Virus record (IMG/VR): IMGVR_UViG_3300037159_000009
Location: 1-33,925 of that record
Source of the DNA: a virus
Strand: one strand, 5' to 3'
Length of the DNA stretch: 33,925 nt
Made by a program: the position numbers and the translations under genes. The notes beneath the pieces are model-generated. The model did not search any database and was not told the origin of the DNA. It saw only the letters and a list, made by a program, of their open reading frames with translations. Shown in pieces: positions 1-33,925 of the stretch; the stretch's first letter is position 1, and the number at the start of each line of letters is the position of its first letter.

Positions 1-177
1 AAGTTGCGCGGCGCTCATTGCGTAGGCGCGGGCCGTCATCAGCCGCACGTCTTCGCCTTCTGATAACCACAGCTTCACGCGATCGACCATTGCGGGCACA
101 GGTTCGCCTATTTCGTCGCCTTGGTGATCGCTGTTTGCGAGTGTGCCGTCGAGGTCAACGCCGATCCACTCGCTCAT
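1..177 (-). CDS. HAD-superfamily phosphatase-like protein, C-terminus cut by window edge
   Basis: The reading frame starts at ATG 177 and runs off the left edge, giving 59 visible residues. Residues 5-12 read IGVDLDGTLA, the HAD motif I DxDGT whose first Asp is the nucleophile and second the acid/base. The sequence VRLMTARA near residue 48 fits HAD motif II (hydrophobic strand ending in T). The start overlaps the stop of the upstream gene as ATGA, so it is probably translationally coupled. It is the last visible gene of the TerS-TerL transcript. Small HAD proteins are common in phages and may act on nucleotides or polynucleotide 3' ends; the substrate cannot be inferred here. Motifs III and IV lie outside the window. 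Confidence 0.8.
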   Translation of the reverse strand, partial: MSEWIGVDLDGTLANSDHQGDEIGEPVPAMVDRVKLWLSEGEDVRLMTARAYAMSAAQL

Positions 178-386
178 GCCTTCACCGCGTAAATAACTTC
201 AACAGTTCCGTCCGCAAGTCGCGCAATGTAGTCGCCTTTGCGCGCCCACTTGAAGCCTTTGCCGTACTCGATGCGCGCTTTGTCCGGGCCGCCGCGCCAG
301 CTGCCGTCATCGTTTGATGTGACTACTTTATTGGCGGTCACAAGGTCCGCCCACCAGTCGGGCCACTCGTCGCCGAGCTTAAACAT
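174..386 (-). CDS. Small hypothetical protein downstream of TerL
   Basis: This is a 70-residue acidic/aromatic protein beginning MFKLGDEWPDWW, with a Trp-rich N-terminus and a C-terminal half (KGDYIARLADGTVEVIYAVKA) that looks like a small beta structure. I chose ATG 386 because it lies two bases after the TerL stop (388-390) and has AGG eight bases upstream. The frame is open to an ATG at 440, which has a GGAGGAG run upstream, but that extension (88 aa) would overlap the TerL Glu-rich tail by 53 bases, and the GA-rich run is explained by TerL Glu codons. Its own stop overlaps the HAD gene start. I recognise no family. Confidence 0.7.
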   Translation of the reverse strand: MFKLGDEWPDWWADLVTANKVVTSNDDGSWRGGPDKARIEYGKGFKWARKGDYIARLADGTVEVIYAVKA

Positions 387-387
387 G

Positions 388-1878
388 CTAGTAACCTGTG
401 ACACGACTTCTCCCTTGTTGCGCGCCGCCGGCCGCGACATCCGCGTGATACTCCTCCTCCTCGAGTTCGTCTTCGGTCGGCGGGGTTATCACTTCGTCCA
501 GTGCCATGCCAAGTTGACTCAGTGTGTCGACCACATCATCGTGCGCACCGCGCGGGAACTGAAGCATCTCCTGCTCGACGTCATCATACCAGTCGGCCGA
601 CTTGTCAAAGCGCACGCGCCGCGCTTTCATACGGGCACGTACGGACGTTGCGCGTGTCACTTTATCTTTGGACGGAACCGCTAAGTGGATATTTAAGAAC
701 ACGTTGCGTCGCGCCATTTCCTCGTTCAAGTACGGCCCTAACGCTTTCTGGATCGCGCCCGACTCGATAATCCACAACTCCGGTTCATACTCCTCATGCA
801 CGCGGAATATGTGGTCAACAAGCGTTTTCGGATCGAACCGACCCTTCGTCACGTTCACGATATCAAGGTATTGCTCGGGGTCTAGTGTCGCTACAGTGAT
901 AGCCGAACGGTCGGCGTGCTGCTTGGTGGACACGGCCAAGTCAACCGATGCGTAGAAGTTGAGCGGTCGTTTGCCTGGATCGCTTTCCCAGTCCCTGTAC
1001 AGCGGCGCTGGGATGCCGATCATATCTTCGCGGTCGAAAAACGAATTCCCTTCCGCGATAGGCTGATTCAAATACTCCTGCGAGTAGGCGTCGGCTTTCC
1101 CGCGATTTATAAGCGTCTGCCGCTCGGCGCGTAAATCGGCTTCCGGCCAGCGCGCAGGCCACAGGATATCGGAGAAATCGTCGAACGAATGATGCGCGCG
1201 CCAAAGGTGCGTAGTCCACGTCGGATCACCAATCAGTTCTTGCAGGAGTGAGTTGAACGCCAGTATCGTGCCGACGATCCTTATCAGACAGTCCTTGGAT
1301 CCGCCCGGAAGCAACTGCTTGTCAAACCAATCCTTGAATTTCTTGAGCCGTTCGGGGTTCGTGACGATCTCATCGAACTCGAGATCGTCGCCCAGGATTA
1401 GGTTGGGGCGCTTGCTGCGCCACTTGAGCCCGCGAAGCCTTTGTTCCGAACCTTTGGCGAAAACCCGGCACTGGTAGCCGTCCGAGAATTCGATAATCAT
1501 CTCCGCGTCAGTGTCCTTCAGGAACGCGCGGAAACCGAAATCCCGGCATAGTTCCTCGTTCTCGTAGAACTCGTTCTTGATTTCCTTCAACTGGTGGACG
1601 GCTTGCGTCTCGCTATCTGAGACGATCATCACGTGATCGCGCAGACGGAACACGATCGCCGCCATCGCAAACGTGAACGTGATCGCGGTTGACTTGGCGT
1701 GATTGCGCGGCGCGGCCCACGCGCAGCGCTTCTTCGCGGGGTCGCACGCTTCCGCCCACATCGTACGGTGGAAGTCGGCGGTGCCTACCGAGTCATCGAA
1801 GCGCTCCCACAAGTAATGCTTCTGGAAGCCTTCGATGAGCGCGACGTCGAGTTTGCCTTTAGGCTTGCGGCTCGCCAT
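388..1878 (-). CDS. terL: Terminase large subunit (ATPase-nuclease packaging motor)
   Basis: This 496-residue protein has the two-domain layout of large terminases. The N-terminal ATPase has a Walker A-like APRNHAKST at about residues 56-64 and a Walker B ILGDDLE at about 161-167. The C-terminal RNase H-like nuclease has FYASVDLAVS with a catalytic Asp near 313, IESG in the middle, and HDDVVD near the end. It pumps DNA into the prohead and cuts it. I chose ATG 1878, which shares one base with the TAA of the 31-aa ORF upstream (TAATG); a TTG at 1896 is open in frame but has no good ribosome site. The tail has a DELEEEE acidic run. The DNA-end type (cos or pac) cannot be told from the sequence alone. 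Confidence 0.95.
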   Translation of the reverse strand: MASRKPKGKLDVALIEGFQKHYLWERFDDSVGTADFHRTMWAEACDPAKKRCAWAAPRNHAKSTAITFTFAMAAIVFRLRDHVMIVSDSETQAVHQLKEIKNEFYENEELCRDFGFRAFLKDTDAEMIIEFSDGYQCRVFAKGSEQRLRGLKWRSKRPNLILGDDLEFDEIVTNPERLKKFKDWFDKQLLPGGSKDCLIRIVGTILAFNSLLQELIGDPTWTTHLWRAHHSFDDFSDILWPARWPEADLRAERQTLINRGKADAYSQEYLNQPIAEGNSFFDREDMIGIPAPLYRDWESDPGKRPLNFYASVDLAVSTKQHADRSAITVATLDPEQYLDIVNVTKGRFDPKTLVDHIFRVHEEYEPELWIIESGAIQKALGPYLNEEMARRNVFLNIHLAVPSKDKVTRATSVRARMKARRVRFDKSADWYDDVEQEMLQFPRGAHDDVVDTLSQLGMALDEVITPPTEDELEEEEYHADVAAGGAQQGRSRVTGY

Positions 1879-1973
1879 TACTGAAGCGAACCCCAAATGC
1901 TAATCTTGGTATATTCCATCTTCCCGTATTTCCAAAACGTGTACTTCACGGCGAACACGGGCGTGTAGGTCAT
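1878..1973 (-). CDS. 31-aa micro-ORF coupled to terL
   Basis: The ORF begins MTYTPVFAVKYTFWKYGK and ends ISIWGSLQ, rich in Tyr, Phe, Trp and Lys with alternating hydrophobics that could form a beta hairpin. It is supported by position: its ATG overlaps the stop of the previous gene as ATGA, and its TAA shares one base with the terL ATG (TAATG). It fills exactly the gap that would otherwise be empty between these genes. The codon pattern is ordinary. It could be a real virion or regulatory peptide, or a coupling leader whose main role is to deliver ribosomes to terL. I know no family. Confidence 0.55.
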   Translation of the reverse strand: MTYTPVFAVKYTFWKYGKMEYTKISIWGSLQ

Positions 1974-2107
1974 TTCGGTTTCTTCTTGGCTTTGCGCGCG
2001 GTGCTCAAAGCGATAGCCACCGCCTGCTTCTGCGGCTTGCCGGCGGCCATCTCCGTCTTGATGTTCGAAGAAACGGCTTTCTTACTCTTTCCTTTTTTCA
2101 GAGGCAT
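1970..2107 (-). CDS. Small basic phage protein (KKGKSKKAVSSNIKTEM family)
   Basis: This 45-residue Lys-rich protein begins MPLKKGKSKKAVSSNIK and ends in TARKAKKKPK. The central segment TEMAAGKPQKQAVAIAL is a pattern I recognise from small proteins found near packaging and portal genes of many podoviruses; their function is not established. ATG 2107 is preceded by GGAAGAAG at a good distance, so I prefer it to the longer open frame reaching 2200, whose extra N-terminus is read out of frame across the neighbouring gene. Its high positive charge suggests nucleic-acid contact, which is inference only. It overlaps the genes on both sides by four and ten bases. Confidence 0.8.
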   Translation of the reverse strand: MPLKKGKSKKAVSSNIKTEMAAGKPQKQAVAIALSTARKAKKKPK

Positions 2108-2238
2108 GACTTCTTCCAGTTGAGGAACGCCGTAACCGGGCTCCCGCCGGATCCTAGCCGGGTCCACGCGGGGAAGATGACGTAGGAGTAGCAAAACCAC
2201 ACGCCCTGCGACATGTGGATGCGCGGTTTATTTCCCAT
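2098..2238 (-). CDS. Tiny aromatic protein, KPRI-type
   Basis: This 46-residue ORF begins MGNKPRIHMSQGVWFC and ends in SPVTAFLNWKK plus four residues. The scheme KPRI, then GxW, then PxxAFxxW resembles a group of tiny phage proteins that I recall from podovirus packaging regions; this is family resemblance by eye. It overlaps the upstream gene by 11 bases and the downstream gene by ten. An alternative ATG at 2214 would remove eight residues, but the KPRI segment argues for the longer form. No strong ribosome site is seen, so expression probably depends on coupling. Function is unknown. Confidence 0.6.
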   Translation of the reverse strand: MGNKPRIHMSQGVWFCYSYVIFPAWTRLGSGGSPVTAFLNWKKSCL

Positions 2239-2410
2239 GTTCGTCGTCAATGTGCGCGCGCACCGTCTGCCAGTTCTGCCAGGCAGTATTGCGGTCTTCG
2301 AAGTACAAATTGCCGGAGGTGCAGTACCAGCGGAGGAAGTTATTCCACTCCGCCGACGTGCGCTTGCCTGCGGCCGTCTGCATCACCGCGCTCGAAGCTG
2401 GCGTGATCAT
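2228..2410 (-). CDS. Small hypothetical protein in the TerS-TerL gap
   Basis: The 60-residue protein begins MITPASSAVMQTAAGKRT and continues with an aromatic, Asn/Trp-rich half containing EWNNFLRWYCTSGN and NTAWQNWQTVRAHIDDE. The spaced Trp residues and amphipathic pattern suggest a short helical protein. The start at ATG 2410 overlaps the upstream stop (ATGA), and the TAA end overlaps the next gene by 11 bases. I do not recognise a family and see no signal peptide or membrane segment. Position within the packaging transcript suggests a late, perhaps virion-related role. Confidence 0.7.
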   Translation of the reverse strand: MITPASSAVMQTAAGKRTSAEWNNFLRWYCTSGNLYFEDRNTAWQNWQTVRAHIDDEHGK

Positions 2411-2544
2411 TTGCTGCCCCGACTGTTCAACTCAAAAGCGAAATCCATCGCGCGAACAACGTCGCCGGTCCACATACCGCTATTGGCGTACACCCGCCAC
2501 TTGCCCCGGCTGAAGCTGATCTTAGGCTTACGCATTGTTTTCAT
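2407..2544 (-). CDS. Tiny hypothetical protein, KPKI-type
   Basis: This 45-residue ORF begins MKTMRKPKISFSRGKWRV and continues GDVVRAMDFAFELN. The layout, a KPxI segment followed by a GKW turn and then an amphipathic Ala/Phe helix, parallels the 2098-2238 gene, so the two may be distant paralogues. It starts at ATG 2544, inside the ATGA overlap with the preceding gene, and its TGA overlaps the next ATG the same way. A second in-frame ATG lies three codons later. Function is unknown. Confidence 0.6.
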   Translation of the reverse strand: MKTMRKPKISFSRGKWRVYANSGMWTGDVVRAMDFAFELNSRGSK

Positions 2545-2696
2545 TTCCCACCCTTACCCGAAGACTTGCCGCCCTTGGCCGAGCCCGTGAACTTGCCGCC
2601 GGACTTGGTGTGAACGCACTTCTTCGCACCGCGAGTAGGCTTGCACTTGCCGCCGGCCATGAGCGACTTCGGAGTAGAACCCCGGGTCGTTACCAT
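2541..2696 (-). CDS. Small Gly/Lys-rich basic protein
   Basis: This 51-residue protein begins MVTTRGSTPKSLMAGGKC and has a low-complexity Gly/Lys/Ser tail (GGKSSGKGGK). Two cysteines lie at about residues 18 and 27, too few for a classic zinc site. The strong positive charge is typical of nucleic-acid-contacting or packaged proteins, which is inference. It overlaps its neighbours by ATGA junctions on both sides. The codon pattern is GC-rich at third positions, consistent with coding use rather than chance. Function is unknown. Confidence 0.65.
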   Translation of the reverse strand: MVTTRGSTPKSLMAGGKCKPTRGAKKCVHTKSGGKFTGSAKGGKSSGKGGK

Positions 2697-2926
2697 CACA
2701 TCGCCTTTTTAGCTTTGTGCTTAGTCGTGCGCTCGCCCCGGCTCGGCTTCTTGGGGCTACCCTTACCGCCTTTCTTCGGCTGCGCTTCGCGGTCGGGCTT
2801 AATCGTTTTGCCTTTCGTTGCCATCTCAATCACCTCTCGCATAGAAAATTCCAGCAGCTTCCTTTCACGCTCAAGAAGTACCGGATCGGTTTGCGTGCTC
2901 GTACCGTACACCACTCGCGTTAGCAT
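2696..2926 (-). CDS. Lys-rich hypothetical protein after TerS
   Basis: The 76-residue protein has an N-terminal helical, mixed-charge part (LLERERKLLEFSMREVIEM) and a Lys/Gly/Pro-rich basic C-terminus ending HKAKKAM. ATG 2926 has GAGG eight bases upstream and overlaps the terS TAA by seven bases. Internal ATGs at residues 29 and 35 could give a 48- or 42-residue form consisting mainly of the basic part. With the 45-aa and 51-aa basic genes next to it, this is the third small cationic protein between terS and terL. Function is unknown. Confidence 0.75.
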   Translation of the reverse strand: MLTRVVYGTSTQTDPVLLERERKLLEFSMREVIEMATKGKTIKPDREAQPKKGGKGSPKKPSRGERTTKHKAKKAM

Positions 2927-3462
2927 AAATCATCCTCTATTATATTTGACTCAACATCCACCACTTCACCCTTGCCCGTCAACTTCTCGTTCAACGCATA
3001 CTGCCTAAGTTTATCCGCAATTCGGTCCAACGCGCTTTCCGCCTTGTCGTCCACTTCAGGCTCACGCCTGATCGCCGTGCGCTTGTCGAAGAGTACACCG
3101 GTTACGATCGCCAGATCCTTGGCTGTCAACTTCTGCTGAGCTCGGAAAACACCTTCCTTGGTGATGAGTACCTTCTCGTCGCCCTCATCGATTCGCTGCT
3201 CGAGCGCGACCAGTGTCTTCGCCAGGATCTTCGTGATGTGGCCATCAAGATGCTTGTCGCCGGCGCGCTTCAACTCCTTCAACGCTTTGTCGAACCACGC
3301 TTCCGCCTTCCACTTCAAAGCCGTGTTGCGGTGGACTCCCGCAATCAGTATCGCCTTATCCTGGCTGCCCGTCTCGAAGTAGGCGGCGACGAACGCGTTG
3401 CGCTTGTCCCAGTCAGGAACCGCCAGTTGCCCTGCCGTGGACGGGATTTTTGTGTTTGTCAT
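2920..3462 (-). CDS. terS: Terminase small subunit (DNA recognition)
   Basis: This 180-residue protein sits first in the minus-strand packaging transcript, with terL about 1 kb downstream. Residues 20-60 (DKRNAFVAAYFETGSQDK, then AILIAGVHRNTALKWKAE) form a homeodomain-like helix-turn-helix resembling TerS DNA-binding domains. The middle (KLTAKDLAIVTGVLFDKRTA) matches the recurring segment of phage TerS proteins, and the C-terminus is acidic. The protein is known to bind the packaging start site and feed DNA to TerL. The ribosome site (AAAAAGTAA) is weak. The 280-base leader contains several inverted repeats and is a candidate packaging-site or promoter region. Confidence 0.85.
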   Translation of the reverse strand: MTNTKIPSTAGQLAVPDWDKRNAFVAAYFETGSQDKAILIAGVHRNTALKWKAEAWFDKALKELKRAGDKHLDGHITKILAKTLVALEQRIDEGDEKVLITKEGVFRAQQKLTAKDLAIVTGVLFDKRTAIRREPEVDDKAESALDRIADKLRQYALNEKLTGKGEVVDVESNIIEDDLC

Positions 3463-3472
3463 TTACTTTTTA

Positions 3473-3502
3473 AGTTGGCGAGAGCGTCCGGGCAGGCCAA
3501 CT
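3473..3502. repeat. Inverted repeat in the terS leader
   Basis: AGTTGGC at 3473-3479 is matched by GCCAACT at 3496-3502, giving a perfect seven-base stem with a 16-base GC-rich loop. It lies 11 bases before the terS start, so in the transcript it would sit close to the ribosome site and could reduce translation initiation. It could equally be part of a terminase recognition site. Confidence 0.45.
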
Positions 3503-3549
3503 CCGGATACCTTCGGTAACACCGTCACTCTCACGACTGCGCTTTCCTA

Positions 3550-3564
3550 ACCGATTCGAACGGT
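3550..3564. promoter_or_regulatory. Palindrome, possible operator
   Basis: The 15-base segment ACCGATTCGAACGGT has outer ACCG/CGGT arms around a central TTCGAA palindrome. It lies in the leader between the divergent 3745 gene and terS, where an operator would be expected. No protein can be assigned. A tRNA T-arm was considered and rejected. Confidence 0.3.
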
Positions 3565-3629
3565 CACTCCGCAAGCCGCGTGTTCAGGCTGAATAGAGTT
3601 GGGCTGATAGGGCTGTGATCTCCCGTCCC

Positions 3630-3652
3630 GCCGGCTATACCTGAAAGCCGGC
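3630..3652. repeat. GCCGGC hairpin, copy 1
   Basis: GCCGGCT (3630-3636) and AGCCGGC (3646-3652) form a perfect seven-base stem with a nine-base loop ending in GAA. There is no T-run on either side, so it is not a classic terminator. A similar hairpin with the same stem and the same GAA loop end occurs at 15146-15178. The rest of 3463-3689 holds no gene that I can support. Confidence 0.5.
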
Positions 3653-3689
3653 ACACATCAGAAAGCGCATGCGTGAGAATGCTTACAAC

Positions 3690-3718
3690 TTGCTTCTGCA
3701 TCATGTGCAAAGCATACT
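3690..3718 (+). promoter_or_regulatory. Sigma70-like promoter for the 3745 gene
   Basis: TTGCTT at 3690-3695 and CATACT at 3713-3718 are 17 bases apart. Initiation would fall near 3725, just before the AAAGGAG ribosome site of the 3745 gene, and the gene is closed by a terminator, so it looks like a monocistronic unit. Confidence 0.5.
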
Positions 3719-3744
3719 ACACCCTTACCTAAAGGAGCAACACG

Positions 3745-4056
3745 ATGAGCGAAGTCCAAACCCCCGGCACCGAAGTCCCGACGCCTGCTGTCGCTGTAGA
3801 AAATCCCGTAGTCCCAAACGTATCTGCGCCGGCTGCGGTCGTTTCCGAGCCGCCGGTTGGCGCTGCTCCTGCCGCTGGCGCTGAAGTCCCAAACGTTGCG
3901 CCGGCTGTGACACCTTCAACCGCTACGGCTGGCGCTGTCCCTTCTGTTGAAACCCTCCCCGTGTCCGAGCTCGCCCACGTGTTTGACGCCTTCGAACACT
4001 TCTCGTTGATGGAAGGCGTCTCCCGCCTGTACGCGCTCGCCAAGAAGTACCTGTAA
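3745..4056 (+). CDS. Ala/Pro/Val-rich small protein, monocistronic
   Basis: The 103-residue protein has a long, presumably disordered N-terminal two thirds built of Ala, Pro, Val, Thr and Glu, with a near-repeat EVPTP / VPNVSAPA / EVPNVAPAV. A folded-looking amphipathic C-terminal helix spans roughly residues 73-103 and contains LAHVFDAFEHFSL and LYALAKKYL. An AAAGGAG ribosome site precedes ATG 3745 by a good distance. It is flanked by its own promoter and by a strong terminator and lies on the opposite strand to the packaging genes. The design, a flexible linker plus a helix, would suit a small protein that docks on a partner; that is inference and I know no family. Confidence 0.8.
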   Translation: MSEVQTPGTEVPTPAVAVENPVVPNVSAPAAVVSEPPVGAAPAAGAEVPNVAPAVTPSTATAGAVPSVETLPVSELAHVFDAFEHFSLMEGVSRLYALAKKYL

Positions 4057-4057
4057 A

Positions 4058-4086
4058 AGAAAAGGCCCCTTTCGGGGCCTCTTTCA
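4058..4086. terminator. Bidirectional rho-independent terminator
   Basis: AGGCCCC (4063-4069), loop TTTC, GGGGCCT (4074-4080) forms a perfect seven-base stem. On the plus strand it is followed by CTTTC. On the minus strand it is followed by TTTTCTTTT, the better U-tract. It separates the plus 3745 gene from the converging minus 4176-4478 unit. Confidence 0.85.
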
Positions 4087-4179
4087 ATCCACCTTAGCGA
4101 CCATCGCTACAGGCAACTTCGTGGTCCGCTTCTCGCAACTCTGAAAATATCTCAGAATCGAAATCAGCAGGGCTATCAC
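4084..4179 (-). CDS. Possible 31-aa peptide coupled to the 4176 gene
   Basis: A GTG at 4179 overlaps the TGA of the upstream gene as GTGA and opens a 31-codon frame beginning MIALLISILRYFQSCEK and ending AMVAKVD. The first 12 residues are hydrophobic and could insert in a membrane. It stops just before the terminator stem. The only support is the coupled start and tight fit to the terminator, so it may be spurious. Confidence 0.3.
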   Translation of the reverse strand: MIALLISILRYFQSCEKRTTKLPVAMVAKVD

Positions 4180-4478
4180 GGCGTCACCGTCGCGGTCATC
4201 GAGCTCGGCTGTGCAAACGTGGTGACTGTGCTCGTGCCCACAACCACGCTGATCGAAAAAGGGGTGCCGAGATTCGCACCCGTCGAATCGAGGCGTTGAG
4301 CCGTTGCCGTGTAAGTATCGGCAACAACTGCCGAGAAGGTTGCCACCAGTGCATCCACGTCTTGCGTGGCAAACACGGTGCCGGCCGATGCCGTGAGGGT
4401 AAAGCGCAGCTTGCCTGACGTGATACCGGCAGGCAGGGTTGCGTCCACGGTTGCGACTTGAAGAAGAACTGTAGCCAT
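4176..4478 (-). CDS. Small beta-rich protein, Ig-like appearance
   Basis: The 100-residue protein is rich in Thr, Ala, Val and Ser with alternating hydrophobic strands (KLRFTLTASAGTVFA, TYTATAQRLDSTGANLG, FSISVVVGTSTVTTF). This pattern, ending a strand with ADTYTATAQRLD, resembles small Ig-like or bacteriophage decoration domains; the assignment is by look only. GGAG nine bases before ATG 4478 supports the start. There is no signal peptide. It is a short transcription unit between the 0.5 kb non-coding region and the bidirectional terminator. It may be a virion accessory protein, but this is inference. Confidence 0.75.
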   Translation of the reverse strand: MATVLLQVATVDATLPAGITSGKLRFTLTASAGTVFATQDVDALVATFSAVVADTYTATAQRLDSTGANLGTPFSISVVVGTSTVTTFAQPSSMTATVTP

Positions 4479-4979
4479 GATCTGTTACTCCGAAGTGGGA
4501 AGACAAGCCACGAGTTTATAGGGCTTGACACGTAAGGGTTGTGAGCGTTGGTAAGGTGGTCGGTATATGTGCCCGAAATCGCGTGTACAGATTTACAACA
4601 AATGTTGTCAAAATTCGTGCCGCTGACAACATGTGCGTTTCTGCACGGTTTGCACGTTCTGTCTGGCAGAACGCTAACCGCTATTTGCAAATCTGCAGAA
4701 TTAGCTGTTTACGATTAGCTTACAACTGTTAACCCTTTGTTTTTGCGGCAATTTTAGAAACAGGGTAGTAACAGTTACAGTTACCGCGAATTTACCCCCG
4801 AGGGCCCGGCCAAAAACCGACCGACCGGTAGGTAGCCCGGAAACTGTGGCGTGGAACCAACGAACAGGCTGTTCCACGCTGCGAACGGTTGATAACGTTG
4901 ATTACGTCGCATCGGTTTAACATACGGAAGTCGTTTGCAATCAATGACTTACAGCACGCGACGCGCAAAGGAGGGGCCT
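4479..4979. other. 500-bp AT-richer non-coding region with repeats
   Basis: No credible gene is seen; the short plus-strand frame at 4541-4732 lacks a ribosome site and coding character. The stretch is clearly richer in A and T than its surroundings, mainly at 4570-4790. It holds ACAACA-AA-TGTTGT near 4600, TTAGCT repeated at about 4701 and 4715, AACTGTTA (4724-4731) facing TAACAGTT (4769-4776), a tandem CAGTTA pair, and a strong inverted repeat at 4849-4879. TATAAA on the minus strand near 4520 could be a -10 for the 4176-4478 gene. Repeat density and composition suit a regulatory region or an origin. Confidence 0.5.
4849..4879. repeat. Nine-base perfect inverted repeat
   Basis: GCGTGGAAC at 4849-4857 is complementary to GTTCCACGC at 4871-4879, with a 13-base spacer. 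No T-run follows on either strand, so a terminator is unlikely; a protein-binding site or cruciform within the non-coding region is more plausible. Confidence 0.55.
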
Positions 4980-5402
4980 TCAAGCCGCGGGCTGCCGCTT
5001 GCGTGCTGGCGCGCTCGCAGCTTGCACGGGGCGCTTCGCGGCCGGCTTCTTACCGGCGCGGTTGGTCCTTCTATTAAAAGAGGGCGAACACCCTGTCTGT
5101 CGTCCGTGCGGCTTGATGCTTCGCCAGCAGTGCGGGCAGAGCTTGCGGCGGCCTACCGCCGAATAGTCAACAGGCAACACCAGCTCGAAAGCCGTAACCG
5201 GAAAGCCTGGAAGCTTCGCCAAGCGCTTCGCGGACACTGCCGGTATGCAACCCCGCTTGACCCATGTTCCGCCTGCGTAGCGCGTGCCACCTGCCCGCCT
5301 GCCTAGCTCCGAAGCGCTGCCCGCCCACTCGATAGCCATCAACAGAGCGCGTGCGCGTATGCGCTTGTGGAAAGCTTCTATCTCTTCTGATAAGATAGAC
5401 AT
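4980..5402 (-). CDS. Cro/YdaS-like DNA-binding regulator with a Cys-containing, basic tail
   Basis: This 140-residue protein starts at ATG 5402, with AGGAG eight bases upstream; a TTG at 5429 is less likely. Residues about 20-70 (MAIEWAGSASELGRRAGG ... WVKRGCIPAVSAKRLAKL) have the arrangement of Cro/YdaS-type regulators: a helix-turn-helix, then WVKRGxIP before the final helix. Next comes CPHCW, a possible half zinc site, and a Lys/Ala/Arg-rich tail that could bind DNA non-specifically. It is divergent from the HNH gene and borders the 0.5 kb non-coding region, so it may control one or both. Its own first codons carry a seven-base inverted repeat that could be an autoregulatory operator. The role as a phage switch is inference. 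Confidence 0.65.
   Translation of the reverse strand: MSILSEEIEAFHKRIRARALLMAIEWAGSASELGRRAGGTRYAGGTWVKRGCIPAVSAKRLAKLPGFPVTAFELVLPVDYSAVGRRKLCPHCWRSIKPHGRQTGCSPSFNRRTNRAGKKPAAKRPVQAASAPARKRQPAA
5377..5399. promoter_or_regulatory. Seven-base inverted repeat at the regulator start, possible operator
   Basis: TCTATCT (5377-5383) and AGATAGA (5393-5399) are perfect inverted repeats separated by nine bases. The centre-to-centre spacing of about 16 bases would place both half-sites on nearly one face of the helix for a dimer. It overlaps codons 2-8 of the Cro/YdaS-like gene and the leader of the divergent HNH gene. Confidence 0.35.
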
Positions 5403-5430
5403 GAAGCTAACTCCTAATGAGGTTATCAAG

Positions 5431-5952
5431 ATGGAAACGTGGAAAGACGTACCGGGCTATGCAGGATTCTACCAAGTAAGCGATGAGGGTCGCGTGCGCA
5501 GTATGGTGCGTATGACGCCTGATGCAATAGCGCGTGGTGTGCGCAAGGAAAAACAGATACTGGCGTTCGGGCACAACAAGCAGGGCCGGCGCCAGGTGAT
5601 GTTGAGCAAGCACGGCATGCTCAAGCGCTTCCAGGCGCATACGTTGGTGCTGCTGGCGTTCGTCGGCCCGTGTCCTGAGGGTATGGAGTGCCGACACGAT
5701 GACAACGACTACACGAACAACCGACCGGGCAATCTCAGTTGGGGAACGCATACGCAGAACATGCAAGACAAGCAGCGGCACGGCACGCAGACAAGGGGCG
5801 AAAACAGCAAACAAGCAAAGCTAACAGAAGATGACGTTCGCGCTATCCGTGCAGACAAACGCCCTATGCGCGCTATCGCGGCAGACTTCGGCGTGTCGCA
5901 AGTTTGCGTGCTGTTCATCCGCAACCGAAAGACGTGGAAGCATGTCGTTTAA
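5431..5952 (+). CDS. HNH homing endonuclease (NUMOD4 + HNH + HTH)
   Basis: This 173-residue protein has three parts. Residues 1-28 (METWKDVPGYAGFYQVSD, then EGRVRSM) are a NUMOD4 motif. Residues about 80-125 hold the HNH core, with AHTLVLLAFVG, then CRHDDNDYTNNRPGNLSW. The C-terminus (KLTEDDVRAI ... IAADFGVSQ) is a small HTH that aids target recognition. ATG 5431 has GAGG eight bases upstream; ATG 5401 is also in frame but has a weaker site and would overlap the divergent regulator. Such enzymes make site-specific cuts and spread by copying themselves. It is free-standing, not within an intron that I can see. A second, unrelated HNH gene is at 18123. Confidence 0.85.
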   Translation: METWKDVPGYAGFYQVSDEGRVRSMVRMTPDAIARGVRKEKQILAFGHNKQGRRQVMLSKHGMLKRFQAHTLVLLAFVGPCPEGMECRHDDNDYTNNRPGNLSWGTHTQNMQDKQRHGTQTRGENSKQAKLTEDDVRAIRADKRPMRAIAADFGVSQVCVLFIRNRKTWKHVV

Positions 5953-5968
5953 CGTGTGCAAATAGTTC

Positions 5969-5996
5969 TTGCATTCCGTTTTGCATTTGCTATACT
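5969..5996 (+). promoter_or_regulatory. Repeated phage promoter, copy 1
   Basis: TTGCAT (5969-5974), a 16-base spacer, and TATACT (5991-5996) with an extended TGC before the -10. The block CCGTTTTGCATTTGC plus TATACTGGAATCACTGAAACGC is almost identical to copy 2 at 7013-7040, including the transcribed start. It drives the cluster of tiny plus-strand genes from 6028. Confidence 0.8.
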
Positions 5997-6027
5997 GGAA
6001 TCACTGAAACGCAATTGGAGAAACGAA

Positions 6028-6156
6028 ATGAGCAAGACAGCAAACACCTTGAACGAAGTCCGCAACCGTGTGCCGGCAAACGTAGTTTGCGCAACGATGC
6101 AGGACTCGACGCTCCGCCTGCTTGCGGCACGCATCTTCTCTGGTTTCTATTTCTAA
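6028..6156 (+). CDS. 42-aa hypothetical protein, first of the early cluster
   Basis: The ORF begins MSKTANTLNEVRNRVPAN and ends LAARIFSGFYF, a mixed-charge N-terminus followed by an amphipathic C-terminal helix. ATG 6028 is preceded by GGAG eight bases away and lies about 32 bases after the -10 of promoter copy 1, so it is the first gene of that transcript. Its position suggests early expression. Nothing identifies a function. Tiny early phage genes like this often inhibit a host protein, but this is only general expectation. Confidence 0.7.
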   Translation: MSKTANTLNEVRNRVPANVVCATMQDSTLRLLAARIFSGFYF

Positions 6157-6170
6157 CAGGAAACAGCAAA

Positions 6171-6308
6171 ATGTCAAACCTAGCCCAACTCGTCCTCTGC
6201 TACAAAAACAATCCCCATTTCGCGTCCGGTCTGTCTGCTGAATTCCGTGCTGAGTGCTTGCGTGCTCTAGCTGCGCGGCTTGTCGCAGGCGAGTATGAGG
6301 AAGTCTGA
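6171..6308 (+). CDS. 45-aa hypothetical protein
   Basis: The ORF begins MSNLAQLVLCYKNNPHFA and continues LSAEFRAECLRALAARLVAG, ending EYEEV. It looks wholly helical, with a Leu/Ala-rich amphipathic second half. ATG 6171 has AGGA ten bases upstream. It lies 14 bases after the first cluster gene and overlaps the following one by 14 bases. No family recognised. Confidence 0.7.
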   Translation: MSNLAQLVLCYKNNPHFASGLSAEFRAECLRALAARLVAGEYEEV

Positions 6309-6492
6309 CCCCGAACAGGAATATGCTTTTTGGCGTGATCGATTTTGCAGAATCGTTCTCACCAAAAAGCCTATTCTTAGGTGGAGCCTTGACGAAGCGC
6401 ACGTCAAGCTCCTGTTCCAATCAAAACTTGCGCCCACTGAAGCATCTGCTGAATACCTGAGGAGCGATCATGTTCGAGCACACGTATCATAA
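6295..6492 (+). CDS. 65-aa hypothetical protein
   Basis: The ORF begins MRKSDPEQEYAFWRDRF and is rich in Arg, Lys, Trp and Phe. ATG 6295 lies inside the 3' end of the previous gene, with an AGGCGAG-type ribosome site just upstream. The 3' end overlaps the next gene by 23 bases, a rather long overlap, so either coding end may be slightly off, but both frames are well supported by their ribosome sites. No membrane segment or recognised domain. Confidence 0.6.
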   Translation: MRKSDPEQEYAFWRDRFCRIVLTKKPILRWSLDEAHVKLLFQSKLAPTEASAEYLRSDHVRAHVS

Positions 6493-6598
6493 CTTCAAAG
6501 ACGCAATCCTGCATTCCTGCGACTACCGGTGCCGTGGCGACCATCTGATCCACTGCTACTTTCACACAATCTTTTACGCCGAGGTGGTGTGGTGCTAA
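6470..6598 (+). CDS. 42-aa His/Cys-rich peptide
   Basis: The ORF begins MFEHTYHNFKDAILHSCD and contains six His and four Cys in 42 residues, including HSCDYRC, HLIHC and the C-terminal WC. That density could bind a metal, though the spacing is not a standard zinc finger. A strong GAGGAG lies six bases before ATG 6470. It overlaps the start of the next gene at GTG 6592. The function is unknown. Confidence 0.6.
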   Translation: MFEHTYHNFKDAILHSCDYRCRGDHLIHCYFHTIFYAEVVWC

Positions 6599-6717
6599 AC
6601 ATCGGAAAACCTTCTGAGCGCCTGCTCGAAGCCATTGTGGTGCCGGCCCTGGCCGGTCTCCTGTGCGTGCTGGCAGGCGCCGGCCTCGTGTTCGCTATCC
6701 TTGGGGGTGCACTGTGA
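6592..6717 (+). CDS. 41-aa single-pass membrane peptide
   Basis: From GTG 6592 (GAGG seven bases upstream; an adjacent GTG at 6589 is also possible) the peptide has a short cytoplasmic start (LNIGKPSERLLEA) and a hydrophobic segment (VVPALAGLLCVLAGAGLV) long enough to cross the membrane, then FAILGGAL. No cleavable signal is obvious. It overlaps the preceding stop by seven bases and the next gene as GTGA. It may act at the inner membrane early in infection, for example in exclusion, which is inference. Confidence 0.6.
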   Translation: MLNIGKPSERLLEAIVVPALAGLLCVLAGAGLVFAILGGAL

Positions 6718-6896
6718 ACGAATACCAAAGGGCTCGTCGTTTCGAAGACCGCACACGCTGGGCACCGCTTTGCCTAATCAGCGAGGAAGGCAAGCCATAC
6801 GCCTATAAGGTTATCCGCGAAGATTTCCAGGCGGCTGTGAGCATCGCAACCGAAGCGCTCGACCGTATGACACAACCGAGACCTTTCACAAAATGA
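6714..6896 (+). CDS. 60-aa hypothetical protein
   Basis: GTG 6714 overlaps the TGA of the membrane peptide (GTGA), and the protein reads MNEYQRARRFEDRTRWAP at its start and EALDRMTQPRPFTK at its end. It is mixed-charge with a likely beta-alpha middle (CLISEEGKPYAYKV, then IREDFQAAVSIA). No signal, membrane segment or known motif is seen. It is coupled at both ends, so it probably belongs to the same transcript. Confidence 0.65.
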   Translation: MNEYQRARRFEDRTRWAPLCLISEEGKPYAYKVIREDFQAAVSIATEALDRMTQPRPFTK

Positions 6897-6961
6897 GATT
6901 TGTCTTTCTGTGGATACTGCTCTTCTGGCTAGTAATCGTTCCCGTCCTGCTGTTCCTCTGA
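6893..6961 (+). CDS. 22-aa membrane micropeptide
   Basis: ATG 6893 overlaps the upstream TGA (ATGA) and opens 22 codons beginning MRFVFLWILLFW and ending VLLFL. The peptide has one Arg followed by an entirely hydrophobic Leu/Phe/Trp/Val stretch with one Pro, so it could only be a membrane peptide. It is too short for usual gene finders. The perfect coupling and its end just before the palindrome and promoter at 6989-7040 support it being real; a chance hydrophobic frame cannot be excluded. Confidence 0.5.
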   Translation: MRFVFLWILLFWLVIVPVLLFL

Positions 6962-6988
6962 ACCTACAAACTTTGCATAAACCGCGAA

Positions 6989-7006
6989 CCTGCAAAACTT
7001 TGCAGG
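6989..7006. terminator. Palindrome CCTGCAAA/TTTGCAGG, weak terminator or operator
   Basis: CCTGCAAA and TTTGCAGG form an eight-base perfect inverted repeat with a two-base centre, followed by TTTCTCTT. As RNA it could end the 6028-6961 transcript, but the stem is short and the tract impure. It sits directly before the -35 of promoter copy 2 and contains the TTTGCA word shared with the promoter, so an operator is equally likely. Confidence 0.45.
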
Positions 7007-7012
7007 TTTCTC

Positions 7013-7040
7013 TTGCTTTCCGTTTTGCATTTGCTATACT
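7013..7040 (+). promoter_or_regulatory. Repeated phage promoter, copy 2
   Basis: TTGCTT (7013-7018), 16-base spacer, TATACT (7035-7040) with extended TGC. The region from the spacer to about 20 bases downstream is nearly the same as copy 1. It drives the single gene at 7072, which is closed by a terminator. Confidence 0.8.
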
Positions 7041-7071
7041 GGAATCACTGAAACGCAACCGGGGAAACAAA

Positions 7072-7251
7072 ATGGCCGCAGTGATCTTCGAAAAGATTGT
7101 TGAATCGAACATGGTTCAAATCGTAGCAACCGACGCGCAACCGATGGACTTCATTGTGCGTATCAACGGCAACAAGCGCGACATGCGCGCCGTTATCTAC
7201 CAAATGAACCGCGAAGCTTTGCGCGTCGCACGCGGCCCGATCACCGCCTGA
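7072..7251 (+). CDS. 59-aa hypothetical protein
   Basis: The protein begins MAAVIFEKIVESNMVQIV and reads as alternating beta strands then a helix (MDFIVRINGNKRDMRAVI, then YQMNREALRVARG). ATG 7072 has GGGG nine bases upstream. It is the only gene between promoter copy 2 and the bidirectional terminator. Its own strong-looking promoter suggests early high expression. It may be an early host-takeover or regulatory protein; no family was recognised. Confidence 0.75.
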   Translation: MAAVIFEKIVESNMVQIVATDAQPMDFIVRINGNKRDMRAVIYQMNREALRVARGPITA

Positions 7252-7272
7252 TCAAAAAGATCCAAACCGAAC

Positions 7273-7296
7273 AAAAAGCCCTTAGCGGGCTTTTTT
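7273..7296. terminator. Bidirectional rho-independent terminator
   Basis: AAAAGCCC (7274-7281), loop TTAGC, GGGCTTTT (7287-7294) with T-run to 7296 on the plus strand and TTTTT on the minus strand. It ends the plus unit at 7072-7251 and the minus early block ending at 7302. Confidence 0.85.
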
Positions 7297-7301
7297 CACG
7301 T

Positions 7302-7484
7302 CTACCGCTCCCCAAGTACCTCTCCGATCCGCGAAGCCCTTGTAGCCACCTCAGATAGTCTGGAATCGGCATGCGCGATGCACTCGCTACACCAAAGCGG
7401 ATGCCGCAAGCGCACCATCTCTACCAGCCCTATCGGGAATGCTCGACCACAGGTTGTGCACAGCACCTCGTCTTCGCGCTTCAT
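7302..7484 (-). CDS. Zinc-ribbon-like small protein
   Basis: From ATG 7484 the 60-residue protein has CTTC (Cys 9 and 12) and CSEC (Cys 32 and 35), a CxxC-19-CxxC arrangement typical of a zinc ribbon, then an acidic/Arg helical tail ending GEVLGER. AGGA nine bases before ATG 7484 supports this start. A GTG at 7544 is also in frame (80 aa), but it falls inside the repeat/hairpin at 7541-7571. It is last in the minus early block, immediately before the terminator. Zinc ribbons often contact DNA or polymerase; no more specific role can be claimed. Confidence 0.65.
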   Translation of the reverse strand: MKREDEVLCTTCGRAFPIGLVEMVRLRHPLWCSECIAHADSRLSEVATRASRIGEVLGER

Positions 7485-7540
7485 TTGGGGATTCCTGCCA
7501 GGGGTGTTGAAATCATAAATTACTCTTTGTAAGTTTTCGG

Positions 7541-7711
7541 ACACCCTACCCTACCCTGCCTAAAGGCAGGGGTGTAGGGTGTGTAGGGTGTGCTGTAGCG
7601 TGTGTAAGCTGTGCACGTAGGGTGTGCTAGGGTGTGTCAATCGGCGCAAAGCCTTATCCAGCGGCCATCCTTCTTAATCTTCCCTTTAAGCCCTAGGGTG
7701 TGTAGCGTGCG
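7541..7711. repeat. Iteron-like 9-bp repeat array with hairpin, candidate origin
   Basis: The word TAGGGTGTG is exact at 7575-7583, 7584-7592, 7618-7626, 7628-7636 and 7694-7702. Degenerate copies occur at 7596-7604 (TAGCGTGTG), 7605-7613 and 7703-7711. An inverted partial copy, ACACCCTA, is at 7541-7548, and CCCTGCCT/AGGCAGGG (7554-7571) forms a hairpin beside the array. The array starts in the gap after the primase-helicase gene and runs into its last codons. Arrays like this next to a replication gene usually are protein-binding sites at an origin or control its expression. Which protein binds is not known. Confidence 0.7.
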
Positions 7712-9589
7712 TTTGATGCTGCGTATTGCAGGGGTGTCCTCTTGACCGGTCGGGTTAGCTTTTTCATCGCTCTGAATCGCTGAAATGATGTCCGCTTCAT
7801 CTATGTTCGCCTCGCTCAAACCAACAAGTTCCTCAATCACCTGGAGGAAATGACGTGCTTGCGCATAGTTGTCGCTTGTCTCGAATTCGCCTGAACGCGG
7901 TTTGCGCTCTTTGCGGCCGTCCGGCTTCTTTGCAATCTCTTCCGATTCCTCAACCACGCACGAAGTCACCATATCGCCGTCCTCGTCTTCATACAGGTCA
8001 ACCACGCGCAGCTTGTACCCGTACTCGGCGGAGTCTTTGCCTTCCTTCTGTTTCTCGATATGCGCGGTGCGTACGTCGTCTTTTCGTTCGATACGAATAG
8101 AGTTGTCGGCCGCGCCAAGCAAGCCGGACCAACCGCGCATCTCGCCCGTCTTGTTCGTGTGGTGGATAAGGATGACGCTGGCACCGGTCGATTCGATGAT
8201 AAGGTTCGCGGCGTTGACGGCCAAGCCCATGCCTTCAGAGACGTTTTCGTTCTCGCCGGGGGTGACTGCCGAAAGCGTATCGATAACGACAATCCCGACA
8301 CCGCCTATCTTCTGGATTGACTCGCAAAGCGCAAGCACCTGGGTTTTCAGCACAAGCGAACCGCCGCGAACGAACACCGGCACGTCATCGAGCGAGACGC
8401 CGTGCCCTTTCGAGTACGCCGCTAAACGGGATCCGAAGCCGGCCACGCCTTCGGCTGCCACGTAGGCTATCTTGGACTGCTTCACCCGATGGCCGCGCCA
8501 TGGCAGACCGCGCGCCACGTGCGCGACCATATCCAAAGCGAAGAAGGACTTAGACGAACCCGGCGCGCCGTAGACGACAATCAAACCGCGCTTAGGAAGC
8601 ACGTGTTTAATATGCCACTCGACTTTCTGCTCGGAAGCAAACCGCGCCGCCGGCACGAACTCTTCGCCAAGGGGTTGTTGAACAGGTTTTTCAGTCCAAC
8701 CGTTCTTTTTTGCCTCGAACTCTACCGACCGCCAGGTCTTGGCGTTCGCTTTCCCGTCCTGTGAACGGCCCCAACGCTCATCGACGTAGGCGTCATCGTA
8801 CTTAGCCTGCGAGTCGCCGTGCAGGTCGCCCCTAAGCCACTCGTGCGCAAGCTCGCGCGCTTCTTCAGATCCGCCCGACTCATGGTGCAGCGCCCAAATA
8901 TAGGGCGTGCACTCCGGTTCGTATTCCGGCGGCGCGATGTGCTTAAGAACTTCACGCATGTGGGCAATGCTGCGCCCCACCGCTGACTTTTCAGAAAGTG
9001 CGTCGTCAAGATCGCTCGTTTCTTTTACAGTCTTAGCCTGCTCGCCAAAGTGTTTTGCGAGGAAGGGCGAGATATCCTGACGCTCGGCCGGCAGCGCCGT
9101 GTGGCCGTTGATCTGCTCGCCGGTGAACGTGAAATATCGACCGCTGGAATAGACCTCCACGCCGTTCTTGTTCTTACCGGTCGCAACGGGGTCGGATAGC
9201 GTGATGATATGGAGGCCGTCGCCTGAAGGGGACCTTTCAGCGTATCCCGGGACTTCCGCTAGCACCTGCTGTGCTTTGGGCGAGAGCTCGCCGCACAAGT
9301 CAACCACGTCGTCCAGATCGATGCCGGTGATGCCGTCGCCGTTAAAGACGAACCCCACGCCGTCAAACGAACCAGATTCGTATTTAGCGAACACCGACTC
9401 GAAAGAGCCCCACGTGGCGGGGTCATTCGACTTCGCCGTCGTACCTTTCACTTGGAACGGGGTTTTGAGCCAGCGCTTTTGCCGCGCATCGAAAACATGC
9501 TTCCACAATACCCAACGATCAAGCGCCTTCAGTTCTGCAGGAATCGCGCCAGGTGACACTTTGATTTTTACTTCTGGTTTTTGAATCAT
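7637..9589 (-). CDS. Primase-polymerase / RepA-type helicase fusion
   Basis: The 650-residue protein combines two replication functions. Residues about 20-135 resemble the N-terminal prim-pol domain, with LDRWVLWK, GVGFVFNGDGITGIDLDD (acidic metal-binding cluster at 91-94) and RSPSGDGLHI. Residues about 330-500 are a RecA-like RepA/AAA_25 ATPase, with Walker A GAPGSSKS at 341-348, Walker B VGIVVIDTLS ending at 440, and LIHHTNK near 481. The last 60 residues look like a winged helix (SIKRTLHTLGLKGKIKKD) that could bind DNA. It should start and unwind replication forks for the family A polymerase. ATG 9589 overlaps the upstream nuclease stop (ATGA). Its last codons overlap the iteron-like array. 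Confidence 0.85.
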   Translation of the reverse strand: MIQKPEVKIKVSPGAIPAELKALDRWVLWKHVFDARQKRWLKTPFQVKGTTAKSNDPATWGSFESVFAKYESGSFDGVGFVFNGDGITGIDLDDVVDLCGELSPKAQQVLAEVPGYAERSPSGDGLHIITLSDPVATGKNKNGVEVYSSGRYFTFTGEQINGHTALPAERQDISPFLAKHFGEQAKTVKETSDLDDALSEKSAVGRSIAHMREVLKHIAPPEYEPECTPYIWALHHESGGSEEARELAHEWLRGDLHGDSQAKYDDAYVDERWGRSQDGKANAKTWRSVEFEAKKNGWTEKPVQQPLGEEFVPAARFASEQKVEWHIKHVLPKRGLIVVYGAPGSSKSFFALDMVAHVARGLPWRGHRVKQSKIAYVAAEGVAGFGSRLAAYSKGHGVSLDDVPVFVRGGSLVLKTQVLALCESIQKIGGVGIVVIDTLSAVTPGENENVSEGMGLAVNAANLIIESTGASVILIHHTNKTGEMRGWSGLLGAADNSIRIERKDDVRTAHIEKQKEGKDSAEYGYKLRVVDLYEDEDGDMVTSCVVEESEEIAKKPDGRKERKPRSGEFETSDNYAQARHFLQVIEELVGLSEANIDEADIISAIQSDEKANPTGQEDTPAIRSIKRTLHTLGLKGKIKKDGRWIRLCAD

Positions 9590-10059
9590 GCGTTTTCCCC
9601 GAACTCGAAACGGGCGCCGCGTGCCGCCATCTGCGCTTCACGCACCTGCCGGGCATCTCGATTGAACATCCCACAAAAGCCTTTCACCGCGTTTATAACC
9701 TGGCCCTCCGACGGGTGTGTAGAAGCGCGCTCGGTGCCGTGCACGCACAGTACGTAGTGCTTCAAGTCAGAGGGGCAACCGCTGAACAGGTGAACCGCAT
9801 AGTGCGCGTTAGACAGCAGACAAGCCTTGCGGATTTCCTCGGCAGAAGGCTTGACCCCTTTAATTTCCAACCAGAAGGGGCTCTTTCCGAAAGGCGTGAC
9901 AAGAAAGTCCGGCAGATACCGCGTACCCACGTCGTCAAGCTCAAAACCTTCAGGCTCGTAGGCCCAATCCACCACTAGTTCGTCTAGGAAAACCGCCCAC
10001 CGCGCTTCAAGCCTGCTCCTGAACCGGTAGCCTTTGTACCGCGTTTCGATCGCTTTCAC
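9586..10059 (-). CDS. PD-(D/E)XK nuclease-like protein
   Basis: From GTG 10059 the 157-residue protein begins MKAIETRYKGYRFRSRLE. It has a nuclease signature: Glu 18 in SRLEARWAVF, Asp 51 in YLPDF and Glu 65/Lys 67 in WLEIKG, spaced as in PD-(D/E)XK enzymes. The family is frequent in phages and its substrate is unknown; DNA end processing or recombination is likely. I chose GTG 10059 because it overlaps the upstream TGA (GTGA) and has GGAGG four bases before it. The frame remains open to a GTG at 10176, but that form (196 aa) has no ribosome site and an N-terminus read against another gene. It is coupled to the primase-helicase downstream. Confidence 0.75.
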   Translation of the reverse strand: MKAIETRYKGYRFRSRLEARWAVFLDELVVDWAYEPEGFELDDVGTRYLPDFLVTPFGKSPFWLEIKGVKPSAEEIRKACLLSNAHYAVHLFSGCPSDLKHYVLCVHGTERASTHPSEGQVINAVKGFCGMFNRDARQVREAQMAARGARFEFGENA

Positions 10060-10226
10060 CGCGCCTCCGACAAACGAGTAGCCGCAAACACAAGCGTCGT
10101 CAACAACTTCCAGCGGAAGGGCGCCGGCCGCAAACGTCCGCGTCCCGATATAAACTCGCTCGGCCGCAGATAGCACGAATGCTTAAGGGATCTGCCGAGC
10201 AGGTGTTGAACCGAGTACGGGTTCAT
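10056..10226 (-). CDS. 56-aa basic protein in the AlpA-nuclease junction
   Basis: ATG 10226 overlaps the stop of the AlpA-like gene (ATGA), and the TGA at 10056-10058 overlaps the nuclease GTG (GTGA). The protein begins MNPYSVQHLLGRSLKHS and is Arg/Leu-rich, with RGRLRPAPFRWKLLTTLV in its second half. It was easy to miss because an upstream extension of the nuclease frame covers the same DNA. The exact fit at both ends is the evidence; composition is compatible with, but not proof of, a basic DNA-contacting peptide. Confidence 0.5.
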   Translation of the reverse strand: MNPYSVQHLLGRSLKHSCYLRPSEFISGRGRLRPAPFRWKLLTTLVFAATRLSEAR

Positions 10227-10405
10227 ACGGCTTCCTCGCGAAGATCCTTACGGCTTTCCACCCAGGAAGCAATTTCATCCGAATCCCACATCACGCGCCG
10301 CCCCATGCGAACGGGTTTAGGGAAATCGTTGCGCTGCATCTCACGGTAGAGCGTGGCACGCGAAACGGGAATAAGAGACAGAACATCGTCAATAGGGATA
10401 AGCAT
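10223..10405 (-). CDS. AlpA-like helix-turn-helix regulator
   Basis: This 60-residue protein has the canonical AlpA/MerR-type winged HTH: MLIPIDDVLSLIPVSRAT, then LYREMQRNDFPKPVRMG, RRVMWDSDEIASWV and a charged tail. Proteins of this class regulate early genes or excision in phages and often help a replication or integration gene. ATG 10405 has GAGG nine bases upstream and is the first gene after the terminator, so a promoter lies at 10406-10470. It heads the nuclease and primase-helicase unit, which it may control. No integrase was found, so an excisionase role is not indicated. Confidence 0.85.
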   Translation of the reverse strand: MLIPIDDVLSLIPVSRATLYREMQRNDFPKPVRMGRRVMWDSDEIASWVESRKDLREEAV

Positions 10406-10472
10406 CTTGTAATTCCTCAGTGTGAGACGTTGGGATACACAATGTACTCTTCGTTTTCCAAAACCACAAGAC

Positions 10473-10500
10473 GAAAAAAGAGCCCGCGAATGGCGGGCTC
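10473..10500 (-). terminator. Rho-independent terminator after the outer-membrane protein gene
   Basis: On the minus strand GAGCCCGC, loop CATTC, GCGGGCTC is followed by six T residues. It ends the 12313-10535 transcript and insulates it from the AlpA-replication unit. A weak TTGTGG / TACATT pair 17 bases apart, on the minus strand just below the terminator, is a possible promoter for that unit. Confidence 0.9.
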
Positions 10501-10534
10501 AAGCAACACCTGAGGAGATTACAGGCGCAGTGTA

Positions 10535-11182
10535 TCAGAAGCGTTTAACCAAAGTGAGCATGTGGGTTCCAGTCACCAAACCCGGATAGCGAGTCCAGGA
10601 AGGGCTGGCAGTGTAGTAGCGATACGAAACCGAAAAGTCTTTGTACTCAACACGCGCGCCGGCCACCCAACCGAGTTGCATGTGCGTCTTGTGGTCAAGG
10701 TTGAACGCGCCGGGTTGCGCCGGATCGTCGTGCGTAACGTGCCACGTCGCCCAGTAGAGCCACGGGCCGCCTTCCGCCGCCAGGCGTACGCCGTTATACG
10801 CGTACCCCGGCTCGAGCGTTAGCGCGGCGCCCTGCGTGTGCCCGTGGCCGTTGAACGGGATGTAGCCTGGTACGGAAGCTCGGCGCGTTCGGGTGTTGTA
10901 TTGCGCATCCGTTACGCACGTGCACGAAGCCGACACTTCGCCGAAGTACACGTAATCAGCGTGATAGTGCAGCGACCACTTCTCGCGGGCATACAGTTCG
11001 CCCGTGAACCCAGCCAGGTACGCCGGTGAGCGCAACTTCTCCTGGTGCGGGACGCCTGCCTGATACCAGGTGCCGTCGCCCATGTCGCGGGATTGTTGGA
11101 GCCCGACGCCTGCCTCGAAATCGAACCAAGAGCCCGCGTGGGCGAGTGTCGGAATAAGCATTAAAGCGAGTAGCGGTTTCAT
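10535..11182 (-). CDS. Secreted outer-membrane beta-barrel-like protein
   Basis: The 215-residue protein has a signal peptide (MKPLLALMLIPTLAHAG, cleavage after AHA, residue 16) and about 200 mature residues with alternating aromatic strands (SLHYHADYVYFGEV, AGARVEYKDFSVSYRYY). It ends TLVKRF, the C-terminal Phe typical of BamA-inserted outer-membrane proteins. Two cysteines lie close together (SCTC). I recall similar proteins in Burkholderia-type phages. The obvious role would be to alter the host surface early, for example to stop superinfection or mask a receptor; that is inference. It ends the 12313-10535 early unit before a strong terminator. Confidence 0.75.
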   Translation of the reverse strand: MKPLLALMLIPTLAHAGSWFDFEAGVGLQQSRDMGDGTWYQAGVPHQEKLRSPAYLAGFTGELYAREKWSLHYHADYVYFGEVSASCTCVTDAQYNTRTRRASVPGYIPFNGHGHTQGAALTLEPGYAYNGVRLAAEGGPWLYWATWHVTHDDPAQPGAFNLDHKTHMQLGWVAGARVEYKDFSVSYRYYTASPSWTRYPGLVTGTHMLTLVKRF

Positions 11183-11403
11183 TCCGCCTTCTCCTTCGGC
11201 GCGCTAGCAGCGATAGCCTCATCGGCCAGTTTCGTTGCGCTGTGTTCCTCAAGCCAATGCTTAACTGCATATCTCCAACGTGCGGCATCCTGCGCATCTC
11301 TTGGCACGGCGTCGCGGGTGGCGTAGACGACCACGTAATTAGGCTTAGCGATAGGCAAGTCTGCTGCTTGATCCGAGATCGGTGAGGGGGTGGGAGATGT
11401 CAT
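11179..11403 (-). CDS. 74-aa hypothetical protein
   Basis: The protein begins MTSPTPSPISDQAADLPI (likely disordered) and has a short structured part (YVVVYATRDAVPRDAQDA, then RWRYAVKHWLEEHSAT) and an Ala/Lys/Glu tail. It looks helical with one beta strand. ATG 11403 overlaps the upstream stop, and its TGA overlaps the start of the outer-membrane protein, so it is co-translated with that gene. No signal peptide or family is recognised. Confidence 0.7.
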   Translation of the reverse strand: MTSPTPSPISDQAADLPIAKPNYVVVYATRDAVPRDAQDAARWRYAVKHWLEEHSATKLADEAIAASAPKEKAE

Positions 11404-11696
11404 TCTTTAAAATCCTCACACGATTTGTAATAGGGGCACTTACCGCACGCCGATGCAAAGTCGCCACGTCCAACCGCCGGCAGCGGTTTGTGACGCGCAG
11501 CATCGTTCACGAAGCTGATAGCTGATGCGATACGGCCTGCCAAGTCAGGGCTGGCGACGTACGGCTTGCCGTTGCTGCGCTTCTCATAGTTCAACTGGTG
11601 GAGAATACTCACCGATGTTTTGGCGAACGCGGCGACGGCTTTCTTTTCAGCCGGTGTCGATTCGCCCATCCACTTTTTGAAAACTGCGATTCCCAT
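11400..11696 (-). CDS. HTH-like regulator with C-terminal Cys cluster
   Basis: From ATG 11696 the 98-residue protein reads MGIAVFKKWMGESTPAEK at its start, a helical bundle (AVAAFAKTSVSILHQLNYE, then SPDLAGRIASAISFVND) that looks like a Cro/CI-type HTH, and a tail with CGKCPYYKSC. Three cysteines in nine residues suggest a metal or disulfide site, but the fourth ligand is not obvious. The start overlaps the preceding stop. Its position in the early minus transcript facing the replication operon fits a regulator. The HTH call is by pattern and uncertain. Confidence 0.6.
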   Translation of the reverse strand: MGIAVFKKWMGESTPAEKKAVAAFAKTSVSILHQLNYEKRSNGKPYVASPDLAGRIASAISFVNDAARHKPLPAVGRGDFASACGKCPYYKSCEDFKE

Positions 11697-12313
11697 CACG
11701 CCTCCTGCGGTGCTGCGCGCAGCACCTCGAGAAGTGTTTTTGCTTCCCACTCATAATGCGCCGCCGACCACGCCGACCACGCCGCCGACCACGCCGCCGA
11801 CTCCGCCGCCGACCGCGCCGCCGACCGCGCCGCCGACCGCGCCGCCGACTCCGCCGCCGACTCCGCCGCCGACCGCGCCGATTCTGTTTTGTCTTCGGAA
11901 GCGCAATACGCGATCACCAAACCGATAGCGGCGACGCACTGCAAGGCGTAGGGTTCCTTGTTCGTCAACAATCGGTCTTGCGCTTGTGTATGCCGTTGAA
12001 CCGCAAGCTGCCAGCGCACTTTCTCAACGTCCGCGCCGACGGGTACAGCTTCCAGAAAGTCAACCGCAAACTGCTGCGCTTCAACTGGCGGTAGGCCCTC
12101 GAAGATTCGGTCTTCCAAGTGCGCCAGCCACCTGGGCAATCCGAGTTCGTTTTCATAAGCAGAGTGGTCGTACGCGTTCAGCGTGCAACCAACCGCGCAA
12201 CCGTGCGAGCCGTTCCAACCGTCGCCTTGCACGATTTCATCCGCCGAGTGATGCGCCTTCAGCCGATCCAGATACTTCTGCTTTACTGCCGCGTCACCGT
12301 GAAATGCTTTCAT
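11696..12313 (-). CDS. Alanine-rich repeat protein of the GDGW/SAAx type
   Basis: The 205-residue protein begins MKAFHGDAAVKQKYLDRL and contains GDGWNGSHGCAVGC, a conserved-looking His/Cys turn. Residues 145-186 are a tandem four-residue repeat SAAE/SAAR/SAAW, then a C-terminal helix (LLEVLRAAPQEA). I recall the N-terminal part from other phage and proteobacterial proteins of unknown function. AGGAGAG before ATG 12313 is a good ribosome site. It is the first gene of the minus early unit and has its own promoter at 12342-12370. The repeat, if helical, would form a long amphipathic rod; its length could vary between relatives. Confidence 0.8.
   Translation of the reverse strand: MKAFHGDAAVKQKYLDRLKAHHSADEIVQGDGWNGSHGCAVGCTLNAYDHSAYENELGLPRWLAHLEDRIFEGLPPVEAQQFAVDFLEAVPVGADVEKVRWQLAVQRHTQAQDRLLTNKEPYALQCVAAIGLVIAYCASEDKTESARSAAESAAESAARSAARSAARSAAESAAWSAAWSAWSAAHYEWEAKTLLEVLRAAPQEA
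11758..11880. repeat. 12-bp tandem repeat inside the alanine-rich gene
   Basis: About ten units of CGCCGCCGAC plus two variable bases (CG, TC or CA), with one nine-base unit, run from 11758 to 11880. Each encodes one SAAx tetrapeptide on the minus strand. Unit purity suggests recent slippage. The plus-strand frame across the same DNA is Arg/Pro-rich and not a gene. Confidence 0.9.
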
Positions 12314-12341
12314 TTAGTACTCTCCTTGTTTGTGTGAGAGA

Positions 12342-12370
12342 ACTATAGCAAACGCAAACTAGAATAGCAA
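12342..12370 (-). promoter_or_regulatory. Repeated phage promoter, minus-strand copy
   Basis: On the minus strand TTGCTA (12365-12370), a 17-base spacer ending GTTTGCGTTTGC, and TATAGT (12342-12347) match the promoter family seen on the plus strand, with one base changed in the TTTGCATTTGC word. A second partial copy, TTTTGCACTTGCTATT, lies just upstream at about 12363-12378. It drives the alanine-rich gene and the early unit. Confidence 0.75.
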
Positions 12371-12383
12371 GTGCAAAATTCGC

Positions 12384-12412
12384 TTGACACGCCGATATCT
12401 CGTCGTTTAAAT
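12384..12412 (+). promoter_or_regulatory. Sigma70 promoter for the replication operon
   Basis: TTGACA (12384-12389) matches the -35 consensus, and TTAAAT lies 17 bases later at 12407-12412 (TAAATT with an 18-base spacer is an alternative). It points toward the replication genes at 12451. Its -35 is 13 bases from the -35 of the minus promoter, so both form a divergent pair that could be jointly controlled. Confidence 0.6.
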
Positions 12413-12450
12413 TTCTTCCTGCGGTACACAACCCCCTAGGAGAAAACGAA

Positions 12451-12870
12451 ATGCTTGAAACGCGTATTGAAGAACTGACTGCCGCTGTTAAGGCACTTAC
12501 CGAAGCGCTGAACAAATCACGTTCCGATGTGAGCGCCGTGAAAGAAGACGCCGCAGTTGCTAAGGAGTCCAAAGCAAAAAAGCCTCAGGCGAAGGAGGAA
12601 CCGATTGCGGAGCAGCCTTCCGCGCCGGACTTGTCGACCGCTTCAACGACCACTACCGACATTTCGCCCGCTTCCGAGAGCGAATCCGCGCCGGTAACTT
12701 ATGACGACGTGAAGAGGGCAACGAACGCGCTGTCGGCCGCCAAGGGCCGCGACGTGACTATCGATGCCCTTTCACGGTTCGGCGTGAAGCGCGCTACCGA
12801 ACTGGACGAAGGACAGTGGGCTGACTACATCGCCTACGCTGAAACGGTTATTAACGGAGAGGACGACTAG
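12451..12870 (+). CDS. Coiled-coil hypothetical protein heading the replication operon
   Basis: This 139-residue protein has three parts: an N-terminal coiled coil (MLETRIEELTAAVKALTE, then ALNKSRSDVSAV), a disordered Lys/Glu/Ser/Thr linker, and a folded C-terminal helical domain (TYDDVKRATNALSAAKGR, then DVTIDALSRFGVK, WADYIAYAETVI). AGGAG lies eight bases before ATG 12451, the first gene of the plus replication operon. The C-terminal pattern is shared with other phage proteins near DUF2815/DUF2800 modules that I recall. It may be an accessory to the ssDNA-binding protein; that is inference. Confidence 0.75.
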   Translation: MLETRIEELTAAVKALTEALNKSRSDVSAVKEDAAVAKESKAKKPQAKEEPIAEQPSAPDLSTASTTTTDISPASESESAPVTYDDVKRATNALSAAKGRDVTIDALSRFGVKRATELDEGQWADYIAYAETVINGEDD

Positions 12871-12871
12871 C

Positions 12872-13126
12872 ATGCCTTCTTTCACAGGTGAGCAGTTAAC
12901 CGTCATCGGCGAAGTTATGGCCGAGCGAAACGCGCAAGACTCCCAATGGGGCGGCCCTGCTGCGGATGACCTAAATATCGTTGATGACTGGGCGACGTAC
13001 ATTGCCAAGCAACTAAGCCTTATCGACTTCAACGGCGGGGGCGCGAAGCCGCGATTGGTCAAGATAGCCGCGCTTGCGATTGCCGCCATCGAGTCGATTG
13101 AAAGGAAGGAGAAGGCGCATGAGTGA
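12872..13126 (+). CDS. 84-aa protein with QDxQWGGP motif
   Basis: The protein carries AERNAQDSQWGGPAADD near residue 18, a DDWATYIAKQLS helix, and a C-terminal helix RLVKIAALAIAAIESIER. This scheme (QDxQWGG, then DWxxYI, then RLVKIAALAIAAIE) occurs in small phage proteins that I recall, with all-helical, possibly nucleotide-binding or MazG-like character; the function is unproven. ATG 12872 lies just after the previous stop. The end overlaps the DUF2800 gene by eight bases. Confidence 0.75.
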   Translation: MPSFTGEQLTVIGEVMAERNAQDSQWGGPAADDLNIVDDWATYIAKQLSLIDFNGGGAKPRLVKIAALAIAAIESIERKEKAHE

Positions 13127-14378
13127 ATACCACGCCATAGCTTCGCCGTCGTCGTCTGAGAAGTGGCTTGCGTGTGCCAACTCACTGGCGGCGGAAATGG
13201 GTCAGCCTGATACGGCCGACACGGCTGCCGACCTGGGAACGGATAAGCACTCGTTGCTCACCGACTGCCTGACTTTCGGCACGGATGCTTCGCTCTATCT
13301 CGGCCGCATTATGGTCAAGGGCCACAAGGTTGACGAAGCGTTCGCCGCCGACGTGCAAAACGTGGTCGACAACGTGCGAGCCCGGATTCAGAACTACGAG
13401 AACCTGGGTTACCGTGTCGAGATGGACCTGGAGCAGGACGTACCTATCGACCACATCACCGGCGAGAAAGGCGCCACGGGTCGGGCTGACGTTGTGCTGC
13501 GTGTTTACACGACGCTTGGCGACTTCGTTGAAGTGATCGATGCTAAGTTCGGCTACTCGGAAGTGACTGCTGAAGAGAACCCGCAGCTTAAGCTTTACGG
13601 TGCGGGAATCATCGAGAAGTACGCCCTGACCGATGACTTCATGCACGTGACGCTGATCATCGAGCAGCCAGCGCGGAGCAAGGAATCAATTGAAGCGCCT
13701 TCGATTCGGGTTACTGCCTTGCTGGATTGGGTTGAGAAAGTCGCAAAGCCCGCCGCTCATGTGGCACTGTACCTCCGGGAGTCAGCGCTTGAGATGCCTG
13801 GTACTTACAAGTTCATACCGCAGAACTTCAAAGTAACCGAAAAAGGTTGCCAGTGGTGCAAAGCCGCTGCTGTGTGTCCGGCGCGCGTCGCGCACGTTGA
13901 GGAAGCTATCGGTTCTTCTTTTGAGGCAATCGAGGATGACGAACGCGATATGAAGATCAACGCTTCTTTGATTCCTGCGAGCAAACTGGCGGCTAAGTTT
14001 GAAGCGCTAGAGATCATCGAAGATTGGATCAAAGCAGTCCGCGCTCGTATCGAGTTGGAACTACTGGCGGGTAAGTCGATTCCTGGCGTGAAGCTCGTCG
14101 CCGGCAAGAAGGGCAATCGCCAATGGGCCTCTGACGAAGAAGCGGAGGCAATGCTCAAGAAGTTCCGCGTGAAGCTCGACCAGATGTACAGCTTCAAGCT
14201 TCTTGGCCCGAAGCCGATCCTCGAAGTGATGAAAGATCGGCCGCGCCAGTTGAAGCACATCGAAGCGCTGATCGTGCAGCCCGCCGGCAAGCCCCACGTT
14301 GCACTCGATTCGGACAAGCGTCCGGCACTTGAAATTAAACCAGTCGAAGACGGCTTTGAAGCGGAGGATTTATGCTGA
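13119..14378 (+). CDS. DUF2800 Cas4/AddB-like PD-(D/E)XK nuclease with Fe-S cysteines
   Basis: The 419-residue protein has the Cas4/AddB-type arrangement: Cys 19 near the N-terminus, His 44, Asp 124 in GRADVVL, Asp 141/Lys 143 in EVIDAKFG (the D-x-K part of the nuclease site), QLKLYG near 157, and a C-terminal Cys trio 244/247/253 (CQWCKAAAVC). The four Cys could hold an Fe-S cluster. Known DUF2800 proteins sit beside DUF2815 and a family A polymerase in phages and probably process DNA ends during replication or recombination. ATG 13119 has GGAGAAGG before it. The gene overlaps the next one by seven bases. Confidence 0.9.
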   Translation: MSEYHAIASPSSSEKWLACANSLAAEMGQPDTADTAADLGTDKHSLLTDCLTFGTDASLYLGRIMVKGHKVDEAFAADVQNVVDNVRARIQNYENLGYRVEMDLEQDVPIDHITGEKGATGRADVVLRVYTTLGDFVEVIDAKFGYSEVTAEENPQLKLYGAGIIEKYALTDDFMHVTLIIEQPARSKESIEAPSIRVTALLDWVEKVAKPAAHVALYLRESALEMPGTYKFIPQNFKVTEKGCQWCKAAAVCPARVAHVEEAIGSSFEAIEDDERDMKINASLIPASKLAAKFEALEIIEDWIKAVRARIELELLAGKSIPGVKLVAGKKGNRQWASDEEAEAMLKKFRVKLDQMYSFKLLGPKPILEVMKDRPRQLKHIEALIVQPAGKPHVALDSDKRPALEIKPVEDGFEAEDLC

Positions 14379-14530
14379 AAAACCTCTACGTAGAGTACTG
14401 GCTGATTCAGGTCAACGACGAAGTCAGGCTCGGGCCGTTCAGCAGTGAAGACCAGGCCCAGAGAGTAGTCGTCGAGGATCAGTTGAACGGCTTCGAACTT
14501 CGCAAAGTCTTATCCTATATCCCGTTTTAA
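14372..14530 (+). CDS. 52-aa hypothetical protein
   Basis: The ORF begins MLKNLYVEYWLIQVNDEV and contains RLGPFSSEDQAQRVVVED, then a beta end (FELRKVLSYIPF). It looks like a small beta-alpha-beta protein. GGAGG six bases before ATG 14372 is a strong ribosome site. It overlaps the DUF2800 gene by seven bases and precedes the DUF2815 gene by 14. The function is unknown. Confidence 0.75.
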   Translation: MLKNLYVEYWLIQVNDEVRLGPFSSEDQAQRVVVEDQLNGFELRKVLSYIPF

Positions 14531-14544
14531 ACTAAGGAAATATC

Positions 14545-15135
14545 ATGGAACTGATGCTTAAGAACGTACGTATCGCATTTTGCCAATCCGCACTCGGCGA
14601 CGCCGAAGATTACGAGGGTAACAAGAACTTCCGCCACTCGGCGACGTTCATTGTCGAACCCGGCAGCGAGAACGACAAGCTGATCCAGAACGCTATCAAG
14701 ACCGAAGCGGCAACGCTTTGGGGCAAGAAGGCTGAAGGCATGCTGGAAGACATGCGCGGCAGCAAGACGCAATGGTGCTACCCGAAGAACAAGAAGGACA
14801 AGTCCGGCGAAGTGTACGAAGGTTTCGAAGGCATGTTTGCGCTCGGATCGCATCGCAAGCAGAAAGACGGCAAGCCGACACTGCTCGACAACATCAAAGA
14901 CCCAGCCACGGGCAAGGCTGCGAAGTTGACTGGTAACGAAGGCCGCCTGTACGCCGGTTGCTATGTGAACGCCAAGGTGTCGATTTACTGCCAGGCAGGC
15001 ACGAACAGCGGGGTTCGCTCTTCGCTGCTCGGCATTCAGTTTGCCGGCAAGGGCGACAGCTTCGGTGGTGCGGGCGTTGCGAAGGACGATGACTTCGACG
15101 CGATTGACGCGCCGGAAGTTGACGACCTCGCTTAA
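14545..15135 (+). CDS. DUF2815 ssDNA-binding-like protein
   Basis: The 196-residue protein begins MELMLKNVRIAFCQSALG and has the family pattern: a first strand with KNVRIAF, then FRHSATFIVEPGS, a long basic middle (CYPKNKKDKSGE), RLYAGCYVNAKVSIYC, and an acidic tail DDDFDAIDAPEVDDLA. The acidic C-terminus is typical of phage SSB proteins (T7 gp2.5 type). It should coat single-stranded DNA and recruit the polymerase and helicase. AAGGA before ATG 14545 is good. It lies between DUF2800 and the polymerase, the usual order of this module. Confidence 0.9.
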   Translation: MELMLKNVRIAFCQSALGDAEDYEGNKNFRHSATFIVEPGSENDKLIQNAIKTEAATLWGKKAEGMLEDMRGSKTQWCYPKNKKDKSGEVYEGFEGMFALGSHRKQKDGKPTLLDNIKDPATGKAAKLTGNEGRLYAGCYVNAKVSIYCQAGTNSGVRSSLLGIQFAGKGDSFGGAGVAKDDDFDAIDAPEVDDLA

Positions 15136-15145
15136 AGCTTAACCG

Positions 15146-15178
15146 GTCGCCGGCTACCGGAATCAGAAAGCCGGCGAC
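15146..15178. repeat. GCCGGC hairpin, copy 2
   Basis: GTCGCCGGCT (15146-15155) pairs with AGCCGGCGAC (15169-15178), a perfect ten-base stem with a 13-base loop ending in GAA. It lies between the DUF2815 stop and the next gene. It shares the GCCGGCTA ... GAAAGCCGGC core with the hairpin at 3630-3652. No T-run follows, so it may slow or attenuate transcription or stabilise mRNA ends. Confidence 0.7.
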
Positions 15179-15195
15179 AACTGAGGATGATAGAA

Positions 15196-15411
15196 ATGCT
15201 GAGCTACACGACACTGAGCGATGCTGAATTAGAACGCTGGATTTACAGTAGCCCGCATGACGTGCGCGCACTTGACGAGGCGCTAAACCGTCTTACTACC
15301 GGCGAGGAAAAGTACACGGCGGAAGATATCGAAGACGCCGAACAGACCGCGCGCGAGGAAGCCTACGACGAAGGGTTCGAAGACGGGAAAGCAGATGAAA
15401 CTCTGGCTTGA
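15196..15411 (+). CDS. 71-aa acidic hypothetical protein
   Basis: From ATG 15196 (GAGG nine bases upstream; an ATG at 15187 is also in frame but sits on the ribosome site) the protein begins MLSYTTLSDAELERWIYS. It is strongly acidic and ends EAYDEGFEDGKADETLA. It looks helical. It overlaps the polymerase start by 17 bases, so it may be coupled to it. No family recognised; the acidic character recalls small DNA-mimic or adaptor proteins, but that is speculative. Confidence 0.7.
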   Translation: MLSYTTLSDAELERWIYSSPHDVRALDEALNRLTTGEEKYTAEDIEDAEQTAREEAYDEGFEDGKADETLA

Positions 15412-17464
15412 TACGGAAACCTTTAGTGAGGAGCCGCTGACTAGCGGGGTCCACAAATACGCCGAGCACGCCGAAATAATGCTGATGACGTGGGCCGTTG
15501 ATGACGGCCCTGTTCAGTGTTGGGACTTGACCCTCGGCCATCTACCCTCAGATCTAGCGAACGCAGTGCTTGAAGCCAAGGAGTATTGGTGGCATAACGG
15601 GGGCATGTTCGATCGTGTTGTGATCAAACACGCGTTGCCGGAAGTCTATTACGCAATGGACGATTGGAAATGGCGCGACACGATGGTCCAGGCGCTCGCC
15701 CATGGGCTGCCGGGTTCACTTGGCGCGCTCTCCGAAATATTCAAGCTCGGCGACAACGCGAAGGGCAAACGCGGCAAGCAACTGATTCAGATGTTTTGTA
15801 AACCGCAAAGCAAAACAAGCAAGTTGCGGCGCAAGACTCGCCTGACGCATCCGGCCGAGTGGGAAGAGTTCAAGGAATACGCGAAGTCAGACATTCGCGC
15901 GATGCGTGAACTGCACAAGAAGATGCCGAAGTGGAACTACCCGAACAACGCCGCAGAATTGAACCTATGGTTTCTTGATCAACGAATGAACATGGCGGGT
16001 ATCTATGTCGATACGGAACTTGCAGAAAAGGCGATTGAAGCGGTTGACGTTGCGCAAGCCGGCCTTGCTGCGGATGTTAGCGCTGCAACAAATGGCGAAG
16101 TCGGCAGCGCCAATCAGCGGGACCTGCTTCTTGGACACATTCTCCGGTCTTACGGGGTTACTTTGCCCGATATGCGAGCGGACACTCTTGAGCGACGGCT
16201 CCTGGATCAATCACTGCCGGACGGCCTTCGTGAACTGATTGCCATACGACTACAAGCGTCTACCAGTTCGGTAAGCAAATACAAACGCCTAATCAAAGGC
16301 GTCAGCAGTGACGGGTACTTGCGCGGCCTGACGCAGTTCAACGGCGCCGCACGCACCGGCCGCGACGCTCACCGGCTCTTCCAGCCGGGTAACATGATGC
16401 GGCCTACGATATCTCAGAGTGATATCGAGATAGGTATTGACGCTATCAAGGCTGGCTGCGCGGATCTGATCACTGACAACGTGATGGAACTCACTTCCAA
16501 CACGATGCGCAGCGTCATCATCCCGCCGCCGGGTTACAAGATCGTGGTTTCGGACTTGGCGAACATCGAAGGGCGCGTTGCGGCGTGGGTCGCCGGCGAA
16601 CACTGGAAGCTGCAAGCGTTTCGGGATTACGACGCCGGCACCGGCCCCGACCTGTACGTGAAAGCCTACTCGGAAGCGTTCCGCGTAGGGCTCGCAGAAG
16701 TCACTAAGAAGCTGCGCCAGATCGGTAAGGTGACGGAGTTGATGCTTGCTTACGGCGGCGGTGTAGGCGCATTCCTGACGGGAGCCGCGACTTACGGCAT
16801 CGACTTGGACGAACTTGCGCGCACCGGGCGTGACGCGATTCCTGATAGCGTGTGGGCGGAAGCAGATAACTTCTGGAATTGGTCCGTCGAGACGAAGCGA
16901 AACACCTACGGCCTTTCGCACGACACGTTTTGTGTATGCGACTCGATTAAACGCATGTGGCGGGCATCGAACAGCGCTATCAGTTCGGTATGGGCGAAGC
17001 TCGAAGGTGCCGCACGCAACGCGATCAACGAACCCGGCGAGAATTTCCGTGTCGGCCACGTTACGTTCCGGCGTGAAGGCAACTGGCTTCGTTGTATCCT
17101 GCCAAGTGATCGCGCTTTGTGCTATCCGTCGCCGCGCGTGAACGACGAAGGACAGATCAGCTACAAGGGGCAGAATCAGTACACGCGCCAGTGGTCCAGA
17201 CTCACCACGTACGGCGGCAAGTTACTTGAAAACATCTGCCAAGCGATGGCGCGTGACGTGATGTTCTACAACATGCCGCGTATTGAGGAAGAGCGCTACA
17301 GCATCCGCGTTCGCATCCACGATGAACTGATCACGTACGCGCCAGACGGCTTGCTGTGGGGGCATAAGCACTTGTCTAATCTACTCGCTATCGTGCCAGC
17401 CTGGGCATCAGGATTGCCGTTGGCAGCCGCCGGGTTTGAGGGTTACCGCTATAGAAAAGACTAG
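15395..17464 (+). CDS. Family A DNA polymerase with 3'-5' exonuclease
   Basis: The 689-residue protein has an N-terminal exonuclease with Exo I LDTETFS (Asp 6, Glu 8), Exo II HNGGMFD (Asn 68, Asp 73) and Exo III YAKSD (Tyr 162, Asp 166). The polymerase domain has motif A VVSDLANIEGRVA (Asp 387), motif B LRQIGKVTELMLAYGGG (440-456) and motif C RIHDELI (His 642, Asp 643, Glu 644). All catalytic residues are present, so it should replicate the phage DNA. Unlike E. coli Pol I it has no 5'-3' exonuclease. ATG 15395 overlaps the previous gene. A promoter immediately follows its stop. Confidence 0.95.
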   Translation: MKLWLDTETFSEEPLTSGVHKYAEHAEIMLMTWAVDDGPVQCWDLTLGHLPSDLANAVLEAKEYWWHNGGMFDRVVIKHALPEVYYAMDDWKWRDTMVQALAHGLPGSLGALSEIFKLGDNAKGKRGKQLIQMFCKPQSKTSKLRRKTRLTHPAEWEEFKEYAKSDIRAMRELHKKMPKWNYPNNAAELNLWFLDQRMNMAGIYVDTELAEKAIEAVDVAQAGLAADVSAATNGEVGSANQRDLLLGHILRSYGVTLPDMRADTLERRLLDQSLPDGLRELIAIRLQASTSSVSKYKRLIKGVSSDGYLRGLTQFNGAARTGRDAHRLFQPGNMMRPTISQSDIEIGIDAIKAGCADLITDNVMELTSNTMRSVIIPPPGYKIVVSDLANIEGRVAAWVAGEHWKLQAFRDYDAGTGPDLYVKAYSEAFRVGLAEVTKKLRQIGKVTELMLAYGGGVGAFLTGAATYGIDLDELARTGRDAIPDSVWAEADNFWNWSVETKRNTYGLSHDTFCVCDSIKRMWRASNSAISSVWAKLEGAARNAINEPGENFRVGHVTFRREGNWLRCILPSDRALCYPSPRVNDEGQISYKGQNQYTRQWSRLTTYGGKLLENICQAMARDVMFYNMPRIEEERYSIRVRIHDELITYAPDGLLWGHKHLSNLLAIVPAWASGLPLAAAGFEGYRYRKD

Positions 17465-17493
17465 TTGTGTTTTCGTTTTGCATTTGCTATAGT
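17465..17493 (+). promoter_or_regulatory. Repeated phage promoter, copy 3
   Basis: TTGTGT (17465-17470), 17-base spacer, TATAGT (17488-17493) with extended TGC. The block TTTTGCATTTGCTATA is identical to copies 1 and 2. It is an internal promoter in the replication operon that could boost 17520-20522. Confidence 0.75.
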
Positions 17494-17519
17494 TCTTTCA
17501 ACGAAACGAGGAGAACAAC

Positions 17520-17678
17520 ATGTACAAGATCATTCGGGTTGACTTCGATACGGCAAAACGCCTTTACGTTACGAGCCGCGACGACCGCAAGCTTGCTTTT
17601 GAAATCGTGATCCTCGCCAACAAAGCAACGCGCATGAATGACGCGCCTTATTACTACACTGTTGAGGAGCCGAAATAA
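17520..17678 (+). CDS. 52-aa hypothetical protein after promoter copy 3
   Basis: ATG 17520 follows GAGGAG at a good distance. The protein begins MYKIIRVDFDTAKRLYVT and reads as a small beta-alpha protein, ending YYYTVEEPK. It is the first gene of the internal transcript and its TAA overlaps the next ATG (TAATG). No known family; the size and promoter resemble the 7072 gene. Confidence 0.75.
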   Translation: MYKIIRVDFDTAKRLYVTSRDDRKLAFEIVILANKATRMNDAPYYYTVEEPK

Positions 17679-17851
17679 TGTTTTCAAGAGATAACAAACA
17701 CTACCGGCCAACGCCGCGCACGATCAACCAAGCGTTCGGCGCGTACCACCGTTACGACATTGCGGCTTGCCGCAAACACGAACGGCTCTGCTTAGTCGCT
17801 GCCATTGTCGTGATGGCGGGTATCGGTTTGCTGATTGGATGGCGGGGATGA
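17678..17851 (+). CDS. 57-aa tail-anchored membrane protein
   Basis: The ORF starts at ATG 17678 (TAATG with the previous stop), begins MFSRDNKHYRPTPRTINQ and has a basic cytoplasmic part, then a single hydrophobic segment (LVAAIVVMAGIGLLIGW) near the C-terminus. That is a typical tail-anchored topology. It overlaps the VRR-NUC start (ATGA). It could tie a replication component to the membrane, but nothing proves this. Confidence 0.65.
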   Translation: MFSRDNKHYRPTPRTINQAFGAYHRYDIAACRKHERLCLVAAIVVMAGIGLLIGWRG

Positions 17852-18126
17852 GAGAAAGTGAAGTCGAACGGTACTTCGTCAAGCGCGTGAAGGAATCCGG
17901 CGCCTTGCAGCGCAAGTTCGGAAGCCCCGGCCACCGGGGTGTTCCTGATCGGATCGTTGTCTATTTCGGTTCGGTGTACTTCGTGGAGCTGAAGGCGCCG
18001 GGTAAGGGTTTGCGCGACGACCAAACGCGCGAGCACGAGAAGCTGTTCGCCGCTGGCGCTATGGTGTTCGTGCTTGATAGCAAGGAAGCCGTGGATTACT
18101 TTATTGAGAGGGTGAGGAAATCGTGA
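17848..18126 (+). CDS. VRR-NUC domain nuclease
   Basis: From ATG 17848 the 92-residue protein begins MRESEVERYFVKRVKES and has the VRR-NUC layout: GVPDRIVV (Asp 34), then YFVELKAPG (Glu 47, Lys 49), and a long helix at the end. These stand-alone nucleases belong to the PD-(D/E)XK superfamily and in phages are found beside SNF2 helicases, perhaps resolving recombination or repair structures. Its start is coupled to the membrane protein. The longer frame open from 17767 is a shadow. Confidence 0.9.
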   Translation: MRESEVERYFVKRVKESGALQRKFGSPGHRGVPDRIVVYFGSVYFVELKAPGKGLRDDQTREHEKLFAAGAMVFVLDSKEAVDYFIERVRKS

Positions 18127-18587
18127 TTACCGTTGAGGAACTTCGCCGTTTGTTCGACTACGACCCGCTGACCGGCGTACTTACGCGGAAGCGCACGGGC
18201 AAGCCTTGCGGCTCTTTAGATAGCGGCGGATATCTGCAAGCAAAAGCCAAAGGGAAGCTCATGCAAGTGCACCGCATCGGCTATCTCATGTACCACGGAG
18301 AAGTTCCAAAGGAGATAGACCACCACAACCGCAAGCGCGATGACAATCGAGTCTCCAACCTACGGCCGGCCACGCGGAAGCAAAACAACGGTAACCGATC
18401 AAAGAATCGGAACAACACCTCCGGCTACAAAGGGGTTACCCGAAACGCAAAGTCGGGATGGCGTGCTCAGATTACGATCAACGGCGCAGTAACCTACCTC
18501 GGTAGCTTCTCTTCGCCGGAGGCGGCATACGAGTGCTACAAAGTCGCCGCTATTTCACATTTCGGGGAGGCTTACGCCGCACTATGA
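18123..18587 (+). CDS. HNH endonuclease with AP2-like DNA-binding domain
   Basis: GTG 18123 overlaps the VRR-NUC stop. The 154-residue protein has an HNH core at about 50-90 (His 50, then IDHHNRKRDDNRVSNLRP with His 67/68 and Asn 75/79) and an AP2-like C-terminal domain (GYKGVTRNAKSGWRAQIT, then TYLGSFSSPEAAYE). It is a homing-type endonuclease, probably a mobile insert between the nuclease and helicase; it is unrelated to the HNH at 5431 in its accessory domains. Its stop overlaps the helicase start. Confidence 0.9.
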   Translation: MITVEELRRLFDYDPLTGVLTRKRTGKPCGSLDSGGYLQAKAKGKLMQVHRIGYLMYHGEVPKEIDHHNRKRDDNRVSNLRPATRKQNNGNRSKNRNNTSGYKGVTRNAKSGWRAQITINGAVTYLGSFSSPEAAYECYKVAAISHFGEAYAAL

Positions 18588-19963
18588 GCAAGTTCACGCC
18601 GCGTGAGTACCAAAATCTCATGACCCATTTCATACTGGAGAATGAGAGATGCAACCTCTTCGTCCCAATGGGACTTGGTAAATCGGCGGCCACGCTAGCG
18701 GCTCTTGAATCTTTGGCCTTAGCGGATGACGCGCCGGTTTTGATCATCGCGCCGGTGCGCGTCGCACAAAGCACCTGGCCGGACGAAGTGAAAAAATGGG
18801 GGTTTGATCTGCCGGTGACTCCGATACTCGGATCGGCTCAAGACCGTACTATTGCTTTGCGGCGAGACACGCCGCTCTACTCGATAAATTACGAATGGCT
18901 ACCTCAACTAGTCGATCACTACAAGTACAACCCGCGCCCGTGGCCCTTCAAGACCATCGTAGCGGACGAGGTAACGAAGCTGAAGGGCTTCCGCACGCGG
19001 CAAGGCACGAAGCGTGCCAAGGCGCTCGCGGAAGTCGCGCACAAGAAAGTAGATCGTTGGATCGGGCTCACCGGGACACCGGCGCCCAATGGGTTGAAAG
19101 ATTTGTGGGGGCCGATGTGGTTCGTGGATGGCGGCCAGAGGCTCGGGAAAAGTTTTACAGCTTTCTCGGAAAGGTGGTTTCGAAAGAACTATGACGGCTT
19201 TGGCCTAGAACCGCTGCCGCATGCGCAGGAAGAGATTCAGGGTTTGATAAGCGATGTTTGCTTATCCCTCGATGCGAAGGACTATTTCGATTTGAAAGAA
19301 CCGATTCGAAACCGCATTGAAGTGCAGTTGCCCGCGAAAGCCATGCGCCAGTACCGCGATATGGAGAAGAAGATGTTCCTAGAGCTCGAAGGAAACTTAG
19401 GACCGACAGAAATCGAAGCGCTGAACGCCGCCAGCAAGACGCAAAAATGTTTACAGCTTGCGAATGGCGCCATTTACACCGACGAAGCGAAACACTGGCA
19501 GGAGGTTCACGATGCGAAGATCCAAGCCCTTGACGACATTGTGGAAGAGGCAGGAGGTGCACCCGTTTTGGTTGCTTACCATTTCAAGCATGATCTTGCT
19601 CGTCTTACTGCCGCTTTTCCTCGCGGCCGCGTGCTTGATGCCAATCCAGAAACTATCAGGGCTTGGAACAAAGGGAAGATTCCTATTCTTTTTGCTCATC
19701 CTGCTAGTGCTGGGCATGGCCTCAATTTGCAAGACGGGGGGAACATCCTTGTCTTTTTCTCAGTGAACTGGAATCTTGAAGAGCATCAACAGATCATCGA
19801 ACGCATCGGGCCGACTCGCCAGGCGCAAGCGGGGCATAACAGACCGGTGTTTCTGCACTACATCTTGGCGCATGACACCGTAGATTTAGATGTGATGGAC
19901 CGGTTGGAAACTAAGGCGTCCGTACAGGACATTTTGATGAAAGCTATGAAGAGGAGAAAGTAA
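18584..19963 (+). CDS. SNF2/DEAD-type DNA helicase or translocase
   Basis: From ATG 18584 the 459-residue protein has Walker A VPMGLGKSA at 27-35, motif II VADEVTKLKG (DEVT instead of the usual DEAH), motif III LTGTPAPNG, and in the second lobe HGLNLQDGGNILVFF and the arginine region QQIIERIGPTRQAQ. These are the features of SNF2-family phage helicases next to VRR-NUC. It should unwind or translocate during replication, repair or recombination. The frame open from 18533 is a shadow N-terminus. It is coupled at both ends. Confidence 0.9.
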   Translation: MSKFTPREYQNLMTHFILENERCNLFVPMGLGKSAATLAALESLALADDAPVLIIAPVRVAQSTWPDEVKKWGFDLPVTPILGSAQDRTIALRRDTPLYSINYEWLPQLVDHYKYNPRPWPFKTIVADEVTKLKGFRTRQGTKRAKALAEVAHKKVDRWIGLTGTPAPNGLKDLWGPMWFVDGGQRLGKSFTAFSERWFRKNYDGFGLEPLPHAQEEIQGLISDVCLSLDAKDYFDLKEPIRNRIEVQLPAKAMRQYRDMEKKMFLELEGNLGPTEIEALNAASKTQKCLQLANGAIYTDEAKHWQEVHDAKIQALDDIVEEAGGAPVLVAYHFKHDLARLTAAFPRGRVLDANPETIRAWNKGKIPILFAHPASAGHGLNLQDGGNILVFFSVNWNLEEHQQIIERIGPTRQAQAGHNRPVFLHYILAHDTVDLDVMDRLETKASVQDILMKAMKRRK

Positions 19964-20307
19964 TGGCAAACATGAGCATTGAGTGGTACCAGGAAATAGA
20001 AAGGAAGGTTCGTCAGAGCGAAAATCGCCTCTGGCAAATCGAACAACACGTCCACATCCACTATCCGCACAACGAAGCTGCGATGAAGGAAGCCGCTGCC
20101 AAGCAGCAGGCGCTATCGCAGTACCCACTTGGCGTGTCCCCCGGAAACCCCGACCGCGTACCGATGCGCAGCGACGTAGAAGCGATCCTGACGATGACGG
20201 CGTTTTGCAAGCGCCTGCTCGACACCCACGATCTGGCGTACGCTGTCACACTGGAAGTACGCAACGAGGCGCGCCGCGCGCTTGCTCTTAAGGAGAGGGA
20301 AGTATGA
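19963..20307 (+). CDS. 114-aa hypothetical protein
   Basis: The protein begins MANMSIEWYQEIERKVRQ and forms an amphipathic helix to about residue 55, then a Pro-rich turn (LGVSPGNPDRVPMRSD) and two more helices (EAILTMTAFCKRLLDTHD, LEVRNEARRALALKE). ATG 19963 shares one base with the helicase TAA (TAATG), and its stop overlaps the next gene. It looks helical throughout with no known domain. It may be a helicase accessory factor. Confidence 0.7.
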   Translation: MANMSIEWYQEIERKVRQSENRLWQIEQHVHIHYPHNEAAMKEAAAKQQALSQYPLGVSPGNPDRVPMRSDVEAILTMTAFCKRLLDTHDLAYAVTLEVRNEARRALALKEREV

Positions 20308-20522
20308 GCAAAGCCTACGAAAGCAAAGACATCCTGCGTCGCGGAAAAGGCCAAGAGAAAGAGATACAGGAGTTCTTCAAAGCGTCGAGCATCCAGCGTC
20401 TGAAGCAAGACGCTGAAGCGCGAATTGCGGTTATCGAATTGCGAGAGATCAACACGCAACGTCGCATGCAGGATCAACGCGATTTAGACGCTGACTATCG
20501 CAATTACGTGATGCCTGTTTAG
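20304..20522 (+). CDS. 72-aa charged helical protein ending the replication operon
   Basis: The protein begins MSKAYESKDILRRGKGQE and is almost entirely a charged helix (EIQEFFKASSIQRLKQDA), ending NYVMPV. AAGGAGAGGG before ATG 20304 is a strong ribosome site. It ends within four bases of the convergent Rz gene, with no terminator between, so the transcripts of both strands probably overlap here. No family recognised. Confidence 0.7.
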   Translation: MSKAYESKDILRRGKGQEKEIQEFFKASSIQRLKQDAEARIAVIELREINTQRRMQDQRDLDADYRNYVMPV

Positions 20523-21031
20523 CGCCCGATAAACCCTTGATCTTGCAGGCTCTTCACGTACGCCTGAAGGGCTGCAAGCTTGTCTATCTCCGCTTGGTCG
20601 TCTGCGGCTACTTGGATAATGCCGCTTGCAACCGTTGGGTCGAGGTCAGCACTGGCGGCGCCGTCATCAACACTGCCGGAGGAGGAGGAGCCTTGACCGC
20701 TACTGGCGGCAGTACAACCGGTGACGTGGACGCGCAGCCGTTGAGCGCCGCTAGCAAGCTGAGCCCGCAAAGCAAGAGTGTCTTTCGCATGATTCGATAC
20801 CTCAGTGGTGTATTGGGCTTCAACAGAAGCAACTTGGCCTTCTGCGGCTTGCTGTTTGACTACGGCCGCCGCGAGCGCCGCTGCCGATGCTGCGTTGATC
20901 TTGGCAAGATCCGCTTGATGTGAAGCTTGTTCGCGCGCCAGCGCCGCGCCGTCTATCTTGTGCGTGACGCCTCCGGCAAGAGCAGCGCCAAGCAGCGCCG
21001 CCGCGAGGCCGGTGATTAGGTAGGGGCTCAT
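20519..21031 (-). CDS. Rz: Rz-like inner-membrane spanin
   Basis: The 170-residue protein has an N-terminal membrane anchor (LITGLAAALLGAALAG, residues 5-20), a long Ala/Gln-rich helical stretch predicted to be a coiled coil, and a Gly/Ser/Asp-rich linker. This layout is that of i-spanins, which join the outer-membrane partner to break the envelope after murein loss. The o-spanin is nested in an alternative frame. It follows the holin and endolysin, with its ATG overlapping the holin stop (ATGA). Confidence 0.8.
   Translation of the reverse strand: MSPYLITGLAAALLGAALAGGVTHKIDGAALAREQASHQADLAKINAASAAALAAAVVKQQAAEGQVASVEAQYTTEVSNHAKDTLALRAQLASGAQRLRVHVTGCTAASSGQGSSSSGSVDDGAASADLDPTVASGIIQVAADDQAEIDKLAALQAYVKSLQDQGFIGR
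20608..20790 (-). CDS. Rz1: Rz1-like outer-membrane spanin lipoprotein
   Basis: From ATG 20790 the 60-residue protein has a signal peptide ending in a lipobox (LLAALNGC, Cys 19) and a Pro-rich mature part (VVLPPVAVKAPPPPAVL). It lies wholly within Rz in another frame, the classic nested spanin layout. It should be lipid-anchored in the outer membrane and bind Rz. The open frame to 20832 is a shadow extension; the signal peptide start decides in favour of 20790. Confidence 0.8.
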   Translation of the reverse strand: MRKTLLLCGLSLLAALNGCASTSPVVLPPVAVKAPPPPAVLMTAPPVLTSTQRLQAALSK

Positions 21032-21237
21032 TGGTCATCCTTGTGCTGGTTGTCCCTCGCGGGGCCAAACCGAAGTTCGATTAGTTTGTCAGTGGACATG
21101 TGGAGGCCGACCACGCCAAGATACACGGCCCATATTTCAGCAGACGCGATGCTTACCCAATTCGCTTTGACAAAGCAGATCGTCGCTGCCAGGTAGGCGA
21201 TGTTCGACCACCACGCTATTCCCGTCGAAGCTTTCAC
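21028..21237 (-). CDS. Holin-like protein with two membrane segments
   Basis: From GTG 21237, which overlaps the lysozyme stop as GTGA, the 69-residue protein begins MKASTGIAWWSNIAYLAA and has two hydrophobic segments (about residues 10-27 and 34-50) and a charged tail ending DNQHKDDQ. This fits a class II holin, which would release the signal-less lysozyme. A longer frame reaches an ATG at 21315, but that N-terminus is basic and read over lysozyme codons. Its order lysozyme-holin-spanin is less common than holin-first. Confidence 0.6.
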   Translation of the reverse strand: MKASTGIAWWSNIAYLAATICFVKANWVSIASAEIWAVYLGVVGLHMSTDKLIELRFGPARDNQHKDDQ

Positions 21238-21668
21238 GGCGTGTTGAACAACGCTTGTTCTGCTGCGCGCCGACGCGTCAAGCCCGCTACGGGTTGCCCG
21301 CCGGCCTGGTTCCATCGAGGGAACTGAAGCGCGGCGCCCGCGTAGTCGCCAGCATTCAGCAACTTCAGCATGGTCGAGCTTTGGAAGTTCCCGCTTCCCG
21401 CGTTGAACACGAAGTCCACAAGCGCGTCGAACTGGTTTTGAGTCAACGCCACGGTGACCGCCTTCTGCACCACGCTAACCGCCCACTGAACGTCCGCTAG
21501 CAGCCACGCGGCGGCTTGCGCTTGCGTGCAAGTGTCACCCGCCTCCACGCCCGCCGTGTGCCCGTAGCCAAGCGTCCAGATGCCTGCTGAGTCCTGGTAA
21601 GCATTGAGACGGCACCCTTCGAACTCTTCGGTGAGTGCCAAGCCCGTGTATTGAAGGTTGTCGTTCAT
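21234..21668 (-). CDS. GH24 T4-type lysozyme (endolysin)
   Basis: From ATG 21668 (ATGA overlap with upstream gene) the 144-residue protein has the E-8-D/C-5-T catalytic triad, Glu 17, Asp 26 and Thr 32, in LTEEFEGCRLNAYQDSAG followed by IWTLGYGHT. The C-terminal part (LVDFVFNAGSGNF, then PRWNQAGGQPVAGLTRRR) is the conserved phage lysozyme end. It cleaves the glycan bonds of peptidoglycan. There is no signal peptide or SAR segment, so export depends on a holin. An extended frame to 21749 is a shadow. Confidence 0.95.
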   Translation of the reverse strand: MNDNLQYTGLALTEEFEGCRLNAYQDSAGIWTLGYGHTAGVEAGDTCTQAQAAAWLLADVQWAVSVVQKAVTVALTQNQFDALVDFVFNAGSGNFQSSTMLKLLNAGDYAGAALQFPRWNQAGGQPVAGLTRRRAAEQALFNTP

Positions 21669-21859
21669 TTGCCGATGAACCCATGAGTTTTCGAATAGGC
21701 GTAGGCCAAACCCGCAATGGCGGCGGAGGCTAGGCCGCTCATTGTCCACTTACCGAACTGCGCCCACTGTTTATCCAGCCATTCGTTAAGCGCTTCTTTC
21801 ATCGCGGCTTTCGCCTCTTCCTTCGTAAGCTGGCCCATATAGGTCATGACTCCGTACAT
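21665..21859 (-). CDS. 64-aa protein with C-terminal membrane segment, possible holin
   Basis: From ATG 21859 (AAAGGAG eight bases upstream) the protein has an amphipathic charged helix (TKEEAKAAMKEALNEWLD) and one hydrophobic segment (MSGLASAAIAGLAYAY) near the end. It is placed first in the lysis cassette, just before the lysozyme, a usual holin location. With the two-segment protein at 21028-21237 it may form a holin/antiholin pair; which is which cannot be told. Confidence 0.65.
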   Translation of the reverse strand: MYGVMTYMGQLTKEEAKAAMKEALNEWLDKQWAQFGKWTMSGLASAAIAGLAYAYSKTHGFIGK

Positions 21860-21876
21860 TTTGACGCTCCTTTTGT

Positions 21877-22155
21877 TTATGCCGCTACTACGGCATCGGT
21901 TGAGTAAACACGCCACGCCCCGTTGCTGAAATAGACCGGCACCCCCGTACCGCTGCCCGCTCCCTCTCCGACCTTCCGGCCGTTGGTTGCGTATGCTTGT
22001 TGGCTTACAATTGGGTTATTCGGCAGAGTTGCTACCGTAAAGCTGCCGAGGTTGCCGGCCCCGAACAATTTGAAGAGAGTGAAAAACCACGTTTGCCAAG
22101 GTGGATCTTCAAACTTGGATTTTGGATCAGGCGGCGGACTGAGCTTGTATTGCAT
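21877..22155 (-). CDS. Small phage structural-type protein (GTGVPVYFSNGAWRV end)
   Basis: The 92-residue protein begins MQYKLSPPPDPKSKFEDP and ends with VGEGAGSGTGVPVYFSNG, then AWRVYSTDAVVAA. The C-terminal pattern (GSGTGVPVYFSNGAWRV) is shared by short virion proteins of podoviruses that I recall, and it may be an adhesion or capsid accessory domain. It starts two bases after the ATP-grasp gene ends. Ribosome site is weak, so it is probably coupled. The exact role is unknown. Confidence 0.7.
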   Translation of the reverse strand: MQYKLSPPPDPKSKFEDPPWQTWFFTLFKLFGAGNLGSFTVATLPNNPIVSQQAYATNGRKVGEGAGSGTGVPVYFSNGAWRVYSTDAVVAA

Positions 22156-22156
22156 T

Positions 22157-23470
22157 TTAGTAATGCCACTCTAAGGCGTAACCGAGTTCCTGGAGCACAG
22201 GCAAGTCGCGCTCGAGCTTCTCGCCAATGTCATCCCTCCAGCCGGGCGAATGCGGTATCTCGATTGTCTTGAGCGCGCGCTTGGCGCGCTTGGCGGCACC
22301 GTGAATATCGAAATCCGTACCAGTCGCTACAAGCACGTAATCGCCGCACGTGACCGGCCCTTTCTTGTAGACGATCTTGTCGTCTTCTTCGTCGGGCACT
22401 TCGCCGAGCATCACTTCGCAGAAGTGGATGTCTTCCGTCACCAGGCGATCGGTGTTGTAGATCGCGTAACCGGTCGCGTTGCGTTTCGTGTACGCAGTGA
22501 AGGGGTAGTCAGGGATGGTCACCACGACGCCCACGGCGGTCTCATCAAGCACTTCGAGCGTGTCCTCGCCGTGCAGCGCGTCGAGCATCCATTGTGCAGG
22601 GTCGCCTACGTGCAGCGCGGTCTGGATAATGAAGCAAGGCCACCCCGGGCGGCTAGTCGCTTCCAGGGGCCACGGAACGCCTTTGTCGTCGATAATCGCA
22701 GCCATGTCGAAGTAACCGCGAAAGTTGATCGAATGGAGGTAGGAGGTCAACGGCGTGAGCAGCTTGTCAACAAGCTTGGACTCTTTGACGTACCGCATAA
22801 CCGTGCCCTGCTCGCCGGTGTTCACGCCCGTGTCGCCCGGCAAGTGCTTCTTGTGTTCGATGTTCTCCAAAAACCATTTCGACCATCCATTCTTACCGAA
22901 CCAACCGCCAACCGCCATCTCAATACCGCGAACGAATGGCTGGAGAATGAACCCCTGCGTTTGCGGTTGCTCTTTCTTCCAGCGGTCAAGCATGCCGATC
23001 ATGTCGCGCGGGCTCTTGCTCACGTAGGAAAGCGCTTTGTCTACGTCGCCGTTCGGCTTGCTGACAAAGCGCTCCATCGTTTCACTGACGTGCTTTTTCG
23101 CGGTATCGTAGTCTTTGAATTCCTGCGAAGGCATCGTTTTGATGCCGACCTTCTTGAAAAGCGCTTGCCCTGCTTGCCGGTTCAACTCGAGATCCGCACC
23201 AGCCTTGTTCGGGCCGAAGATCGGATAGCCTTTCTTGAAATAAGGCTCCATGTCTTCCATCAGATTCGCGTTGTCGCTCGTTACGATCAGATCCGCCCAC
23301 CCCATATGCGCGCGCCAGTCCGCGACTTTGGAAACGTACCCGTCGCCGATAGGGTTGCGCTTCTCGTTGTCGCGCGGCATTACCCACAAGCGCACATCGT
23401 GGCCGGCGTCGATGCATTTCATGCTGAAGTCCAGCATGCCGCCGATACAGTCCACAAGCAGAATTTTCAC
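22157..23470 (-). CDS. PurD-like ATP-grasp ligase
   Basis: The 437-residue protein starts at GTG 23470 (AGGA six bases before) with MKILLVDCIGGMLDFSMK and follows the GARS (phosphoribosylamine-glycine ligase) layout: a small N-terminal domain, then YPIFGPNKAGADLELN, LFKKVGIKTMPSQEF, and the ATP-grasp core with LPGDTGVNTGEQGTVMRY, the equivalent of the PurD DTGPNTGG loop. The expected LEFNxRFGDPE metal site is LEATSRPGWPC here, keeping Glu but losing the Asn and GDPE. It should ligate an amine or amino acid to a carboxylate with ATP, but the substrate probably differs from PurD. It is in a virion/lysis operon, an odd place for a purine enzyme. Confidence 0.75.
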   Translation of the reverse strand: MKILLVDCIGGMLDFSMKCIDAGHDVRLWVMPRDNEKRNPIGDGYVSKVADWRAHMGWADLIVTSDNANLMEDMEPYFKKGYPIFGPNKAGADLELNRQAGQALFKKVGIKTMPSQEFKDYDTAKKHVSETMERFVSKPNGDVDKALSYVSKSPRDMIGMLDRWKKEQPQTQGFILQPFVRGIEMAVGGWFGKNGWSKWFLENIEHKKHLPGDTGVNTGEQGTVMRYVKESKLVDKLLTPLTSYLHSINFRGYFDMAAIIDDKGVPWPLEATSRPGWPCFIIQTALHVGDPAQWMLDALHGEDTLEVLDETAVGVVVTIPDYPFTAYTKRNATGYAIYNTDRLVTEDIHFCEVMLGEVPDEEDDKIVYKKGPVTCGDYVLVATGTDFDIHGAAKRAKRALKTIEIPHSPGWRDDIGEKLERDLPVLQELGYALEWHY

Positions 23471-23478
23471 GGAAGTCC

Positions 23479-23506
23479 TTGTATTCTATTTTGCATTTGC
23501 TATACT
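23479..23506 (+). promoter_or_regulatory. Repeated phage promoter, copy 4, inside the late operon
   Basis: TTGTAT (23479-23484), 16-base spacer, TATACT (23501-23506) with extended TGC; the block ATTTTGCATTTGCTATACT matches copies 1 and 2. It points against the late transcription and drives the cassette at 23531-23895. Confidence 0.75.
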
Positions 23507-23530
23507 TCGATCATTCAAACGGAGATCACC

Positions 23531-23836
23531 ATGAAACGAATTCTAGCATTTGCACTCCTGGCGCTGTCCGCCGCCGCGCACGCCGACGTTACGCTTATGG
23601 GTACGGCCGCAAACGCAGCAGGCGGAACGCTCGCTCTTTTTAAAAACGTTGACGAGTGCAACACGGGCGTCGGCGTCTTGCTGAAGTTACCTTTTACTAC
23701 GGGCATTCCCGGCTGCGTTACGTCGCTAGCCGCCGACGGTACAGTACATGTCTATTTTCAAAACGGGCTCGAAATGGACTATCCTGTTTCGATCTGGACT
23801 AAAGTACCGGTCAAAACTTCTGAAGGAGCAATGTAA
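23531..23836 (+). CDS. Secreted small protein encoded against the late operon
   Basis: The 101-residue protein has a signal peptide MKRILAFALLALSAAAHA (cleavage after residue 18). The mature 83 residues include two Cys (43 and 62) that could form a disulfide, and beta-rich segments (GTVHVYFQNGLEMD, VSIWTKVPVK). GGAG seven bases before ATG 23531 and a promoter 25 bases upstream make it an independent unit. It opposes the surrounding minus genes, the arrangement of a moron. It may alter the periplasm or outer membrane, for example superinfection exclusion; no family is recognised. Confidence 0.8.
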   Translation: MKRILAFALLALSAAAHADVTLMGTAANAAGGTLALFKNVDECNTGVGVLLKLPFTTGIPGCVTSLAADGTVHVYFQNGLEMDYPVSIWTKVPVKTSEGAM

Positions 23837-23895
23837 TGATCGCTTTCCTGTTCGTCGCCTTCCTTGTCGCTTTCTACTTGTGCGACAACAATTAA
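23836..23895 (+). CDS. 19-aa membrane micropeptide
   Basis: ATG 23836 shares a base with the preceding TAA (TAATG) and has GGAG nine bases upstream. The 19 codons begin MIAFLFVAFLVAFYL and end CDNN, a single hydrophobic helix. It ends four bases into the convergent minus gene. With the upstream secreted protein it forms a two-gene cassette. Such short membrane peptides occur in toxin or exclusion roles, but here this is only a guess. Confidence 0.55.
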   Translation: MIAFLFVAFLVAFYLCDNN

Positions 23896-25787
23896 CGACT
23901 GCCTTTTATGTCGGTTGACGCCGCCGCGCCGCCCGCAATCCGGCTCGCGCCCGCAAGCAGAATATCCATCACGTTTTTAGGCGCGCCGCCCGCTTTGATT
24001 TTCGCCAGGCCGCCGGGCTTCGCCGCCATCTGAATGATGTTGAGTGCTTGCTTCTCGGACATGCCTGTACCGGTAAGCAAGCGCGCGGTTGTGCCGACCA
24101 CGTGGCCGAGTCCGCCTACGACGTTGGCGGCATGTGACGCCATGCGAGATTCGTTCTCTTCGTGGAAAGCCGCCTGACGGTTGCCTCCTTTCGACATGTC
24201 GGCGGTAACTCGCTGGCGCGCAGCTTCCTTCTCGAACACCTTACGCACGTCGTTTGCACCTTTAGGACCGAGAACTTTCTCGACTTCGGGCGTGCGCAGC
24301 TTGTCCGCGATCTTCGTGAGCGAACCTTCCGTCATGCGGCTGTTGCCCGCCAGGTACTCATCTAGGCCGTTCAACATGCCTAAGCGTGCGTACTGCACCA
24401 TCTCCGGGTTGCCTTTGATCTTATCCCAAGCGGAGGTATCCGCCTTCTTGAGACCGAACGCGAATGCGTGGCCGAACTCTTGCGCGCCGATAACGCCCGA
24501 ACCGTAAGCGTTGCCCGCTGTAGGCGAATCGCCGCCCATGCGCGCCGCCAAGCCTTGAGCGCCCTTAGTAGCGTCAGACTGCTGGTCTTTAATCGCCTGC
24601 TGCGCAGCTTTCAACGTGCCGTAGCGAATCGACCCAGTACCTTCCTCTTGCGCGGCGTTGCCTATCGACTTCTGCAAGTCATCGAGGACGGCAGACGGGA
24701 TTTCCGATCCGGCTTTGTATTTCGGCGTATTCGCCACATCGGCAACGCCGGCCGCACGCGCGCCGCCGTAATCCTTCAAGGCTTTTGCGAGCAGCGGTGC
24801 AACTTCAGGGTGGTCGAGCGTCTTTTGCAATTCCGGCGTGATCGGCGCAATTTCGGCTTTCGAAGCGCTGTAGGCGGTTTTCGTTTGCTTGGAAAGATTG
24901 CCGAGGTCGTCAATCATTTGCTGCTTGACCTTGTCGAGCGGCCGCCCCTGCGCGACTTCGCCGGAGATGCGCCCGGACTGGCCTTCGGCGTCTTCACGCG
25001 TCGCGGTTCCCAAAGCTTGGCTTGTCTTGTTCGTTACCCCGCCGGCCTTGCCTACCGCTTCGGCCACCTTGGGCGAGAAGTCTGCCGCCCGCGCGTTAGG
25101 GTTCGTCTCGAGGAAGTTTTGCAAGTCGTCCATCGTCTTGCCTTCACTCTTGAGCGCCATCTTCACTTTCTCGAAAGCACCTTTCGAAGCGTCGATAGCG
25201 CCCATCTTTTCAAGAGCCGGCTTTGCGATCTTGCCGAGGTAGCCTGCCGCGCCGCCGATAGCGCCGCCCACTGCGGCACCCTTGGCAGCAGCCATTCCGC
25301 GCGTTGCTGCGTCGCCGCCCTCGCCTGCGCCTTGTAGCGCGCCCATAGCCGCGCCGCCGGTCGCGAGCCGCCCAATCGTACCTGCTACTCCGCTAACGCC
25401 AACAGTCGGAACGGCAGCGCTTTGTACGGCTGCCGCTGCCAGGTCGATACCGAACGCCGCCATCGGGTTATCGTGGTCGTAGTCCTTCTGCATCTGGCGC
25501 GTGACGTGCTCGGCCTGCTTGCCGAAGATAGCGCCGTCGAGATCCGCGCCGAAACCGAACGTCAACGACTGGTAGACCTTGTTGATTGCGGCGTCGGAAG
25601 TCGCAGACTTCTTCATTTTGCCGATCTGCTCATCCGCGCCGATAGCGCCACGGATGGTTTTCGGCTTGCCGGTCGCTTGCGGCGCAGGCGTGTTTTCTTC
25701 CGGCGGTGCTTGCGTGCCTGTCGTAGCGCGCCCCTGCGCGTCGGTAGTCGGGTTGGTGATCGGGCCCGTGTTGTCGATATCCGGCAT
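23892..25787 (-). CDS. Large internal virion/ejection protein, Ala/Gly-rich
   Basis: The 631-residue protein starts at ATG 25787, which shares a base with the TGA of the upstream transglycosylase gene; a TTG at 25790 is less likely. It has a disordered Asp/Thr/Pro N-terminus (DIDNTGPITNPTTDA), a Gly/Ala-rich stretch around residues 105-190 (AAAVQSAAVPTVGVSG, LATGGAAMGALQGAG) that could insert in membrane, and long helical parts. This pattern and its place after two other such genes fit a P22 gp16-like or T7-like ejection protein that forms part of the DNA channel through the envelope. No enzyme motif is seen. Confidence 0.65.
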   Translation of the reverse strand: MPDIDNTGPITNPTTDAQGRATTGTQAPPEENTPAPQATGKPKTIRGAIGADEQIGKMKKSATSDAAINKVYQSLTFGFGADLDGAIFGKQAEHVTRQMQKDYDHDNPMAAFGIDLAAAAVQSAAVPTVGVSGVAGTIGRLATGGAAMGALQGAGEGGDAATRGMAAAKGAAVGGAIGGAAGYLGKIAKPALEKMGAIDASKGAFEKVKMALKSEGKTMDDLQNFLETNPNARAADFSPKVAEAVGKAGGVTNKTSQALGTATREDAEGQSGRISGEVAQGRPLDKVKQQMIDDLGNLSKQTKTAYSASKAEIAPITPELQKTLDHPEVAPLLAKALKDYGGARAAGVADVANTPKYKAGSEIPSAVLDDLQKSIGNAAQEEGTGSIRYGTLKAAQQAIKDQQSDATKGAQGLAARMGGDSPTAGNAYGSGVIGAQEFGHAFAFGLKKADTSAWDKIKGNPEMVQYARLGMLNGLDEYLAGNSRMTEGSLTKIADKLRTPEVEKVLGPKGANDVRKVFEKEAARQRVTADMSKGGNRQAAFHEENESRMASHAANVVGGLGHVVGTTARLLTGTGMSEKQALNIIQMAAKPGGLAKIKAGGAPKNVMDILLAGASRIAGGAAASTDIKGSR

Positions 25788-27886
25788 CAAAAGTGCCCTC
25801 CGTTGCTGAAGAAGTCATCCGGCTTTTTGTAGGCCGGGTTCGGCGTCCCATCTTCCAAGGTCGGCAGCAAGACGGTGTTCGGGACCATCTTCCGACTGGC
25901 CGGGTCGAATATTTGCGTTGGCCCGGCCGCCCGCTCGTATCTGTTCCACTGCAAGACGCCGGATTGCGCTGTCGCTTCCGGGTTCGCTGCCCTGTACTTC
26001 TCAAGAAAAGTATTCATCTGAACCTGCCCCGCCGCGCCCACAAACAGTCCGTGTGCTACTGCTAAGTTAGCTTCGGGCGCCAGGCGAACGCCAGGCTTGG
26101 CACGAGCATAGTTAGCGTACATCGCCGCCGTGGACGCCGAGCGCGCACCACCGTTTGCGCTGGATAACATCTGCATTTGCTGAACCATATTGGAAGTGAG
26201 CTTGTCGAATTCTTGCTGGTCCGACGAGAGTAAGTACGAACCTCCACCGAAGCCCTTGCGCTCGGCCACGTTCTCGGCTTCGTTGTTGAAGATTCCGCCT
26301 GTGCTTACTGTTTTATTCTTTACAGCAACGTACGCCTGCGCCGCCAAGTCGGACAGCGCCTTGGCACCTTGAACCGCCGGCGCTGTCGCTTTGTCGTAGG
26401 CCGCATTCTGCGTCTGCACCTGTTTGCGTGCGGCTGCTAACTGAACTTCCGTAGTACCTACCGGCGCGCTCGCAGCAATGGAAGGCGCGAAAGGCAAACC
26501 GCTCTTTTCGATTTGCTGCTGGCGTGTCGTATCCGCAATAATCGCCTGCTGCTGCTGTATCTTCGGCAAATCTGCCTTAGCCTGAGCACGTTGATCGATC
26601 TGTTGCTTGAGCTGAAACTCTTGTTGCTTGATCTGATCGTTATGTTGCTGTGCAAGCGTTTCCGTGCGGCTCGCGAGAGTCGCTACCTTGTTGCGGTCTT
26701 GGTTGTAGTCCCCCGTCAAGCCTAATCCCGCAACTGCGGACTGCATAGCGGGGTTGCGCGCGATCTGCGTCCGGAAGTTATCGAGCGAGCTCTGGTCGTT
26801 CACGCCTACCGCCAGTTTCGCAACTTCGTCGTTCGCGTCCTTCTGAACGCCGTAGCCTTCCTTCTGCGTCTTCAAAGCCTGATCGACGAGCCCGTTTGCT
26901 TTCTCAGTGAACGCCTGCCCCGCCTTAATGTTTCCGGCTTGGAACGCCTTTTGCGCGGCGTCCTTGTACATCGATGCCTGCTTAAGCGCCCCCTGTGCGC
27001 TTTGCTGGTAATCATCCGGGCGCACATCGGCGCCCGCATTAACCTTGGCCGTAAGGTTGTCGATCGGGCTCGGTGCTTTCAAAGCCGCGTCTTGCTGCTG
27101 CGCCTGTTGGCTTTGCTGCTGGCCCTGCTGAAGTCGGCCGAGTGTCGTCTTGACGTAGTTCTGCGTGGCCGGCGGGAGTTGATCCGGCTTGCGCCCGTTC
27201 TGGATCCACTTGTCAGTGTTCTGGGGCCCCCAATTGTAGGCGATCAACGCGTCAGTCGGGTTGCCGTAGCGCTGTTGCATCGCGCCGAGATAGTCCATGC
27301 CCACGCGCTGCTTTTCAGCGGGCGAGTCGTTCTGCGCGGGTTGCACGCCGTAGCCTGGATTTTGCAGCGTGCCGGGCATCGTCTGCATGGTCCCGCTGGC
27401 GCCTTTAGGCGACACTGCCGCCGCCTGGCCGTTCGATTCGGAAGTCATAACCGAGCGCTGCAACGGCGTGAGCGGCTTACCGTTCATCTGACCGTTCTGC
27501 GTGGCCGGCAAGCCGCCGGTTGAAGCCGTCATCTGCGGGACACCGACCGACGCGAGATTTTGCGCGGCGCCATTCGGGTTCGGCTGCGCAATTTGGCCGG
27601 AAATGCCTTGCGGTTGCTGACCTTGTGGCGCCGCACCGGCAAGACCTTGCGCACCGCCGTACGTATCCTGCGCCGCGTCGGTGAGGAACCCGGTTGACGC
27701 TTGATCCTGGTTGACAGCGTTCTGCGTTTGCTGATTCTGAAGCTGTAGCGCCTGATTCTGAAGCTGCGCCTTTTGCAAATCGGCAGCTTGCGCTTGGCGC
27801 TGAAATGCCAATTGCTGCTGCTGCGCGTTGTAGTCGTTGAACGATGACGCCGCGCTCGAAAGAAGGTTCCCCCACAGTGCTGGCAT
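25787..27886 (-). CDS. Internal virion protein with lytic transglycosylase domain
   Basis: The 699-residue protein has a Gln/Ala-rich N-terminus, then an SLT domain at about residues 138-250: LQRSVMTSESNGQAAAVS with catalytic Glu 150, ASGTMQTMPGTL, and ALIAYNWGP. The rest is a long Gln/Lys/Ala-rich helical region with coiled-coil character (QFQLKQQIDQRAQAKADL-type). It should be ejected with the DNA and open the peptidoglycan locally. It lies between two other ejection proteins. ATG 27886 follows the previous gene by two bases. Confidence 0.85.
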   Translation of the reverse strand: MPALWGNLLSSAASSFNDYNAQQQQLAFQRQAQAADLQKAQLQNQALQLQNQQTQNAVNQDQASTGFLTDAAQDTYGGAQGLAGAAPQGQQPQGISGQIAQPNPNGAAQNLASVGVPQMTASTGGLPATQNGQMNGKPLTPLQRSVMTSESNGQAAAVSPKGASGTMQTMPGTLQNPGYGVQPAQNDSPAEKQRVGMDYLGAMQQRYGNPTDALIAYNWGPQNTDKWIQNGRKPDQLPPATQNYVKTTLGRLQQGQQQSQQAQQQDAALKAPSPIDNLTAKVNAGADVRPDDYQQSAQGALKQASMYKDAAQKAFQAGNIKAGQAFTEKANGLVDQALKTQKEGYGVQKDANDEVAKLAVGVNDQSSLDNFRTQIARNPAMQSAVAGLGLTGDYNQDRNKVATLASRTETLAQQHNDQIKQQEFQLKQQIDQRAQAKADLPKIQQQQAIIADTTRQQQIEKSGLPFAPSIAASAPVGTTEVQLAAARKQVQTQNAAYDKATAPAVQGAKALSDLAAQAYVAVKNKTVSTGGIFNNEAENVAERKGFGGGSYLLSSDQQEFDKLTSNMVQQMQMLSSANGGARSASTAAMYANYARAKPGVRLAPEANLAVAHGLFVGAAGQVQMNTFLEKYRAANPEATAQSGVLQWNRYERAAGPTQIFDPASRKMVPNTVLLPTLEDGTPNPAYKKPDDFFSNGGHF

Positions 27887-27888
27887 AG

Positions 27889-29076
27889 TTACCCCGTAAA
27901 GCCGAATGAGTTGCTGCCGCCGTAGGTGTAGTCGGCACCCGACTGGCCTGCTGAGGTGCCGTACAGCGCGCCGCTGCCACTGATGTCAGACCCGGACGTG
28001 CTGGTGCCGTCTCCGCTGTTGAAGTCGCCCGTGTAGCCGCCAGTGGACGAGCTGCCGAAAGCGCTATTCGCCAATTGCCCCGCGCCTTGCGCGAGTTGGC
28101 CGATACCCGCGCCGATAGACGATCCGGCGGCGTTGTACTGGCCGAGCAACATGTTCGCTGCGGACGTGTTATTGCCCACGCCCGCTAGGTTCGAAATTTG
28201 GTTATATCCTTGGCTGTTCGTCGCCAAGGAACCTTGATTCGCGCCCGCCAATTGGCCGTAGGCTTGCTGGTTGCCTTGGAGCGCCAACTGAGAAGCCGAT
28301 GAATTCTGCCCGTAAGCCTGCTGATTCGCTTGCAGACCAAGACTGGCGTTGTTTGACAGCTGGCTGTAGTTCTGCTGCTGCTGACCGGCAGCTTGCGTCG
28401 AGAGGCCGGAAAGCTGCGACAACTGCGTGTTGTAGGCGTTCTGTCCGAACTGCTGCCCGTAGCTTTGCAGTGCGGCAAGCTGATTACCAGAGGCGTTGAG
28501 CCCCTGCGCAGCCAGGGTTGAGTTGACAGCCTGCGACCCCTGCCCGAACGCGGCTTGGTATTGCGGCGTGTTGTAGACGCTGCCCGGATCTTGGATCAGA
28601 TTGTTGATCTGCGAGTTGATTCCGCCTAGGTTCAGGCTGTTCAAACCCTGCGAGCCGGCTTGGCCCGCTTGCAATGCGGGGTTGATGGCGTTCTGAGTGG
28701 CGCCCTGCGCCTGACCCGCCAACCCGATCGTCGGTGCGATGTACTGGTTCGTCTGGCCGCCGGTGTTGTTCGCGAAGTTCGTCAGCAGGTTCTGCGATTG
28801 CGAGCTCGCGTTACCGTACGTGCCGGCCGCAGCTTGCCCCGCCAGGTTTGAAGCTGAGGCGCCCGCGTACTGGTTGTAGGGCGAAGCCGTGTTAGCAAGC
28901 CCCTGCGCCTCACTGGCCGACAGCAGACCGCCAGCGATACCCGCTGCGCCGCCTACTGCGTTTGAGCCGCCTGAGCCGCCGAGAACATCAGAGGCAAGCA
29001 TGCCGCCGGCTGCGGCGGCAGCGCCGCCGGCGAGCGCGGAGCCTACCCCGGCGGCAGTTATCGCTGCGAATGGCAT
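27889..29076 (-). CDS. Gly/Ala/Gln-rich ejection protein
   Basis: The 395-residue protein begins MPFAAITAAGVGSALAGG, a hydrophobic N-terminus, and the remainder is Gln/Ser/Asn/Gly/Ala-rich low complexity with a recurring QQAYGQ unit (LQANQQAYGQNSSASQ, LQGNQQAYGQLAGANQ). The C-terminus is Gly/Ser/Asp-rich. Such composition and the location, first of three ejection-type genes, fit a P22 gp7/gp20-like protein. Low complexity makes homology searches unreliable. ATG 29076 overlaps the end of the cupin gene by 19 bases. Confidence 0.65.
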   Translation of the reverse strand: MPFAAITAAGVGSALAGGAAAAAGGMLASDVLGGSGGSNAVGGAAGIAGGLLSASEAQGLANTASPYNQYAGASASNLAGQAAAGTYGNASSQSQNLLTNFANNTGGQTNQYIAPTIGLAGQAQGATQNAINPALQAGQAGSQGLNSLNLGGINSQINNLIQDPGSVYNTPQYQAAFGQGSQAVNSTLAAQGLNASGNQLAALQSYGQQFGQNAYNTQLSQLSGLSTQAAGQQQQNYSQLSNNASLGLQANQQAYGQNSSASQLALQGNQQAYGQLAGANQGSLATNSQGYNQISNLAGVGNNTSAANMLLGQYNAAGSSIGAGIGQLAQGAGQLANSAFGSSSTGGYTGDFNSGDGTSTSGSDISGSGALYGTSAGQSGADYTYGGSNSFGFTG

Positions 29077-29372
29077 ATCAGTACCTCGTCTACTTTTTCG
29101 GGGTCTTTCTCTTCAGTTGCGTGAACGCAAAACCAAACCGAGTCTTTCAGAGCACAAATGCGGTGCTTCTTGCCCGCCGGGATATTAATCGCGGTCGGGC
29201 CTGTGTGAATCGTTGTCACACCGTCGATGTCCGCAGCCACGATGCCCGATGCCAGGATCGACAAGTGGTCGTATTTGTGCTCGTGCGTGACCGCTTCAGA
29301 GCCCGCCGGCAGGTGCATCTGTTTGGCGTACACGCCCTCGGAAAAGTGGTGCTTGATTTTCAAATCAACCAT
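29058..29372 (-). CDS. Cupin-fold protein
   Basis: From ATG 29372 the 104-residue protein has the cupin motif 1 cluster THEHKYDHLSILASG (His 30, 32, 36) and motif 2 near INIPAGKKHRI (His 70). Three or four His residues suit a metal site. Size is that of a single-domain cupin. It overlaps the 2OG oxygenase by eight bases and the first ejection gene by 19, so all are co-translated in the late operon. The reaction is unknown, as cupins range from dioxygenases to isomerases or pure binding proteins. Confidence 0.8.
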   Translation of the reverse strand: MVDLKIKHHFSEGVYAKQMHLPAGSEAVTHEHKYDHLSILASGIVAADIDGVTTIHTGPTAINIPAGKKHRICALKDSVWFCVHATEEKDPEKVDEVLICHSQR

Positions 29373-29937
29373 TTTTGAACATGTCCGTTCTGATGCAAAC
29401 GATAAGCGTAACCCGGTCCTGCCCGCTGTTGTTCGTGACCCAATGTTCGTGACGGTTATCGAACCGGTACACGTCGCCAACCTCGGGTTCGATAGACTCG
29501 TTTTCCGAACAGAATTTCGCACCCGGGCCTGCGACAAGTGAAATGTAAAACTTGTCGTAGTAGTCTACGTGCCAACTTTTGTCCTTATGGGGGTCGATAC
29601 CCTGCCCGTGCGGTATGCGCGTAATCAACACGCCGCCGAGCATTTCACCTTGAACTCGCGTCATTAAATCGAAAATGACGGGTTTTAAAGCAGGAACTGC
29701 GGTCCAGGCTTCATACCAGACGGGTACATGCTCGTCGTTGAAGCCGGTCAAATCGCCTTTTGCAAGGTATTTCTGCACATCATTGTACCGCACCCATATG
29801 TCTTTCATGCCGGCGTGTGCGGAACCTTCCGCCGTTCGCCGGAAAGGATTCCGATCCCACAGTTCCGGGTGCGCTTCCAGTTGTGCGTTAATCGCCGACA
29901 CATCAACCGTGTACGGTAGCTTCTTGAACAGCTTCAA
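29365..29937 (-). CDS. 2OG-Fe(II) oxygenase / aspartyl-hydroxylase-like protein, TTG start
   Basis: The 190-residue protein starts at TTG 29937, overlapping the upstream TGA, with a strong GGAGG seven bases before. It reads MKLFKKLPYTVDVSAIN at the start. The double-stranded beta helix has IDPHKDKSWHVDYYDK (His 117 and Asp 119, the H-x-D pair), YRFDNRHEHWVTNNSG (a distal His at 163 or 165) and Arg 175 for 2-oxoglutarate. This is the H-x-D...H...R set of the superfamily. It hydroxylates an unknown target, protein or nucleotide. The open frame to 30039 is a shadow. It is unusual inside a tail gene cluster. Confidence 0.8.
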   Translation of the reverse strand: MKLFKKLPYTVDVSAINAQLEAHPELWDRNPFRRTAEGSAHAGMKDIWVRYNDVQKYLAKGDLTGFNDEHVPVWYEAWTAVPALKPVIFDLMTRVQGEMLGGVLITRIPHGQGIDPHKDKSWHVDYYDKFYISLVAGPGAKFCSENESIEPEVGDVYRFDNRHEHWVTNNSGQDRVTLIVCIRTDMFKNG

Positions 29938-31601
29938 AGCGGACCCTCCGCGAGGTTCGGGAGCTCCAAGGTGTAGAATCGCACCTGGAAGCCGCCGATA
30001 TACAGCAGCGAGAACGAGCGACGCCGCGACGCCGCGCATCGCTTAAGCATTGAGCGTGCCGCACCGAGGTTGACCGGCCGGAACGATCCGAAACTAGCGA
30101 AATCGTTATCCGAATACCCAACGTAGGCCGTATCCTGCACCTTGTCGGCGATTACCTCGATATGCGGAAAGAATTTCTCTTTATTCGACCCAAAATCGCC
30201 CGCATTAGTGCGTAAAAGGCCGTAAATGAACACCCCATTGTCGCTGGAAACACCTTGCTGCATCTTGTAGGTAATGCCATTGGTGGCGCCTAGCAGGTAG
30301 TCGGTATTGTTTGCGAACGTGTAGAACACGGGGTTGAAGAAGTTCTGCACGTAAGGTGTTATCACCAACTGCCCTAAACCTGTCGCTGTTGACGTAGTGC
30401 CGGTCTCCGTATCGATCGTGAACGTGTTTATCGTTTGACTGTTGATACCGCCGCCTACGCCGCCTGTACCCTGCGTATAGGTGATTGTGTTCGCGTCAAC
30501 CACATTAGCGACGAACGTACCGAGGAACATCGGTGCCGAGTTGGCGCTGGTGACTTTGACTACGAGCGGGTTATTAAGCCCGTGGTTCGGTAAGGTGACA
30601 GTGATAACAGCGTCCGAAAGCGAAGCGCCCGCCGCGTTCTGCGCGGTGCCGAGCGCCGAACTAGACCAGCGCGACCACATGCCGGCCTGCGCGTTATAAG
30701 CAAGCGTGCAATTGCTCGCCGTGAGCGTCAAGACGTAGAACACGCCGCCGTTCACTTCCAAGAGGTAGGCGTAGACGCCGGTAAGCGGATCCGCGTTCAG
30801 GATCTTCTCGATAAATTCATCGGAAATCGGCTGCGGCGCGAGTCCGTTCATCATATAGACTTTGCGGCCCTTCTGATGCGTCTGGCCAATCCAGAACAGA
30901 TTGTTCTCACTCGCTACCATCGAGGTCCCGACCGCGCAGCCGACGTTCACAACTGCCGAGATGTTCGGGAGCAAGGGGGAGCCGGTTGCGTTACCGTTGT
31001 CGTAGAAGAATGTCGCGGAGAACGTGCCGAACGACGCCACGTAGTTATAAAGCCGCGTGACGCAAGCACCAGGGTCCGGCGACAAGCTGCCGTTAATCGT
31101 ATTCAGCGCATTCCACGTGGCGGGCGTGTTCAGATTGCTATTGGTGAGAATGCCTCCTGGCGTGAGCACGAACACGTAGCCGTCAAGCCAAGCTACGCCT
31201 GGAACGGTCGCGGCGGGGTAGTTCGCGTCTGTTACTTGCGTGAGTACCGAGCCGTTCCACGTGTAGGCGGCGGCATTATTCTTCAGAAAAACCGCCGTGC
31301 CGCCCTGGCCTGTCAACGTGAACTGATATTGGCTTGAGCCGTCCACGGTGCCGCTCGACGCGCCATCCGAATAGAAAGTCGTGCCGACGACTTCCAAAAC
31401 GTGAGTGCCGAACGAGAAAAGGCCGAGCGCAGCGCCGGCGGCGACCGTTATCGCCGGCTGGATACCGAAACGGCGTTCAGACAGGACTTGGCCGTTGCTG
31501 TTCTGCGTCGCGTAGTAGTTATACATGATGGCGTCTGCCACCATCGTGGAGTCACGCGTCGAGATGGTTTGCGCCCATTGAATGCGCTGTGTATCAGCCA
31601 C
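29934..31601 (-). CDS. P22 gp10-like tail / packaged-DNA stabilization protein
   Basis: The 555-residue protein starts at GTG 31601, overlapping the gp4-like gene by eight bases. It is a beta-rich protein with repeated Gly/Thr/Asn turns (VLTPGGILTNSNL, NNLFWIGQTHQKGRKVYM, ALAPQPISDEFIEK) that resembles the phage stabilisation family (P22 gp10). These plug and extend the portal to hold the DNA and receive the tail needle or spike. Its position beside the gp4-like gene supports the call. I see no tail-needle gene within the window. Confidence 0.65.
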   Translation of the reverse strand: MADTQRIQWAQTISTRDSTMVADAIMYNYYATQNSNGQVLSERRFGIQPAITVAAGAALGLFSFGTHVLEVVGTTFYSDGASSGTVDGSSQYQFTLTGQGGTAVFLKNNAAAYTWNGSVLTQVTDANYPAATVPGVAWLDGYVFVLTPGGILTNSNLNTPATWNALNTINGSLSPDPGACVTRLYNYVASFGTFSATFFYDNGNATGSPLLPNISAVVNVGCAVGTSMVASENNLFWIGQTHQKGRKVYMMNGLAPQPISDEFIEKILNADPLTGVYAYLLEVNGGVFYVLTLTASNCTLAYNAQAGMWSRWSSSALGTAQNAAGASLSDAVITVTLPNHGLNNPLVVKVTSANSAPMFLGTFVANVVDANTITYTQGTGGVGGGINSQTINTFTIDTETGTTSTATGLGQLVITPYVQNFFNPVFYTFANNTDYLLGATNGITYKMQQGVSSDNGVFIYGLLRTNAGDFGSNKEKFFPHIEVIADKVQDTAYVGYSDNDFASFGSFRPVNLGAARSMLKRCAASRRRSFSLLYIGGFQVRFYTLELPNLAEGPL

Positions 31602-32325
31602 GGTAGTTGGCGTATCCTCGCCGATCTGGCGTAAAGAAAGTCGGTGCCTCTTCTTGATCCCAGTTCAACATGTCTTCAAGGTAGCGGTTCGCGTTGCGCT
31701 CTACGCGCGCCGCGACGCTCTCAGGCACGAAGTACTCAGGGAGAAGTTGCTCGGCGAGTCCCCATTTTATCGCGTTCGTCCACTCAATAGGGAAGTCGAA
31801 AGCGTCGCCCGCGTTGAGCACATCGGCGATAGGCCGCTGACAAGTAAGCGTAACGATGTTCGCTTGCGCGTCGGGCGCCAGGTACAGGCTCAACACGCCG
31901 TTGTTCAACTGCGGATCGTAGTAGTAGCTGTTCGGCGTGCCTTGCGCGCCTTTCTGCCCCAACTGGTCGTATTCTTGGCGTGAAAGCTGGATCAAAGGCA
32001 CTTCAAGCGCGGGTTGACCTGCGTTGACGTACTGAATCCGTGCCATCGGAATGCGCAGCACGCGATACGCCTGCAAACCGACAGTGGGCGACGTAGGACC
32101 GATGAGGTACTGAATCTGGCCCTGCACGACAGTAAAAGGCAAGTCGGTAACGCACCAGAGAGGATAGTTCTTGCTCATCCAATACTTGATCATCATGTTC
32201 AAGGACTGGGCGGCGTTGTTCAAGTCCGTCTGCGGAGGCGGGGAGTCATCATTGAACTGCCCGATGAGACGAAACGCGGCCTGAATGAGCGTTTGCTGAT
32301 TGACGGTGAAGGTGTACGTAGCCAT
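31594..32325 (-). CDS. P22 gp4-like tail accessory protein
   Basis: From ATG 32325 the 243-residue protein begins MATYTFTVNQQTLIQAAF and has RLIGQFNDDSPPP, LNNAAQSLNMMIKYWMS and a C-terminal helix with WGLAEQLLPEY, the pattern of P22 tail accessory factor (gp4-like) and tail tubular adaptors. It attaches first below the portal after DNA packaging. The C-terminal Gly/Tyr tail (DRRGYANYRG) is short. The frame open to 32601 is a shadow over the upstream tail gene. Its start overlaps that gene's stop (TAATG). Confidence 0.75.
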   Translation of the reverse strand: MATYTFTVNQQTLIQAAFRLIGQFNDDSPPPQTDLNNAAQSLNMMIKYWMSKNYPLWCVTDLPFTVVQGQIQYLIGPTSPTVGLQAYRVLRIPMARIQYVNAGQPALEVPLIQLSRQEYDQLGQKGAQGTPNSYYYDPQLNNGVLSLYLAPDAQANIVTLTCQRPIADVLNAGDAFDFPIEWTNAIKWGLAEQLLPEYFVPESVAARVERNANRYLEDMLNWDQEEAPTFFTPDRRGYANYRG

Positions 32326-33107
32326 TAGCGAACCCGCCTTGCGCGAATGAACCCTGCTGCGGTCGCCGCTCCGCTGCTGAAACTCGCCTGAACAACCACG
32401 AACACAGCTGAGGGGGTGCTGACGTTGAAGCGCACAACAGGGGTGGGCAAAGTGATGGCCCCGTTCGCCGTTAAGGGTGCCCCGAGTTGCCAGTTCTGTC
32501 CGAGTCCGCCGAAACTGCCTGATTGAGACAACCCGCCTAGCGTGTTGCTCATAGCCGCACCGCCAGAAGCCACTAACTGGGCGGTGCCTTGAACGTCCCA
32601 ATCGCCCGGACTAAGCGAAAGGGTTGCCGCAATGGCGGGGGTTCCGCTCGCCAAAACAATGCCTGATGCGCTGGCCGTAAGGGTTTCGCCTACCGCGCCG
32701 GCCTGCGCGTTATCGCCGAGCGTCGTGCCGGTAACGCCAAGTGTCGTGGACGGCGTTACCGCCACGCCTTGCGCGCCGAATAAGCCCTCTGCCGCGTTCT
32801 CCCACCCTTGCATCTCAAGGCGAATTGCGCGCTGCGAAACGATATCGCCTGACAGCCACGACAGTGCCGAAGTTCCGTCTTGGCCTCGAACAATCGAGAA
32901 CACGTTGCCTGAAACCGCCGTCACCTTAACGATTTCGATAAGCGTTTGCGTGGCGGCGTCCGTCAGCGTCACGTAGAACACCTGCGGGGGCGTTGGGCTC
33001 GGGAATAACGCGGCTTGTCCTGCGTTCAGCGTGAGCGTCGTCTGAACGTTTGTGATGCCTCCGTTGAGCGTGCCGGCGGCGTTGTTCGCGTAGAGGATAT
33101 TTGCCAT
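32325..33107 (-). CDS. Tail fibre-like protein with RARR C-terminal domain
   Basis: The 260-residue protein begins MANILYANNAAGTLNGGI and has an N-terminal beta domain typical of podovirus tail fibres (VFYVTLTDAATQTLIEIV, VFSIVRGQDGTSAL). The C-terminal half (SLSPGDWDVQGTAQLVAS ... FIRARRVR) is paralogous to the end of the next gene upstream. The shared domain is probably a trimerisation or receptor-contact module. ATG 33107 overlaps the upstream stop (TAATG). The role as fibre is inference from composition and place. Confidence 0.7.
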   Translation of the reverse strand: MANILYANNAAGTLNGGITNVQTTLTLNAGQAALFPSPTPPQVFYVTLTDAATQTLIEIVKVTAVSGNVFSIVRGQDGTSALSWLSGDIVSQRAIRLEMQGWENAAEGLFGAQGVAVTPSTTLGVTGTTLGDNAQAGAVGETLTASASGIVLASGTPAIAATLSLSPGDWDVQGTAQLVASGGAAMSNTLGGLSQSGSFGGLGQNWQLGAPLTANGAITLPTPVVRFNVSTPSAVFVVVQASFSSGAATAAGFIRARRVR

Positions 33108-33925
33108 TATCGAATTCTCCTGGCGCGGATAACTGCGGAAGCTGTCGCCGTGCTAGTGGCAAAGGTAGACAGTGCGATCGCAAAAACCGTAGTCGTCGTC
33201 GCGAAGCTGTAGCGCACCGGAGGTATCGTCTCAAGAATCGAAGCGCCCGCGCCGAGCCCAAAGCCTGCTTGCCAGTAAGACCCTAGCGGGCCTAAGGTGG
33301 CGCTTGTAGAGGAACTCCCGCCAAGGTTGTTGGTGAAGGTAGTCGTTCCTGCGCCTACGATAGCTACGATGCCTGACACATCCCAATCCCCTGCTGTCAA
33401 GCTAATCGATGTGACATTCGCCGCGACCCCCGAAGACAACGACACTGCTGATGCGGTGGCCGTCACAAACTCGCCCACGCTACCCGCATTCGCGTTGTTG
33501 TTCGTGGTCGTGCCGACAATGCCGTTCGTCTGCGAAGGCGTGAGCGTGCCGGTTACCGCGAGGTTGCCCGCGACCGTGCCGCCGGCGGTCGGCAGCGCGC
33601 CGATGCCGAGCAGGGAAACTTCGGGCCATACATCGGTTACCCCGTCCGTGTACAGCAAGACGGAACTGGAATTCGCAGTACCCTGCGGGAGGACCGTGCC
33701 GACCCCTGTGGAACCGCCTGCGCCGTTGCTCAGCTTCACCGTAACGGTGAAAGCGCCTGTGGTGTTGTTGCTGAAACCAATCCGACGTGCGCCCTGCAAG
33801 TAAGTGCCGGCCGGGATGATAATCGTGGCGTTGCTTGCGAGCACGCCATTTAAGTTCGCCGTGCGACTGCCCGGAGGCAACGGAGAGCCGACCAGGGTTG
33901 CGCCTGTGGTGTAGCCCGTGCCGCC
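33107..33925 (-). CDS. Tail fibre-like protein, N-terminus beyond window edge
   Basis: The frame enters from the right edge, so the start is unseen; 272 residues are visible. It carries Thr/Ser/Gly-rich beta repeats (TVKLSNGAGGSTGVGT) and a C-terminal domain (TSISLTAGDWDVSGIVAI ... VIRARRIR) paralogous to the next gene: both share VGExxTAxAS, SLxxGDWDVxG and the IRARR end. A TTG at 33880 is open, but it is only an internal codon. The protein probably contributes to the tail fibre or spike; it may carry the host-recognition part. Confidence 0.7.
   Translation of the reverse strand, partial: GGTGYTTGATLVGSPLPPGSRTANLNGVLASNATIIIPAGTYLQGARRIGFSNNTTGAFTVTVKLSNGAGGSTGVGTVLPQGTANSSSVLLYTDGVTDVWPEVSLLGIGALPTAGGTVAGNLAVTGTLTPSQTNGIVGTTTNNNANAGSVGEFVTATASAVSLSSGVAANVTSISLTAGDWDVSGIVAIVGAGTTTFTNNLGGSSSTSATLGPLGSYWQAGFGLGAGASILETIPPVRYSFATTTTVFAIALSTFATSTATASAVIRARRIR

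Follow-up and report, generated by a model that had tools for sequence, protein, structure and literature searches.

Structural virion proteins with post-translational modifications are known from the Cellulophaga phages, in which such proteins are methylated, by a process thought to depend on host enzymes in at least one phage (PMC13288928). These phages offer a precedent for modified structural virion proteins of the kind considered below, but without a phage-encoded hydroxylase (PMC13288928). The closest described counterparts of the oxygenase examined here (OXY) are the AspH family and L-proline cis-4-hydroxylase. OXY shares with these enzymes the fold, the H-x-D...H iron site and a 2-oxoglutarate (2OG)-binding arginine ten residues past the last histidine. 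However, it is only about 13-18% identical to the nearest solved members, lacks the TPR domain, and is the product of a phage late gene coupled to a cupin.

That cupin (CUP) is homologous to the PHA00672, phrog_12032 and phrog_24280 cupins of Vibrio, Shewanella and other podoviruses, which mostly occupy the same slot before a 'DNA ejection' gene. Unlike CUP, these slot cupins have no adjacent OXY, and most have gained an N-terminal extension and lost two metal ligands, with lysine or arginine in their place (K/R-x-H, KR). Every protein family at the locus is already known; what the literature searched does not contain is a conserved module of this kind, with partners that exchange and a link to ejection genes. 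An initial annotation of this DNA had stated that it knew of no described phage system with this set, and none was found for OXY-CUP beside ejection genes in the open-licence literature searched, although such a search is weak evidence of absence. That the locus represents a new kind of system is possible, if rather unlikely. The comparisons below suggest that the OXY-CUP pair serves to modify components of the virion chemically.

The OXY-CUP pair in its late operon

The window, meaning the whole stretch of DNA analysed, is a 33.9-kb linear virus contig from a short-tailed phage with its late genes on the minus strand. A nucleotide search of the window against phage records returned no match, and no structured RNA or tRNA was detected in it. 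No portal, scaffold or capsid gene was recognised in positions 1-33925, and the terminase lies at the left end, so the contig is probably short by a few kilobases. Along the minus strand, tail-fibre-like genes are followed by an adaptor gene (31594-32310), a head-closure gene resembling Hc3 and P22 gp10 (29934-31601; phrog_578, 2e-35), OXY (29365-29937), which encodes a 190-residue 2OG-Fe(II) oxygenase of the PF05118 family, and CUP (29058-29372), which encodes a 104-residue single-domain, four-histidine cupin of the phrog_12032/24280 family. Three ejection-type genes on the same strand complete the order. The first (27889-29076) encodes a low-complexity, A/G/N/Q/S-rich protein of 395 residues with no direct match in the Pfam and PHROG profile databases; it is assigned by its position and by family c3, and in the relative L002 the protein in its place matches the 'DNA ejection' family phrog_21132. 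The second (25787-27886) contains an SLT transglycosylase domain (PF01464, 8e-15), and the third (23892-25787) belongs to phrog_5880.

From the Hc3 gene to the third ejection gene the spacing is -4, -8, -19, +2 and -4 nt, so that Hc3 and OXY overlap by 4 nt, OXY and CUP by 8 nt (ATGGTTGA), and CUP and the first ejection gene by 19 nt. Because the genes overlap, translational coupling of OXY, CUP and their neighbours is plausible. The initial annotation had described two coupled genes inside a structural operon, and both are present at exactly these coordinates, flanked by the Hc3/gp10-like gene on one side and the ejection and transglycosylase genes on the other. In relatives, the third codon positions of both genes vary about two to five times more than the first and second, and dozens of divergent contigs contain the pair as well; the substitution pattern indicates that OXY and CUP evolve as proteins and are not chance ORFs.

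OXY scores 36.8 bits against PF05118 (gathering cut-off 22.6, E 4.4e-9; Pfam), and all 36 aligned members of its family match PF05118 at E<=0.01. It begins with TTG behind GGAGG, a start that is the same in relatives. On the basis of family and conservation, H117, D119 and H165 are assigned as iron ligands and R175 as the 2OG-binding residue. The histidine, aspartate and histidine of the iron site are kept in 77/77 distinct OXY sequences and the arginine in 71/77; the divergent OXY proteins of L024 and L027 carry a tyrosine where this arginine normally stands, which counts against a modifying role for the pair. Apparent OXY fusions in L050 and L056 were rejected, as their extensions resemble read-through of another frame and not a domain. 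PADLOC defence-system models matched no system, the sole match being to a generic weak 2OG model (E 0.007).

The OXY model (pLDDT 95) finds its nearest solved folds in proline cis-4-hydroxylase, AspH and proline 3-hydroxylase, a set that includes hydroxylases of free amino acids. This bears on the substrate, for which the initial annotation had allowed DNA. Other families of 2OG oxygenases do act on DNA or nucleotides (AlkB and TET/JBP), and ALKBH6 appears among the more distant fold matches. However, the family of OXY, its closest folds (proline, Asp/Asn and amino-acid hydroxylases) and its late position with ejection genes all point elsewhere, and the protein searches revealed no partner gene for nucleotide modification. 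Modification of phage DNA or nucleotides by OXY is consequently regarded as extremely unlikely.

CUP matches phrog_12032 (E 6e-21) and scores 21.0 bits against Cupin_2, below the cut-off of 27.2, which the relatives L100 and L358 exceed. The predicted structure (pLDDT 92) folds as a cupin barrel with Foldseek E-values of about 1e-6 to many cupins, and the solved structures nearest to it are small cupins whose functions are diverse or unassigned, KdgF and CelOCE among them. H30, H32, H36 and H70 are the predicted metal ligands, and all four histidines are intact in the 63 distinct cupin sequences found adjacent to OXY (63/63). The identification of a metal-dependent oxygenase beside a cupin-fold protein in the initial annotation is thus borne out by the PF05118 match, the barrel model and the conserved ligand residues.

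Among deposited phage records, 57 contain a CUP homologue, often under the name 'short tail fiber' or 'adhesin'. These names, in PHROG as in the records, would make OXY and CUP structural virion proteins, with the cupin as a piece of a tail fibre or adhesin. In the same direction, many slot cupins without OXY have no metal site, so that branch of the family is hardly a metal enzyme. Against a structural role, the metal ligands are invariant in OXY and its partner cupins, which purely structural proteins do not require. Moreover, the one paper found to name the PHA00672 domain gives it as a hypothetical phage protein and no more, and proteomic support for the 'short tail fiber / adhesin' naming was not found in the open-licence literature searched. 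A structural role for the pair is therefore quite unlikely, and the cupin family matched in these records bears the name 'tail fiber adhesin' without support.

The four-histidine site is not confined to cupins beside OXY. Among 79 cupin sequences without the full set of four histidines, none has an adjacent OXY, but 51 cupins with all four also lack an adjacent OXY, and most of these lie beside terminase in another lineage. An exclusive dependence of the four-histidine cupin on OXY, suggested by a small set, was dropped after the larger set gave these 51 cases. CUP therefore has an OXY-independent role too, a point that weighs against the modification of virion proteins as the sole explanation of the pair. 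Two cupin sets retrieved with histidine-sensitive search patterns are unusable for histidine frequencies. In L021 (2682-3005) and about 35 relatives, phages of another lineage, four-histidine cupins with no adjacent OXY lie directly 3' of the terminase large subunit gene.

The slot and its exchangeable partners

Alignment-based scans of viral contigs confirmed 394 relatives of OXY, at least 548 of the nearby ATP-grasp protein (described below) and at least 579 of CUP. In the loci fetched, OXY mostly follows a head-closure or nozzle gene and precedes the first ejection gene, and this position holds across several structural gene sets that are too divergent to cluster together. Of the distinct OXY loci, 78 have flanks long enough to judge the partner, which is CUP in 59 of them, one of these also containing a GNAT protein. 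The other partners are a sulfotransferase-like protein (11 loci) and GNAT (three loci), and the five loci with no recognised partner speak against the proposed modification. Ten OXY loci in bacterial genomes, several from Burkholderiales, largely repeat the pattern, with CUP in six, a sulfotransferase-like protein in one and neither in three. Those with OXY and CUP resemble prophages, for example in Cupriavidus basilensis KF708 and Paraburkholderia kirstenboschensis LMG 28727.

None of the 78 distinct OXY loci combines CUP with the sulfotransferase-like protein, and CUP is set against sulfotransferase-like or GNAT partners with a Fisher p of 1.6e-10 when kinship is ignored. At least four changes of the sulfotransferase-like partner fall on supported branches of the tree, and a single origin is rejected (AU p 9e-7). 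In almost every independent comparison CUP is absent where this partner appears, with 0 same and 3.6 opposite among four independent pairs. Because supported branches provide only these four pairs, the sign test on partner swaps cannot reach significance (median p 0.125), and the exclusion of one partner by another lends correspondingly less weight to the idea that both act on a virion protein.

The sulfotransferase-like family has a conserved PRS motif, one member passes Sulfotransfer_3, and a family profile places sulfotransferases first among solved structures, although weakly (E 0.008). In PHROGs the family is called 'hydrolase', and phrog_10855, which bears that annotation, resembles a PAPS-type sulfotransferase (L018:9424-10026, L080:9534-10004, L143:752-1258 and others).

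In phages without OXY the slot is held by a GNAT protein, a sulfotransferase-like protein or a cupin. Slot cupins with a C-terminal SET domain, possible protein lysine methyltransferases, were found in five podovirus contigs (L007:6896-7771, L173:85-987, L188:2420-3181, L190:2405-3235 and L194:2375-3259), three of them above the Pfam cut-off; the carriers include Pseudoalteromonas phage PH1 and, below the cut-off, Rhodoferax phage P26218. The corresponding place in T7, between tail gene 12 and ejection gene 14, is filled by gene 13, which encodes an internal virion protein (PF11090). The likeness is one of genomic place: homology of T7 gp13 with the slot GNATs was considered and rejected when sequence comparison gave no detectable match, and no similarity to the sulfotransferase-like family was detected either. 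A T7 gene 13-like protein (phrog_308) is encoded directly upstream of OXY and CUP at L020:9519-10001.

Slot content also varies with tail-fibre pieces and unassigned ORFs, as would be expected if the slot were a recombination hotspot gathering unrelated small genes, with OXY and CUP as dispensable cargo that has no joint function. Random cargo would not be expected to keep the OXY-CUP order in 61/64 placements over divergent backbones, nor to show mutually exclusive partner types, and we consider this explanation quite improbable. Hydroxylases, acetyltransferases, sulfotransferase-like proteins and SET proteins belong to families that modify side chains of proteins or small molecules, and the enzymatic theme shared by the occupants of the slot may therefore point to protein modification. 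It is conceivable, though doubtful, that podoviruses maintain an interchangeable protein-modification station beside their ejection genes, in which a hydroxylase is followed by a cupin, sulfotransferase-like or GNAT protein, with SET proteins in relatives that lack OXY.

Block exchange with the ejection genes and the ATP-grasp neighbour

The relative L027 closely matches the window in Hc3 (85%), ATP-grasp (86%), helicase (87%) and polymerase (89%), but far from it in OXY (47%), CUP (43%) and the three ejection proteins (46-50%). Continuous DNA similarity between L027 and the window breaks off on the final base of Hc3 (29934) and restarts at 23472, the ATP-grasp start, with only short weak matches between. 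The Hc3 gene is thus the upstream boundary both of the slot and of the exchanged cassette, and the third ejection gene is the end of the latter. L024, whose ATP-grasp is 98% identical to that of the window, has the same exchanged block on the side that its contig covers; over L024 and L027 together the values are 47% for OXY, 43% for CUP and 39-50% for the three ejection proteins. As OXY, CUP and all three ejection genes diverge as a block in both relatives, OXY-CUP travelled with the ejection genes, and from these alignments the pair moves with them, independently of the adaptor, head-closure and ATP-grasp genes. However, neighbouring genes may also be transferred together because of their position and not their function.

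A second trace concerns composition. The asparagine content of the first ejection protein is 9.8% in the presence of OXY against 6.9%, with p 1e-4, and Hc3 and the adaptor show no such enrichment. After descent is accounted for, the enrichment rests on three to four independent pairs, too few to exclude common descent, and it adds correspondingly little to the case for an ejection protein as the target.

The block exchange also bears on whether OXY and CUP act instead, late in infection, on a host or virion-surface target, such as the envelope, a surface glycan or a host protein, or are themselves packaged and injected as effectors. The slot adjoins the genes for injected proteins, with the internal virion protein of T7 gene 13 in the corresponding place; it also houses tail-fibre fragments and sulfotransferase-like genes, and the nearest cupins include the sugar-acting enzymes CelOCE and KdgF. 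Nevertheless, the block exchange takes in the ejection genes but neither the adaptor nor the head-closure gene, and neither OXY nor CUP has a signal peptide by eye. A target of this kind is judged unlikely, and a substrate within the virion is preferred.

The remaining neighbour is a PurD-like ATP-grasp ligase (22157-23470, minus strand), which lies outside the module. It is a distant homologue of PurD (phosphoribosylamine-glycine ligase), scoring 69 bits against TIGR00877, below the PurD equivalog cut-off of 288, and it has a conserved R-x-G-W-P where PurD chains carry R-x-G-D-P. This motif and an invariant T-G-E are found across the family (the window, L023-L033 and L111-L180), and its viral relatives, at least 548 in number, usually lie just after the last large ejection gene. 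In the window, ATP-grasp and the third ejection gene are separated by 421 nt holding a small conserved gene on the plus strand (23531-23836; MKRILAFALLALSAAAHA...). The product of this gene is apparently secreted (signal peptide by eye), and some relatives have a membrane-protein-like ORF instead.

The initial annotation had placed ATP-grasp in the same transcript as OXY and CUP; because the conserved opposite-strand gene intervenes, a transcript shared with the late operon is unlikely. It had also envisaged a three-enzyme pathway, which would here mean that OXY, CUP and ATP-grasp together produce a small molecule or peptide tag. All three do occur together in the window, in L010, L012, L016, L024, L027, L045, L051, L053, L070, L071 and L115, and in the Paraburkholderia locus L360. 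However, no ATP-grasp lies within 10 kb downstream of OXY in 19/34 loci with enough sequence, and OXY is lacking from 28 of the 44 ATP-grasp loci with enough upstream sequence (it is present in 16/44). ATP-grasp is likewise missing from the complete OXY records MW202665, PfAn1 and DC33. Two of these are cultured phages: PfAn1, a Pseudomonas phage of P. fluorescens that has OXY with a GNAT, and DC33, a phage of Limnohabitans. It also recombines apart from the OXY-CUP-ejection cassette, and in L024 the match to the window extends to 23785, so the region upstream of ATP-grasp stays with it in the recombinant. ATP-grasp was rejected as a third member of the module on the grounds of co-occurrence, transcription context and separate breakpoints, and a joint three-enzyme pathway is very unlikely. 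The proposed co-occurrence of the three genes in relatives holds for OXY and CUP and often fails for the full set.

Proposed function in the virion

The initial proposal of a late-expressed module that modifies the virion retains its hydroxylase and cupin, given their active sites, position, co-inheritance and the interchangeable enzymes of the slot, but loses the ligase, given the occurrence and recombination data above. In the form favoured here, the late module would hydroxylate, and then further modify, side chains of internal virion proteins such as the ejection proteins, a reading at somewhat less than even probability, in which conserved catalytic residues and co-inheritance are observed, and substrate and activity inferred. 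No biochemistry or virion proteomics bearing on it was found in the literature searched.

In a large group of podoviruses, OXY and CUP would form the hydroxylation unit of a late module within the cassette for ejection proteins. Produced with the virion proteins, OXY would draw on Fe(II), O2 and 2-oxoglutarate to place a hydroxyl group on the side chain of an amino acid, Asp or Asn being the likeliest and Pro less likely, as its family and conserved residues suggest. Co-inheritance and gene overlap would place the target on a protein encoded in the ejection cassette, and the favoured substrate is the first ejection protein, which is translated right after CUP. CUP may be its metal-dependent partner, either acting on the hydroxylated product or stabilising it. 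Because partners exchange, CUP or its substitutes presumably act next on the same target; in sister phages a sulfotransferase-like or GNAT enzyme replaces CUP, as though these phages placed a different group on the hydroxyl or on the same target. The modification would occur before or during assembly and could tune the packing, portal transport or function of the injected proteins.

Ejection proteins refold, traverse a narrow portal and form a channel across the cell envelope. We know of no earlier phage-encoded modification system for injected proteins, and if the proposal is true this would be the first; T7 gene 13 would then belong to a slot with an enzymatic theme. A widespread hydroxylase with swappable partners, co-inherited with ejection proteins, would implicate covalent modification in ejection, an idea that can be tested by mass spectrometry in cultured phages.
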